Positions 1 to 46,172 of a stretch of DNA of 46,172 nucleotides are shown here, piece by piece; position 1 is the stretch's first letter, and each line of letters begins with the position of its first letter. The notes beneath the pieces are model-generated. The model saw only the letters and a list, made by a program, of their open reading frames with translations, had not been told where the DNA came from and searched no databases. Origin of the DNA: a virus; the IMG/VR virus record IMGVR_UViG_3300037234_000176, positions 1-46,172 of that record; one strand, written 5' to 3'. Position numbers and translations under genes: made by a program.

Positions 1-111
1 TTTAGGGGATGTTACTTTAGAGATACCGCTTACTAAACCCATTGTGATAATAGTTTGTATAGCAACATCAGCGAATCTTTCTACGGTTAAAGCATTTGGG
101 TCTATGCCTGC
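1..111. repeat. Terminal direct repeat, left copy (assembly overlap)
   Basis: Bases 1-111 match 46062-46172 except base 7 (G) versus 46068 (A). The reading frame continues perfectly across the join. The difference is synonymous (Ser TCC versus TCT on the minus strand). This is the signature of a circular or circularly permuted genome cut at an arbitrary point, not of a physical phage end. Confidence 0.95.
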
Positions 112-1410
112 TTTCTTTTCATTTAAAGCTTGTAAGAATTCAATTAGTTCCTCTTCTGTTAATTCTGCAATAACGTCTTTGCCTAGAGTTTTTAAAAACT
201 GTTTTGTCCCACCTCTGATTGTTTTACCGACAGCACTTTCAAGACCACCTGCACCAACAGCACTAAACATTGTAGTAATCCCCCCCTCAATCAATGCTGC
301 GTTACCTGCATACCGCATAGCTGAGGCCTCATTAAATCCTGCATCTCTAGCTTCGTAATAGGCGTTCTGCTGTGTTTCAGCCATAAACAATTGGATTACT
401 CCAGATGTTCCACCAACGATGCTGCCAAAATAAGCATTTACTAGTGACTCTGAAATACCACCTGCCATTCGTCTTCCTTTACTTACATCTTCAAAAGCAC
501 CTTGGTTAATTCCCTCTGCATCTCTAAATAAACGTTCACCAAACTCTTCTAGCCCTAATACCTTATCAATGCTAGGAAATTCCTCACCAGCACTTTTAAA
601 AGCAAGAGAAGCCTTCTTACCACCTACTGATAGAGAAAGCCTTGCGATGTCACCAATTACAGGAATTGACATTAAACTCTTACCAAATGCCCTAGACTTT
701 GCACTCTGTTTTGACGCGGTTATTGTTTTGTCTAAATCTTCAATGAAGTTTTTATTTTGTGTTACCAAGTCTTGAACTGCGAATGCTGAACCTACTACTT
801 CCATTGGTAAGTGATTATACTTCTGAGCAGCATCTTCCATAGAGATACCTTCATCAATATCTCGCTCAAGATTACGTGTCTCATATTGTCCTAGTAACCC
901 ATACATCTTATATGCTGATCTTATGTTATTGAATTGCTTTAATGTTTGCTCCATATCAGTACCGTATTGTGCTGAAAATAGTTCAGCCTTATGAGCATCA
1001 ATTAAATTCTCGCCTTTGGTAAATCGAAACTCAGGTGTTACAACTCCTTGTTTAGCAAGTACCAAGCCCTCTGCTGGTTCATTCAGTATTCTTGCAGTCT
1101 CCTTAGCAGCGTTAAGATTGCCTTCTGTAGCAACTTGCTTCTGAGACTCTTGTAACGTAATGCCTCTTTCAGTAGATAAGTCAAACTCTTTATTAGCCCT
1201 ATCACTAGCCTGTACAGGATTTAATGGTTTATTGAATGTCCTCTTACCTGCATAGATATCTTTATCCTTTAGGCTCTGAAAATGCTGTTGTCTAGTAATA
1301 CCTGTTTGTGGTACTGAAGGTTGTGTTGTTGGCGCATCTACTAAGGGGTCATTACCAAATATACTATCTGGCTGATCTACTAAAGGGTCACTCTCAAAGA
1401 ACTTAGCCAT
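1..1410 (-). CDS. Internal virion protein D-like ejection protein, N-terminal part (gene crosses the contig ends)
   Basis: Start codon ATG at 1410 overlaps the TAA of the upstream internal-virion gene (TAATG). The frame is open to base 1 and continues in the same frame at 46061 when the terminal repeat is merged, giving one protein of 1,510 residues. The N-terminus has a short repeat (DPLVD twice within the first 25 residues). Later come Ala/Gly-rich hydrophobic stretches around MSIPVIGDIARLSLSVGG, FGSIVGGTSGVIQLFMAE and GGITTMFSAVGAGGLESAVG, which could be membrane-inserting. Size, place after two other internal-virion genes and being last of the tail group match T7 gp16, which is ejected to form a channel through the cell envelope. 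I see no lytic transglycosylase (SLT) motif, which T7 gp16 has. Family by position and size, not by a diagnostic motif. Confidence 0.8.
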   Translation of the reverse strand, partial: MAKFFESDPLVDQPDSIFGNDPLVDAPTTQPSVPQTGITRQQHFQSLKDKDIYAGKRTFNKPLNPVQASDRANKEFDLSTERGITLQESQKQVATEGNLNAAKETARILNEPAEGLVLAKQGVVTPEFRFTKGENLIDAHKAELFSAQYGTDMEQTLKQFNNIRSAYKMYGLLGQYETRNLERDIDEGISMEDAAQKYNHLPMEVVGSAFAVQDLVTQNKNFIEDLDKTITASKQSAKSRAFGKSLMSIPVIGDIARLSLSVGGKKASLAFKSAGEEFPSIDKVLGLEEFGERLFRDAEGINQGAFEDVSKGRRMAGGISESLVNAYFGSIVGGTSGVIQLFMAETQQNAYYEARDAGFNEASAMRYAGNAALIEGGITTMFSAVGAGGLESAVGKTIRGGTKQFLKTLGKDVIAELTEEELIEFLQALNEKKAGIDPNALTVERFADVAIQTIITMGLVSGISKVTSPK

Positions 1411-3104
1411 TACCTCTTTCTCCTTTTATTTCCATCAGTATCAATATACACAATACCAGAAGGAAGTTTATCTAACTCTTTCTTACTTACAGGCGCAGGC
1501 ATACCGTCTTTAATGTTTATACCAGCTTCTCTTATCTTCTCATCTAAGATACCTTCAAATGTAGTTGCTTGTGGTTGACTTGTATCTGTATTCCCAGTTG
1601 GCCTATAACTAGCTAATAATTCTTTGCCATGCACATAAACAGATTTAGGAGATGGTTTTACACCTGTCTTAGCGGTCTGTTCAGCTATGTAGCTTCTCAT
1701 ATCCATATTTAACTGGAACTCTATACTTGCAACCCCAGGTACTTTTAGCTTTACATTAGAGATACTAGCAATAATATCAACGTACTGCTTGTCTATACGC
1801 TTATTGAGCATGTCGCTTAATTCTCTGTAGTCACCACCGCTAAGTTTGTTCATATTCTGTTGTAATTCAGAGCGTAACTCATCTAATGTTTCTTGATTAG
1901 TACCTGTATGTATCGTTGACATTTTAGTAGTTAAATCATTTCTTGTAATAAGATCAGATTGTGAAGCTTTCTTAACTTTACCAAGCCTAAAGTCCTCTAT
2001 ATGCTTAATCATAGACTTGTTATTTCCCGGTGAACCGCCACCAGCTTCTAGTTTTTCTTTCATCTTTATAGCTTGAGCGTCTCTTTCAGCCGGACTTAAG
2101 TTCTTCTCTTTATCTCTTTCTATATCAAATAATATCTCGTTTGATACTTTATCTGAATTATCAACTATTTGTGTCTTAGCTTGCTTATTAACCTTATTAA
2201 GACTCTCCAATTGTTTACTTGATAACTCTTTCTTATCCAGTTCTTTAAGGCTATCTATAGCTACTTGAGGGTCACCACTAAGATAGGTTCTATTAGCATT
2301 AGCTATTACAGCGTCACCATGAACAGCATCGCTTCTGGTTTTATAATCCTCACCTGTTATAAGATTCTTATCTTTCAGGAAGTCTAGTGTCTTTTGTGCC
2401 TCAGCCTCATTACCTGTACTTAATGCAGTTAATATATAAGCGTTAGACCTTTTTACTGTATTAGTACGTAAATCCTCTAGCCTACTATTGATCCTAGTTT
2501 CTGGCTGGAACGATGCTTTCCCTCCTCCTACAATAACCTTTGCTACGGCATCATACTGATTGTATAGGTCACCAGCAGGGCCACTAATTACAATGCCGTT
2601 CTCTGCAATATCATTCTGCTTATACCAATTCTTAGTCAGATCATTGTGTATCATCTGCTCCTGCTGCTTAACTACTCCACCGCTCTTTCTTAACAAAGCA
2701 ATATTAGAGTTCCGTACCCAAAGATCACGCATACTGTTAGGCATGTTTTTCGATAGTTCTGCTATCTTCCTACGTGAGGCATCCATGTAATCGTTAGCAT
2801 AGTCTTTGTTAGGCTTCTTCTGGATTACTTTACCCTGTGCATCAGTATAAGTACCTTCTCCGTACTGTGAAGCGTAACCGGCACTGTCCAACTGAGCAAA
2901 CTCTAATGCTAACTTAGAATTAGAATCCATCAATAGGCTCTGATCGTTCATTTGCTTCATTCTACCTAGAGCGTTACCTAACTGAGATACGTCTTTACCA
3001 AGCCCAGCTAATGCCCGAAACTCAGCAGTACCGAAATCAGATGGAACCTGAGCAGTTGCAGATTGTGTACTTAATCTACCTTGACGTTGGAAAGTTACTG
3101 TCAT
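1410..3104 (-). CDS. Internal virion protein C-like (gp15-like)
   Basis: 564 residues. Starts at ATG 3104, overlapping the stop of the previous gene (ATGA), and its TAA shares a base with the next start. Almost entirely charged helix and coiled-coil-like sequence (for example RDKEKNLSPAERDAQAIKMK), with no transmembrane segment. The N-terminus (FQRQGRLSTQSATAQVP followed by a Phe/Leu-rich helix) resembles the beginning of podovirus internal core proteins. In T7 the equivalent gp15 assembles with gp14 and gp16 in the capsid core and is ejected ahead of the DNA. Its position between B-like and D-like genes supports this. T7 gp15 is longer (747 residues), so the assignment rests on order and composition. 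Confidence 0.7.
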   Translation of the reverse strand: MTVTFQRQGRLSTQSATAQVPSDFGTAEFRALAGLGKDVSQLGNALGRMKQMNDQSLLMDSNSKLALEFAQLDSAGYASQYGEGTYTDAQGKVIQKKPNKDYANDYMDASRRKIAELSKNMPNSMRDLWVRNSNIALLRKSGGVVKQQEQMIHNDLTKNWYKQNDIAENGIVISGPAGDLYNQYDAVAKVIVGGGKASFQPETRINSRLEDLRTNTVKRSNAYILTALSTGNEAEAQKTLDFLKDKNLITGEDYKTRSDAVHGDAVIANANRTYLSGDPQVAIDSLKELDKKELSSKQLESLNKVNKQAKTQIVDNSDKVSNEILFDIERDKEKNLSPAERDAQAIKMKEKLEAGGGSPGNNKSMIKHIEDFRLGKVKKASQSDLITRNDLTTKMSTIHTGTNQETLDELRSELQQNMNKLSGGDYRELSDMLNKRIDKQYVDIIASISNVKLKVPGVASIEFQLNMDMRSYIAEQTAKTGVKPSPKSVYVHGKELLASYRPTGNTDTSQPQATTFEGILDEKIREAGINIKDGMPAPVSKKELDKLPSGIVYIDTDGNKRRKR

Positions 3105-3700
3105 ATCAAAGACCTCGCCTGTAATGCTGTTGAACCGGCTCCTGATAGTAATGTACCAAATGCACCTATACCAGCCGCACGTTTAGCCTGTGAGCCTTGC
3201 AAACTAGTTAGCCTAGACTTACTCTTTAAGAAGCTAGATCGTTGCGTACCGCCGAACCTCGTAAGTTCTATGTCCTGTGCTAAGTCTCTTGCCGTCTGTT
3301 CAAACAGTAAGAACGGTGAGCCAGCAGCAGTAACACCAGCCGCAGCAGTTTGCGCACGCTGTGAAGCCCTTAACTTACGACCACGCTCAGATAGCAAATC
3401 AGCATCATGTTTAGCCGCCTGTTCTTCTCGTATCGCTTGGTTCTGTTGTACCTGTGCGTTATATTCAGCGTTTGCTTCGGCTTGTTTACCAGCTTGTATC
3501 TGTCCGTAAGCGGTTAAGCCTATACCAGCAGCACCAACACCAAGAGCAGCAAGTCCTAAAGCACCACTCAATCCTATCCCACCAGCAGTAGCGGCGGCAG
3601 CACCACCAGCGGCTACAGCACCGGTAGCTACAGTAGCAGTAGCAGCGGTAGCCAATGTAGGAGCAATTGCAGCAGCGGCTAAAGTAGCAGTAAAAGGCAT
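3101..3700 (-). CDS. Internal virion protein B-like (gp14-like)
   Basis: 199 residues. The first 75 are extremely Ala/Gly/Thr-rich and hydrophobic (AAAAIAPTLATAATATVATG), followed by a charged coiled coil (AKHDADLLSERGRKLRASQR). T7 gp14 has a comparable size (196 residues) and is thought to form the outer-membrane part of the ejection channel; a hydrophobic N-terminus followed by helix fits. It overlaps the following gene by four bases and starts next to the stop of the GNAT gene, so the group is translationally coupled. Confidence 0.72.
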   Translation of the reverse strand: MPFTATLAAAAIAPTLATAATATVATGAVAAGGAAAATAGGIGLSGALGLAALGVGAAGIGLTAYGQIQAGKQAEANAEYNAQVQQNQAIREEQAAKHDADLLSERGRKLRASQRAQTAAAGVTAAGSPFLLFEQTARDLAQDIELTRFGGTQRSSFLKSKSRLTSLQGSQAKRAAGIGAFGTLLSGAGSTALQARSLI

Positions 3701-4140
3701 TATTCACCTACCTTACTATACATGATTGCATTCGTTCCGTCTGGATGATATTTTCTCATAGTAAATTCCTTCTTAAATCCGAACCACTTAATAAATCGTA
3801 TACCTTCTTTAAAATCTTCTCGCATAGGTGCTTGTATCCTTACTAAGTTATACTCTTTTTGCCATTCATCTACAAGATGTTTTGATTCTCTCACAAACTC
3901 CATTGTGTAATCTGATATGTCACTTACAAACAAACCCCATATCTCGCCTACTCCAGTCCACATTATTTCAATACCTGAGCATCCTATAATCTTACCATCA
4001 ACTATACCAGTGACAGCAGGGCCTCGTACAGCCTTTATCTCTGCCCATAGTCTAGTTTGGTCAGTCAATTCAAGTCCGGGCTGCTTAGGGTAGCCTAGAA
4101 TCTCAATTGCATCTTCAGGTTTGAATGGTCTTAGAATCAT
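3700..4140 (-). CDS. GNAT-like acetyltransferase protein of the tail cluster
   Basis: 146 residues. The start MILRPFKPEDAIEIL and the later pattern of beta strands (VDGKIIGCSGIEIMWTGVGEIWGLFV) then helix and FIKWFGFKKE are typical of the phage GNAT-fold proteins that sit between tail-spike and internal-virion genes, in the place of T7 gene 13. It overlaps the tail-spike gene upstream by four bases. Substrate unknown. It may modify a virion or host protein, or act only in virion assembly. Confidence 0.6.
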   Translation of the reverse strand: MILRPFKPEDAIEILGYPKQPGLELTDQTRLWAEIKAVRGPAVTGIVDGKIIGCSGIEIMWTGVGEIWGLFVSDISDYTMEFVRESKHLVDEWQKEYNLVRIQAPMREDFKEGIRFIKWFGFKKEFTMRKYHPDGTNAIMYSKVGE

Positions 4141-6110
4141 AGTACCTTTGCTTCCCAGTAAAAGTCAATGTCATTAGATGCACTATTGTTACAAGTAAAC
4201 ACGATATTAGTAGCGTCTACTGAAGAAACTATTAAAAATTCATCGGCAGCCCTACCAGTAGAAGCAGTAACCATTACAGAGGTAGGAGTAGCAGAAAGTC
4301 CGTGTGGAGTGTTAGCAGGACTAGTAACAGTACCGCTAGCAACGATAGTAGCAGTACCAGAACTTTCAGTTACATAACCGTTATTGTCGTGTATCTTATT
4401 ACCTGTACCACTATTAGTTACCGTAGCTGTAAAGATGTTATTAGATACTCTGTTATTAGTAGCACCAACGTTTAAGAGCAAATCAGTAGTATTGCCGTTG
4501 AAGTTACATGAGCCTATTACTCCGTTGTCTCCAAATACTGTTAATCCAGTAACGCAAGTATCAAACACAGTATTAGTTACTATATTATCGCTTGAACCTG
4601 TTCTTAATCCTACAGCAGTACAGTTTGTAAACGATACATTCTCAACACTATTCCTAGTCCCAGCACTTATATCCATGCCAGTACTTACACCGGATATAGA
4701 ACCGTTATTAACCTTGACGTAGTTAGCATTAATGCCAATGCCTTTACTTGTGCTTGAACCTGAGATATAGAAGTTACTAAGAGAACTACCATGCGCACCC
4801 AGCCCTGAAGCGTCTGTCTGTTGGAATAGAATACCTTCAACGCCTACAAGCCCATCAATATTGATATTATTAAGTACACAAGGACTTCTAAGATAAAGTC
4901 CATATTCTTCTGGGTTCGTTATGTGAATATTTTCAAATACAATCCCACTGCTATCACTACCTGTATTCTTAATAAAAACACCAGACCCGCCAGTATCTAC
5001 GATAGTTACATTACTTATCAGGCATCTAGTACAAGTATCATCAGTGAAGTAGATTGAATTACTGTTAGAGTCGTTAATCTTGACATTCTCTATTAAAAGA
5101 TCTGTTACTTTCCCAATGTCAATGCACCAAGCACCTGTCTGCAAAGAACAGTCGCAAGATAAGTCTCTCAATGAACAGAAGTTACTATTGTCGAAGCAAA
5201 CAAGTATCGAACCACCAGCGGCAGCCTTGATTACTGTAGCTTCTTTACCTACGCCTATTACATTAACATTGCTCTTAGCTGTTAAATCTACTGTAGTTAC
5301 AGAGTAAGTACCCTCTGGAAGGAGTACAATTCCACCACCAGCTAATGCACAAGCTGTTATAGCATCGTTAATAGCGTCTGTATCATTAGCAGTTCCGTTA
5401 CCAATAGCACCGTATTCTTTCACACTGTAAACAGGCGCTCTGTTATCAACGTACGCTTTAACTGACTGTTGACTTGCAGGGGCTACGTTTGAATTAGAGG
5501 CCATGTTATCCTCGTCCTTCATACCTAAAACAAGTTGTCCAGCAGGAGCATCAGCAGCACCTACGAGGTTAGCACCAAACGGGCTTACTGTAACAGTGTC
5601 AAGATCAATCTCGCCAGAAGCTAAAGTAGGGCCACCGGCCGAATCGAACTTCAAATAAGCATCTGCCCTATCAATAGAGTTAGGTAATATAGCACTTAAT
5701 GAATCAGGGTCACTTGACGGGAAAGACAAGTGCTTGCCTGACTTAGCAGTATTCTCTTGTATCTGTGTCTGTAGATCATCAAGGGACTTCTCAATTGTTT
5801 CAGCAGGTAATGCACCACCAGTATTCAAATCAGTCTCTTGCACCTGTTCTGTCTGCCTCTGGATAATCAAAGTAGAGCCAGTAGGATAAGTTACAGTAGT
5901 TGTAATAGAACCACCGCTATAATAAGGCAAAGAACCAGTAAATGTAACCGTATAATTGGTAGTTTCAGCAAGCGTTGTAGTCTCACCTGTGGTAGTATCC
6001 CTCAATAATACTTCAAGTTCTGAACTGTCTGCTACTTGGAATGTAAATGGAAATCCAGTAACGGAAGCCCCAGTCTGGTAGCTATTTCTAGAATATGCAC
6101 TTATGGTCAT
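4137..6110 (-). CDS. Tail spike/fibre with pectate-lyase-type beta-helix
   Basis: 657 residues. Residues about 1-125 form the usual podovirus tail-fibre N-terminal adaptor (TISAYSRNSYQTGASVTGFP, then QTEQVQETDLNTGGALPAET), which docks the protein on the tail. From about residue 225 comes a Pectate_lyase_3 start (VYSVKEYGAIGNGTANDTDA followed by GGGIVLLPEGTYSV), then a long right-handed beta-helix rich in NNIN/SNFYISG-type turns. The last about 70 residues form a separate beta-rich tip. This kind of protein binds and often cleaves surface polysaccharide. Catalytic residues cannot be named from sequence alone. It overlaps both neighbours (ATGA), in the tail operon. Confidence 0.85.
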   Translation of the reverse strand: MTISAYSRNSYQTGASVTGFPFTFQVADSSELEVLLRDTTTGETTTLAETTNYTVTFTGSLPYYSGGSITTTVTYPTGSTLIIQRQTEQVQETDLNTGGALPAETIEKSLDDLQTQIQENTAKSGKHLSFPSSDPDSLSAILPNSIDRADAYLKFDSAGGPTLASGEIDLDTVTVSPFGANLVGAADAPAGQLVLGMKDEDNMASNSNVAPASQQSVKAYVDNRAPVYSVKEYGAIGNGTANDTDAINDAITACALAGGGIVLLPEGTYSVTTVDLTAKSNVNVIGVGKEATVIKAAAGGSILVCFDNSNFCSLRDLSCDCSLQTGAWCIDIGKVTDLLIENVKINDSNSNSIYFTDDTCTRCLISNVTIVDTGGSGVFIKNTGSDSSGIVFENIHITNPEEYGLYLRSPCVLNNINIDGLVGVEGILFQQTDASGLGAHGSSLSNFYISGSSTSKGIGINANYVKVNNGSISGVSTGMDISAGTRNSVENVSFTNCTAVGLRTGSSDNIVTNTVFDTCVTGLTVFGDNGVIGSCNFNGNTTDLLLNVGATNNRVSNNIFTATVTNSGTGNKIHDNNGYVTESSGTATIVASGTVTSPANTPHGLSATPTSVMVTASTGRAADEFLIVSSVDATNIVFTCNNSASNDIDFYWEAKVL

Positions 6111-8389
6111 GTTGTCTCCAATATCATTGTGATACTTAATATGTTACAGGGTAAAGGTACATCGCTTATCATTACAAAGTCTCCCTCTTTTTCCCATCCA
6201 CCATCAATATTCTGTGTTACAGTCTTGCTTTTCAATGGGATTGGGTTATCCATTAAATCATCTGCTTCTCTAAATATAATATCCATCGTGTCATCAGCAT
6301 TTGGCCCAACCTTCAAATAGTTAGTCTCAAATACTGTTATAGCTACTTCTTTAATAGCTTTCTCTGAACCTAAGTTCATTTCACCCTGCTGTGGTCGCAT
6401 AGGCTCTAACGTCGCTGTGTAAGGTAATCCTATATGGACTACAGAAGCGGGTTCGTCTATCGTAACTGAACCACCTGAAACAACCTGATTATTCTGTGAT
6501 GAGCCATCTCCGCATACTGCAACTGTCTTACCTTCCAAATGAGAAATATCGTAAAACGTTACAGCAGGTTCACCATCATAACTTACGCCAGAGTCAACAA
6601 AGAAACCGTTTTCCTGCGCACCAAAGTCGAATGATGATATTCTTTCAATGTATCTCTTCTCACTACCGCCTACTGTTCTATTAACAATTACCCAAATCTC
6701 ATCTTCACCAACATTACCAGTAGACTCTTTACCGGGCTTTGTGGCTACAGATTCAAAATTACCGTCTGTAGTTCGCTTAAACCATGCAATTACGTCCTCT
6801 TCCCTTAAGTAAGTCAGCCCAATTAGGTCTCCATCGTTCGTAACACACCATAGGACGCGTTCAGGGCGTTTCTGGAAGGCTATCTCTTTAATTCCGGTTC
6901 CTACTATGTCTTCAGCTAAACGGGTCATATTAGATGCTCTAAAGCGGTCTGATTCCCAGTTGTAATTAAACTCGTTTACCCTCTTGCTACCCTTCTCCAC
7001 AAATAGTATTCCCAAGGATGTATTTACAGGTTGTATTGGTACGGTTCCAGACGAATCTTGTATCTTAGCGTGTGGGTTAGATGGTGTTAATACTGAGTTG
7101 TTTCCAGTAGATGCCAAAATATATTGACCACCAACAGTTCCAGCTAACAAGCTCTTCTCTCCCTGTAACCACATAATAGGGTCTTGCGACTCTGCAATAG
7201 TGTATGTTAAAGCTCTATCATCTTCAGTACCGGGTAAGAAGTTCTCAAAGTCTCCACCGGGGAAAGCTACACTACCCCATATTGTCGTAGGCTCATATGT
7301 AGTACTTCCTAAGAACATCCTTTGTTGAAAGAACGAGATGCCTCTAGGGTAGCCTCTAACGTCGTTCCAGGAGCCTTCAGACCATTTAGTGGTAGGTATA
7401 TCGGCTTTAGCTAGATCGTTGATTACAGTGGCCTCAGCAAGCTGTGCGTTAGTTACAGCGGTTATCTCTACAATTCCATCTACAAGAGTCTTACGTGAAG
7501 TCAGGTTAATGTCAATTGTTCCTGTTGTATGGTTACTTACGGTAGCCCTATACTGTGCATCGTCAATCTCTTCAGTAAATGTTAGGGATTTGTTAGAATC
7601 GCCCCTAGAAGAGAACTGATACACTGTTTCCCAGTTAGTTCCGTCATAAGTCCTCTCTAGTGCTACCGTAGCTGTCCAAGTCTTGTGTGTATCAAAGTCA
7701 AGTTCCTGATCTAATGCAACGTCTAATTCAGCAGTAGAATCGTTCACACTAGATGCAAAATCTTCATCTACATCCTCAGAGTCTTTAGATAGTGTAATCT
7801 GCCACAAAGAACCTACATGACCAGCCTCAAACACATCGTCAGAGGCAGTAAGTGTTATATCTCCGGTAGTTCCGTCAGGTGTTATCTCTATCTCAGTATC
7901 GTTCTCGTCTAAGAATGGGCCTCGTTTAAATTCTGTCTGTTCAATAGTCCAATCTGTATGATCTAGCCTAGATAGTTTCTGTGTTGGGAAAGAAGGGTTG
8001 GTCAGGTACATTACGTCTGCATTCTGACCTCTCTGAACGTTAATTATGTCTGTAGATGCGAACGGAGTAGCTATCTCGTAAGGTACTGCTCCACTCTGCA
8101 ACTGTCCCCAATCCCTGTAAAATCTTATGTAAAAGTCACCAAACTCTAAAATATACGAATCGTCCTCAGAGAACATAAACGTAATCAACCGTGAAGCCTT
8201 ATTGGAGAACTTAGCAGAAGATTGATATACAAGCCCGGGTATCTTCGTAGCACCGCCTACAGGGTGTATCATGAAGTTCTCAATTACCCTGCATCCGTTA
8301 CCGTACTTGTTAAAGTCAATCCTAGACCCTACTCTACCTGAGAGGTATCCACCAGCGAAAGATGTTTGTATTTTTCTTGTTTTAGGCAC
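6107..8389 (-). CDS. Tail tubular protein B-like (gp12-like nozzle)
   Basis: 760 residues. The opening MPKTRKIQTSFAGGYLSGRV is characteristic of podovirus tail tube B/stabilisation proteins (TSFAGGELSP-type start). Further typical features are FYRDWGQLQSG, GYPRGISFFQQRMFLGST and EKGSKRVNEFNY. It forms the lower tail (nozzle) below tail tube A. It lies directly after tail tube A with an eight-base overlap and before the tail spike. Close to the T7 gp12 length (794). Confidence 0.88.
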   Translation of the reverse strand: MPKTRKIQTSFAGGYLSGRVGSRIDFNKYGNGCRVIENFMIHPVGGATKIPGLVYQSSAKFSNKASRLITFMFSEDDSYILEFGDFYIRFYRDWGQLQSGAVPYEIATPFASTDIINVQRGQNADVMYLTNPSFPTQKLSRLDHTDWTIEQTEFKRGPFLDENDTEIEITPDGTTGDITLTASDDVFEAGHVGSLWQITLSKDSEDVDEDFASSVNDSTAELDVALDQELDFDTHKTWTATVALERTYDGTNWETVYQFSSRGDSNKSLTFTEEIDDAQYRATVSNHTTGTIDINLTSRKTLVDGIVEITAVTNAQLAEATVINDLAKADIPTTKWSEGSWNDVRGYPRGISFFQQRMFLGSTTYEPTTIWGSVAFPGGDFENFLPGTEDDRALTYTIAESQDPIMWLQGEKSLLAGTVGGQYILASTGNNSVLTPSNPHAKIQDSSGTVPIQPVNTSLGILFVEKGSKRVNEFNYNWESDRFRASNMTRLAEDIVGTGIKEIAFQKRPERVLWCVTNDGDLIGLTYLREEDVIAWFKRTTDGNFESVATKPGKESTGNVGEDEIWVIVNRTVGGSEKRYIERISSFDFGAQENGFFVDSGVSYDGEPAVTFYDISHLEGKTVAVCGDGSSQNNQVVSGGSVTIDEPASVVHIGLPYTATLEPMRPQQGEMNLGSEKAIKEVAITVFETNYLKVGPNADDTMDIIFREADDLMDNPIPLKSKTVTQNIDGGWEKEGDFVMISDVPLPCNILSITMILETT

Positions 8390-8984
8390 TTTTAGTCCTA
8401 CCTACGGTTATCCAGTCTTGGTTACCTTTATCGTCTACGAATCCCTCAGCTTGATTCGTACCGTCTGCAAGAGGCTTCAGAACAGAGTAATACTCTTCCT
8501 TAAGGCTCCTAGCTAACTGAGGGTCAGTTGCGATAGGTATAGCCAACTTAGAGGCTAACAGTGTGTAAATAGCAGTTACTACGTTAGGTGTAATCTTAGA
8601 GTCGTCTGAAATCCTCTTGAGGTACGTTATATAGACACATTCCTCGTTAGTAAGGATATAGTCACCTTCTCGGCTCCATATAGCACCTGTAGGCTCGTCA
8701 CTAGTCTCTCCGACCAGATTAGTTACCCTTGTACAGTCAGCAGGGACTTGATAAGCAAACTCCCACCCAAAGGACGGTTGATCTGTAACAGCCGCTAAGG
8801 GGCCGCTACGAGCCTTAACTTCATTAAAATGTACACCAACCTCATTAAGCACTTCATCTCTAGTCTGCTCATAGTAAAGTTTAGTAAATCGGCCCTCTTT
8901 AGTGGAAGTATCACCGAACGTATCGATTCTCTTCTCACCTATAAGACCTAATGCCATGTTGCATATTGTAGTTGCACTTTGCAT
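8382..8984 (-). CDS. Tail tubular protein A-like (gp11-like adaptor)
   Basis: 200 residues, close to T7 gp11 (196). It begins ATTICNMALGLIGEKRIDTF, a classic tail-tube A start, followed by LYYEQTRDEVLNEVGVHFNE and FGWEFAYQVPADCTRV, all conserved family features. It forms the dodecameric ring between portal and nozzle. The RBS AAGGTGAT lies just upstream, and a strong terminator hairpin (9042-9002) separates it from the capsid-group genes. Confidence 0.9.
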   Translation of the reverse strand: MQSATTICNMALGLIGEKRIDTFGDTSTKEGRFTKLYYEQTRDEVLNEVGVHFNEVKARSGPLAAVTDQPSFGWEFAYQVPADCTRVTNLVGETSDEPTGAIWSREGDYILTNEECVYITYLKRISDDSKITPNVVTAIYTLLASKLAIPIATDPQLARSLKEEYYSVLKPLADGTNQAEGFVDDKGNQDWITVGRTKSA

Positions 8985-8994
8985 ATATCACCTT

Positions 8995-9042
8995 AAAAAG
9001 CGGTACGGAGCAGGAGAAAGGAGGAAAGACCCACTCCGTACC
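8995..9042 (-). terminator. Intrinsic terminator between capsid and tail-tube genes
   Basis: On the minus strand GGTACGGAG pairs with CTCCGTACC (9 bp, perfect) and is followed by GCTTTTT. It lies after the second decoration gene and before tail tube A. This position resembles the T7 terminator behind the capsid gene, which keeps capsid mRNA above tail mRNA. Confidence 0.8.
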
Positions 9043-9051
9043 TTAGGCAAA

Positions 9052-9495
9052 CTATTGTGAAATAACTGGAACCGCTGTGATTCCAATTGAACCAAGTACT
9101 ACCCATCCTACTGTAGCATCGATGAATTTGAGACTAATAGTCTCTCCTACAGTCGTTAATACAGTAGTTGCCCAACCTGTAGCAGTTGTTGGAGTAATAG
9201 TACCTGCGCCACCATCCGTTACAATGACTACTGTTAGAATCTGTCCAGCAGTACCATCAGCCAATGTCCATGCAGATGCAGCACCACTTGTGGCCTCTAC
9301 AATAGCATGGGTAATCGGAACAGCACCGTTAGCAGCCGCCAAAGTAGTCTTACCACCCAGCGTCAAAACAGCTTCAGATGTAACCAATGCAGCAACAGTC
9401 GTCGCAGTTTCCTTCATCCATGACCAAGCTTTGTCACTAGGGACATTGCCCGTAAGCCAATAAGAATCAGGTCTAGTTGTAATATCAATTGTCAT
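9052..9495 (-). CDS. Probable virion decoration protein
   Basis: 147 residues. Ala/Thr/Val/Gly-rich, predicted all beta after a short N-terminus (ITTRPDSYWLTGNVPSD), with no membrane segment. It lies immediately behind the Bbp16-like gene and before the terminator that closes the capsid group, so it is probably a capsid-bound or other abundant structural protein. RBS-like GGAG is present before ATG 9495. No family recognised; function inferred from context. Confidence 0.6.
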   Translation of the reverse strand: MTIDITTRPDSYWLTGNVPSDKAWSWMKETATTVAALVTSEAVLTLGGKTTLAAANGAVPITHAIVEATSGAASAWTLADGTAGQILTVVIVTDGGAGTITPTTATGWATTVLTTVGETISLKFIDATVGWVVLGSIGITAVPVISQ

Positions 9496-9505
9496 GATTT
9501 ACTCC

Positions 9506-9925
9506 TTAAACTGGTCGCTGTTGGATTTTAAGGGTTTCGTTGACAGGCTCAAGACCCATCCACGCATCTACGTTACCAGCGGAAATACTTCCACCGTCAG
9601 TGTAATAGATACCTACATATCTAAGGCATTTCTTCAAAGGTATCTGAACTGCCAGAAGAGTAGTTCCAGACGTAGCAGTTGTAGAAGCCCAAGTTGTAGC
9701 CAAGATTTCACCTGTAGTATCTGTTGGAGCGGTAGCTTCAGTAACTACGTGAATAGTCAAAGCATCTCCTAAAACAGTTGTACCACAAAGTACGTTAATG
9801 TAAACGTAACCCAGTTGTCTCTGGTCATCACTCAAATCACCCAAATCAAGGATGTTTGTGCTGATAGCAGAAGCAGCTACACTTTGGTTATCGCTTAGTT
9901 CCAGTTTCGAATCCATAAAACTCAT
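9506..9925 (-). CDS. Bbp16-like capsid cement/structural protein
   Basis: 139 residues. The layout matches the Bbp16 structural family of Bordetella phage BPP-1: an opening helix with LSDNQSVAASAISTNILDLG, a beta-rich middle, then LKKCLRYVGIYYTDGGSIS and a terminal strand. In that family the protein sits on the capsid surface. It lies nine bases after the capsid gene, where a cement protein is usually encoded. Similarity judged by eye. Confidence 0.65.
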   Translation of the reverse strand: MSFMDSKLELSDNQSVAASAISTNILDLGDLSDDQRQLGYVYINVLCGTTVLGDALTIHVVTEATAPTDTTGEILATTWASTTATSGTTLLAVQIPLKKCLRYVGIYYTDGGSISAGNVDAWMGLEPVNETLKIQQRPV

Positions 9926-9934
9926 AATAATCTC

Positions 9935-10921
9935 CTAAGAAACAACAGTTTCAGTGTTAGTAATGATAGTATCTTCCATACGCTGACAGATAACACCATC
10001 GAACATTGTCATCGGAACGCCCGACAATCCAGTTGCTTGTGACCAGAACTCATTGTTACCTTTATCCTTCATGCGGATTTGGGCTTGTGTTGCAATCTTC
10101 TGATTGTAATAAAGTCTCGTAGTTGCTCGGTTGAAGTTACCTTCGTTAAGCAATTCGATAAGCTTATCTTCATTAAACAGATTGTCAGTTCCAGATACTT
10201 CAATATTAGCCAAACGACCAATAGAGAATTCGTCACGTACTACAAGGCCAACCCACCATTTAAACTGGGTAACCATGCCGTAATATGGCAGATCAGAACC
10301 GTCAAGCAATACTTCACGGCCAATATTCACAGCAGATAGACCCAAAGCACCACGGTTAGCAGCATTAGATGGATAAATACAGTGTGTCTTACGTGCGCCC
10401 CAATCTACAGCATAGATAGAGGTTGTATCGCCACCTGTTCCACCGTTACCAATTACGGTACGTTGTGTCAGGTCGTTCAGACGCGCACCAAGGCCGTTAA
10501 ACTCTTCAGGTGAACTAGCTAAAGTTCCAGAGAAAAGCTTCTTAGCAAAGGTTTGTGACATTCCTTCAACAAAAGCCATATCCTCATCACGCCTTACCTG
10601 TGTAGGATTAGGGCTTACATCAAGAATAGCTTCGTCAATTTCACTACGCGCTTCAATCAAAGCTGTTGGTTCTACAACTACCTGAGTCGTAGATGCTTCT
10701 TTTGTTACGCCTTCGTAAGCCTTTCGGAATGACCCTGTAGGCAAACTAGCTCTACGGGTAAACTTCTCTGAAGCTAACATATTAGTCGGACGCCAAGGGA
10801 TATCCATAAGGATAGGCATTTTTGCAGTTAATACTTCTGCAATTTCAATCATTCCGCTGTCGTTAGTTCTTTTGGACAATTCCAAAAAACCAAGTTGAGC
10901 ATTAGGGGTTAGAGTAGCCAT
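9935..10921 (-). CDS. Major capsid protein
   Basis: 328 residues. It begins MATLTPNAQLGFLELSKRTN and continues with an N-arm, a spine-helix-like segment (EARSEIDEAILDVSPNPTQV) and a region DDTTSIYAVDWG-like in type (GGDTTSIYAVDWGARKTHCI), features of BPP-1-type HK97-fold capsid proteins. Preceded by the scaffold gene and followed by a Bbp16-like gene. It has a strong RBS (TAGGAGACAATAAAATG) and a 160-base structured leader, consistent with very high expression. Confidence 0.85.
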   Translation of the reverse strand: MATLTPNAQLGFLELSKRTNDSGMIEIAEVLTAKMPILMDIPWRPTNMLASEKFTRRASLPTGSFRKAYEGVTKEASTTQVVVEPTALIEARSEIDEAILDVSPNPTQVRRDEDMAFVEGMSQTFAKKLFSGTLASSPEEFNGLGARLNDLTQRTVIGNGGTGGDTTSIYAVDWGARKTHCIYPSNAANRGALGLSAVNIGREVLLDGSDLPYYGMVTQFKWWVGLVVRDEFSIGRLANIEVSGTDNLFNEDKLIELLNEGNFNRATTRLYYNQKIATQAQIRMKDKGNNEFWSQATGLSGVPMTMFDGVICQRMEDTIITNTETVVS

Positions 10922-11083
10922 TTTATTGTCTCCTATAAAATAAATTAAATAACTCGGAGAGGTGTCTACTCAAGTAGGCTCGCCTACGTTTTAGCTCGTT
11001 CAGCTTATTGTGTTTTACTGTCACTCACAGTCGGGCCTTTACAGGGTATCCGATTTAACCTTAATCAGTGTCCTTGCGGATGA
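10922..11083 (-). promoter_or_regulatory. Structured 5' leader of the capsid gene
   Basis: A non-coding gap of 162 bases between scaffold and capsid, unusually wide for this packed cluster. On the minus strand it contains three small hairpins in a row: ACTGT-gagtg-ACAGT, AGCT-gaacg-AGCT, and GTAGGCGAGCCTAC just before a TTTATTTTATAGGAGA leader. No good sigma70 promoter was seen. Likely roles are mRNA stabilisation or RNase processing ahead of the capsid message. Confidence 0.5.
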
Positions 11084-11821
11084 TTAATAGTTAGGTTGTG
11101 TTGGTTCTGCATAGAAAGAATCACTCATCATACCGCCTTTGTTACTAGAACTGGCCTGTCCTGTAACTAAAGTGGCTTCAGCAATCTTGTCTTGATACAC
11201 AGTATTCAACATCTTTATAATTAACGGGTTATTATTAAGCCCAAACTTATCAAAAAGCTCTGATACGCCATTAACCTTATCGTCAAGATAGTCTATAGCC
11301 TTCTGAGAGCCTTTAATGTAATCTTGGTACTTGTCATCACCCATTTCTGTTTTAATCGCTTCTGTGGCCTCATGAGCCTGTTTATCCATGCTGTCACGGA
11401 GAGCAGTTACTTCTTGTGCCCTGAAGTCATGGTAATATTTCATTGCATCTTGTGCTTGTGCCTTTGTGAAGTTCTTAGAGTGTGCGAACTCTGCAAAATT
11501 ACTAGCAAACTCATCACTCCACTGTAAACCTTCCGGCATGTTCTCAGGCTTTGCAAACTCATAACCAGCCGATGTTTCAGGCTTACCCATCTTTAAAGCA
11601 ATATCATTGTAAGCAGTAGCCTTATCCTCATCGCTTGCATCGTCTTTAGGAAGCCGTATAGAGCCTCCTATTAGCTTCTCAGCACTTGCACCGGCCTTAG
11701 CCGCATCAGCAACGCTTTCATACTTACCAGCCCATGCAGCAGTGCTATCGTCAAGATCAAGACCGTCTCTCCACGTTGTTGTTGTTTCGCCGCCATCGTC
11801 ATTGTTTTCTAATTCGCTCAT
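11084..11821 (-). CDS. Scaffolding protein
   Basis: 245 residues, very acidic, mostly helical, between portal and capsid as in all podoviruses. It has the usual scaffold composition: an acidic N-terminus (MSELENNDDGGETTTTWRDG), an Ala/Lys helical core (AKAGASAEKLIGGSIRLPKD, a motif common in phage scaffold proteins), and a shorter C-terminal region that would contact the capsid. It is expected to direct procapsid assembly and then leave or be degraded. Confidence 0.85.
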   Translation of the reverse strand: MSELENNDDGGETTTTWRDGLDLDDSTAAWAGKYESVADAAKAGASAEKLIGGSIRLPKDDASDEDKATAYNDIALKMGKPETSAGYEFAKPENMPEGLQWSDEFASNFAEFAHSKNFTKAQAQDAMKYYHDFRAQEVTALRDSMDKQAHEATEAIKTEMGDDKYQDYIKGSQKAIDYLDDKVNGVSELFDKFGLNNNPLIIKMLNTVYQDKIAEATLVTGQASSSNKGGMMSDSFYAEPTQPNY

Positions 11822-11824
11822 AAT

Positions 11825-12061
11825 TTAGCCTTTCTTAAACATTTCTTGTATCCACTTGGATAATTCTAGTGCTTCTTCTGGTGACATAACCTTTTCGCCT
11901 ATTAATAAATTAACGCCATTTGCTCTTGCTATGTCCTTAAACTTAAGTTTGTTCTGGTACTCACCATTAATCCTGTCTGAAGCTTCCTTAGCCTTCTTGT
12001 ATTCTTCACCAAGAGTTTCAGCCTTAGACTTCTTCTTGAACATAAATCCTTTGTTACTCAT
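11825..12061 (-). CDS. Small hypothetical protein of the head cluster
   Basis: 78 residues, Lys-rich and helical (KSKAETLGEEYKKAKEASDR), soluble. It overlaps the upstream gene by four bases and lies three bases before the scaffold gene, so it is co-translated with the head genes. No family recognised. Possible assembly factor. Confidence 0.6.
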   Translation of the reverse strand: MSNKGFMFKKKSKAETLGEEYKKAKEASDRINGEYQNKLKFKDIARANGVNLLIGEKVMSPEEALELSKWIQEMFKKG

Positions 12062-12333
12062 TTCTTGCCTTTCATTAAACTATCTATCATCTCATTAGAG
12101 TTCACGCAAACTCCGTCTTTCTTGTCCAAAACCTTACAAAGCTCAAGTATTTCACATGCAATATTATGCCTAATCATCCCTTCTTCACTATCGACAATGC
12201 CGAAGTAGTTAAGGTTATAAAGCAAGTTGGCTAATACATCTTTGCCTGAACCACTACCGAACACAGAAGAATACTTAGCTTTCATAGCCTTCATATCTGT
12301 ATCTGGTAAATCATTGTTAAATTGGTTATCCAA
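12058..12333 (-). CDS. Small hypothetical protein downstream of the portal
   Basis: 91 residues. Central segment KDVLANLLYNLNYFGIVDSE and then IRHNIACEILELCKVLD suggest a small helical domain. It resembles short phage proteins that follow the head-tail connector gene, but I cannot name a family. Overlaps the portal gene by eight bases. Confidence 0.65.
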   Translation of the reverse strand: MDNQFNNDLPDTDMKAMKAKYSSVFGSGSGKDVLANLLYNLNYFGIVDSEEGMIRHNIACEILELCKVLDKKDGVCVNSNEMIDSLMKGKK

Positions 12334-13951
12334 TCATCTGCTCCAATGGACTACCAGGCTCGGTAGTCTTGTTTACGTTAGGTACGTTCTTTGCCATCAT
12401 ATCTAACTGCTCTTGTTGCTGTTGTGCTTCTATCTGCTGTTGTCGCTCTTCTCGTTTACCAGCCACAGCCTCATCAGACCTAATTTCAGCTTCAGGTAGA
12501 TTATTATCTCTAATTATCCGCTTAGCAGCCATGTCAGTATCTATCCAATCAGCAGCAGAAGGGTCTAATTGAATTATTGGAGCCAACTGTTGCATAGCAG
12601 TCATTTGCTGTCTTAGCTTCAGTGATGCTTTCTGTGCCTGTGCCAATGGGCCTAAATACTCTATTCTTATCTGATTAACCTGATCTGTCAACGATGCAGG
12701 GGGAGGTGGGTACCATCCCTCCTCCTGACCGATTGCGAATACTCGTTCATGTACCGGATTAAGCAATGATGTCTCCATCCTGCCAATCTTAGGTGCCATT
12801 AATATTGAACGTTCAGCAGTCTTTTCCATTACCTCTGTTGCTGTCTGTGGCTGAGTAGCCCTTGCTAACAATAAGAAGAAATCTATGTTAAATCTGCGTT
12901 CTATCTGTAAAGCTAATCGATCTTCTCTCTCTAATCCTGCACTGTAGTTAATTCCGGGGTTCAGGGCTTCTATTTCCTCACCTTGCTTAAGATAAGTAAA
13001 ACCACCCGGCCTTACGTTAATCTTGCCTCTAAGCTGGTGTGAAGCCTTATAAGACGGTTCAGAGGCTAGGTTCTGTGCCTTCATGTTAGACTTAGCACAT
13101 GAATTTATAGCCCAAATATCCACCAATGCCCTGCCACCAATACCAACACCATATTCACTATCGGAACTTAATTCATAAGCCCAATGAGTATAAGGTTTTG
13201 TGTTATACCCTTTAATCTGAGTAGTTTTCTTCTCTGTACTCTTGTACTCGATATAAATACTTACCCATGCTCTATCAATGGTTTTCTCTCCATCAAGGAT
13301 CATGTCACTTTTCTTATAGATAGCGTGAATGAACTCTACCCTTGCAAACGGTGTAGTTTCAGCTATACGAACAGTATTGGGTGACAAACTATCTTCACCA
13401 AACTTATCTACAGCCTCTTTAGCAGTTATCTTGAACCGACGATGCAAAATATTCTTACTATGGAAAACTTCTCGTGGATGGAATGACTTAAAGTCAATAG
13501 TATTCTCTTCTTTATCCTTCTCCATAAACAATACTGTATCGCCAATTGAACCAGCGTCTTTAAATATCGGCCCTAAAGCTGAATAGAAGTTACTCTCTCT
13601 AAATATAGAATAATTAACCTGTTCAACTTCCTGTAACCATGCTCTTATCTCAGGGTTAAGATTAACCTCTGATTCACTCATAGTATATCTAAACCAGTCC
13701 AAACTAGACGAAACAAGGTTTCCCTGCATACCGTCTGACCAGTTATCTAAAGCCTCTTCAGGAACGCCCGTATAAACCTCAAGGTTGCGCTTAGCACCTA
13801 CATCGGTATAGTTATCGTCGTTATCAGTCCACAAAGACAACTCAGGGCGTATAAGCTTAACAACCTCTTTATACACGTCCTCATGTGGAAGCCTCTGCTC
13901 TTCCAACTGGCCTTGACGCTCTAAAATTTTATCATATAACTTCTTAGCCAT
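12326..13951 (-). CDS. Portal (head-tail connector) protein
   Basis: 541 residues, same size class as T7 gp8 (536). Typical family regions: KLYDKILERQGQLEEQRLPH at the N-terminus; an LVSSSLDWFRYTM segment; a mid region with IDRAWVSIYIEYKS; FLLLARATQPQTATEVMEKT, the usual portal TATEV block; and a Gln-rich C-terminal barrel (KREERQQQIEAQQQQEQLDM). It forms the dodecameric DNA channel and packaging start point. It overlaps the 65-codon upstream gene by one base. Confidence 0.92.
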   Translation of the reverse strand: MAKKLYDKILERQGQLEEQRLPHEDVYKEVVKLIRPELSLWTDNDDNYTDVGAKRNLEVYTGVPEEALDNWSDGMQGNLVSSSLDWFRYTMSESEVNLNPEIRAWLQEVEQVNYSIFRESNFYSALGPIFKDAGSIGDTVLFMEKDKEENTIDFKSFHPREVFHSKNILHRRFKITAKEAVDKFGEDSLSPNTVRIAETTPFARVEFIHAIYKKSDMILDGEKTIDRAWVSIYIEYKSTEKKTTQIKGYNTKPYTHWAYELSSDSEYGVGIGGRALVDIWAINSCAKSNMKAQNLASEPSYKASHQLRGKINVRPGGFTYLKQGEEIEALNPGINYSAGLEREDRLALQIERRFNIDFFLLLARATQPQTATEVMEKTAERSILMAPKIGRMETSLLNPVHERVFAIGQEEGWYPPPPASLTDQVNQIRIEYLGPLAQAQKASLKLRQQMTAMQQLAPIIQLDPSAADWIDTDMAAKRIIRDNNLPEAEIRSDEAVAGKREERQQQIEAQQQQEQLDMMAKNVPNVNKTTEPGSPLEQMIG

Positions 13952-14148
13952 TATTCACCTAATGTAGTCTTCAAAACCGGTGCGAATATATCAGCACTCT
14001 CAGTTAATTTACCACGTGATAGTAAAGTACCACCCGCACGCCTCTTACGTTCCTGCTCCGACACCACAGTAGGCTCAATCTCAGCACGTTGCGGTACTGG
14101 AGAAGGCTTGATAACAGGTTGTTGGCTTCCGCCGCCGCCAAAACTCAT
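13951..14148 (-). CDS. Small hypothetical protein between terminase and portal
   Basis: 65 residues with a Gly-rich start (MSFGGGGSQQPVIKPSPVP) and KRRAGGTLLSRGKLT near the middle. Short proteins of this type, often written as Gly-Gly-Gly-Ser start and RRGRxxTxLT-type core, are common just before podovirus portals. Role unknown; possibly a head completion or terminase-associated factor. Overlaps neighbours on both sides. Confidence 0.65.
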   Translation of the reverse strand: MSFGGGGSQQPVIKPSPVPQRAEIEPTVVSEQERKRRAGGTLLSRGKLTESADIFAPVLKTTLGE

Positions 14149-15494
14149 GCTCGTCTCCTGACTCTATTTTCCATAGGATCGTATTCTGTATAATCATGTG
14201 TCATTCTACTTACCTCATCTTCCACGGTAGCAGCAGTTGTGTAACCTACCATCTGACCGTCAATCATTAACTGTGATCTATATGCCATTGCCATGTAACC
14301 AAAAGCATCAGCAGGGTTACTTGCCCAGTCATGTAAAGGTTTATCGTCAAATACAGAACGGGCGTCCGTGCTTCTCGCATCATTTCTCTTACGTTTGTAG
14401 TGATTTAGCCCATCGACGCCCATTTTGCATTTATCGCTGAATTTGCATTTATGTAATAAAAGTCTTACGCATTCTATACGCTCCATAATAAAGTGTCTAT
14501 TTACTATCATTACAGGCTCATTCATCAAGTTCTGTAGTATCTGCTTGCGTGTCTGTACCTGTTCGCCCTGTATTCTCTGATTACCATCATGTGGTAAATA
14601 ATGCTCTTTATAAATATAAGTCTTATCTCTTAACCATTTAGCATAGTGTCCAATACCTTCTGAATGGTTCTCGTAATAATCTATCAACCATACTTCACCA
14701 CGAATGAACTGAACGCACCATATAACAGTCGTGTCACTTACTCCTAAGTCCCAGAACGTGTATACAGGCTGGTCAGGTTCATACAAGCACTCTAGACCTG
14801 ATCTATCCTGCTTAAGGGCGTCAGACATCAAACTAGCGTAAAAAGCACCCTCAAGGTCGTAATCTTCCCATGAGTTCAGGATATACCTGTTGTACTTCTT
14901 AGGGCTCTCATCTTTCAACTGCTCCCAATCATCCAAAGTAGCTTGTGGTAAGTGGTTCCTGCAATCTTCAATATTAGACTCTACCAACGAGTAGTTATTA
15001 AGTTTCTTGTTCTTCCATCTGTCCCATACCCAATTGTGACCAGCAGTATTAGCAATAACCATACCCTTATGAACTTTTGCTTCATCTCTACGCATCCTGC
15101 CACGTAACAAGTCAAACTGTTCTGCACTGTCGAACTCTTCAGCCTGTTCTATCATAAACCAGCCTAAGTTAACGTTCTGAAGCTTGCTCAACTCGTCACC
15201 ATGCCTAAACATGATAGTTGACCCATTAGAAAGCGTCACTTCTTTAGCATCCTTCTTAACCGCTAGACCTGTATACCTCTCAAAGTCCTTCAGCGTACTA
15301 TCTCTAAGGTCTGTGAACTTCTTACGTACTATCATCCCAAGGTTCTTAGGGAACGCCTGAGATAGCTGTAACCCCTTGAGAATGCCCACCATAGTCTTAC
15401 CACTTCCCCAGCCGCCTACAAAGGCAGGGAAACGAGCTTCACTATCAGTGAAAGCACTTTGTTTGCTATTAAGATGTATGGTTGCTTTAGCCAT
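14145..15494 (-). CDS. terL: Terminase large subunit
   Basis: 449 residues. N-terminal ATPase: Walker A in FVGGWGSGKTMVGILKGL (about residues 25-42), adenine-motif region around IVRKKFTDLRDS, and Walker B-like LGWFMIEQAEEFDS. C-terminal nuclease with first acidic motif FWDLGVSDTTVIW and later DGLNHYKRKRND and DWASNPADAFGYMAMA. It packages DNA into the procapsid by ATP hydrolysis and cuts concatemers. It overlaps the 264-codon virion gene upstream and the 65-codon gene downstream. Confidence 0.93.
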   Translation of the reverse strand: MAKATIHLNSKQSAFTDSEARFPAFVGGWGSGKTMVGILKGLQLSQAFPKNLGMIVRKKFTDLRDSTLKDFERYTGLAVKKDAKEVTLSNGSTIMFRHGDELSKLQNVNLGWFMIEQAEEFDSAEQFDLLRGRMRRDEAKVHKGMVIANTAGHNWVWDRWKNKKLNNYSLVESNIEDCRNHLPQATLDDWEQLKDESPKKYNRYILNSWEDYDLEGAFYASLMSDALKQDRSGLECLYEPDQPVYTFWDLGVSDTTVIWCVQFIRGEVWLIDYYENHSEGIGHYAKWLRDKTYIYKEHYLPHDGNQRIQGEQVQTRKQILQNLMNEPVMIVNRHFIMERIECVRLLLHKCKFSDKCKMGVDGLNHYKRKRNDARSTDARSVFDDKPLHDWASNPADAFGYMAMAYRSQLMIDGQMVGYTTAATVEDEVSRMTHDYTEYDPMENRVRRRA

Positions 15495-16281
15495 TTATAA
15501 AATTATTATCCACTAAGAGAATAGTTAAACTCCATGATACTCCAAATGTAGCACTCGTTACTGCGTGACATACAAAGTCAGTCTTTTCAGGGAATGGTAA
15601 CATAATCGGAAAACTTACAATCCTGTCTGAAGTACCTGAACTTATTAAACTGAATTCGTCCTGTACTCTAAATACCTTGCCGTCCTCACGTGTGTGGCCA
15701 CTCATAATAGCATTTACAGAGGTTGCTCCTACGCTTTTAGTCATAGAAGCCTCGTAACCCATTACGTTACCAGTAAAGCCAGCAGGAACAGTATAAACGC
15801 ACTGTAAGGTTTGCGCACTGCCAGCAGATACGTAACCACGAACATCTAATGGCTCGTCTGGTATTCCCGGCGTAGTAGTATCACCGTCTACATAAATATA
15901 AACATTGCCTTCAAGTACAATACCGTTAGAGTTATAAGCTCGATTAAGTCTTTTAAGTGGAGTGTCTAAAGTTACCTTAGCTGTTCCATCAAGTGCCTTA
16001 CTCTGAACAACAGGTTCTAAAGCACCGTTCAACCCTTCAACTGTTATAATAGCTGTATCGTCTGCATCTGAACTTGACATCGTATCTATATCAGCAGTAT
16101 CGGAAAATGTATATATCCTGGCGTCAGTATCTACCGCTCCAAATTCCCATACGTCAGAACCTATAACGGCGTTAGTTATTGAATCTATAGACCCAAACTT
16201 ACGTATAAAAGAATGACCGGGAACGTTGCCCTTAGCCACTTCTACTAGAAAATCAGTATTTAATGAAGGATTACTTATCAT
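15487..16281 (-). CDS. Phage virion structural protein (hypothetical)
   Basis: 264 residues. It begins with FLVEVAKGNVPGHSFIRKFG, a start found in several phage structural proteins, followed by an almost purely beta-strand region (VWEFGAVDTDARIYTFSDTA). No membrane or catalytic motif is visible. Placed between a beta-helix gene and the large terminase, with overlaps on both sides. Probably a tail- or head-attached protein; function inferred from composition and neighbours. Confidence 0.6.
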   Translation of the reverse strand: MISNPSLNTDFLVEVAKGNVPGHSFIRKFGSIDSITNAVIGSDVWEFGAVDTDARIYTFSDTADIDTMSSSDADDTAIITVEGLNGALEPVVQSKALDGTAKVTLDTPLKRLNRAYNSNGIVLEGNVYIYVDGDTTTPGIPDEPLDVRGYVSAGSAQTLQCVYTVPAGFTGNVMGYEASMTKSVGATSVNAIMSGHTREDGKVFRVQDEFSLISSGTSDRIVSFPIMLPFPEKTDFVCHAVTSATFGVSWSLTILLVDNNFING

Positions 16282-18125
16282 TCGTTAGCCCACCATGTTA
16301 TTCGTTCTAAATTGTTCTCTGTTAGATCACGTTGTGGATATACACACCCGATACAATCTCTGTAATAATCAAGTTTAGGGCGTTTGTACACATCAAATCC
16401 GCTTTGCCTTTGAACTGAACTTCCTTTACCTACATCGCAATTGCCGCCAGATAAAGGAATATCACTAAACCCTACCTCTGGAGCTTCCATTACACTCTCT
16501 AACTCATTACCAACAGCAGGAGGGGTACTGTCAGGGTCGTTCCCTACAGAACCCCACGCAGCCTGTAATGTAGCCATCGTAGAATATTCAACACCTTGGA
16601 ACTCTGCCAAAGTAGCACCGCCAGTTGGATTATAAACATTGTTATTTAAAGCGTTACCACCATGTCCGTAAACTCCGGGGTCTTCATCGTCTGTAGAATC
16701 CCTAAAGCACAGCCCTATAGCATCATCTGCTTCAAATATGTTATTGTAAATATCGTTAAAGTGTGGGTATATGTTAGGTAAACCAGTTGCATCTTCTTTC
16801 TGCCAAAGCAAAGCAGCCGGGTCTGCAACACCTGATGTCCTAGCTGTACCAATACAATGATTGTTAATTACCTTGTTTGAAGTAGAATCACTCTTAAGAT
16901 ACATTGCTACAGGTGCTTTAATAAAATTACTCTCTATCAAAAGATTGTTAGCTCCCTTGATAACTAGACCTAATACAGAATTTAAGTCCATTCGATTACC
17001 ACGAACTATTCCGCTCTCTACTCCTTGTGCTATCAAACACCCATGATTATTAGCATGTATCCCGTCATAACTTATCTTGTTATAACTAAAATTAACGTCA
17101 CCAGAGAAACCCGGACCTGTTGGAGGTTCTATTGGGTCGATACCAAATAAGAACATCACATCTGCACCAACAACGGCATTAGACTTAGTTATATCATTGT
17201 CACATACACAAGCACTACCGGCAGCACCCCGCAAGGTTATCGCTCTGCCTGTTAAAGCATCACACTTATTCCCACTGAATAGTAATTCCCCGACACCTAG
17301 AACCAGTGTAGCACTCCATGACATATTTAGAATATTGGCAAAAGTACCAGCACTTACAAATGTATTATTAACTATGGTTATCTTACTAGCTGTTAATGTA
17401 GGCACAAACGATGAACTTACTCCCTTAATCAATAAGAAGGTATCTGCACCAGTAAATGAATTACCTTTAATTAAAAACTCGTCAGGTGAAACATTACTCT
17501 GTGTTATATCTATCATTGTCGATGCTGGAGCATCACTTATCATAGTGCAGTCAATAATAGAAAACTTATAAAGATCAACAATCCTAGCAAAACCGTAATT
17601 CCCTGCTACCCTGTTATTATTTATCGTACAACTATCAAACGTTACTTCCCTTGTACTACTAGACATCGCAGATGTATTAAATATACCGTTACTGTTATTA
17701 TTGTCTAATCCCTCTATATGGCATCTGGTCAAAGTTAAATGAATATCAGCAGTATCGGTTATTCTCATAAAAGCAAACGAGTGCGTTCCAGTTGGCCTAA
17801 ACTCTATGTCCTCAAAAGTGAAGTCAGAACCATCTACGCAAGCTGTAAAATCAAGAACCCTTTGACTTGATAAAGATGGGTTCATAATCAGAGTACCAGC
17901 ACCGTAACGCTTATACGTCAAAGTCTTACCACTCTGAGTAGATATAAATGCTAATATCTCAGGATAGTTGCCAGCAGCGATATTTGCAGTATCACCATCA
18001 GACATTGTATCATGAGCCTTGTTAATAGTAGCCCAAGGACCGACCCCTCCGCCATCGACAGTAGGACTAGTACCGTCTAAGGTAGTATCGTTGCCAGTAT
18101 CACCATTTACATAAAAATCAGCCAA
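16278..18125 (-). CDS. Right-handed beta-helix virion protein (second tail-spike-like protein)
   Basis: 615 residues. The start codon is TTG at 18125, with GAGGT eight bases upstream. It opens like DUF1565/beta-helix proteins (YVNGDTGNDTTLDGTSPTVD, then GPWATINKAHDTMSDGDTAN), followed by a long run of beta-helix coils with Asn-rich turns (LLIESNFIKAPVAMYLKSD). C-terminus DCIGCVYPQRDL. Such folds act in polysaccharide binding or cleavage. It has no podovirus adaptor domain, so how it attaches to the virion is unclear. Unusual position between the two terminase genes. Confidence 0.7.
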   Translation of the reverse strand: MADFYVNGDTGNDTTLDGTSPTVDGGGVGPWATINKAHDTMSDGDTANIAAGNYPEILAFISTQSGKTLTYKRYGAGTLIMNPSLSSQRVLDFTACVDGSDFTFEDIEFRPTGTHSFAFMRITDTADIHLTLTRCHIEGLDNNNSNGIFNTSAMSSSTREVTFDSCTINNNRVAGNYGFARIVDLYKFSIIDCTMISDAPASTMIDITQSNVSPDEFLIKGNSFTGADTFLLIKGVSSSFVPTLTASKITIVNNTFVSAGTFANILNMSWSATLVLGVGELLFSGNKCDALTGRAITLRGAAGSACVCDNDITKSNAVVGADVMFLFGIDPIEPPTGPGFSGDVNFSYNKISYDGIHANNHGCLIAQGVESGIVRGNRMDLNSVLGLVIKGANNLLIESNFIKAPVAMYLKSDSTSNKVINNHCIGTARTSGVADPAALLWQKEDATGLPNIYPHFNDIYNNIFEADDAIGLCFRDSTDDEDPGVYGHGGNALNNNVYNPTGGATLAEFQGVEYSTMATLQAAWGSVGNDPDSTPPAVGNELESVMEAPEVGFSDIPLSGGNCDVGKGSSVQRQSGFDVYKRPKLDYYRDCIGCVYPQRDLTENNLERITWWANE

Positions 18126-18588
18126 GTTGATACCTCGTATACCAAGTACCGCCCAATGAAATACTAACCCATACCTTCAAGTAAGATACACCAGTGTTAC
18201 GCTTAAACAGAACGGTTAAAGGCTGTTTAGCTCCTATATCCGTTCCAGTATCCAAACCCCATGCATCCTGATCTGTATCAAACGTCTGATCTGTAATAGG
18301 TATGTCCTGCTCTGTAACATCTAACAAGTTATCACTGTCATCAAACTGACCTATACATATACTACAACTCTGTGAAGCAGTCGTATTAGCCATGAATAAC
18401 CGTATCTTGCTTACAGGCTCAGATAATAGTATCTCGGCAGGTTGTGTACCCAATGCTACCAATGCAGTCTCAGTAACCGCAACTTGCAAAGCATTAGTAG
18501 TACCACCACCGTCATAAACAGTAGAAGCTGAAGCACCTGTTACTGAACCTATTGATGTTGTCGTATCCGCTGGATTACTTATACCCAT
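18118..18588 (-). CDS. Probable virion protein, beta-rich
   Basis: 156 residues, Thr/Ser/Gly-rich with alternating hydrophobic strands, no membrane segment. It overlaps the beta-helix gene by eight bases and lies three bases after the 94-codon gene. Its composition resembles small tail or head-decoration proteins. No family recognised. Confidence 0.55.
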   Translation of the reverse strand: MGISNPADTTTSIGSVTGASASTVYDGGGTTNALQVAVTETALVALGTQPAEILLSEPVSKIRLFMANTTASQSCSICIGQFDDSDNLLDVTEQDIPITDQTFDTDQDAWGLDTGTDIGAKQPLTVLFKRNTGVSYLKVWVSISLGGTWYTRYQLG

Positions 18589-18591
18589 GAT

Positions 18592-18876
18592 TTAAAACTC
18601 CACCGCGCAAAGGTTCTTACCACCGCTTAGGCATATTGCGTACACTGGACCAATAAACGGCAATGTATCTTCACTCAAACAAACACTACCGCCATTAGCA
18701 TTCAATCTAATCATCTTGCCTAACACAGCAGCATTACCAAGACCAATGTAAATAGTCTCATTATCATCATTCGATAGCAATAAACCCTGTCTTGACTCAT
18801 TGTTATCAGCTACCAGTGTAGAATCTGTGCCTACCGTTACTGTCTTGTCTGTCGCTTCTCGTCTTGTTGTACCCAT
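18592..18876 (-). CDS. Probable virion protein, small beta-rich
   Basis: 94 residues. The pattern DSTLVADNNESRQGLLLSND then ETIYIGLGNAAVLGKMIRLN is a compact beta-sandwich-like sequence seen in small phage structural proteins (the N-E-SRQGLLLSNDS type). Probably attached to the capsid or tail. It starts a few bases after the 31-codon membrane peptide gene, with GAGGT before ATG. Confidence 0.55.
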   Translation of the reverse strand: MGTTRREATDKTVTVGTDSTLVADNNESRQGLLLSNDDNETIYIGLGNAAVLGKMIRLNANGGSVCLSEDTLPFIGPVYAICLSGGKNLCAVEF

Positions 18877-18888
18877 TGTATTACCTCA

Positions 18889-18984
18889 TTAACTGTTATA
18901 TTTATTAAATCCGCTTCGTGTCAGGCCTGTACTTACTATAAAGCCAACTATCAATGCTATCACAGTAGCTATGCAAAACTTCAT
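18889..18984 (-). CDS. Small membrane peptide
   Basis: 31 residues, MKFCIATVIALIVGFIVSTG followed by LTRSGFNKYNS. One transmembrane helix or a secretion signal. ATG at 18984 overlaps the stop of the 154-codon gene (ATGA), and its TAA overlaps the GAGG of the next gene, so it fits the translationally coupled string. Function unknown; a role in lysis or virion entry is possible. Confidence 0.55.
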   Translation of the reverse strand: MKFCIATVIALIVGFIVSTGLTRSGFNKYNS

Positions 18985-19445
18985 ACTGTTACCACCTTAT
19001 CCCCTTCTATCCATGCACCTGCTTCTGTGTCTACCACAGGGTTATGAACTTCCGAATCGTAAGAGTGCATAGTATCGCCATCCTCGTCAATCTCTACCTT
19101 CAGCGTACTGTACCCAAACTCAGCCTCAAGTACGCCATCAGCCACGAAACCACTAGGAGTGTAAACCTTAACGCCCTTCTCAATCACTAACTCCAACAAC
19201 TGCGGGCATATGTCAGCAACGAACGTTATGTGGTCAGAGAATACTAGCAATGCGCCCCACGTGTTTGACCTGCCTACAATACCGTATGACCGCAAGTACT
19301 CCATCATATGACCTTGATACGCATCATATGCTATTGTAACAAAACCTAAACAGTCATCGCTAGAGTTTAACTCGTTCCAAGCCTCTATCCCGTCCTTATA
19401 GCCGTGTGCAGCCTTATGTATGGTCTTGTTTATATCGTCTGTCAT
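18981..19445 (-). CDS. Hypothetical late protein
   Basis: 154 residues, acidic, soluble. Contains CLGFVTIAYDAYQGHMMEYL and WGALLVFSDHITFVADICPQ, and ends with a strand-rich acidic tail. Overlaps the upstream frame by four bases. I do not recognise a family, and no endolysin catalytic motif is present, although a lysis-like context (nearby membrane mini-genes) makes that worth excluding. Confidence 0.6.
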   Translation of the reverse strand: MTDDINKTIHKAAHGYKDGIEAWNELNSSDDCLGFVTIAYDAYQGHMMEYLRSYGIVGRSNTWGALLVFSDHITFVADICPQLLELVIEKGVKVYTPSGFVADGVLEAEFGYSTLKVEIDEDGDTMHSYDSEVHNPVVDTEAGAWIEGDKVVTV

Positions 19446-20233
19446 GCTGTAGCCCTTTCTCGATTAGCATTATTACGCTCTATAAGCTCTGTAACTGCCT
19501 TTGCATTACTCTTGCGGTACTTGTCAATAATCTTATCAAAGTCTGCTTGCCAACGCTTCTCCATCCTATCCTGCCCTTGCAAGACTCCAGTAGCTGTCCA
19601 ACGCTCTACTTCACCTGTTATCATGGATACGCCTAAATTGCCGGATATGACATGTTTCTGAGTGTTACCCCCGTGATTCGCCCCATTACCTTGCCGGATA
19701 TGACATGTTTCATGCTGTATCTGATCATGATCTAGGTGTTCACACGGTGTATTGGGGGTATCTTGTGCGGTATGTGAGCTTGCTAAGCGGTGTTCTTCAT
19801 GTAAACAATCGCCATCCCTGCTATTCCTATGGCGCTTAATATGTTCATTATTTCCATCAATTCCATCATTATTACCCGTTCCTTCCGTTTGTTCGGTGCT
19901 TAATTCTTCAATATCTTGTCTACCAAGAGAATCATCGTAACAGCAAATACACCCGGTATCACTACCATAGGTGGTAAGCTCGTTATATTCTCCAGTATTA
20001 ACATTGCCATTACCATTAAGATCATTGCTAGCAGGGTGTACAGATTTAACCTCGCTATACTCATTATTTCCTCTTTCTACCGTTTGTTCGGTGTCTGTTA
20101 GCTTAAGTAACGCCTCAGGATGCCCTGTAAGCGACGATCTCTTCTCTTTTGACTCACTGCCCGCCTGTATTGAGATAATGTCTTGTTGATGCTCTAGAGT
20201 TCTTTCTAAGGGGTTTGGGGTGTTATTGCTCAT
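19442..20233 (-). CDS. Long frame after the small terminase; C-terminal 60 residues most credible
   Basis: An open frame of 263 codons with a good RBS (AGAGGGCACAAATG) overlapping the end of the small terminase. The first about 55 residues and the last 60 (from Met at 19624: MITGEVERWTATGVLQGQDR, a charged helix to the end) look like protein. The middle (about residues 65-195) is low-complexity, His/Asn/Asp/Gly-rich sequence of the kind produced by a wrong frame. That middle holds two credible membrane mini-genes in another frame. Either one protein overprinted by others, or only a short gene at 19442-19624. A 21-base DNA repeat lies in it in two different frames. Confidence 0.4.
   Translation of the reverse strand: MSNNTPNPLERTLEHQQDIISIQAGSESKEKRSSLTGHPEALLKLTDTEQTVERGNNEYSEVKSVHPASNDLNGNGNVNTGEYNELTTYGSDTGCICCYDDSLGRQDIEELSTEQTEGTGNNDGIDGNNEHIKRHRNSRDGDCLHEEHRLASSHTAQDTPNTPCEHLDHDQIQHETCHIRQGNGANHGGNTQKHVISGNLGVSMITGEVERWTATGVLQGQDRMEKRWQADFDKIIDKYRKSNAKAVTELIERNNANRERATA
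19638..19711. repeat. 21-base direct repeat pair beside the small terminase
   Basis: The 21-base word beginning TTGCCGGATATGACATG occurs exactly at 19638-19658 and 19691-19711, 53 bases apart, each with an ACATGT palindrome inside. The copies are out of phase in the reading frame, so protein repetition does not explain them. A protein-binding DNA site (terminase recognition or an operator) is possible. Confidence 0.6.
19783..19869 (-). CDS. Overprinted small membrane peptide (28 aa)
   Basis: Reads MMELMEIMNILSAIGIAGMA then IVYMKNTA: one hydrophobic helix with an acidic N-terminus. ATG at 19869 follows GGAACGGGTAATA, and that leader begins with CACCGAACAAACGG, the same leader that precedes the membrane gene at 20064. 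It lies in the +1 frame of the 263-codon frame. Possible holin, antiholin or entry factor. Confidence 0.45.
   Translation of the reverse strand: MMELMEIMNILSAIGIAGMAIVYMKNTA
19900..20064 (-). CDS. Overprinted two-helix membrane protein (54 aa), holin candidate
   Basis: 54 residues: MSIARLNLYTLLAMILMVMA, hydrophobic to about residue 24, a short ENITSLPP turn, then a second hydrophobic segment VVIPGVFAVTMILL, and a basic end DKILKN. Two transmembrane helices and a short basic tail fit a small class II holin. RBS AGAGG lies seven bases before ATG 20064, behind the leader CACCGAACAAACGG. It is in the +1 frame of the longer frame covering it. Its hydrophobicity is hard to explain by chance, so I prefer it to the low-complexity frame. 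Confidence 0.6.
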   Translation of the reverse strand: MSIARLNLYTLLAMILMVMAMLILENITSLPPMVVIPGVFAVTMILLVDKILKN

Positions 20234-20693
20234 TTGTGCCCTCTTCAGTCTTAATCGGGGCCATGCCTACTACGTTTAGTACTTCAAAGTCTACCTGGTG
20301 TTCCTGCTTATCCTTCCACTTACCCTTAGTGAGGTTGGTTAGAACGAACTTGGCCGCTGCTGTATCACTTGGAAGCTGTCTAACGGTGGTTGTGACTACT
20401 GATTCGACACCATTCTCGTCTAATTCCCGGGTTATCTTACGTGTTTCGCTTACTTCTAATCCAGTCGCTCTGCTTAGAACTGCATTCTCTACCTGTCTTA
20501 TCAGTTCTTCGTCTGCTTCCCTTACGGCTGATTTGAATTCTGGATACTTCTTTGCCCAAGCTTTTATTGTGCTTATACTTACATCTAAATGACTTGCCAA
20601 CTCTCTTTGTGTGTATTTCTTCTCTACCCTTAACTTATAGGCTATGTCTGCATACTCTGGTTTGTAGCTGGTTGGTGCGCCCATCTTAGCCAT
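20223..20693 (-). CDS. terS: Terminase small subunit
   Basis: 156 residues. N-terminal helix-turn-helix KYTQRELASHLDVSISTIKA (about residues 29-48) followed by WAKKYPEFKSAVREADEELI, the standard small-terminase layout. C-terminal AAAKFVLTNLTKGKWKDKQE is the family's typical end region. It recognises the packaging site and recruits the large subunit. It is second in the late operon, after a 75-codon gene driven by a consensus promoter, and unusually far from terL. Confidence 0.88.
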   Translation of the reverse strand: MAKMGAPTSYKPEYADIAYKLRVEKKYTQRELASHLDVSISTIKAWAKKYPEFKSAVREADEELIRQVENAVLSRATGLEVSETRKITRELDENGVESVVTTTVRQLPSDTAAAKFVLTNLTKGKWKDKQEHQVDFEVLNVVGMAPIKTEEGTNEQ

Positions 20694-20920
20694 TATTTAG
20701 CTCCCTTGCTTACCTGGGGTATATTAAAACGTCTTAAGTCTCCGAATTGGTTTTGGCTGTTCAGGAAAGAGCGTAGGCTGTTAAGTATGTTTTGCCTTGT
20801 TACTATCTGTAAATGTGAGGTTTCATCGATTGCCTCTTGTGTCCGTTCGCATGTATCAAGCAAACTTGTATTTATTTGCATATTATTATCACTACCCGAA
20901 TTATTACATTTGTGTTGCAT
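20693..20920 (-). CDS. First late gene, hypothetical
   Basis: 75 residues, Asn/Ser/Gln-rich, helical in the second half (TRQNILNSLRSFLNSQNQFG). The ATG at 20920 lies only seven bases after a consensus -10 box, so a transcript would begin at or next to the start codon. Alternatively the Met at residue 14 is used. The stop overlaps the start of the small terminase (TAATG). Function unknown; possibly a terminase partner. Confidence 0.55.
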   Translation of the reverse strand: MQHKCNNSGSDNNMQINTSLLDTCERTQEAIDETSHLQIVTRQNILNSLRSFLNSQNQFGDLRRFNIPQVSKGAK

Positions 20921-20927
20921 TACCTTA

Positions 20928-20955
20928 ATTATACAACCTTTATGAAATATGTCAA
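20928..20955 (-). promoter_or_regulatory. Late-operon sigma70 promoter
   Basis: -35 TTGACA (20955-20950), 16-base spacer, -10 TATAAT (20933-20928) on the minus strand, directly ahead of the terminase operon. Both boxes match the consensus exactly. Expected start at about 20921-20920, which coincides with the first ATG. Confidence 0.85.
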
Positions 20956-21028
20956 GAGTATGTGATACATTTTTGCAACATTTTAATTTGTGTGTATATT
21001 ATTTATTTATTATTTGTTATAGAATTAA

Positions 21029-21057
21029 TTGACAAGTACCGATAATAAGCATATACT
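21029..21057 (+). promoter_or_regulatory. Plus-island sigma70 promoter
   Basis: -35 TTGACA (21029-21034), 17-base spacer, -10 TATACT (21052-21057). Back to back with the late promoter about 75 bases away, in an AT-rich intergenic stretch where a shared operator could act. The first plus-strand gene starts at 21104. Confidence 0.85.
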
Positions 21058-21103
21058 AATTATAGTTAAATAAGACATTAACACTAACTAAGGGAAACAT
21101 ATT

Positions 21104-21295
21104 ATGAGAAAATTGCAAGTATTGATTGATAATAAATGGCAGTATGTTTTTTGCTATTCGCAGACTAAATCGCTAGTTCTTACTACTGATAAATCAAAAG
21201 CCCTACCTCCTAAGGCTTGTTTTGCGAAGGATGATTTAGACTACTTCTCTTCGATGTTTTCGAGTAAACAATTCAAACTAACTAATCTATACTAA
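21104..21295 (+). CDS. Hypothetical protein, first gene of plus island
   Basis: 63 residues, MRKLQVLIDNKWQYVFCYSQ, basic and aromatic-rich, no membrane segment. Preceded by ACTAACTAAGGGAAACATATT, the leader shared by three genes of this island. Being the first gene after a consensus promoter suggests early high-level expression, as for phage host-takeover proteins. No family recognised. Confidence 0.65.
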   Translation: MRKLQVLIDNKWQYVFCYSQTKSLVLTTDKSKALPPKACFAKDDLDYFSSMFSSKQFKLTNLY

Positions 21296-21311
21296 CTAAG
21301 GGAAACATATC

Positions 21312-21623
21312 ATGCAGAAAAGAATTAAAACAAAAGGTATCACAATAAGAGACTTAGAACTTGACAGTCTATTTTATAACGGAATGACTTTAGTGGGTTG
21401 TTTAGCTAATTTCCCTAAGATTCGTTATGACTTGGGAAAGTACTCACCGTCAAACTTTCAAAAGCAGACTTTATACAAGCAGAATGAGCCAATTTGGTAT
21501 ACTACCCAATCTGATTCTAACGGCTCTTATATCGCTTTATGGTGCTTTGATGACAGTAACTTAACGGACAAACAACAACAAGTATACGATAGTATTATAG
21601 AAGTATTCGAGAGGACTAAATAA
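21312..21623 (+). CDS. Hypothetical protein
   Basis: 103 residues, basic at the N-terminus (MQKRIKTKGITIRDLELDSL), with many Tyr/Gln residues and SDSNGSYIALWCFDDSNL. It has the same ACTAACTAAGGGAAACATAT leader as the first gene and overlaps the next start by one base. Soluble; function unknown. Confidence 0.65.
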   Translation: MQKRIKTKGITIRDLELDSLFYNGMTLVGCLANFPKIRYDLGKYSPSNFQKQTLYKQNEPIWYTTQSDSNGSYIALWCFDDSNLTDKQQQVYDSIIEVFERTK

Positions 21624-21913
21624 TGAAACAGGTAGACCGAGAATATTTTGAAGAGTTATGTGTAGCATTAGAGGGAATTAAGATAATGGGTAAATATACA
21701 TTTTACCGACAATTCAAGTTTGATTGTTTTTTATTCGGCAAGAAAACAAAGGCTGTATTTATTTGGTATCCTAACTTGTGTACTTTATGGTTCGGCGAAA
21801 CAAATATAATGTTTACTCATGCTAGTATCAATGGTTATTGGCCTAATAGAGCAGAAACTAACCTTAATGTTGGTTATGATGAAAATAACAAGTCCGCTGT
21901 AATACACATATAA
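21623..21913 (+). CDS. Hypothetical protein
   Basis: 96 residues, rich in aromatic residues (TFYRQFKFDCFLFGKKTKAV, LWFGETNIMFTHA). Starts at the last base of the preceding stop (TAATG), so translation is coupled. No membrane helix or known motif. Confidence 0.6.
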   Translation: MKQVDREYFEELCVALEGIKIMGKYTFYRQFKFDCFLFGKKTKAVFIWYPNLCTLWFGETNIMFTHASINGYWPNRAETNLNVGYDENNKSAVIHI

Positions 21914-21957
21914 CAATCAATCTAACTAGCCTATAACTAACTAAGGGAATTAATAAC

Positions 21958-22395
21958 ATGTTAGAACAAAACTTTACCCAATTCTGCAAAGCTAATGATT
22001 ATACTGACGATTACTCTTGTCTTAATCACGCTGCGTTATCTCCTAGTGGTCATATGTCCAAGCGGTCACGTGACTTTGAACGTAAGGAACACTTGAAGCG
22101 TATCGCATCTAATCTAATGGCTACAGACGCTTACAGGCTCGCTGTGCTCTCTGGAGATATTATCGACCCATCTGGTGCTTATGATAGAGATAGTCTCTTA
22201 GAAGCCGATACAAAGCGTTTAAGAGACAAGCTAGAGTCAAGTATCAGTTCATTAAACCAAAATATTAGCTTTATTGAGTCTTTAGGCAGTATGAGCCACA
22301 AAAAGAATGGAGAGCTAAAGATAGGACATCAGCGTACTGTAGATCATTACAATAAACAAAAGGCTGAACTGGTTAGTCAGTTACAAGCACTATAA
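21958..22395 (+). CDS. Hypothetical coiled-coil protein
   Basis: 145 residues. N-terminal half contains SPSGHMSKRSRDFERKEHLK; the C-terminal 70 residues form a long amphipathic helix (DKLESSISSLNQNISFIESL, then YNKQKAELVSQLQAL), a likely coiled coil. It has the third copy of the ACTAACTAAGGGAA leader. Its stop lies inside the 5' strand of the minihelix that follows. Function unknown. Confidence 0.65.
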   Translation: MLEQNFTQFCKANDYTDDYSCLNHAALSPSGHMSKRSRDFERKEHLKRIASNLMATDAYRLAVLSGDIIDPSGAYDRDSLLEADTKRLRDKLESSISSLNQNISFIESLGSMSHKKNGELKIGHQRTVDHYNKQKAELVSQLQAL

Positions 22396-22437
22396 CCTTA
22401 TGGTATCCGCGCGGGTTCGATTCCCGCGCAAGGTTTT
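22394..22437 (+). ncRNA. tRNA acceptor/T-arm-like minihelix (possible terminator)
   Basis: AACCTT (22394-22399) pairs with AAGGTT (22430-22435). Nine unpaired bases on the 5' side follow, then GCGCGGG-TTCGATT-CCCGCGC. The inner arm is a perfect T-arm (GCGGG, loop TTCGATT, CCCGC), and the two helices abut on the 3' side like an acceptor/T-arm stack. There is no room for D and anticodon arms. TTTT follows, so an intrinsic terminator is an alternative, as is a relic of a tRNA 3' end. Confidence 0.5.
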
Positions 22438-22458
22438 AACTTAACTTGGAGATATATT

Positions 22459-22611
22459 ATGAATGATTCTGATTTTATTTGCGAGGAATGTAATGCTTTA
22501 CAAGATGAAGACCTTACTTGTAGTTGTAGTAATTGTGACTGTAGATTATGCAATAAATGTATCACTGATAATGATAATTGTTGTCCTAAATGCAATACTG
22601 AATGGGAATAG
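22459..22611 (+). CDS. Cys-rich zinc-finger miniprotein (50 aa)
   Basis: Eleven cysteines in 50 residues: CEEC near residue 8, CSCSNCDC around 21-28, CNKC, then CCPKC near the end. The spacing suggests a cross-braced RING-like or double zinc-ribbon fold. RBS GGAG lies eight bases before ATG 22459. It may bind nucleic acid or a host protein. No exact family assigned. Confidence 0.65.
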   Translation: MNDSDFICEECNALQDEDLTCSCSNCDCRLCNKCITDNDNCCPKCNTEWE

Positions 22612-22626
22612 AAAAGAGCGTAACCA

Positions 22627-22743
22627 ATGAACCACGGAACAACCAAAAAGGGCGATGAATCCAACTATACCAGCGTTATGTTAATTGTTTTAGCATTTTG
22701 TGGTGTTGTTTATACTATTATTGAAAGGTTATTATCATGCTGA
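22627..22743 (+). CDS. Single-helix membrane peptide (38 aa)
   Basis: MNHGTTKKGDESNYTS then hydrophobic VMLIVLAFCGVVYTIIERLL. One transmembrane helix with a polar N-terminus. The stop overlaps the next start (ATGCTGA). The preceding bases (GAGCGTAACCA) give only a weak RBS. Function unknown. Confidence 0.5.
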   Translation: MNHGTTKKGDESNYTSVMLIVLAFCGVVYTIIERLLSC

Positions 22744-22928
22744 TTGACGGAGACAAAATACTTGACAGAATTAGAACACACGAGCTTATGTATGATTGTG
22801 AAGGGAAAGGACATAGTTTTATGGGAAAAACCCTTGAGGCTAACGAAGCGTTTAAGAAATCTATTCTTTTTAAGGAACTATACGAAAATATTGAAACCTT
22901 TATTAAGGAGGAAGGTGTTAAACAATGA
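22737..22928 (+). CDS. Hypothetical protein
   Basis: 63 residues, charged and helical (DGDKILDRIRTHELMYDCEG). Preferred over the overlapping frame starting at 22744 because it has GAAAGG nine bases upstream and overlaps the next gene with ATGA. Function unknown. Confidence 0.6.
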   Translation: MLIDGDKILDRIRTHELMYDCEGKGHSFMGKTLEANEAFKKSILFKELYENIETFIKEEGVKQ

Positions 22929-23251
22929 TTATAATTAACACTAACGTAGAGCTTGTATCTGATTACTTTCAGCAAGAACCTGACGATGATTTATTTAATG
23001 TTTGGCTTACTGCTGTTCTAACATCGATCAGTACCAAATGTAAGTATACCTATGAGCCAAGCTATTATGAATGGACAGGTGGTAAGTATTCAGACTTCCA
23101 TGATGGATACGCTAGCCGTGAAGGGTTATTTTCAATGGCTATGCTAACTGAAAGTGCAGGACACATTATTATTATACTATCTGCCATTGTAGCAGGTGAT
23201 AAGGCTGTACAAGAGTATATTATTAACTTAACGAAAGGTAAATCAAAATGA
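22925..23251 (+). CDS. Hypothetical protein
   Basis: 108 residues. FQQEPDDDLFNVWLTAVLTS and GHIIIILSAIVAGDKAVQEY; the second block is hydrophobic but probably a buried helix. RBS AAGGAGG lies upstream inside the preceding gene, and it overlaps both neighbours by four bases. No family recognised. Confidence 0.6.
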   Translation: MIIINTNVELVSDYFQQEPDDDLFNVWLTAVLTSISTKCKYTYEPSYYEWTGGKYSDFHDGYASREGLFSMAMLTESAGHIIIILSAIVAGDKAVQEYIINLTKGKSK

Positions 23252-23553
23252 AGATACTAATTATACCTCAACAACCTAGCGGAACATTAAGCGTTTTTGA
23301 TCTAGCAAGCCACGATTACCCAAGAGAAATAAAATTTAAAAGAGGTACTGTATTTGCTGTAGTTGCAAAAGCCCATCACAATTATGGTTATACTACACAT
23401 AAAACAACCGATGCTGTTAAGAAGCAAGTATGTGATTTAAATGACTGTGGTGTTGGGCATACAGTCTTAGATTCAGAGGGATATTATTACTCAGCCAATG
23501 GTATTCGTGTAGCTAGAGAAAGGCAATTGTTTTCATCTGCTATAAATACTTGA
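23248..23553 (+). CDS. Hypothetical protein
   Basis: 101 residues, beta-rich start (MKILIIPQQPSGTLSVFDLA), later CDLNDCGVGHTVLDSEGYYY. Overlaps the previous stop by four bases, after GAAAGG. Soluble; function unknown. Confidence 0.6.
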   Translation: MKILIIPQQPSGTLSVFDLASHDYPREIKFKRGTVFAVVAKAHHNYGYTTHKTTDAVKKQVCDLNDCGVGHTVLDSEGYYYSANGIRVARERQLFSSAINT

Positions 23554-23561
23554 AATAAACT

Positions 23562-23618
23562 ATGGATATACTAACACCTATTATTATACTACTTATTTAT
23601 ATGAGGTTAAGAAAATGA
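23562..23618 (+). CDS. Possible 18-residue hydrophobic peptide
   Basis: MDILTPIIILLIYMRLRK: one short hydrophobic helix and a basic end, in frame with an ATGA overlap to the next gene. The RBS is poor (TGAAATAAACT), so it may only serve as a coupling leader. Confidence 0.35.
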   Translation: MDILTPIIILLIYMRLRK

Positions 23619-24001
23619 AACATACACCCGGAATACTAGAGTTTTCACGTAATATTAATACTGGCAAACCAGCTACACTGTATTTTGAGTACGAAGATGA
23701 AGAATTTGATATAGCTACTTTTGACAGATGGCCAATTGACCCTAATGATGAGATGTTAGCCAATGCAGAACGTATTGTATCATGTGTCAATGCTTGCGCA
23801 GGTATTAACCCTGAAGCTATACCAGAGCTAATTAAAGCCGCTGAGAAGTTAATTAATCGTGTATCTTATGGTAAAGGTCACTGTATAGTGTGCGGTATTC
23901 CTGTCGAGAATAATTACATGTACTGTTCATCTAGCTGTGTGGATTTAGATACCGAAGAACAGCTTAAACAAGCCCTAAAGAAAGTGAAAGGTGAATTATG
24001 A
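23615..24001 (+). CDS. Conserved phage hypothetical with C-terminal zinc-binding region
   Basis: 128 residues. The block LANAERIVSCVNACAGINPE followed by AIPELIKAAEKL is common in small proteins of gammaproteobacterial phages. The C-terminal part adds CIVCGIPVENNYMYCSSSC, a four-cysteine zinc ribbon-like motif. Overlaps both neighbours. Exact role unknown. Confidence 0.65.
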   Translation: MKHTPGILEFSRNINTGKPATLYFEYEDEEFDIATFDRWPIDPNDEMLANAERIVSCVNACAGINPEAIPELIKAAEKLINRVSYGKGHCIVCGIPVENNYMYCSSSCVDLDTEEQLKQALKKVKGEL

Positions 24002-24288
24002 ACTACTTACTACTGAAACTAACTAACTTAGGCGGGGTAGACTTTGAAGTTGCTAACGGCTATACAGATCGTGCTAAGGCTGTCAAGGCTATCCATCGTT
24101 ACATTAACCGTATCAAAGACAATGGTTTAGCCGATTATGTGGACGTTTGCCTGTATGAGACATCTAACGATCTACCGTTTAAAGGGCGTTTAGTGTGCGA
24201 ATTGTCTTCTAAGGACGTACTGCACAAGATATTCGTGATTGTACGTGATTCTAAACCTGTTGCTACTTATTTTGAAAGGTTTAACTAA
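23998..24288 (+). CDS. Hypothetical protein
   Basis: 96 residues, mixed alpha/beta (YTDRAKAVKAIHRYINRIKD). RBS GAAAGGTG lies upstream, with four-base overlap before and one-base overlap after. No family recognised. Confidence 0.6.
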   Translation: MNYLLLKLTNLGGVDFEVANGYTDRAKAVKAIHRYINRIKDNGLADYVDVCLYETSNDLPFKGRLVCELSSKDVLHKIFVIVRDSKPVATYFERFN

Positions 24289-24491
24289 TGAGTATTACAG
24301 AGATAGTTAGACTTAACATTATCCGCATACGTAAAGATAAAGGCTTGTCACAGGCAGAGTTAGCTCGTAAGGCTGAGATGTTCCGCTCTCAACTACACAT
24401 GTATGAGAGCGGAAAGGCGGTTCCTGGTATACTTACCCTGTACAGAATTGGAGTTGCTTTAGATGTACCTATTGGTGAGTTCTTTATTTAA
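24288..24491 (+). CDS. Cro/CI-type helix-turn-helix regulator
   Basis: 67 residues, essentially one HTH_3 domain: IRIRKDKGLSQAELARKAEM (helices 1-2), FRSQLHMYESGKAVPGILTL (recognition helix and following), then LYRIGVALDVPIGEFF. A DNA-binding repressor or activator of the XRE family. Last gene of the plus operon, just before its terminator. A likely target is the divergent promoter pair at 20,928-21,057, but no operator repeat was proven. Confidence 0.85.
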   Translation: MSITEIVRLNIIRIRKDKGLSQAELARKAEMFRSQLHMYESGKAVPGILTLYRIGVALDVPIGEFFI

Positions 24492-24497
24492 TCTTTA

Positions 24498-24524
24498 GCC
24501 CTGCTTAACGGTGGGGCTTTTTTA
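24498..24524 (+). terminator. Intrinsic terminator of the plus operon
   Basis: AGCCC pairs with GGGCT around a 12-base loop and is followed by six T. It is seven bases after the HTH gene and overlaps the stop of the converging minus-strand gene. Read on the minus strand the hairpin is followed by AAAG, so it acts in one direction. Confidence 0.8.
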
Positions 24525-24707
24525 TTCAAAGTCGCTTATGCTAACAAAATATCCATTAATATCTGTCCTGAAGAGCTTAATCCTTGGTTGGTCTCTCCAA
24601 AGTATATGATACGAATCTAGCCATTCTTTAGCCCTGTACTTCTTAGTAAAACCTTTAAATAGTTTACCATCCACCATTACAATATAAATATATGGAGAGC
24701 TACTCAT
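24522..24707 (-). CDS. Hypothetical protein, last gene of the early minus operon
   Basis: 61 residues: MSSSPYIYIVMVDGKLFKGF followed by TKKYRAKEWLDSYHILWRDQ. Compact alpha/beta, no known motif. Overlaps the paralogous 62-codon gene upstream by four bases. Small proteins with a K-x-Y-x-A-x-W-type core are common in phage early regions. Confidence 0.6.
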   Translation of the reverse strand: MSSSPYIYIVMVDGKLFKGFTKKYRAKEWLDSYHILWRDQPRIKLFRTDINGYFVSISDFE

Positions 24708-24892
24708 TTGTCTAATTCTTTCTTTGCTTGTAGTAGTGCTTGGTAGAGGGTTGGTGCTTCTACTCTGATATCATACCTTTCCTCATCTTTGTTGTATTTA
24801 TTTACTACACACAGCCCATTTGAATATACATACACTGTCATTCCGTGCCTCTTAGCCCATCTTAGTCTTTCTATTAGCGTTGGTTTACTCAT
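24704..24892 (-). CDS. Small paralogue family member 1 (WAKRH family)
   Basis: 62 residues. Shares the plan SKPTLIERLRWAKRHGMTVY ... TLYQALLQAKKELDK with the proteins at 27925 and 38435: a first basic helix, a two-strand centre and a final A-L-x-x-A-K/R helix. Overlaps the HNH gene upstream by eight bases. Function unknown. Confidence 0.7.
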   Translation of the reverse strand: MSKPTLIERLRWAKRHGMTVYVYSNGLCVVNKYNKDEERYDIRVEAPTLYQALLQAKKELDK

Positions 24893-25277
24893 TTTTTAGC
24901 CTTTCGTATTCTGCTTTGTAGTTATGTTTAGGGTTTTTGCATGTTAAGTCTGATCTGAATAAAGTTATGCGCCACTGATACGGACGTAAGCGTTTAAGCT
25001 CCTCAGAGAACCATACGGCGTTATAGTGTGCTGATTCACTACCACATGTATGATGCCCTGCGCAAAGTGTAACACAGTTAGGTACATCATGCCTCAAGGA
25101 TGCGTTCTTGCTTGTGCGTAGTAAGTGGTGAGGCTGTATGTTTTTAGTACATCCGCAGATTATACACTTATGCCCGTCTCGCTCGTATACTACCCTACGT
25201 AACTCATCATCTGCCTTGGTACGCCAGTATTTAGAGTTCTTAGAGGCTTTCTTCTGCTTTAGTGTCATTTTACCCAT
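24885..25277 (-). CDS. HNH endonuclease
   Basis: 130 residues. HNH core: CIICGCTKNIQPHHLLRTSK, then VPNCVTLCAGHHTCGSESAH, with two CxxC-type zinc pairs (CIIC, and C near the end) and His-His catalytic block (HHLL) plus AGHH. Preceded by a basic helix. RBS GAAAGG. May be a free-standing homing enzyme or, less likely in this position, a packaging-associated nuclease. Confidence 0.8.
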   Translation of the reverse strand: MGKMTLKQKKASKNSKYWRTKADDELRRVVYERDGHKCIICGCTKNIQPHHLLRTSKNASLRHDVPNCVTLCAGHHTCGSESAHYNAVWFSEELKRLRPYQWRITLFRSDLTCKNPKHNYKAEYERLKNE

Positions 25278-25280
25278 TAT

Positions 25281-25523
25281 TTACCTTTCTAAAATCTTTC
25301 TTATGCATTCGTGGTGATCACTATAGCCTTGCGAATATGCGTGTGCCTGTGCTGTTTCTTCTACTGTGCGATTGTTCCATATTTTAGCACACTCTTCTAA
25401 GCTTGTGTCTTCAATACCAATATCACATGATCCGCAATATATACGGTGTGGGTATACTTCGTTTTTTCTCCAACAGCTACCAGCTTGACCACCGCAACAA
25501 GGACAATTCTTTATTTCACTCAT
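25281..25523 (-). CDS. Lar-like restriction-alleviation/zinc-ribbon protein
   Basis: 80 residues. N-terminal zinc ribbon CPCCGG ... YCGSCD, followed by SLEECAKIWNNRTVEETAQA, the typical A-x-x-x-WN-x-R ending of Lar-family proteins of phages, which counter host type I restriction. A paralogue lies at 28103. Three bases ahead of the HNH gene. Family assignment by motif; activity not shown. Confidence 0.75.
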   Translation of the reverse strand: MSEIKNCPCCGGQAGSCWRKNEVYPHRIYCGSCDIGIEDTSLEECAKIWNNRTVEETAQAHAYSQGYSDHHECIRKILER

Positions 25524-25536
25524 AATTTACCTTTCA

Positions 25537-25572
25537 AAAGTCCGGTGAGGCTTTTTGCCAGACCCCACCGGA
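25537..25572 (-). terminator. Strong hairpin, possible terminator
   Basis: On the minus strand TCCGGTGGGG pairs with CCTCACCGGA (10 bp, one wobble) around a 12-base loop, then ACTTTTG. The T-run is short (4), so termination would be partial. It separates the 227-codon gene from the Lar-like gene. Confidence 0.5.
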
Positions 25573-25590
25573 TTAGCAGGGGACTAAACA

Positions 25591-26274
25591 TTAGCCCCGG
25601 CCACTGTTCTTAAATCTTACAGCTTCACAGTGTCCTCTTTCTTTTGTATAGCACAATGAATTATTTAGTATTTTACTAGTACTTTTATACCATATATAGC
25701 AAACAAAGTCTTTATGTGCAATAACTACCGATAGAGCAGTAAATTGATTACAGATATCTACGCATCTAACGCCTAGTAATCCATCTCGTTCTGTTACCTC
25801 TACATCTACATACTCAGGCTCTTGTACCTTCTCTAGTACGTAATGGGGGTATCTAAAATTAGGGTTACTTCCATTAATGAGTTTTACTTCCACTTCGTCA
25901 ATAGTGAATATTTCAAGAACAGAACCAATGCTTGATTCCATCGTTCCAATCCATCCGCTATGAAAAACTTCACGTTCCTCTTCTTTAGGCTTCCGCATTA
26001 CCTTAACCTTGTCACCAACCTTGATATTATTATCCTTTATCCATTTATCAAAATTAGCTTTGTGTTTAGCTACTGGGTCGTCGGTGAAGATTGGGGTTAC
26101 GTATAATCTTTTTGACTTTCTGTCCCCCTCCCACTTACCCCATTTATTATAATTCGTTAAAGACAAATCGCCTGTAGTTAATTTTCGACGTTCGAGCTTA
26201 CCAGTAAACTTCATTCCTTCCGGTACTATCATTGTATCTATTAGCTCTTGTGGTAGTTCTATTGTACAGTTCAT
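25591..26274 (-). CDS. Hypothetical protein with KOW/SH3-like core
   Basis: 227 residues. The middle (NIKVGDKVKVMRKPKEEERE, then VFHSGWIGTMESSIGSVLEI) looks like a small beta-barrel of a type often found in phage proteins. The C-terminal part is Cys-containing (GVRCVDICNQFTALSVVIAH). No catalytic motif recognised. Stands as a leading gene of a short group, with a hairpin after it. Confidence 0.6.
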   Translation of the reverse strand: MNCTIELPQELIDTMIVPEGMKFTGKLERRKLTTGDLSLTNYNKWGKWEGDRKSKRLYVTPIFTDDPVAKHKANFDKWIKDNNIKVGDKVKVMRKPKEEEREVFHSGWIGTMESSIGSVLEIFTIDEVEVKLINGSNPNFRYPHYVLEKVQEPEYVDVEVTERDGLLGVRCVDICNQFTALSVVIAHKDFVCYIWYKSTSKILNNSLCYTKERGHCEAVRFKNSGRG

Positions 26275-26278
26275 GTTG

Positions 26279-26458
26279 TTATCCTTTCCCTGTGAAAAAA
26301 ATAGTTAAAAATATAATTAAGCAGGTTATAACGTACATAACGTAAATACCAATTATGCCGCTTTTAGTGAACTTATTATTTTTATGCACTGTGCAAACAC
26401 AACAGTATAAATAAGTCCCTAAAATAGCTGCTCCAATTCTAATAAATTCCCAGTTCAT
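26279..26458 (-). CDS. Two-helix small membrane protein
   Basis: 59 residues: WEFIRIGAAILGTYLYCCVC (first helix), a basic loop (HKNNKFTKSG), then IIGIYVMYVITCLIIFLTIF (second helix). Starts at ATG 26458 inside the stop of the gene before (ATGA). Positive-inside loop suggests both ends outside. Function unknown. Confidence 0.6.
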   Translation of the reverse strand: MNWEFIRIGAAILGTYLYCCVCTVHKNNKFTKSGIIGIYVMYVITCLIIFLTIFFTGKG

Positions 26459-26634
26459 AATATTTCCTTTATCATTATTGCTATTTGTTCACATGCTGTT
26501 CCGCTTTTTGCCCATACGCTTTCAGGGTCACATATGGTTGCTATCTGACGCAAGCTTGATTCTAGAACAGAGTTACGTTGCTCTAGTTCCTTGTTCTTAG
26601 CTTGTAAGTAATCGTTACGTTCTTGTTGTCCCAT
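26455..26634 (-). CDS. Small coiled-coil protein
   Basis: 59 residues: MGQQERNDYLQAKNKELEQR then NSVLESSLRQIATICDPESV. Charged heptad-like N-terminal helix. Start shares a base with the upstream stop (TAATG), and the end overlaps the membrane gene by four bases. Similar short coiled-coil proteins are common in phage early regions; function unknown. Confidence 0.6.
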   Translation of the reverse strand: MGQQERNDYLQAKNKELEQRNSVLESSLRQIATICDPESVWAKSGTACEQIAIMIKEIL

Positions 26635-26849
26635 TACCTTTTATCCTCTATAAGATCAAATTCAACACCTTTACATATAGCTAGGAGGTCAGGTGTATCA
26701 CTATTATAACCCGGTATAGGCTCTCCAAACAAAGGACACCAATTACCACAATATCTTTCATCACCTAACTTAAAGGGGCATATTTGAGGAGTCATTTTAC
26801 CTTTACGTAATACGTCCAACGTTCCATCACTATCTATTCTAGCTTTCAT
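26634..26849 (-). CDS. Hypothetical Cys-containing protein
   Basis: 71 residues. ICPFKLGDERYCGNWCPLFG plus a later Cys gives four cysteines that could bind zinc or an Fe-S centre. Preceded by AAGGATAAGTT. Such C-P-F ... YCGxWCP-type proteins are frequent in phages, function unknown. Confidence 0.65.
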   Translation of the reverse strand: MKARIDSDGTLDVLRKGKMTPQICPFKLGDERYCGNWCPLFGEPIPGYNSDTPDLLAICKGVEFDLIEDKR

Positions 26850-26906
26850 AACTTATCCTTATAATGCGATACAGGTCTTAACCTTACCCTATACCTATGC
26901 AGCGCC

Positions 26907-27398
26907 CTATTCTTTTGCTTTCCGTGCATCGTTGTACCACTTCTCGCTGTCTTTACATATTATTAAGATAACTGGCTTTTCGTCGCCTGAAAACTTGGTT
27001 ATTTTATAATATACCAGCTTACGGTTGTGGAATAAAAACTTTGGCGTGATCTTTCCCAACAAATGAGTAATATCTATAACTTCACCACCGATAATAGTAT
27101 TAATACTTTTACTATCCTTACCAAGCCAAGTATCGCCACTAATATCACCATACCTACTATATATCCTAGCAATTTGAGCGTCGCGATTGATAATTTCAGC
27201 ATTAATAGCGTTGATCTTATCGGTGACTTCCTTATCGATATTTTTTTCCGGATCTTCATGCTTTCCACCGCACTCCTTCCTATTCTCTTTTATTGTCTCT
27301 TCTAATTGGCTTGTTATCTTTCCTCTTACTTGAGGAGCAAAGAAAACTATTGTAACCAAAACCACTAACCCGATAATTAAACTTTTTACCCATTCCAT
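26907..27398 (-). CDS. Membrane-anchored hypothetical protein
   Basis: 163 residues. One N-terminal transmembrane helix (SLIIGLVVLVTIVFFA) followed by a charged helical and beta domain (EETIKENRKECGGKHEDPEK). Likely exposed on one side of the inner membrane. RBS GAAAGGTAAAATT. No family recognised. Confidence 0.65.
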   Translation of the reverse strand: MEWVKSLIIGLVVLVTIVFFAPQVRGKITSQLEETIKENRKECGGKHEDPEKNIDKEVTDKINAINAEIINRDAQIARIYSRYGDISGDTWLGKDSKSINTIIGGEVIDITHLLGKITPKFLFHNRKLVYYKITKFSGDEKPVILIICKDSEKWYNDARKAKE

Positions 27399-27410
27399 AA
27401 TTTTACCTTT

Positions 27411-27710
27411 CTAAACTATTGTTAATTCATACTCTGCAATCAAATTATCGCCTTCAATTACCATACTTATACGTTGTGCTTCTACTTCTACCCAGTGTAT
27501 GCCTTTACGAAGCACTCCAGAGGCCTTTAGAGGCAGTATTACATCCTCAGTTGACTCACAGTGTGCCTTTATATTATTAGGCTCTAAGGTAGCGTCTGCT
27601 GTTGTCTTAGTTCCGTTGGGGATACTTGGATCACCTTCATATGATGTATGAATCCTTAAGTCTACCTCTCTGTCTATAAACTCATCGAAGAAATGTTTGT
27701 CTATGTTCAT
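27411..27710 (-). CDS. Hypothetical protein
   Basis: 99 residues, mostly beta after HFFDEFIDREVDLRIHTSYE. Two bases after the stop of the 54-codon gene upstream, with AAGGATT as RBS. Soluble, unknown function. Confidence 0.6.
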   Translation of the reverse strand: MNIDKHFFDEFIDREVDLRIHTSYEGDPSIPNGTKTTADATLEPNNIKAHCESTEDVILPLKASGVLRKGIHWVEVEAQRISMVIEGDNLIAEYELTIV

Positions 27711-27712
27711 GA

Positions 27713-27877
27713 TTAATCCTTTTCTAAGGCTGTCAGTCTAGTGTCAAGTTCTAACATATCTTCGTATGTTGATCTATCCATAATGTGCCTATTGTTGAAA
27801 CCTTCGTCATTCTCAATCTTTCTATCTATATATTCATCTATATGCCTTATTCGATCTTTATATTCTTGTCTGTCCAT
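27713..27877 (-). CDS. Small charged helical protein (54 aa)
   Basis: MDRQEYKDRIRHIDEYIDRK followed by RSTYEDMLELDTRLTALEKD; nearly all helix. First gene after the consensus promoter at 27928-27900, with RBS AGAAAGGGCAATC. Possible dimeric regulator; no family recognised. Confidence 0.65.
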   Translation of the reverse strand: MDRQEYKDRIRHIDEYIDRKIENDEGFNNRHIMDRSTYEDMLELDTRLTALEKD

Positions 27878-27899
27878 GATTGCCCTTTCTGTTTACTTA

Positions 27900-27928
27900 A
27901 TAATACGCACTGTGTAGATTAGTGTCAA
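27900..27928 (-). promoter_or_regulatory. Sigma70 promoter
   Basis: -35 TTGACA (27928-27923), 17-base spacer, -10 TATTAT (27905-27900). The -35 and following bases (TTGACACTAATCTACA) are identical to the promoter at 38420, and both sit just behind a WAKRH-family gene. Drives the 54- and 99-codon genes. Confidence 0.85.
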
Positions 27929-28110
27929 GTCTTATTTAATTCTTTATAATCTTTTTTTGCTGCTAATAGGGCTTCGTACGGAGTATTGCCGTAATAGTTC
28001 GCTGTTTCATATTTATCTTCTGCCATTGCTGAACCATCTCTATATACTTCCAGATAATATTCGTGCCTCTTTGCCCATCTAACTAAGCTTTGTAGGTTTG
28101 GTTTACTCAT
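27925..28110 (-). CDS. Small paralogue family member 2 (WAKRH family)
   Basis: 61 residues. SKPNLQSLVRWAKRHEYYLE ... TPYEALLAAKKDYKELNKT; same plan as the proteins at 24704 and 38435. Its stop overlaps the -35 box of the next promoter. Overlaps the Lar-like gene upstream by eight bases. Function unknown. Confidence 0.7.
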   Translation of the reverse strand: MSKPNLQSLVRWAKRHEYYLEVYRDGSAMAEDKYETANYYGNTPYEALLAAKKDYKELNKT

Positions 28111-28429
28111 TTGATTGTCCTTTCAGTTGTTCGAGTACCTCAAGAGCTCTTTGCATCCAACGATAATGCTCGCTACCTGAGTAAGCTTGGTCACGGTTTA
28201 TCTCTAATGCTTCTATACATTCATCAATAGCCTTGTTTCTAGCTTCGTCCTCTAGTGGGCGGGTGTTCCACTTCTTAACTGCTTCTTCATGACCAATACC
28301 ATCTATTAAGTTCTCGTCAAGTTTATAAAGTAAACAATCATTATTCACACAGCCTAATAAATACCAGCTTGTACCTCTATCTAACTGTCCTCTTGAGTTA
28401 CACAATGGACATCTCTTTAATTCACTCAT
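28103..28429 (-). CDS. Lar-like restriction-alleviation protein, second copy
   Basis: 108 residues. Zinc ribbon CPLCNS ... LGCVNNDC, then HEEAVKKWNTRPLEDEARNK, the conserved Lar-type ending, followed by an added helical tail ECIEALEINRDQAYSGSEHY. Counteracting host type I restriction is the known role of the family. Paralogue at 25281. Confidence 0.75.
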   Translation of the reverse strand: MSELKRCPLCNSRGQLDRGTSWYLLGCVNNDCLLYKLDENLIDGIGHEEAVKKWNTRPLEDEARNKAIDECIEALEINRDQAYSGSEHYRWMQRALEVLEQLKGQSNE

Positions 28430-28617
28430 TTTTTACTCTCTTTCAGTTGTTCTGTTATTATATATTCATAAAATGCTTCGATCATCCATGCGTGCCCGTT
28501 AAAGTGTCCACCTATCTTATCCTCGTATATCCTTGCAAGGTTTATCTCTGAGGCTTCTTGAGACTTAGTCCATTTACGGGAGTAGGCGTATAGTTGTATT
28601 GCTTTTAGTTTATCCAT
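28426..28617 (-). CDS. Hypothetical protein
   Basis: 63 residues: KAIQLYAYSRKWTKSQEASE then GGHFNGHAWMIEAFYEYIIT; helical, soluble. Overlaps both neighbours. Function unknown. Confidence 0.6.
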   Translation of the reverse strand: MDKLKAIQLYAYSRKWTKSQEASEINLARIYEDKIGGHFNGHAWMIEAFYEYIITEQLKESKK

Positions 28618-29000
28618 TTTAATGCCGCTATTAATGCTTCTGATTCTGTATTGAATTTACCTTGAAAAATGCAGTTCTCGCAAGTTTCTGTTTGCTCATA
28701 ACGACATTCTATGCCAGTGTCTTTATCTTCATCACAGTTATAGCACCACTTTTTAGCTTCCCAATCCACAAACCTAGTATGTGAAGGAAGAGGGTATTCT
28801 TCTGCTATTAGCTTCTCACGTGCATATCCTTTAAGTATCCATAGAACTCTTTGTATAAACTCGCTAGCAATCAAGTTTGGTTCTTTGATAATCCTCCCTA
28901 TCTTCCATCTTGTATCTCCTGTTACGTACATAAAGAAATTTGGAAAATCTTCACTTCCCTTCAAATCTTCCCATAGTCTTAGTTCTTCTTGTATAGTCAT
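28605..29000 (-). CDS. Hypothetical protein with Cys cluster, paralogue A
   Basis: 131 residues. C-terminal half has CYNCDEDKDTGIECRYEQTE then CENC, and ends FNTESEALIAALKWIN. The same arrangement (cysteine cluster, then an (S/T)E(S/T)EA-L-AALK end) is in the neighbouring 28997 gene, so the two are tandem paralogues. Overlaps neighbours. Function unknown; probably zinc-binding. Confidence 0.65.
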   Translation of the reverse strand: MTIQEELRLWEDLKGSEDFPNFFMYVTGDTRWKIGRIIKEPNLIASEFIQRVLWILKGYAREKLIAEEYPLPSHTRFVDWEAKKWCYNCDEDKDTGIECRYEQTETCENCIFQGKFNTESEALIAALKWIN

Positions 29001-29404
29001 TTTGATTCCTTTCGGGCTTTAAGGGCTGCTAGGATTGCTTCGGTACGTGATTCAAAGTCTTTTTGGCACACTTTCCCGCAGCTACAGTTTCTACATTCAT
29101 TTTTGCTACAAATAGCATCTTCGACAGAAACATAGTATCGCCCGCTCCTACTACAGTTCATCTTGCCATATTTACCAACATCCCAATTATCCTCAAGAAG
29201 GCTCTCTATAGCTGCATGTTCTATGATTGCTAGGGCGTGTTCTTCTGGGATCATAGCGTCCCATTCTATCCCCTCTGAGCCGATAAGCGGTAATTCCATT
29301 AACCAAACCCAGTTATCACCATCATGCTCGTATCTAAGATCGTCAGGGAACCAAGCTTCATCCTTATACTTTAAATATTCTGTTAGCTTTTCTTGTGTTG
29401 TCAT
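28997..29404 (-). CDS. Hypothetical protein with Cys cluster, paralogue B
   Basis: 135 residues. ICSKNECRNCSCGKVC cluster, then FESRTEAILAALKARKESK. N-terminal WFPDDLRYEHDGDNWVWLME. Shares the C-terminal half layout with the 28605 gene. Four-base overlap on each side. Confidence 0.65.
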   Translation of the reverse strand: MTTQEKLTEYLKYKDEAWFPDDLRYEHDGDNWVWLMELPLIGSEGIEWDAMIPEEHALAIIEHAAIESLLEDNWDVGKYGKMNCSRSGRYYVSVEDAICSKNECRNCSCGKVCQKDFESRTEAILAALKARKESK

Positions 29405-29682
29405 TTTATTACCTGTAGCTTTATAGTGGACAGTATGTTATTAATCTCTGTGGCTTTTTGACGTATATTAGCTTCTATATCGTCTATAGAATCATCTTCA
29501 CCATTATCATTTATACAACCATCATCGCTTGTCCAGACTGGATACTCTAAATACAGTATACTTTGAGCGTATCCACAATCATTATATACAAAGAAGTTCA
29601 TCCACTCATAATCTGTACCTTCTACACTCTCAAATATGTCAGCGTTTAGTCTCTCTACAAGTTTACATAATTGTTCAGTCAT
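29401..29682 (-). CDS. Hypothetical acidic protein
   Basis: 93 residues from ATG 29682 (MTEQLCKLVERLNADIFESV), chosen because GAAAGGTAATAAA lies just upstream; the longer frame would run into the HNH gene before it. Acidic middle (GCINDNGEDDSIDDIEANIR). Function unknown. Confidence 0.6.
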   Translation of the reverse strand: MTEQLCKLVERLNADIFESVEGTDYEWMNFFVYNDCGYAQSILYLEYPVWTSDDGCINDNGEDDSIDDIEANIRQKATEINNILSTIKLQVIK

Positions 29683-29722
29683 TTTATTACCTTTCTTTAT
29701 TACGCACCAATTTCTTTGCATC

Positions 29723-30226
29723 TCACCTAAAATCTGTCTCGTCGTCATTGCTTTTACCCATATTACAATCATTACAAAGCACCTGTAGATTTTCAAACTC
29801 TAACTCAAGCTCAGGATACTTACCACGTGGTTTAATATGATCTACACAAATCTTTGCACCTTCTTCTTTCGTAGCACCACACAGCATACACTTAGCTCCA
29901 TACTTTAACAACACTCTGTATCTAAGCTTCTTCCATTTCCAGCTACTATAAAACTCATTATCTTTTTGCTTCTTAATGTCTTTGTGTTCACTTGGATTCT
30001 TCTGTAGATAGTTGTATAGCCTTATTACAGATGCGTTGCCGGTCTTGCACCTAATACCAGTAAAAGCATAACATAACTCTTTCGTGTCGTTCTTTTTAAT
30101 ATTGCCGTTGTAGCTGTAGCGTTTTCTGTACCAATTTTGAATGTAGGTCAACTTCGTACGTATTAAAGCACCAGATTCCATCTTACATCTTCTATTCTCT
30201 TCTCTTTCAGCCCTACTTATACGCAT
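29723..30226 (-). CDS. HNH endonuclease B, linked to structured RNA B
   Basis: 167 residues. HNH core in the C-terminal 75 residues: RVLLKYGAKCMLCGATKEEG, ICVDHIKPRGKYPELELEFE, LQVLCNDCNMGKSNDDETDF, with two CxxC zinc pairs and the catalytic VDHIKP and N residues. This half is about 70 % identical by eye to the HNH protein at 40093, while the N-terminal halves differ. The GTGATCT RBS region starts only 13 bases after the T-run of RNA B's terminator, so expression depends on read-through. Likely a mobile homing-type nuclease. Confidence 0.85.
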   Translation of the reverse strand: MRISRAEREENRRCKMESGALIRTKLTYIQNWYRKRYSYNGNIKKNDTKELCYAFTGIRCKTGNASVIRLYNYLQKNPSEHKDIKKQKDNEFYSSWKWKKLRYRVLLKYGAKCMLCGATKEEGAKICVDHIKPRGKYPELELEFENLQVLCNDCNMGKSNDDETDFR

Positions 30227-30239
30227 AGATCACCACATT

Positions 30240-30359
30240 AAAAAACCGCTTAATCCGGCATTTGGTGTGTATCATGACATACAGGCTAACTAAACCTCGT
30301 TGCCAAACACCGGATTGAACGGTTTGTGTTTTAATATAAGTAGTTAGTTCATACGCCAT
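30240..30359 (-). ncRNA. Structured small RNA B (about 120 nt), paralogue of RNA A
   Basis: Expected start at 30359, seven bases after the -10 box. A 35-base 5' tail, then a 22-bp stem (30324-30303 with 30265-30244) with one C-A mismatch and several wobbles, closing a 37-base loop, then six T. The loop has an AGG-TTTAGTTAG-CCT arm and TGTAT-gtcatg-ATACA arm, giving a possible three-way junction. RNA A at 41000 has the same tail length, loop length, mismatch position and compensatory base pairs. Confidence 0.7.
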
Positions 30360-30365
30360 AATTTA

Positions 30366-30394
30366 ATAATAGGCTTTGTGTGTGGGATTGTCAA
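30366..30394 (-). promoter_or_regulatory. Sigma70 promoter of RNA B
   Basis: -35 TTGACA (30394-30389), 17-base spacer, -10 TATTAT (30371-30366). Box sequences, spacer length and distance to the following ATGG are the same as in the RNA A promoter at 41035. Confidence 0.85.
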
Positions 30395-30398
30395 GCTA

Positions 30399-30590
30399 TT
30401 AATTAAATAACCCTGAGTAAAAATATAGCCATAAACATGATATTGCCATAATTAAGCCATCACCTAGGTCTATTAGCGGCGAATGTGGTTTGGGTGCTAC
30501 GTCTTCTTTTAGATGAATGGCACGGATACCTCTATAGAAGTAACATACAAAGTTCACAGCAAAGCCTGCTAATATAAAGTATTTTATCAT
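30399..30590 (-). CDS. Small membrane protein
   Basis: 63 residues with an N-terminal helix (YFILAGFAVNFVCYFY) and a second hydrophobic segment (DGLIMAISCLWLYFYSGLF). RBS AAGGTTAAATT. It ends just before the RNA B promoter. Function unknown. Confidence 0.6.
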   Translation of the reverse strand: MIKYFILAGFAVNFVCYFYRGIRAIHLKEDVAPKPHSPLIDLGDGLIMAISCLWLYFYSGLFN

Positions 30591-30593
30591 AAT

Positions 30594-30773
30594 TTAACCT
30601 TCTTCCTCGAGTTTTATATGTATCCCATGCTGTGATAGGACTATAGCTATATCTTTTTGTAGCTTAGGATGTTCCTCGAAATCATACATAACCTCATCTA
30701 CTCCTATCGCATCGCATATACTCACTAAAATCTTATAACACTCGTCTAAATATTCTTTTTCGTCATTACACAT
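30594..30773 (-). CDS. Small acidic hypothetical protein (59 aa)
   Basis: MCNDEKEYLDECYKILVSIC then DAIGVDEVMYDFEEHPKLQK; acidic helix. GAAAGGTATAATT precedes ATG 30773. Directly downstream of the helicase gene. Function unknown. Confidence 0.6.
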   Translation of the reverse strand: MCNDEKEYLDECYKILVSICDAIGVDEVMYDFEEHPKLQKDIAIVLSQHGIHIKLEEEG

Positions 30774-30785
30774 AATTATACCTTT

Positions 30786-32099
30786 CTACTTAGTTATTGC
30801 GCCGTGTTCCTTAAATGTTAAACTGCCTGTATCAAACGTAAATCCTATGCTCCATCCGTTACCTACTGCGTTTCGTGCCTTACAAATCCTGATTGATCTG
30901 TTAATTTCACCTGCCTGGTTACCTAATGCTGTTCGTAACTCTACTTTCTTAGCTGGTTCATGCGTCTGTAACCACAAAATACAATGTGTGAACCGGTTAT
31001 ATGCTGCGCCACCAGCCAAGTCATTCATTGAGGGTGCTTTACCTTCGTCTTTCTTCTTAGGGTGAGTTACCAGAATAACCCTCATACTTGAATCTCTGGC
31101 TATCCTTTTAATACGGTTCAAGAAGTCACCATCGTCTATCCAAGGCTTCGCACTGCCCTTACAAGCTGTCACTGGGTCGATAAATACTGCTGAACAGCCT
31201 TCTTTAGCACGTTCTTCCACCCAATCGCCTACCTCAGTCAATGTTACTTCTCGTTCAGGGCTATGCCAAATACGCTTACCGAACTGATCTAAAGCTTCCT
31301 GATGGCACGCATGAGCCTCTAACGACTCTTTCGGGTGCTTTATTATCCACTCATCATCCGTCAAGTGGCTATTCTTATCCATCTGAGCCATTACCCTACG
31401 TAAATGAAACTCTAAATCATCTTCCAACTCATACAATGCTATCTTATCACCTTGGTCATGCAAGTACTTAGCTAACTCCAACATCATGAAACTCTTACTC
31501 GAACCTGCATCACCACACAATATTGTAACTGTACCAGCCTTTAGGAACCCTGACGCACCGTTTAAAACGCCCCAAGGCGCTCTTATAGCCCTTGTTTTAC
31601 CGCTAGCCACGTCTGATAGCCTTTTAAGTAGATCGTTGCTCTCAGAGCGTGTGACGGGCTTTAAAGCCTTCATAGCCTCTACTGACTCAGCCATTAAAGT
31701 GATAATCTCACTAGAACTGTCTATATCTTCGTATGCTTTCTTGACTATAGTATCACACTTCGATATTAGTTTACGCTTAAGTGATTTATCTTTAACGATT
31801 AATGAGTAGTCTTTGATAGCTCCTGCGTTTGGTACACCTCTCATCAAGTCTTTTAAGTATTCGATACCACCTATTGCTTCTAGTTGCTTGTACTCGTTAA
31901 GTAAGTTCCTGAACGTTACAACGTCAATAGCCTTGTTATGCCTGCGCATCCAACATAAGCCCTTGAAGATAGTCTGGTGGGCTGGTCGGTGAAAGTCGTC
32001 AATTAGTAGTAGCTTGGAGGAAGTATCAATAGTTTTCGGTTCTACCAGCATTGAGCCTAATACGCATACCTCTGCTGCGATGTCATGAGGCACTATCAT
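30786..32099 (-). CDS. Replicative DNA helicase (DnaB-like)
   Basis: 437 residues. Residues about 1-105 form a DnaB N-terminal domain (AEVCVLGSMLVEPKTIDTSS, VVTFRNLLNEYKQLEAIGGI). RecA-like core from about 175: P-loop GDAGSSKSF, with Ser where the usual Gly precedes the Lys, Walker B AVFIDPVTAC, a motif 3-like VILVTHPKKKDEG, and motif 4-like LAGGAAYNRFTH. It unwinds DNA 5'-3' as a hexamer. No primase domain is fused, so host primase is probably recruited. Four-base overlap with the upstream replication gene. Confidence 0.88.
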   Translation of the reverse strand: MIVPHDIAAEVCVLGSMLVEPKTIDTSSKLLLIDDFHRPAHQTIFKGLCWMRRHNKAIDVVTFRNLLNEYKQLEAIGGIEYLKDLMRGVPNAGAIKDYSLIVKDKSLKRKLISKCDTIVKKAYEDIDSSSEIITLMAESVEAMKALKPVTRSESNDLLKRLSDVASGKTRAIRAPWGVLNGASGFLKAGTVTILCGDAGSSKSFMMLELAKYLHDQGDKIALYELEDDLEFHLRRVMAQMDKNSHLTDDEWIIKHPKESLEAHACHQEALDQFGKRIWHSPEREVTLTEVGDWVEERAKEGCSAVFIDPVTACKGSAKPWIDDGDFLNRIKRIARDSSMRVILVTHPKKKDEGKAPSMNDLAGGAAYNRFTHCILWLQTHEPAKKVELRTALGNQAGEINRSIRICKARNAVGNGWSIGFTFDTGSLTFKEHGAITK

Positions 32100-32353
32100 G
32101 TTAGTTCCAGTTTATCAAAGTCTGCCTGCGAGGGTGATACGTCCGGTATAGCTGAGTCTTGAATAGGCTTTGCGCCACCGTACCACTGACCAGTCATACA
32201 AGCTTTCCAGGACACCATCGCCGATTTGCCTACTTTCCAGCCCTTAGATTCATAATAATCAAAGAATCTTTTAGCATCTACAAGTTCTAAACCCCTTCTG
32301 AGTGACACTTCTTTACTGTATTTAGCTATCTCTTCAATTGTTGGTTTCTTCAT
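32096..32353 (-). CDS. Replication-initiator-like C-terminal domain protein
   Basis: 85 residues. RFFDYYESKGWKVGKSAMVS followed by WKACMTGQW is the widespread phage motif F-x-x-Y-x-x-x-G-W-x-V-G-x-x-x-M-x-x-W-K-A, usually the end of phage replication proteins that act with a DnaB helicase. Here it stands alone, directly before the helicase gene, and could serve as helicase loader or origin-binding adaptor. Inference from motif and context. Confidence 0.7.
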   Translation of the reverse strand: MKKPTIEEIAKYSKEVSLRRGLELVDAKRFFDYYESKGWKVGKSAMVSWKACMTGQWYGGAKPIQDSAIPDVSPSQADFDKLELT

Positions 32354-32355
32354 TG

Positions 32356-32604
32356 TTATCCCTTTGGGTAAAATACTAGCAATAGATCATAAAATAAGTT
32401 AGGAGACATCGGCTGTTTGCCTGTTGAGACCAGAGATAATAGCCCTGCTGAATAGCCACACCTTCTAGCCATCTCTCTCAGGCTTATACCTTCATGCTTT
32501 TGAACTAATGCTATCAAATCTCCACTGTCCTTAATTTGCCGTTCGTAGTGGTCATGTTTCTTTGATAACTGATCGTACCACCATAATCTATCTCGATATT
32601 CCAT
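32356..32604 (-). CDS. Helix-turn-helix protein
   Basis: 82 residues from ATG 32604 (MEYRDRLWWYDQLSKKHDHY), chosen because AAAGGGACATT lies just upstream; a start at 32634 would add 10 residues inside the HNH gene. HTH: GISLREMARRCGYSAGLLSL followed by VSTGKQPMSPNL, XRE-like. Probable regulator of the early region or replication genes. Confidence 0.7.
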   Translation of the reverse strand: MEYRDRLWWYDQLSKKHDHYERQIKDSGDLIALVQKHEGISLREMARRCGYSAGLLSLVSTGKQPMSPNLFYDLLLVFYPKG

Positions 32605-32833
32605 AATGTCCCTTTCTCTTAAATAGTTCTTCACTGGTTATATATGGTTCTTTCTTAAAGTGTGACCTGTCGTGACAGTCTCTGCATAATGCTATTAAGT
32701 TGTCTACCTCGTTACCACCACCTTGACTTTTAAATATAATGTGGTGTATATCGGCTGGGTTGTTCCTACCACACCATTCACATGCAGTAGGAACTCCGTA
32801 AGCCGCTATGTAGTTCTTAATGTGTATCTTCAT
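32588..32833 (-). CDS. HNH endonuclease, small
   Basis: 81 residues. CEWCGRNNPADIHHIIFKSQ, then NEVDNLIALCRDCHDRSHF: both CxxC pairs and DIHHI catalytic histidines are present, so it is an almost minimal HNH domain. Overlaps the gene upstream by four bases and the HTH gene downstream. Possibly recombination or homing nuclease. Confidence 0.85.
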   Translation of the reverse strand: MKIHIKNYIAAYGVPTACEWCGRNNPADIHHIIFKSQGGGNEVDNLIALCRDCHDRSHFKKEPYITSEELFKRKGHYGISR

Positions 32834-33120
32834 GCTCGAATGGGACCAACTGTTATTTCTAGGTATTTAGATTCGCTTATTCTGCTTTTTATCTTTTTCG
32901 TAGTATAACCGCATTTCTTACATTCTAAAAATGAGACAACGTAATGTCTGTTAATAAAAATGCCTTTTCTAAATTTACTGTATACTCTGCACTCATAACT
33001 GTGTTTCCCTTCTAAGCACTCTATTCTCTGTTCTAATTGGCAATAGCCAGTTGCTTGGTCACTACGTAAGCATTCTATCTGTTCTTGCAAGTCTTTAACT
33101 GTTACTCGTTTATTAGTCAT
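32830..33120 (-). CDS. Hypothetical protein with coiled coil and CxxC
   Basis: 96 residues. N-terminal coiled coil (VKDLQEQIECLRSDQATGYC, then QLEQRIECLEGK), then YVVSFLECKKCGYTTKKIKS with a zinc-binding-like CxxC. Follows the SSB gene. Function unknown. Confidence 0.6.
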   Translation of the reverse strand: MTNKRVTVKDLQEQIECLRSDQATGYCQLEQRIECLEGKHSYECRVYSKFRKGIFINRHYVVSFLECKKCGYTTKKIKSRISESKYLEITVGPIRA

Positions 33121-33131
33121 GTTATCTCCTA

Positions 33132-33551
33132 TTAAAATGGTATGTCTTCTGAGTCACCTTGTGGGTAGTCGTTCTGTTCTTGTGGTTCTGGTTTACTCTG
33201 CCCTGGTTTACTCTGCTCTTGTTTAGGCTTGCTGTCTGGCTTGTCAAGGAACTTAAAATCATCTACCTTGATCTTTACCTTTGATCTGTTATTACCGTTA
33301 GTGTCCTGCCATGACTGATATTCCAACTCACCTTGTATTAATACACCCTTACCTTTGGTCATGTACTGATTGAATATCTCTGCACCTTTACCAAATATAA
33401 CAAGCTCAAAGAAGTGTACAGTCTCTTTACCACCGTACTTCTTATTCTGTGCAAGCCCAACCTCACACACTGCTGTACCGTTAGGTAGTTGCTTAAGCTC
33501 AGGGTCACGTGTTAAATTGCCTCGTAAGTTTACTGAATTATCTGCACTCAT
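33132..33551 (-). CDS. ssb: Single-stranded DNA-binding protein
   Basis: 139 residues. OB-fold pattern SVNLRGNLTRDPELKQLPNG, AVCEVGLAQNKKYGGKETVH, FFELVIFGKGAEIFNQYMTK, GKGVLIQGELEYQSWQDTNG, then a disordered Pro/Gln linker and acidic tail ending DSEDIPF, the peptide by which SSB recruits replication and repair proteins. Acts in phage replication and recombination. Start has GAAAGGCAAATAGT upstream. Confidence 0.92.
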   Translation of the reverse strand: MSADNSVNLRGNLTRDPELKQLPNGTAVCEVGLAQNKKYGGKETVHFFELVIFGKGAEIFNQYMTKGKGVLIQGELEYQSWQDTNGNNRSKVKIKVDDFKFLDKPDSKPKQEQSKPGQSKPEPQEQNDYPQGDSEDIPF

Positions 33552-33552
33552 A

Positions 33553-34548
33553 CTATTTGCCTTTCTCTATTTGTAATTTCTCTACAGGGATACCAGACAT
33601 CTTACTTATCTCATCCATTGTTAGCGTTGTTTTCTGTTTAGGTTGGTTAGGGGCTATGCGGTAAGAGCTTGACTTGCAATTGGAAAAAGATATTTTGTAA
33701 TCTGCTTCACTCCAACGCCCTATGCTTTGCCAACACTCTAGCAACATACCATCATTTTGAGCCTGCTTCAACAAACGCTGATCTTTCTCATCTAACATGC
33801 CAAATGGATACATCTTGTCTTGTGATAGTCTCTTAATGTCTTTCTGTTTCATTGTTTCTGTCCTTATAAAATCGTTATCTTCTAGTGAATATTTAAACCC
33901 TGTTATTGCTTCTGCTTGCTCTTGAGTGATCTTGTCATACGCTTTTGCAATCTGTTGTTCTGATTGGCCGATATCGAATGTTCCTGTAGAACCAGACGAT
34001 ATATACCTGTAGTTAGATTTTAAATCACCTTTATACCACTGTATATATGTTTCATTTCTATAGAACCTAACCGCTTCCCTCTTAATAAATTTAGTGCCGT
34101 CAAAGTCGGCGTTTAGGAAGTCTTCTGCTTCTTGTTGGGTGCGAGGTGTTTCTTCTTTAGTGAACGTAGCGGTATCGTTACCAGCGTCAACCATACCAAC
34201 GCAAAGTTCATCGAAAGTCGCAGCATAGAAATCTTTCCCATCACAAGTCCACCAAACAATATCACCCTTCCTATTACTCCAGAACCTAGGCTTGTACGCT
34301 AACCCTTCTGGTATTAGCTCGCCTGAGATTATGTCATGGGGGTTGAGGACTTCAAATTCGCTTTTTGCCTTATCAAGATCACAATTAGTACTTACCTCTG
34401 TCATTACATTACCCCTAAGAAACACCGCTACTGCGTAAAGGTCAGTTCCTTTATAAGTGCCCCTCCAATCTGCACCCAACTCAAACAATTTCTTTTGCAG
34501 CTTACGGTTTAACTCTTGATCTCCATTTGTTATAAATACGTATTTCAT
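33553..34548 (-). CDS. Hypothetical protein
   Basis: 331 residues, soluble, mixed alpha/beta. Contains KPRFWSNRKGDIVWWTCDGK, AVRFYRNETYIQWYKGDLKS and CWQSIGRWSEADYKISFSNC, with a basic end YRIAPNQPKQKTT. Two or three similar-looking aromatic beta blocks suggest internal repeats. One base before the SSB start, so probably part of replication/recombination. No family recognised. Confidence 0.6.
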   Translation of the reverse strand: MKYVFITNGDQELNRKLQKKLFELGADWRGTYKGTDLYAVAVFLRGNVMTEVSTNCDLDKAKSEFEVLNPHDIISGELIPEGLAYKPRFWSNRKGDIVWWTCDGKDFYAATFDELCVGMVDAGNDTATFTKEETPRTQQEAEDFLNADFDGTKFIKREAVRFYRNETYIQWYKGDLKSNYRYISSGSTGTFDIGQSEQQIAKAYDKITQEQAEAITGFKYSLEDNDFIRTETMKQKDIKRLSQDKMYPFGMLDEKDQRLLKQAQNDGMLLECWQSIGRWSEADYKISFSNCKSSSYRIAPNQPKQKTTLTMDEISKMSGIPVEKLQIEKGK

Positions 34549-34572
34549 GATTTATCCTTTCTCTTTAAATTA

Positions 34573-34854
34573 TTAAGGTTTAATAACTTTTTGTTCTTTT
34601 TGGTAATTTCGTAGTCCATCGCTAATCCCTTTCGTTTTTTTCTCTACAGTTTCGCCCGGTCTGTATGGGAATAATGGGCATTCAGGTGAACTGCATGTAT
34701 AAGGCCCGCCCCTAATCCAACCCATGCACATGTTACAGTGCGCGTCTATAGCGGCTCGTCTTGATCTACCCTTCATTGCTCTCCTGTATAAAGCCTTGAA
34801 CACTCTTGGCAATCCATCTAATCGTTCTTTAATCCGTTCCTCTGGAGTTCTCAT
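34573..34854 (-). CDS. Conserved phage zinc-binding protein
   Basis: 93 residues. The block RRAAIDAHCNMCMGW then YTCSSPECPLFPYRPG (CxxC plus C-x4-C) is a well-known conserved pattern in phage small proteins near recombination genes. Likely binds zinc; exact role unknown. GAAAGGGTAATT precedes ATG. Confidence 0.75.
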   Translation of the reverse strand: MRTPEERIKERLDGLPRVFKALYRRAMKGRSRRAAIDAHCNMCMGWIRGGPYTCSSPECPLFPYRPGETVEKKTKGISDGLRNYQKEQKVIKP

Positions 34855-34865
34855 AATTACCCTTT

Positions 34866-35078
34866 CTACTTAAAGTATACTGTGTTAGTTTGTTCTACCT
34901 TGGTTACTTCTACACTACCACCAAAGTTCCATAGCCTTGTTGTAGTTACACTATATGCGTTACCTGAGATATCATCACTCTTTCGATAAAGCAAGCCCTC
35001 TCTGATAAAGTAATCGCCATCATCCAACATCTCAAACTGTACAGGCTTCTTGTCTTTTATGTCTAGTTCGTAATCCAT
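34866..35078 (-). CDS. Hypothetical protein
   Basis: 70 residues, beta-rich: ELDIKDKKPVQFEMLDDGDY then FIREGLLYRKSDDISG. It resembles small phage proteins with a D-G-D-Y/F core; no function known. RBS GAAAGGAAATAAC. Confidence 0.6.
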   Translation of the reverse strand: MDYELDIKDKKPVQFEMLDDGDYFIREGLLYRKSDDISGNAYSVTTTRLWNFGGSVEVTKVEQTNTVYFK

Positions 35079-35095
35079 TGTTATTTCCTTTCTAG

Positions 35096-35365
35096 CTAAG
35101 ACTTTACGCTTTCTTCGGTTAGTTCCTCTGCATTAATAATCGTTCGTTCTGCTGCTTCAAGCTGTCCTTTTAACCAGTTTCTATTAAGTATAGACCTTTC
35201 TTTTAAGTACTGTTTTGCATCTTTAAATGAATCATGGTATTTCTCATGTTGTGTTATTTTAGCAGTTCTACGATTATTCCTCATTAGTGATAGCGGTGTT
35301 TCTTTGTCAAACTCACATTTTTTTATTTGCAATCTGTACTTACTTGTCATGTATTTTGTAATCAT
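35096..35365 (-). CDS. Hypothetical protein
   Basis: 89 residues, strongly basic at the N-terminus (MITKYMTSKYRLQIKKCEFD), helical at the C-terminus (WLKGQLEAAERTIINAEELT). May bind nucleic acid. Unknown family. Confidence 0.55.
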   Translation of the reverse strand: MITKYMTSKYRLQIKKCEFDKETPLSLMRNNRRTAKITQHEKYHDSFKDAKQYLKERSILNRNWLKGQLEAAERTIINAEELTEESVKS

Positions 35366-35380
35366 CTTTATTTCCTTTCA

Positions 35381-35872
35381 TTAAAAATTAGTATAAGCAA
35401 ACTCACCGAATAGTTCTTTAGCTTTAGCATCATACATCAATGCTGCTTCTTTTTCCGTTTTATAATAACCTAGGTTACATGCCTTACCGTTATACTTGAT
35501 ACATGACCTCCATTTCTTGATTTTGTAATTTTTCATAAGTACTACACCTTTATACTTAGAACTTCTGCCTTTTTGCGGCAATTGGTTCATTATATTTTGC
35601 TGATGAGTGCATATTCTTAGATTTTTCCTCCTATTATCAAGACAATTATGGTTAATGTGGTCTACTTTATCACCTTTCTCAGGTTTCAATATCATCCTGT
35701 GCATCACCAAGCTTCTTCTTTTTCCACACTCATCTTTAATTACACACTGTGCGTATCTTGCGTCATTCTTAAAATGCTTATTCAACCGCCATTTATATTT
35801 AGATACCAACTTAAAATCTTCATCGTCAACCATTACAAAGCCTTTTAAATTAACTAGTGCTACTGTTTTCAT
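35381..35872 (-). CDS. HNH homing endonuclease with AP2-like C-terminus
   Basis: 163 residues. N-terminal HNH_3: VMHRMILKPEKGDKVDHINH, CLDNRRKNLRICTHQQNIMN. C-terminal AP2 DNA-binding block: SSKYKGVVLMKNYKIKKWRS, LGYYKTEKEAALMYDAKAKE, LFGEFAYTNF. This domain pair is typical of free-standing phage homing endonucleases, which spread by cutting related genomes. Starts with a four-base overlap on the NinB-like gene. Confidence 0.92.
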   Translation of the reverse strand: MKTVALVNLKGFVMVDDEDFKLVSKYKWRLNKHFKNDARYAQCVIKDECGKRRSLVMHRMILKPEKGDKVDHINHNCLDNRRKNLRICTHQQNIMNQLPQKGRSSKYKGVVLMKNYKIKKWRSCIKYNGKACNLGYYKTEKEAALMYDAKAKELFGEFAYTNF

Positions 35873-36117
35873 ATTGACCTCATATCTTTATCTGGCATTG
35901 GGACTACTACACCCATCTGTAAGCCATGATCTACAATGTTTTGAAACCATTCTGAGAAGTCTTTAGTTGTCATACTCTTTTTAGACGGAACATTCACGCA
36001 CATTACGCCATCAACATCTATAATAGTAGGCTTAAACCACTTCTCACCACAATGTATTTTTAATCTTTTCTCCCACACATCATTACAATCGCCGAAATGC
36101 TTTACAAATTCTACCAT
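35869..36117 (-). CDS. NinB-like protein, C-terminal part (gene probably split)
   Basis: 82 residues. EFVKHFGDCNDVWEKRLKIH then KKSMTTKDFSEWFQNIVDHG and MGVVVPMPDKDMRS: the usual second half of phage NinB-type proteins, whose first half lies upstream in another frame and breaks off at FFHG. The Met used here sits within the overlap (CATGGTAG). Either a +1 shift joins the two, or the overlap start really is used. Confidence 0.6.
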   Translation of the reverse strand: MVEFVKHFGDCNDVWEKRLKIHCGEKWFKPTIIDVDGVMCVNVPSKKSMTTKDFSEWFQNIVDHGLQMGVVVPMPDKDMRSI

Positions 36118-36271
36118 GAAAGAACCGCATTTGTTGAAGAGTTATTTCCTTAGCATCACTCCATGACTCTACGGTTATCTTACAGAACTCATGCCTACCT
36201 ATCTCTTCTTCTAAGCCAGGTCTGTCAAAGCATGGTTGTCCGTCTACCTTATTGCATGGGAATGATTTCAT
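36083..36271 (-). CDS. NinB-like protein, N-terminal part (gene probably split)
   Basis: 62 residues: MKSFPCNKVDGQPCFDRPGL, EEEIGRHEFCKITVESWSDA, KEITLQQMRFFHGRICK, then a non-conserved end and stop. The first 50 residues look like the first half of a NinB-like protein. The two frames together give about 134 codons, a normal length for one protein. Overlaps the upstream membrane gene by four bases. Confidence 0.55.
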   Translation of the reverse strand: MKSFPCNKVDGQPCFDRPGLEEEIGRHEFCKITVESWSDAKEITLQQMRFFHGRICKAFRRL

Positions 36272-36786
36272 TCTTCGTCCTCGTAATAAGGGCTTATAAG
36301 TGTAAGGCTACGTAAACGGCTTTTATGCTTATCAAGTCTTGCTTTTGAGGTCGTTATCTGTAACTCTGTTTTCGTTATTTCGTTCATATAAGCTTCTAAC
36401 TTCTCAATCATAGTTATCAAAAGCTTATCAGATTTTATCTCAGGCAGTTTTAATAGTATTTTAGGGTCAAGATTATCAATTATTTCCTTCTCCATAGGGT
36501 ATTTTAAGAGCTTTTCCCTTACTATACTTTTAACTTCATTATAATACTTTATTCTTATCTCTTTATCCCTTGTTTGCATCTTTATATTATTATGACTCCA
36601 CCATACCCATGAAGTATCCTCCCATACTTTATAAGAAACCATTCCAAACAGTATCATCAGGATAAGGCTCAATATTACATTGACAGGAAGTCTATCAATA
36701 TTATCATCACATACTGCTCTCTTAATAAGATTAGCAATTCCACAACAACCTAACGCCAAAACAATCATAGTAATTAAATAAATCAT
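36268..36786 (-). CDS. Membrane protein with helical cytoplasmic domain
   Basis: 172 residues. Two hydrophobic segments (YLITMIVLALGCCGIANLI and VNVILSLILMILFGMVSYKV), then a charged helical domain (MQTRDKEIRIKYYNEVKSIV, TELQITTSKARLDKHKSRLR). Just after the ERF gene. Function unknown. Confidence 0.6.
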   Translation of the reverse strand: MIYLITMIVLALGCCGIANLIKRAVCDDNIDRLPVNVILSLILMILFGMVSYKVWEDTSWVWWSHNNIKMQTRDKEIRIKYYNEVKSIVREKLLKYPMEKEIIDNLDPKILLKLPEIKSDKLLITMIEKLEAYMNEITKTELQITTSKARLDKHKSRLRSLTLISPYYEDEE

Positions 36787-36798
36787 AATTTTACCTTT

Positions 36799-37440
36799 CT
36801 AAAATGTTTTGTTACCTTCGTTCTGTGTTCCAATGTAATCTATAGCCAAATTAATGTGACCTAGAATCCAACCTCTTTGAACGTCAGTCAGTTTACCTTC
36901 ACTAGCTACAGGTGGTTGCTCCTTCTTGGAAAGTTCACCGTTAAACCACTCTAATACCTTCTTTGCACCGTATGGACAGTTAATCTTCTTGAGTGATACC
37001 GCTAGAGTGTCTTTCTTAGGCTTTGTGGTGCTCTGTGAGCCACTATCTCTGTTCATAGCACTCTCACCATCATCATCTGCGGTTGGAAGCCCTAGAATCG
37101 CTTGTAGAGCGTATCGTTTAGAATATGTGATGCCACTGCCTAGTGCTTGCGGGTCGTCTGGCTTCTTGCAGAACACAGGAGTACGTGAAGATATAAACTC
37201 CCCTGAGGTGTGCAATAACATTGTTTCTACTACAGGGCCTTGCTCTACCATATCTACGCCTTGGATAAATACTATGCCCACATTATTAAGCTTATCCTTT
37301 ACTTCATTGATAACTGATGTTAAATCAGCGTACTTAGATTTGAAGAATGGGTTATTACTATCCTTCTTTACAGTATCAAAACTCTTTTGGGCTTCAAGTA
37401 GTGCTGATACTATCTCTTTAATTGATTCACTTGTTTTCAT
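36799..37440 (-). CDS. erf: ERF-family single-strand annealing protein
   Basis: 213 residues. Family signature: PFFKSKYADLTSVINEVKDK, VVETMLLHTSGEFISSRTPV, then DPQALGSGITYSKRYALQAI followed by LGLPTADDDGESAM. C-terminal region is variable with a final helix. ERF promotes recombination and circularisation of phage DNA, as in P22. Together with SSB it forms the recombination set; no partner exonuclease was identified. Confidence 0.92.
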   Translation of the reverse strand: MKTSESIKEIVSALLEAQKSFDTVKKDSNNPFFKSKYADLTSVINEVKDKLNNVGIVFIQGVDMVEQGPVVETMLLHTSGEFISSRTPVFCKKPDDPQALGSGITYSKRYALQAILGLPTADDDGESAMNRDSGSQSTTKPKKDTLAVSLKKINCPYGAKKVLEWFNGELSKKEQPPVASEGKLTDVQRGWILGHINLAIDYIGTQNEGNKTF

Positions 37441-37577
37441 TTTCCATTCCTCTTCAATAGTTGTTTAAGGTAATTCTCTACCACTCGACGCATTACCCAA
37501 TTCTTAATTGCACACAGTATCTTGACCTTGTGCATCAAGTCCTTGTCTATTCGCATCGTTGTTGTTTCTTTACTCAT
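37437..37577 (-). CDS. Ribbon-helix-helix-like small protein (46 aa)
   Basis: TTTMRIDKDLMHKVKILCAI followed by KNWVMRRVVENYLKQLLKR: one beta strand then two helices, as in Arc/CopG/MetJ DNA-binding proteins. Overlaps the ERF start and the preceding stop by four bases. Likely transcriptional repressor of the early region. The short length is normal for the fold. Confidence 0.7.
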   Translation of the reverse strand: MSKETTTMRIDKDLMHKVKILCAIKNWVMRRVVENYLKQLLKRNGK

Positions 37578-37735
37578 TCTTTTACCTCTTTCAGCAGGGT
37601 AATTCTTATCCTATGATTTACCCCATCTACACTAACAGGGAACTCAGCCTCTTCTACACCTTCATTTAAGAGATGATCTGCCATAAGTGTTGCCCATACT
37701 CTAGCTTTTTTACGATGTAATTCTAATTCATTCAT
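37574..37735 (-). CDS. Hypothetical protein (53 aa)
   Basis: MNELELHRKKARVWATLMAD then HLLNEGVEEAEFPVSVDGVN: a helix followed by beta strands. Overlaps the YopX-like gene stop and the RHH gene start by four bases each. Function unknown. Confidence 0.55.
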   Translation of the reverse strand: MNELELHRKKARVWATLMADHLLNEGVEEAEFPVSVDGVNHRIRITLLKEVKE

Positions 37736-38106
37736 TCTTGCTCCAATAATTCAGGGTGTTCGTATTTATTGCCGATGATTTTCCCTTCGCTACAGTGTGG
37801 ACTAAATCGGTACTTCCCATAATCCCTAGGCCATTTATGTTCAAACCTGCCGTCACAAAATTCAACAACACAATTAAAATATTTATATTTTGTGCTCTTA
37901 CCACCGTTGCCAGTTCCAAATTCTAGTCTTATTATATCGCCCTCTCGTATCTCTGTGCCTTCTGAGTCCTTTATGCCTGTGTAGAATACTGGGATGCAGC
38001 CATAAGTTAAACCGCCGTCACAATACAACATGCCGAAACTGTCTAACATGTAATCAAGTGATTGTTCCCATTTCTTTTTCTTTTTGTTCCATACGTCAAA
38101 TTTCAT
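37732..38106 (-). CDS. YopX-like protein, copy 1
   Basis: 124 residues. MKFDVWNKKKKKWEQ, then a CIPVFYTGIKDSEGTEIREGDII block (split here: CIPVFYTGIKDSEG, TEIREGDIIRLEF), then KIIGNKYEHPELLEQE: the standard YopX pattern (Y-T-G-x-x-D-x-x-G-x-x-I-x-x-G-D-I ... I-G-N-x-Y-E-N-P-E-L-L). Found widely in phages of both Gram types; molecular function not established. Paralogue at 41247. RBS GAAAGGCAAACATT. Confidence 0.85.
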   Translation of the reverse strand: MKFDVWNKKKKKWEQSLDYMLDSFGMLYCDGGLTYGCIPVFYTGIKDSEGTEIREGDIIRLEFGTGNGGKSTKYKYFNCVVEFCDGRFEHKWPRDYGKYRFSPHCSEGKIIGNKYEHPELLEQE

Positions 38107-38119
38107 AATGTTTGCCTTT

Positions 38120-38347
38120 CTATTCTCCAGTAGGCTTATCTTCTATATCAACATAGCCCATGACAGCACCAGCAGGCGCAACAACTATCCCAACGCATCT
38201 AATTACCTCAGCCCTATAAGATCTTTCAAAGTCGCACTGGCATAGCTTGTAGATGTTCATACCCCATCCTACAACCCCAAATACTGCAACAGTAATAATT
38301 AATAGCACAAATACAAATCCAATTAGTCCCAAAGTGTCTGTTTTCAT
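38120..38347 (-). CDS. Small membrane protein
   Basis: 75 residues with an N-terminal helix (IGFVFVLLIITVAVFGVVGWG) written here as IGFVFVLLIITVAVFG, and a possible second hydrophobic segment near CVGIVVAPAGAVMGY. First gene after the promoter at 38420-38392, with AGAAAGGTAACATT as RBS. Function unknown. Confidence 0.6.
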   Translation of the reverse strand: MKTDTLGLIGFVFVLLIITVAVFGVVGWGMNIYKLCQCDFERSYRAEVIRCVGIVVAPAGAVMGYVDIEDKPTGE

Positions 38348-38391
38348 AATGTTACCTTTCTAAGTTAAAGTTTGTTTGTCTTTCTGTAGTA

Positions 38392-38420
38392 ATAGTAGCA
38401 GTCTTGTAGATTAGTGTCAA
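38392..38420 (-). promoter_or_regulatory. Sigma70 promoter
   Basis: -35 TTGACA (38420-38415), 17-base spacer beginning CTAATCTACA, -10 TACTAT (38397-38392). Drives the membrane, YopX-like, RHH and ERF group. Same 16-base start as the promoter at 27928. Confidence 0.8.
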
Positions 38421-38434
38421 GTATATTTTAATTA

Positions 38435-38623
38435 TTATTTCTCAAATTCTCTTCTAGCAGTACATAATGCTTGAAATAGAGTCTTGCCTATAATTACTGG
38501 TTTGTCTGGTAACCACACTGCAAATGCATAGCCCCACTCGTCCGATTCGCTATGCACCGTTGAGAATTGTATCTTGTGTAGTTTCGTCCAGTGTAGTAAT
38601 GTTCTCATTGTTTGTTTCTTCAT
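38435..38623 (-). CDS. Small paralogue family member 3 (WAKRH family)
   Basis: 62 residues. Same layout as the proteins at 24704 and 27925 with more divergence: TMRTLLHWTKLHKIQFSTVH ... TLFQALCTARREFEK. Followed, like copy 2, by a promoter starting TTGACACTAATCTACA. Function unknown. Confidence 0.65.
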   Translation of the reverse strand: MKKQTMRTLLHWTKLHKIQFSTVHSESDEWGYAFAVWLPDKPVIIGKTLFQALCTARREFEK

Positions 38624-38847
38624 TCTTCTGTCCTCATAATCGTAACGTGTCCTGCTTCCAATACTATTTCTTTACCTGAGTCTAACATTGCTACAAAATC
38701 ATTGGTTGTATCCCAGCAGCTAGAAGCTCCAAATATATAATGGACTGTGCCAGACTCACCAAAATGATCGTCATAGTCGAATGTTACCTTAAATCTATCG
38801 CCTCTTTTCATATGGTTGCCTTCGCAGTCTATACTAATTGCTCTCAT
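38620..38847 (-). CDS. Hypothetical protein
   Basis: 75 residues, beta-barrel-like with HMKRGDRFKVTFDYDDHFGE and KEIVLEAGHVTIMRTEE. Four-base overlap with the paralogue gene downstream. The Met at residue 12 is an alternative start. Function unknown. Confidence 0.6.
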   Translation of the reverse strand: MRAISIDCEGNHMKRGDRFKVTFDYDDHFGESGTVHYIFGASSCWDTTNDFVAMLDSGKEIVLEAGHVTIMRTEE

Positions 38848-38853
38848 CTTACT

Positions 38854-39045
38854 TTACCTTTCCTGTTTCTTATCGTAGTCGGCTATTGCTGCTTGTGCCT
38901 GTTGTTTAGTCTGGAAGTAGTTACCGCTATTGTATCTTGTATCGTCTACTATGTCTCCGCATTCGTATGTACTTGATACTTTCGTAGGCTTTCGCTTCAT
39001 GGTTCTTAAGTAATAGTATTTACTGTCTTTATTTGCTCGCCACAT
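38854..39045 (-). CDS. Hypothetical protein
   Basis: 63 residues: RANKDSKYYYLRTMKRKPTK then SGNYFQTKQQAQAAIADYDK. Basic, with a final amphipathic helix of the YF-x-T-x-x-x-A-x-x-A type frequent in phage early proteins. Overlaps the methyltransferase end by 17 bases. Confidence 0.55.
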   Translation of the reverse strand: MWRANKDSKYYYLRTMKRKPTKVSSTYECGDIVDDTRYNSGNYFQTKQQAQAAIADYDKKQER

Positions 39046-40063
39046 GGTTTAGTCCTTTCAGTAAGTGAACTATAACATCTACTGTCCAACCGTTACCAAG
39101 CATCTTGTATCGCTGCGAGTTAGAAACACACTGAGTGTAGTTGTCTGGTACAGTTTGCAGTCGTTCACATTCTATTGGTGATAATTTTCTGATATAGCCT
39201 TCAATTAAAACTCCATGCCTATCCTGTGCTGTTAGTGTATAGAATTTTTTACCGTTACTAAACCTTTGTCCATTTTGTCTCTTTTCTACCCTATCAGGTG
39301 TTATGACTCCAAACAGGTATTGCCCCATCTTTGCGGCTCCACCTCCAGCATCACCGCATAAAGTAACTGATTTGCCGTGTATATAATAAACCCTATTAGC
39401 TTGGCTGTCCTTTCTAAAATATCCTACTTTACCTTTCTCTACCTCTTTATCTAATATTTGTAATGTCTTATCGAAAGGCACTACCAGACTATCTAAGAAG
39501 TGTTTATTTACTGTATCGTAATTCTCATGAACTATATCTTTTAAGAGTATACCTTTATCTTGAGGCTGTTCAATGTAGCTACCGAATAACCCTTCGCATG
39601 TGCCTGTTATGTTTGTCCAATAATTACGGTCACGGTTTTGCGCTGATACTAAAGCAGAATTAATCCTAACAGGTATCACCCCTAAACGCTTGCTGATAAC
39701 ATCTTGGTGTTCTTGCAACATTACTACATTCTCAAGTAGAAACTTCTTAGGCTTGTAATGATCCAGTATATCGAAGAAATCAAATATCAACTTACTTCGC
39801 TCATCGTTAAATGCTTTGCCATCTCCTGCAAAGCTAAATCCCTGACATGGGCTTCCAGCTATGATTAAATCAATATCTTCTAAATCCCAATCTCTCCAAT
39901 ACTCTATACTACCCAACTGGATATTATCAGGCCAATTATCTTGTGCTACTTTAATCGCATGTTTATCAATCTCGCTTGCGTAATACTTATCTACTCTTAT
40001 ACCTGCTCGTTCTAATGCTATTCTTCCACATGACATTCCATCGAATAAGCTTAATACTTTCAT
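39029..40063 (-). CDS. DNA (cytosine-5)-methyltransferase, solitary
   Basis: 344 residues. Motif I LSLFDGMSCGRIALERAGI, catalytic motif IV AGSPCQGFSFAGDGKAFNDE (Cys of PCQ), motif VI FLLENVVML, motif VIII-like VSAQNRDRNYWTNI, variable target-recognition region about residues 175-285, motif X ERLQTVPDNYTQC and YKMLGNGWTVDVI. Complete for catalysis. No partner restriction enzyme is visible, so it probably protects phage DNA from host restriction or regulates it. The GxxRDRNYWTN type is common in phage solitary enzymes. Confidence 0.93.
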   Translation of the reverse strand: MKVLSLFDGMSCGRIALERAGIRVDKYYASEIDKHAIKVAQDNWPDNIQLGSIEYWRDWDLEDIDLIIAGSPCQGFSFAGDGKAFNDERSKLIFDFFDILDHYKPKKFLLENVVMLQEHQDVISKRLGVIPVRINSALVSAQNRDRNYWTNITGTCEGLFGSYIEQPQDKGILLKDIVHENYDTVNKHFLDSLVVPFDKTLQILDKEVEKGKVGYFRKDSQANRVYYIHGKSVTLCGDAGGGAAKMGQYLFGVITPDRVEKRQNGQRFSNGKKFYTLTAQDRHGVLIEGYIRKLSPIECERLQTVPDNYTQCVSNSQRYKMLGNGWTVDVIVHLLKGLNHVASK

Positions 40064-40092
40064 AGTATAGCCTTTCTTTAATAGTTTCAGGA

Positions 40093-40611
40093 TTAGTGTA
40101 TGTTAGGTCGGAAATCTGTTTCATATTTATAACTCTTGCCCATGTTACAGTCATTACAAAGCACCTGCATGTTATCAAACTCTAATTCAAGATCTGGGTG
40201 TAGCCTTCGTGGTTTAATATGGTCTACACAAATTATTGCTCCTGAATCTTTAGTTGCGCCACACAACATGCACGTAGCTCCATATTCTAATAGTACCCTG
40301 AACCTAAGATCTTTCCAAGCCCAACTCTTATAGAAATCCTTATTGCCTGTAAAAGTGGGCTTAACTTTCTGCTTTCTAGCTGAAACTCTTTTCTTTAATC
40401 TATCATCTACGAACCTATTACCTTTAAGATCACCATTCTTTAAAAGGAGATTAAAATAATCATGTATAGTTTTTCGATAGCCTTTAATAAACGTGCCTGT
40501 TTCTTTACGCGCTATCTGGCATATCCTAGCTTTACTTACAGACCATCTTTTTGTCAAACCCTTCCTGTAACAATACTCTTGCAAAGCCATAAATTTACTT
40601 AGATTTCTCAT
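40093..40611 (-). CDS. HNH endonuclease A, linked to structured RNA A
   Basis: 172 residues. C-terminal HNH core: RVLLEYGATCMLCGATKDSG, ICVDHIKPRRLHPDLELEFD, MQVLCNDCNMGKSYKYETDF, nearly the same as in the 29723 gene; the N-terminal about 90 residues are basic, helical (KRWSVSKARICQIARKETGT) and unrelated to the other copy. Likely a mobile endonuclease whose DNA-binding part has been exchanged. RNA A lies about 270 bases upstream. Confidence 0.85.
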   Translation of the reverse strand: MRNLSKFMALQEYCYRKGLTKRWSVSKARICQIARKETGTFIKGYRKTIHDYFNLLLKNGDLKGNRFVDDRLKKRVSARKQKVKPTFTGNKDFYKSWAWKDLRFRVLLEYGATCMLCGATKDSGAIICVDHIKPRRLHPDLELEFDNMQVLCNDCNMGKSYKYETDFRPNIH

Positions 40612-40878
40612 TATAATCTCCGGTGTTTATTTCTAGGCACACCAATCCCTATTGCATCTCTCTCAGTATGCTTAATGATGGGTGAATAGTTAATCAGCGA
40701 AACTACTCGTTCTGTTCTTTGTTATGCGCCAAGAGAGTAAACTATGCAATTACTTGGGTGTACTAGATAGAGCCTGAACCTATAAGCATTGGGAGCCATT
40801 TTATACACATAACGAACATAGACATGATTTAAACTTTGTAAAAAATTGGGTACGTGCCTTTTGATATTATAAACCCAT
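40611..40878 (-). other. Interval between RNA A and HNH A: no certain gene, orphan coding-like fragment
   Basis: The frame that begins at 41000 and spans RNA A stops at 40722. In the same frame, directly after the TAA, 36 codons (40721-40611) read QRTERVVSLINYSPIIKHTE then RDAIGIGVPRNKHRRL, which looks protein-like but has no start codon. Its TAA overlaps the HNH start. It may be a gene remnant beside a mobile element. No promoter or hairpin was seen here. Confidence 0.4.
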
Positions 40879-41000
40879 AAAAAAAGCCGCATAATCTGAT
40901 GTTCGGAGATGTTCGATAATGGAAGGTATACTAAGCCTTTTAACCAAACACCAGATTGTGCGACCTCATTACAGCTTATATTGTCAGTATGTTTATCCAT
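40879..41000 (-). ncRNA. Structured small RNA A (about 122 nt)
   Basis: Expected start at 41000, seven bases after the -10 box. A 36-base tail; 21-bp stem (40964-40944 with 40906-40886) with one C-A mismatch; 37-base loop with AGG-CTTAGTATA-CCT and TTC-cattatc-GAA arms; then seven T. Same lengths and plan as RNA B. Stem pairs differ by compensation (T-A here, C-G there, after the shared CAATC; A-T here, T-A there, in the lower stem). A peptide frame starting at the first base is an alternative reading. Confidence 0.7.
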
Positions 41001-41006
41001 ACTCTA

Positions 41007-41035
41007 ATAATATACATCTTGCCAAGTAATGTCAA
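41007..41035 (-). promoter_or_regulatory. Sigma70 promoter of RNA A
   Basis: -35 TTGACA (41035-41030), 17-base spacer, -10 TATTAT (41012-41007). The -35 box begins three bases after the T-run of the preceding terminator. The next ATGG starts at the expected +1. Confidence 0.87.
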
Positions 41036-41037
41036 AT

Positions 41038-41070
41038 AAAAAACCTGAAAATTTTTAGTTCTCAGGTTTT
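41038..41070 (-). terminator. Terminator ending short RNA 2
   Basis: Minus strand: AAAACCTGA pairs with TTCAGGTTTT (CCTGA/TCAGG core) around an A/T-rich loop, then six T. It is joined directly to the RNA A promoter. Confidence 0.75.
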
Positions 41071-41104
41071 AGTTCAACCGAAATCTCAGAAAGATCTACT
41101 AGTC
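41038..41104 (-). ncRNA. Short RNA 2 (about 67 nt), predicted
   Basis: From the +1 of the 41138-41111 promoter to the T-run at 41043-41038. No reading frame of note inside. Contains GAACTAAAA twice and CTGAGA twice. Predicted only from promoter and terminator positions. Confidence 0.5.
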
Positions 41105-41110
41105 ACTATC

Positions 41111-41138
41111 ATTATAGCACCATGTAAGCATAAGTCAA
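41111..41138 (-). promoter_or_regulatory. Sigma70 promoter of short RNA 2
   Basis: -35 TTGACT (41138-41133), 16-base spacer ending GGTGC, -10 TATAAT (41116-41111). The -35 box starts two bases after the preceding terminator's T-run. Resembles the promoter at 41896 (shared TTGACTTAT and GTGGTGC/ATGGTGC elements). Confidence 0.82.
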
Positions 41139-41140
41139 AT

Positions 41141-41167
41141 AAAAAACCCCCACTCAATGGCAGGGGT
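41141..41167 (-). terminator. Terminator ending short RNA 1 and the YopX-like operon
   Basis: ACCCC pairs with GGGGT around TGCCATTGAGT(G), followed by TTTTTT on the minus strand. Strong GC stem and T-run. Directly followed by the next promoter. Confidence 0.82.
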
Positions 41168-41226
41168 CATATCATCATGCTCTTACATCTGCTAAGGAAT
41201 GGCTGATGATGGCGATCGTTCTAGCT
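41141..41226 (-). ncRNA. Short RNA 1 (about 86 nt), predicted
   Basis: From the +1 of the 41260-41233 promoter to the terminator at 41167-41141. ATCATCA pairs with TGATGAT to form a 7-bp arm before the terminator stem. No credible reading frame. Predicted from signals only. Confidence 0.5.
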
Positions 41227-41232
41227 ACTCTC

Positions 41233-41260
41233 ATTATATACAACTGTTATTGTTTGTCAA
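41233..41260 (-). promoter_or_regulatory. Sigma70 promoter of short RNA 1
   Basis: -35 TTGACA (41260-41255), 16-base spacer, -10 TATAAT (41238-41233): exact consensus boxes. Overlaps the last codons of the YopX-like gene. Confidence 0.85.
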
Positions 41261-41624
41261 GTAATTCAGGGTTCTCGTATTCGTTGTGAGAGTAAGTAAA
41301 CTCGTGCATATATGTAAAACTATTGTTTCTTGCTAGAAGGCTATATTTATCTGCCTTGTATTTACTCCAAAACTCAACTGTAAAGCCTTCTATCTCATGG
41401 AACCTCACTATGTATACATGATCTTTGCTCAAGTCACAGGGATACACATCACCATCACGGTACTTTACACCGTCTAGCTCTATGTAGTAGATTGGGATGC
41501 AATCGTGCTCAATGCTTTTATCACAGCTTTCTATATAATCCAACTCGCCGCTATGGTATATAAACCAATTTAGAGGCTCTGTTACCCATTCCTTAGTCTC
41601 TGTGTTAAATACGTCAAATTTCAT
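41247..41624 (-). CDS. YopX-like protein, copy 2
   Basis: 125 residues. MKFDVFNTETKEWVT at the start, CIPIYYIELDGVKYRDGDVY in the middle, HNEYENPELLDKQ at the end: divergent but clear YopX layout, paralogous to the 37732 protein. Overlaps the 75-codon gene upstream by four bases. A consensus promoter for a short RNA lies across its 3' end. Confidence 0.8.
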   Translation of the reverse strand: MKFDVFNTETKEWVTEPLNWFIYHSGELDYIESCDKSIEHDCIPIYYIELDGVKYRDGDVYPCDLSKDHVYIVRFHEIEGFTVEFWSKYKADKYSLLARNNSFTYMHEFTYSHNEYENPELLDKQ

Positions 41625-41848
41625 GTATTACCCTTTCCATATAATTCTTTGATCTTTTCTCCTGATACTAGCCCATGTACAAGGCAAACAGAATCTACTA
41701 CAAACTCTGCCGATTCACGATTTAACCTTGGCTTTACTACTATTGGCTTCTGCTCTGGTGGTAATGCCTCGTACTCAAGTGACTTAATAGATTCCTTTAA
41801 AAGATAATCTATTGCTTCAAACATCTTGTCGTATAGTTCTTTGTTCAT
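41621..41848 (-). CDS. Hypothetical protein
   Basis: 75 residues: MNKELYDKMFEAIDYLLKES then EALPPEQKPIVVKPRLNRES and VCLVHGLVSGEKIKELYGKG. Helical with a Pro-rich linker. First gene after the 41896 promoter, RBS GAAAGGGTAACAC. Function unknown. Confidence 0.6.
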   Translation of the reverse strand: MNKELYDKMFEAIDYLLKESIKSLEYEALPPEQKPIVVKPRLNRESAEFVVDSVCLVHGLVSGEKIKELYGKGNT

Positions 41849-41868
41849 GTGTTACCCTTTCTGCTTTA

Positions 41869-41896
41869 ATTGTAGCACCACGTCTCTATAAGTCAA
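41869..41896 (-). promoter_or_regulatory. Sigma70 promoter of the YopX-like operon
   Basis: -35 TTGACT (41896-41891), 16-base spacer, -10 TACAAT (41874-41869). Begins two bases after the T-run of the terminator that closes the holin-like gene. Confidence 0.8.
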
Positions 41897-41898
41897 TT

Positions 41899-41936
41899 AA
41901 AAAACCCTGCTAGGAAAGGGAAGAAACCTAACAGGG
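41899..41936 (-). terminator. Terminator after the lysis genes
   Basis: CCCTGTTAGG pairs with CCTAGCAGGG (10 bp, one wobble) around a 12-base loop, then six T. Ends the late transcription unit. Confidence 0.87.
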
Positions 41937-41958
41937 CCAAGGGAAGGAAAAAACTTAT

Positions 41959-42141
41959 TTACTTACCACTCTTTGCGATACCTGATCTAGTTGTCATAGC
42001 TACGACCGATGCTACGATAGCCGTAATAGCCTGACTAGCACATAGATCGCCTGTGTACCATGATATAGCAGAAGCAATGATAGCTCCTGCACAAACAATG
42101 TAAGTCTTTAAACCACTAATTTTATCTGTTACTTTACTCAT
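41959..42141 (-). CDS. Holin-like membrane protein
   Basis: 60 residues from ATG 42141 (MSKVTDKISGLKTYIVCAGA); the longer frame from 42189 would start inside a promoter, and GAAAGAATAATT precedes 42141. Two hydrophobic stretches (TYIVCAGAIIASAISWY and SQAITAIVASVVAMTT) and a basic end RSGIAKSGK. Size and topology fit a holin that perforates the inner membrane at lysis. It has its own promoter and terminator. Confidence 0.7.
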   Translation of the reverse strand: MSKVTDKISGLKTYIVCAGAIIASAISWYTGDLCASQAITAIVASVVAMTTRSGIAKSGK

Positions 42142-42160
42142 AATTATTCTTTCTGCACTT

Positions 42161-42189
42161 ATTATATGCACTTGTTCTAGAATAGTCAA
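42161..42189 (-). promoter_or_regulatory. Sigma70 promoter of the holin-like gene
   Basis: -35 TTGACT (42189-42184), 17-base spacer, -10 TATAAT (42166-42161), overlapping the end of the alternate lysis reading frame upstream. Confidence 0.82.
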
Positions 42190-42395
42190 CTCTTTTTTCT
42201 ACGTCTCAATACTAAGCCTATAATACCAAGCACTGCCGCGCCTACCATACCACCGCCTACACCACCTAGTGCCTTACCTAGCTTCCAGCCTGTACCTGAG
42301 TTGATGACTCCGGTTGCGTCGTTGGCTCCGGCACTGGAACTACCGGTACTGTCTCCCCCGCCATCAGACCACCATCCGTTACGCCTGAGACGTCC
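42186..42395 (-). other. Alternate frame without a start codon: membrane C-terminus of a possible -1 frameshift product
   Basis: Open in the -1 frame of the lipoprotein gene and continuing past its stop. Encodes SGTGWKLGKALGGVGGGMVG then AAVLGIIGLVLRRRKKS: a Gly-rich transmembrane helix followed by a basic anchor. There is no ATG, GTG or TTG before the last 27 codons. The run GGGGG (42359-42355) lies where the two frames overlap and allows P-site GGG to re-pair one base back. Confidence 0.5.
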
Positions 42396-42505
42396 TTAGA
42401 GTCCATTATGGTGTTACCACCTATGTTTACCGATAAGTCTCCCTCACCTGTGTTACAGGCTCCTACAAGCAGAAGTAAGAGGATTAGGGTTGCTGTTAGT
42501 TTCAT
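42278..42505 (-). CDS. Lipoprotein, o-spanin-like (Rz1-like)
   Basis: 75 residues. Signal peptide with lipobox: MKLTATLILLLLLVGACNTG, cleavage before Cys 17 expected. The mature part is Gly-rich and then Pro/Thr/Gln-rich (ETVPVVPVPEPTTQPESSTQ), as in Rz1 o-spanins. It follows a short TM/coiled-coil gene in the lysis region. It would span to the outer membrane and fuse membranes with its i-spanin partner. GAAAGGTAACACA precedes ATG. Confidence 0.7.
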   Translation of the reverse strand: MKLTATLILLLLLVGACNTGEGDLSVNIGGNTIMDSKDVSGVTDGGLMAGETVPVVPVPEPTTQPESSTQVQAGS

Positions 42506-42520
42506 TGTGTTACCTTTCTG

Positions 42521-42709
42521 TTAGGGGTTATCTTCATTAGTTAGTAATTCTAACAATTTATTTTTATCTTCTTCCAATTTATCATTAAATTCTTGTCTTT
42601 TTCTTAGCTCTTCTGCGGAAATTTCTTCATACCCTTGCTTTATCTTAAGTATGAAAGCATAGGTAAAAATACCAGAAATAATAGTTATTGTCACCTTTAC
42701 CCAAAACAT
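42521..42709 (-). CDS. i-spanin-like protein (TM plus coiled coil)
   Basis: 62 residues from ATG 42709 (MFWVKVTITIISGIFTYAFI), whose ATG overlaps the stop of the preceding gene; the longer frame to 42814 lies entirely inside that gene. One N-terminal transmembrane helix and a charged coiled coil (EELRKRQEFNDKLEEDKNKL). Shorter than most Rz proteins (about 100-150), but topology and the lipoprotein gene 15 bases downstream support a two-component spanin. Confidence 0.6.
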   Translation of the reverse strand: MFWVKVTITIISGIFTYAFILKIKQGYEEISAEELRKRQEFNDKLEEDKNKLLELLTNEDNP

Positions 42710-42936
42710 TATAATACACTCATAAATGTCTTCAGTGTATCTAGTCCTGAAGCTCCAGTTATAATAGCAAATATAATAGCCCCGGCTAAAACGCCTTTCA
42801 TATTGCGCCAACACTTATAAGCACCACAGCCATGTTGATGGTGTTCAGTTATTTGAGGGCCGTACTTTTCAAGCACCCTAATCATAATTAATTCCATATG
42901 TGCAGCTTCGTGTTCTGTAAAACCACTTCTTGGCAT
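42709..42936 (-). CDS. Small membrane protein of the lysis region
   Basis: 75 residues. N-terminal HEAAHMELIMIRVLEKYGPQ and HHQHGCGAYKCWRNM, then one C-terminal hydrophobic segment (GVLAGAIIFAIITGASGL). Located between the internal virion protein and the spanin-like genes. Could be a holin, pinholin or antiholin; the His/Cys cluster may bind metal. No family recognised. Confidence 0.6.
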   Translation of the reverse strand: MPRSGFTEHEAAHMELIMIRVLEKYGPQITEHHQHGCGAYKCWRNMKGVLAGAIIFAIITGASGLDTLKTFMSVL

Positions 42937-42938
42937 AA

Positions 42939-45900
42939 TTATTTCCTATTCCAGTCAGTAAACATCTTATTTGACCTGTTTGTTAATGCTCTATTCCTCG
43001 ATGTAATTTGGTTATCAGATACAGGTACACCATTTACCTTATCCATATTTTCTGCTAAGTACTGGTTCATCTCATCTAACGAAGCGCCCATAGCCTTAGC
43101 GAAATCAATTATAAACTGTCTCTCCAAAGGTGTCTTATTAATGGAATTACCTGATAACTTCTTAGCTAATTTACCTAAGTAATCCTTCATGCCGGGTGTA
43201 TTCTTATCCCACCTTGAACCAGCAGCAATTACAATAGCTTCGTTGTAAGCCTTAGTCCAATCAGCCTGTGCCTGTGTTACTTCTCCAACATCAGGTACTG
43301 TTTTCAGGAACTCTTCCATATCCTCATCGTTCACAGGCCCGAGTGGAGACTTACTATCAGCAGAGCCTTTAATGCCTTTGATAACATCTGTTATGTCGTC
43401 TACGTTTTTAATATCTACATCATCTAATATTCTACCGAGATGTTTAGCTGCATCATCTATATCACCAACAATTACTTGTCTTGCTGCAAGATCATACGAT
43501 AATGTCTTTGCAGTCCTAGTGAATGTTGGCCTACCACCTAAGAACTCTTTTAAAGCTTTACCTATCTTCTTAGTTGTAGTTGGGAACTGTTTATCATCTC
43601 TCCAATCGAAAGCCTTAGATCGAGCAGGCCAATACTCTTGTGCCACACTACCTGCATTGTCTTGCTGGTCTAACTTAGTAAGTACTGCCCTTACTTGACG
43701 TATTGACGATGATTCGTTTTCAGCCAATTGACCAAAAGCATCAGCAGCGTTTGATGGGTTATCATAAAGGTCAGTAGTAAATCTCTTAAGATTCTTAAGG
43801 CTATTACCTGATACACCTACAGCCCAGTTAGTTAGGCCGTAAGAGAAGTCAGCAAACATACCAACCCCACCACCGTCTAAGAAGTCATTAGCTATAGCTA
43901 GCATTATCTCATCTGCACTCTCGCCTTTAACTATCTTCTTAGTTACGGATTCGTCTTTATCGAACAGAAAATCACGTAGCATGTTATACAACTCACCAGC
44001 TATAGCGGTTCCAGCCATCCAGCGTGCTAACCTAGATGGGTCACCTGTCTTTAGAGTATATTTAAGAACATCGTTATAGATATGTGCAGTCTGCTCTACA
44101 GGCCATGTCTTGAACTGTGCGAATACTCTCATCAAAGGTGATTTATCCCACCATGAACGCTTGGTAGATAAGATAACAGGGAATGTTTTATCACGTACAG
44201 CCCTATGTAATATCCTCTCAAACTGCTCTTCTGACACCTGACCACCATTATTAACCCATTCATCTACAAGTGACTCGGTGGTGATAGTATCAAAGTCTAA
44301 GGTTTCCTTCTCGAGCCTGTACCTTAATTGCTTTTCAGAGTTACCCATAATAGCATCAACTCTATTAAGGAACTTCTTAACTTTGGGGTTCTGGTTATGT
44401 TTAGCAACCAACTTAGCTAAGTCCTTCTCCATCTGTAGCTTCCTGACCAAAGCAATAAATACTTGGTTACCACGTTCTGATGATGAGAAAGGTTTACCAA
44501 TAGCTACAGCGGTTCGTTGACCAGCCTCTACATCAGCACTGATAGCACCATGACCAGAGATAGCACCAGCACGAATCATATCATTTTCTATACGTTGTGA
44601 CTCTTTAATCCATTTATTTAGGAACGGTGGGTATAAGGCAGTAGCTTTGACATTGGTTGATATATCACCTATCGTTAATCCTTTAACGCCTCTGTCAAGC
44701 ATGTTTCTAATTATAGTCAATGGACTTAAAGCAACCTTAGATACAAACTGCGCTCCTCTAATAGTATGACTCAATCTAGCAATGTCTGTTGGTGCTTTCT
44801 CTGCTCCGAAACTAAACTTAATGAAATCTTCAACTTCCTTAGAAGCATCCGTACCTTGTTCTGACTTTATCTTCTCTATTAACTCATTAGCTTTAGGGAA
44901 TGATTGTCCAGCCTGGTCATAATCCCATTGTCTTATAGCCTCAAGTGTCAGCCAGTTACCTTCAACCAAGTTAGGTAGTACCTTCTGGATATCCCATTCA
45001 ATAAACTCAGGTGGTAACTCAATACGTGTAGCTTCAAGGTATCTATTAAGACCTCTTAACTGTTGATCGCTGAACTGTTGTATCTTGGTTATTGCATCAG
45101 GAATATCTTTAGCTTGACCTGAATCAACTATCTTCTGTGCAGCATCAAATACTTTCTGTGAATCCGGCCCTTTAGCCCTAGCCTCTGCTACAAGCTTCTG
45201 CCCTTTAGTATTTAGTGCCTGTGGATATGCTTTCCCACTACCAGCAATATCAATCTTTTGCCCCTTAACTCTTCTCTGTACGCCAAGTCCCTGAGCAGCC
45301 TTCAACGATCTATCTAAAATCTTACGCATCTGAGCTACTTTAGGCTGTAACCACTTAGGCAAGCTATTCAAAGCAACTCTTTTATTAATAGCCTGAGAAA
45401 CTAAAATTCTATTCTTATGAGATACACCATGTAATACAACATTTGTATCCGCAATATCTACATTAGCATTCTTCTGTGATCTAAATGCAATCTCTTTCAA
45501 ATCACCCGATACTTGCTTACCTGATTCACCTAACTTCGTAAACCTTGTAGTAGCCCTCTGGACAAGCTTACCACTCAATGATTTAACTGACTTAGCAATA
45601 CCCTTAATCTTTTCAGCGGATGTTTCAGCAATCGTACCTATTTCAGCAGCCGCAGCAGCAATTATCTTAGCTTGACCAGCAGTTTTAGGCAAAGGACGCT
45701 CTTGTGGAGGTGCTTTCTCTACTACAGGGGCTATTTCCTTCTCAGTAGGCTTGAGAGGCTCTGTAACGGCCTGTTCTTCAATAACCGCGTCAGTAGTCGT
45801 CTCAGGAGAGATAGTCTCTCCTAGGGCATCTGTGGGCGTTTCTTTAAGCTTATCTTCGACAATTTCAGGTTCAGCTTCAATACCGTTCTTCTTTTCTACC

Positions 45901-46172
45901 TTTTCGCTTAATGTTTCCTTGAATACTTCGTTAAACTCTTGTTCTGACGTTTCAAACTTCTTTTTAGTTTCAGTTAGTACATCTTGCATCTCGTCTGGTG
46001 TTAGGTTTAACTTCTGAGATACTTTCTCAGTGTCACGTATTAACTTCTCATCAACTGTGTCTTTAGGAGATGTTACTTTAGAGATACCGCTTACTAAACC
46101 CATTGTGATAATAGTTTGTATAGCAACATCAGCGAATCTTTCTACGGTTAAAGCATTTGGGTCTATGCCTGC
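42939..46172 (-). CDS. Internal virion protein D-like ejection protein, C-terminal part (gene crosses the contig ends)
   Basis: Continuation of the gene that starts at 1410. The right end of the contig repeats bases 1-111, so about 37 codons are present twice. The internal Met at 46103 is not the real start. After the junction the protein has a Glu/Pro/Thr-rich linker (about 130 residues) with long charged stretches, then an Ala-rich helix (KIIAAAAAEIGTIAETSAEK), then about 850 residues of mixed helix with hydrophobic segments such as IARLSHTIRGAQFVSKVALS and WMAGTAIAGELYNMLRDFLF. It ends three bases before the next late gene. Total 1,510 residues, slightly longer than T7 gp16 (1,318). Function inferred: virion-carried DNA-ejection protein. 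Confidence 0.8.
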   Translation of the reverse strand, partial: AGIDPNALTVERFADVAIQTIITMGLVSGISKVTSPKDTVDEKLIRDTEKVSQKLNLTPDEMQDVLTETKKKFETSEQEFNEVFKETLSEKVEKKNGIEAEPEIVEDKLKETPTDALGETISPETTTDAVIEEQAVTEPLKPTEKEIAPVVEKAPPQERPLPKTAGQAKIIAAAAAEIGTIAETSAEKIKGIAKSVKSLSGKLVQRATTRFTKLGESGKQVSGDLKEIAFRSQKNANVDIADTNVVLHGVSHKNRILVSQAINKRVALNSLPKWLQPKVAQMRKILDRSLKAAQGLGVQRRVKGQKIDIAGSGKAYPQALNTKGQKLVAEARAKGPDSQKVFDAAQKIVDSGQAKDIPDAITKIQQFSDQQLRGLNRYLEATRIELPPEFIEWDIQKVLPNLVEGNWLTLEAIRQWDYDQAGQSFPKANELIEKIKSEQGTDASKEVEDFIKFSFGAEKAPTDIARLSHTIRGAQFVSKVALSPLTIIRNMLDRGVKGLTIGDISTNVKATALYPPFLNKWIKESQRIENDMIRAGAISGHGAISADVEAGQRTAVAIGKPFSSSERGNQVFIALVRKLQMEKDLAKLVAKHNQNPKVKKFLNRVDAIMGNSEKQLRYRLEKETLDFDTITTESLVDEWVNNGGQVSEEQFERILHRAVRDKTFPVILSTKRSWWDKSPLMRVFAQFKTWPVEQTAHIYNDVLKYTLKTGDPSRLARWMAGTAIAGELYNMLRDFLFDKDESVTKKIVKGESADEIMLAIANDFLDGGGVGMFADFSYGLTNWAVGVSGNSLKNLKRFTTDLYDNPSNAADAFGQLAENESSSIRQVRAVLTKLDQQDNAGSVAQEYWPARSKAFDWRDDKQFPTTTKKIGKALKEFLGGRPTFTRTAKTLSYDLAARQVIVGDIDDAAKHLGRILDDVDIKNVDDITDVIKGIKGSADSKSPLGPVNDEDMEEFLKTVPDVGEVTQAQADWTKAYNEAIVIAAGSRWDKNTPGMKDYLGKLAKKLSGNSINKTPLERQFIIDFAKAMGASLDEMNQYLAENMDKVNGVPVSDNQITSRNRALTNRSNKMFTDWNRK
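46062..46172. repeat. Terminal direct repeat, right copy (assembly overlap)
   Basis: Second copy of the 111-base overlap. Removing one copy gives a circle of about 46,061 bp and joins the two parts of the internal virion protein D gene in frame. Confidence 0.95.

Follow-up and report, generated by a model that had tools for sequence, protein, structure and literature searches.

Bacteriophage T7 has three strong host promoters for early transcription, A1, A2 and A3, with no terminators between them, and its RNase III site R0.3 is a long hairpin; the R sites of T7 carry no U-run. The lambda sib/tI hairpin can be used both as a terminator and as an RNase III site, with sib acting on the upstream gene int. 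Cassettes of the promoter-early stem-loop (PeSL) type lie between genes. They are known from T4-like phages (Arbiol 2010 and Comeau 2014, as cited in PMC4503421) and consist of an early sigma70-type promoter with a terminator stem-loop, situated between early genes and linked to gene shuffling. In phage HK022 the put element, ~70 nt located behind an early promoter and folded into two adjacent stem-loops, brings about antitermination in cis via the zinc-binding domain of the RNA polymerase beta' subunit (PMC9378689). Very few small or structured RNAs are known from virulent phages, and most have no assigned function; the small ones include bands C and D of T4 and sRNA1/2 of PAK_P3, whose functions are not known, and the PAK_P3 RNAs were seen by RNA-seq as late transcripts (PMC4933390).

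The window analysed here, 46,172 bases in its entirety, is a near-complete phage genome. Its two ends share 104 bp (8-111 and 46069-46172); when they are joined, a single frame of 1515 residues crosses the junction. The end overlap (window 1-111 and 46069-46172) thus falls within a 1515-aa gene, whose product is ~80% identical to its counterpart in the relative over the C-terminal part, compared with 25-60% for most other proteins. The proteins are of podovirus type, among them a portal (head-tail adaptor), major head, tail tube, tail fibre and internal virion proteins. A single, distant relative covering the locus was found in IMG/VR, IMGVR_UViG_3300037234_000192 (41.7 kb; L001 in the coordinates below), which shows broad synteny with the window and has proteins 25-81% identical. 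The fragment L089 encodes a 99%-identical protein but ends short of the array locus. The annotated phage collection contained no DNA relatives of the window and no relatives of two flanking proteins, one of which, of 1054 aa, had no relative in the genome contigs either. Elsewhere in the window, divergent consensus promoters at 20955 (minus) and 21029 (plus) separate the late genes from a cluster of small plus-strand genes, which ends in a terminator at 24497-24518 (plus) that is nearly identical in the relative.

On the minus strand, three predicted promoters of the sigma70 type, with starts of the -35 box at 41260, 41138 and 41035, are each followed by an intrinsic terminator (Table 1). This layout had been proposed from a sequence-only reading; all of its coordinates were verified, and the recomputed lengths of the predicted RNAs agree with the 86, 67 and 122 nt that it gave. 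All three units have a G+C-containing stem with a U-run directly after it; terminators 1 and 2 are of the ordinary type and unit 3 is atypical, with a loop of 37 nt. The reading had further noted that the first two T-runs abut the next -35 box, and in each case the T-run does stop 2 nt short of the following TTGAC. The same joint was found at the other place claimed, 41936-41869, where the late-operon terminator is fused to the promoter at 41896 (joint 41904-41892), again with 2 nt between the end of the T-run and TTGAC. The three strong array promoters, which head the early region, are spaced 104-122 bp apart. Over 44 bp, T-run included, promoter 41896 matches promoter 41138 at 80% identity, a sign of cassette duplication; such duplicated segments agree with a shuffling of cassettes. 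Another duplicated promoter segment, CTTGACACTAATCTACA, is carried by the promoters at 38420 and 27928, both on the minus strand.

Table 1. Features of the array, of the second copy of the unit 3 element and of the flanking genes (positions in the window)
Feature	Position	Strand	Details
Unit 1 promoter	41233..41260	-	TTGACA-16-TATAAT, 12/12 consensus bases
Unit 2 promoter	41111..41138	-	TTGACT-16-TATAAT, 11/12, TG before -10; 2 nt behind T-run 1
Unit 3 promoter	41007..41035	-	TTGACA-17-TATTAT, 11/12; 2 nt behind T-run 2
Early promoter	41869..41896	-	TTGACT-16-TACAAT, 10/12; before genes 41848-41621 and 41624-41247
Unit 1 terminator	41168-41145	-	9 bp, T-run 41146-41141
Unit 2 terminator	41070-41040	-	12 bp, T-run 41043-41038
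Late-operon intrinsic terminator	41899..41937	-	11-bp stem 41937-41904, T-run 41904-41899, -17.5 kcal/mol
Unit 1 predicted RNA	41141..41226	-	~86 nt, terminator 41168-41145, UCCUUAGC apical loop
Unit 2 predicted RNA	41038..41104	-	67 nt, terminator 41070-41040
Unit 3 predicted RNA	40879..41000	-	~122 nt: leader, 24-bp hairpin 40967-40883, 37-nt loop, U7
Second-copy promoter	30366..30394	-	TTGACA-17-TATTAT
Second copy of unit 3 element	30236..30371	-	hairpin 30325-30243, 22/23 bp, 37-nt loop, U-run
YopX-like gene	41247..41624	-	weak Pfam score alone; family via paralogues; 3' end overlaps promoter 41260
Untranslated stretch	40612..40878	-	unit 3 to HNH gene; no strong promoter found
HNH endonuclease gene	40093..40611	-	first gene behind unit 3
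HNH endonuclease gene	29723..30226	-	directly behind second unit 3 copy

The arrangement of the array is not a chance product. When the minus strand was dinucleotide-shuffled 150 times, no terminator-promoter joint and no tandem promoter-terminator-promoter-terminator order appeared, compared with three and one, respectively, in the real sequence. A T-run adjoining TTGAC is, taken alone, not rare (19 of 100 whole-window shuffles), and the significance of the joint comes from the hairpins and -10 boxes, not from the T-run next to TTGAC. The joint pattern occurs three times in the window, once in the relative and in 2 of 30 other phage contigs. Fused joints as such are present in many viral contigs; tandem promoter-terminator units are rare, the order being seen elsewhere only once in 3.36 Mb strand-bases from loci selected in part for carrying a joint. 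That sole other tandem pair among the phage loci scanned lies in L199, at about 5519-5230 on the minus strand.

The array had been assigned to the border between late and early genes. It does come after the late genes and at the head of early ones, but because it starts after the early YopX gene it lies inside the early block and not exactly at the boundary. In the syntenic place of the relative we find a promoter at 4835, a terminator, a promoter at 4928 and a long hairpin (L001 coordinates), and one further unit upstream, where a promoter at 3727 is followed by a terminator and then by the extended -10 element TGCTATAAT. In both phages the unit promoters overlie the 3' ends of the preceding genes. 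The joints bracket a 75-aa gene and the YopX-like gene in the window; in the relative they bracket a Tad2 anti-Thoeris gene together with two YopX genes. Such differing genes between conserved joints indicate an early accessory block with exchangeable genes. The Tad2-like gene of the relative (L001 4588-4842) is immediately upstream of its array. Paralogous YopX-like genes are scattered over the early region of both phages (window 37732-38106 and 41247-41624; L001 3867-4229, 4226-4576 and 5834-6181), with the start MKFDVFN conserved at the DNA level. The gap from unit 3 to the first gene is 265 nt in the window and 315 nt in the relative, where that first gene is not an HNH gene and no HNH gene is found at that place. 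The relative also has a perfect 21-bp hairpin with an 8-nt loop (L001 about 5304-5353), which resembles an RNase III site and lies in the untranslated stretch downstream of its unit 3, just ahead of the first early gene.

Units 1 and 2 contain no reading frames, as had been stated, and are non-coding. Unit 2 has two homologues in the relative, relA (L001:3773-3832) and relB (L001:4864-4928), and the family of three has GATAGTG at the start and a terminator with CCTGAGA and an A-rich loop with compensated bases. The body of unit 1 resembles relA (p = 0.002 before correction, six comparisons), the two having CC[AC]TTCCTTAG...TGT.AGAG in common. Both carry CC[AC]UUCCUUAG in the predicted apical loop, which places TCCTT, complementary to the Shine-Dalgarno sequence AAGGA, in the loop of each, and a possible interpretation is that of an anti-Shine-Dalgarno loop. 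Beyond such short motifs there is little conservation in the bodies of units 1 and 2. Predicted binding of RNA1 and RNA2 to the translation starts of their own genome was not above that of shuffles (best p = 0.9 and 0.63; mean p = 0.1 and 0.07), and the same test on relA and relB was marginal (~0.03).

Unit 3 is a new structured RNA, covarying and conserved in evolution, and has no Rfam match. Its hairpin, with 24 bp, a 37-nt loop and a run of seven T, is missed by simple terminator scans. The two phages agree in its geometry (24 positions, one of them mismatched, 37 nt in the loop and seven U), and the -10 region and the bases following it are conserved in the relative. Of the 22 pairs formed in both phages, 9 are changed on both sides and 5 on one side; when the partner was slid by 1-3 columns as a control, 0-1 double changes remained. 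When the two copies were used to train a covariance model, it recovered a third one at window 30371-30236, with a score of 66.9 bits (E = 1.4e-10 to 3e-10; E-values from such home-made models are rough). This second copy in the window ends 10 nt before the start codon of an HNH gene, with no other promoter between, and the two HNH genes of the window (29723-30226 and 40093-40611) encode C-terminal HNH domains that are 75% identical joined to unrelated N-terminal parts. In the three-copy alignment 98.5% of the cells are paired and 10 of 22 pairs have changes on both sides; this alignment was fitted to the structure, and the two-phage alignment with its 9 double changes was not. No hairpin in either genome is longer than these three copies. 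The leader is ~33 nt in unit 3 and about 33-39 nt over the copies, and a leader-loop pseudoknot is formable in all three (p = 0.11, 0.11 and 0.48).

The stem forms 22-23 pairs on the transcribed strand compared with at best 15 on the other, the difference arising from G-U pairs, which argues for an RNA rather than a DNA site; the clearly poorer pairing on the opposite strand led us to reject a DNA cruciform or binding site. A coding reading was considered for a 92-aa frame from 41000 and a 48-codon frame from 30359, both containing QSGVWxxGLVxL, and rejected because the three codon positions show the same level of identity (23, 23 and 24 of 48) and the relative has no such frame. The strand bias of the pairing, together with the lack of codon-position bias, indicates selection on RNA structure. 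The exactly conserved loop length of 37 nt suggests a role beyond termination, and the helix of 22-23 bp in all three copies is of the length of an RNase III site (~20 bp or more). Rfam gave nothing above the gathering cut-off. The covariance search that the sequence-only reading had put forward for the units was productive within the genome itself, through the second copy of unit 3; the models R1, R2 and R3 had no matches in the other phage contigs tested. The elements are thus far known from two phages, with three copies of unit 3. Exact-pattern matches in L212, L218 and L219 are not homologous: the first sits on the reverse strand of genes, and for the other two the E-value with model R2 is only 0.28-1.

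With PeSL cassettes the locus shares the fusion of an early sigma70-type promoter with a terminator stem-loop, and the 80% identical 44-bp promoter copies bracket exchangeable early genes (YopX, Tad2). The known cassettes belong to T4-like myoviruses, whereas the present phage has the portal, tail tube and internal virion proteins of a podovirus; moreover, its units are stacked without intervening genes and one of them contains a 24-bp covarying hairpin. We therefore regard the array as PeSL-like and not as a member of the class, since the phage is not T4-like. It resembles the T7 early region in having three strong host promoters ~100-125 bp apart and a long hairpin before the first early gene, but differs in the terminators between the promoters and in the U-run of the hairpin. 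Nor was a T7-type RNA polymerase recognised, no match being found in the genome by a search whose positive control was likewise empty. In lambda pR'-6S RNA-tR' and HK022 PL-putL (PMC9378689), too, a promoter is followed by a short RNA and a terminator upstream of an operon, but these are single units dependent on Q or put, neither of which was found here; unit 3, a single long hairpin with no Rfam match, does not have the form of HK022 put. Unlike lambda sib, the unit 3 hairpin sits in a 5' leader, and unlike the PAK_P3 RNAs, the units have predicted early promoters, are set in arrays and are predicted from the sequence.

These observations lead us to suggest, tentatively and with confidence just short of even, that the array consists of duplicated PeSL-like cassettes of host-sigma70 promoter and terminator heading the early region, in which unit 3 would serve as an attenuator leader in cis and units 1 and 2 would yield short transcripts that stand alone. 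On entry of the phage DNA, host RNA polymerase would start at each strong promoter and would mostly be stopped within 67-122 nt. Each terminator would also close the preceding transcription unit, the next promoter being fused to its T-run in a PeSL-like joint. Units 1 and 2, with no gene of their own, would give stand-alone terminated RNAs, while unit 3 and the 30.3-kb copy would be distinct cis-regulatory leaders acting as attenuators, so that the genes behind unit 3 (HNH, early operon) would be expressed by limited readthrough; RNase III may perhaps cut the long 22-23-bp stem. A cis-acting leader is at least as likely as a function in trans because both unit 3 and its copy precede genes. Several points count against attenuation, namely the 37-nt loop, which is large for an intrinsic terminator, the exact conservation of its length, the long gap to a first gene that is not HNH in the relative, and the fact that efficient terminators would leave three strong promoters feeding little downstream, which goes unexplained.

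The sequence-only reading had favoured a phage-encoded small-RNA array, in which the units would be genes for RNAs made right after entry that act in trans, through base pairing or the binding of proteins, on RNAs of the host or the phage. The lack of reading frames in units 1 and 2, each with a promoter and terminator of its own, agrees with this, as do the three homologous members of the unit 2 family across the two phages, the covariation of unit 3 as an RNA and the apical-loop motif of unit 1 and relA complementary to AAGGA (with the uncorrected p = 0.002). It fared less well in the own-genome target tests, which gave no significant result for the window RNAs and a marginal one for relA and relB, and in the poor conservation of the unit 1 and 2 bodies outside short motifs; on balance we consider it rather unlikely. 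We find it unlikely, too, that the elements amount to a new phage RNA family, defined by promoter, ~33-39-nt leader, 23-24-bp stem, exact 37-nt loop and U-run, which, acting in trans or in cis, would regulate the host polymerase or a host defence and would travel with early genes such as HNH, with an inner loop hairpin that may pair with the leader and with the array as a dedicated set of early regulatory RNAs.

Insulation of neighbouring operons had been offered as the alternative. Together with promoter stacking, it would mean that the tandem promoters drive the early genes in the manner of T7 A1-A3, that the terminators exclude upstream transcription, and that the short RNAs are by-products. 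The joint at 41936-41869, which ends the late operon and starts the early one, makes this partly right, and it is also favoured by the close spacing of three strong promoters at the head of the early region; yet a terminator downstream of each promoter would block the feeding of early genes, and both the conserved 24-bp/37-nt hairpin and the unit 2 family are left unexplained, which makes insulation and stacking by themselves improbable. Antitermination, with put-like or Q-like entry sites rendering RNA polymerase terminator-resistant and the stacked terminators passed on cue, would account for a layout matching those of lambda pR'-tR' and HK022 put (PMC9378689) and would give a use to the leader-to-apical-loop helix formable in unit 3 and its copy. 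However, that helix is not significant, no antiterminator was recognised among the proteins scanned, and one long hairpin stands against the two adjacent stem-loops of put RNA; we judge it quite improbable.

The start and end points of the RNAs are predicted to the base, which makes the question directly testable in vitro with sigma70 polymerase. Inspection of nucleotide sequence has here yielded an RNA that is conserved, covaries and occurs twice in one genome. If unit 3 attenuates, the locus would represent dosing of early genes by built-in termination in a podovirus without a recognised RNA polymerase of its own. If unit 3 instead acts in trans, it would be a new early-acting phage RNA encoded near probable anti-defence genes, such as Tad2 in the relative.
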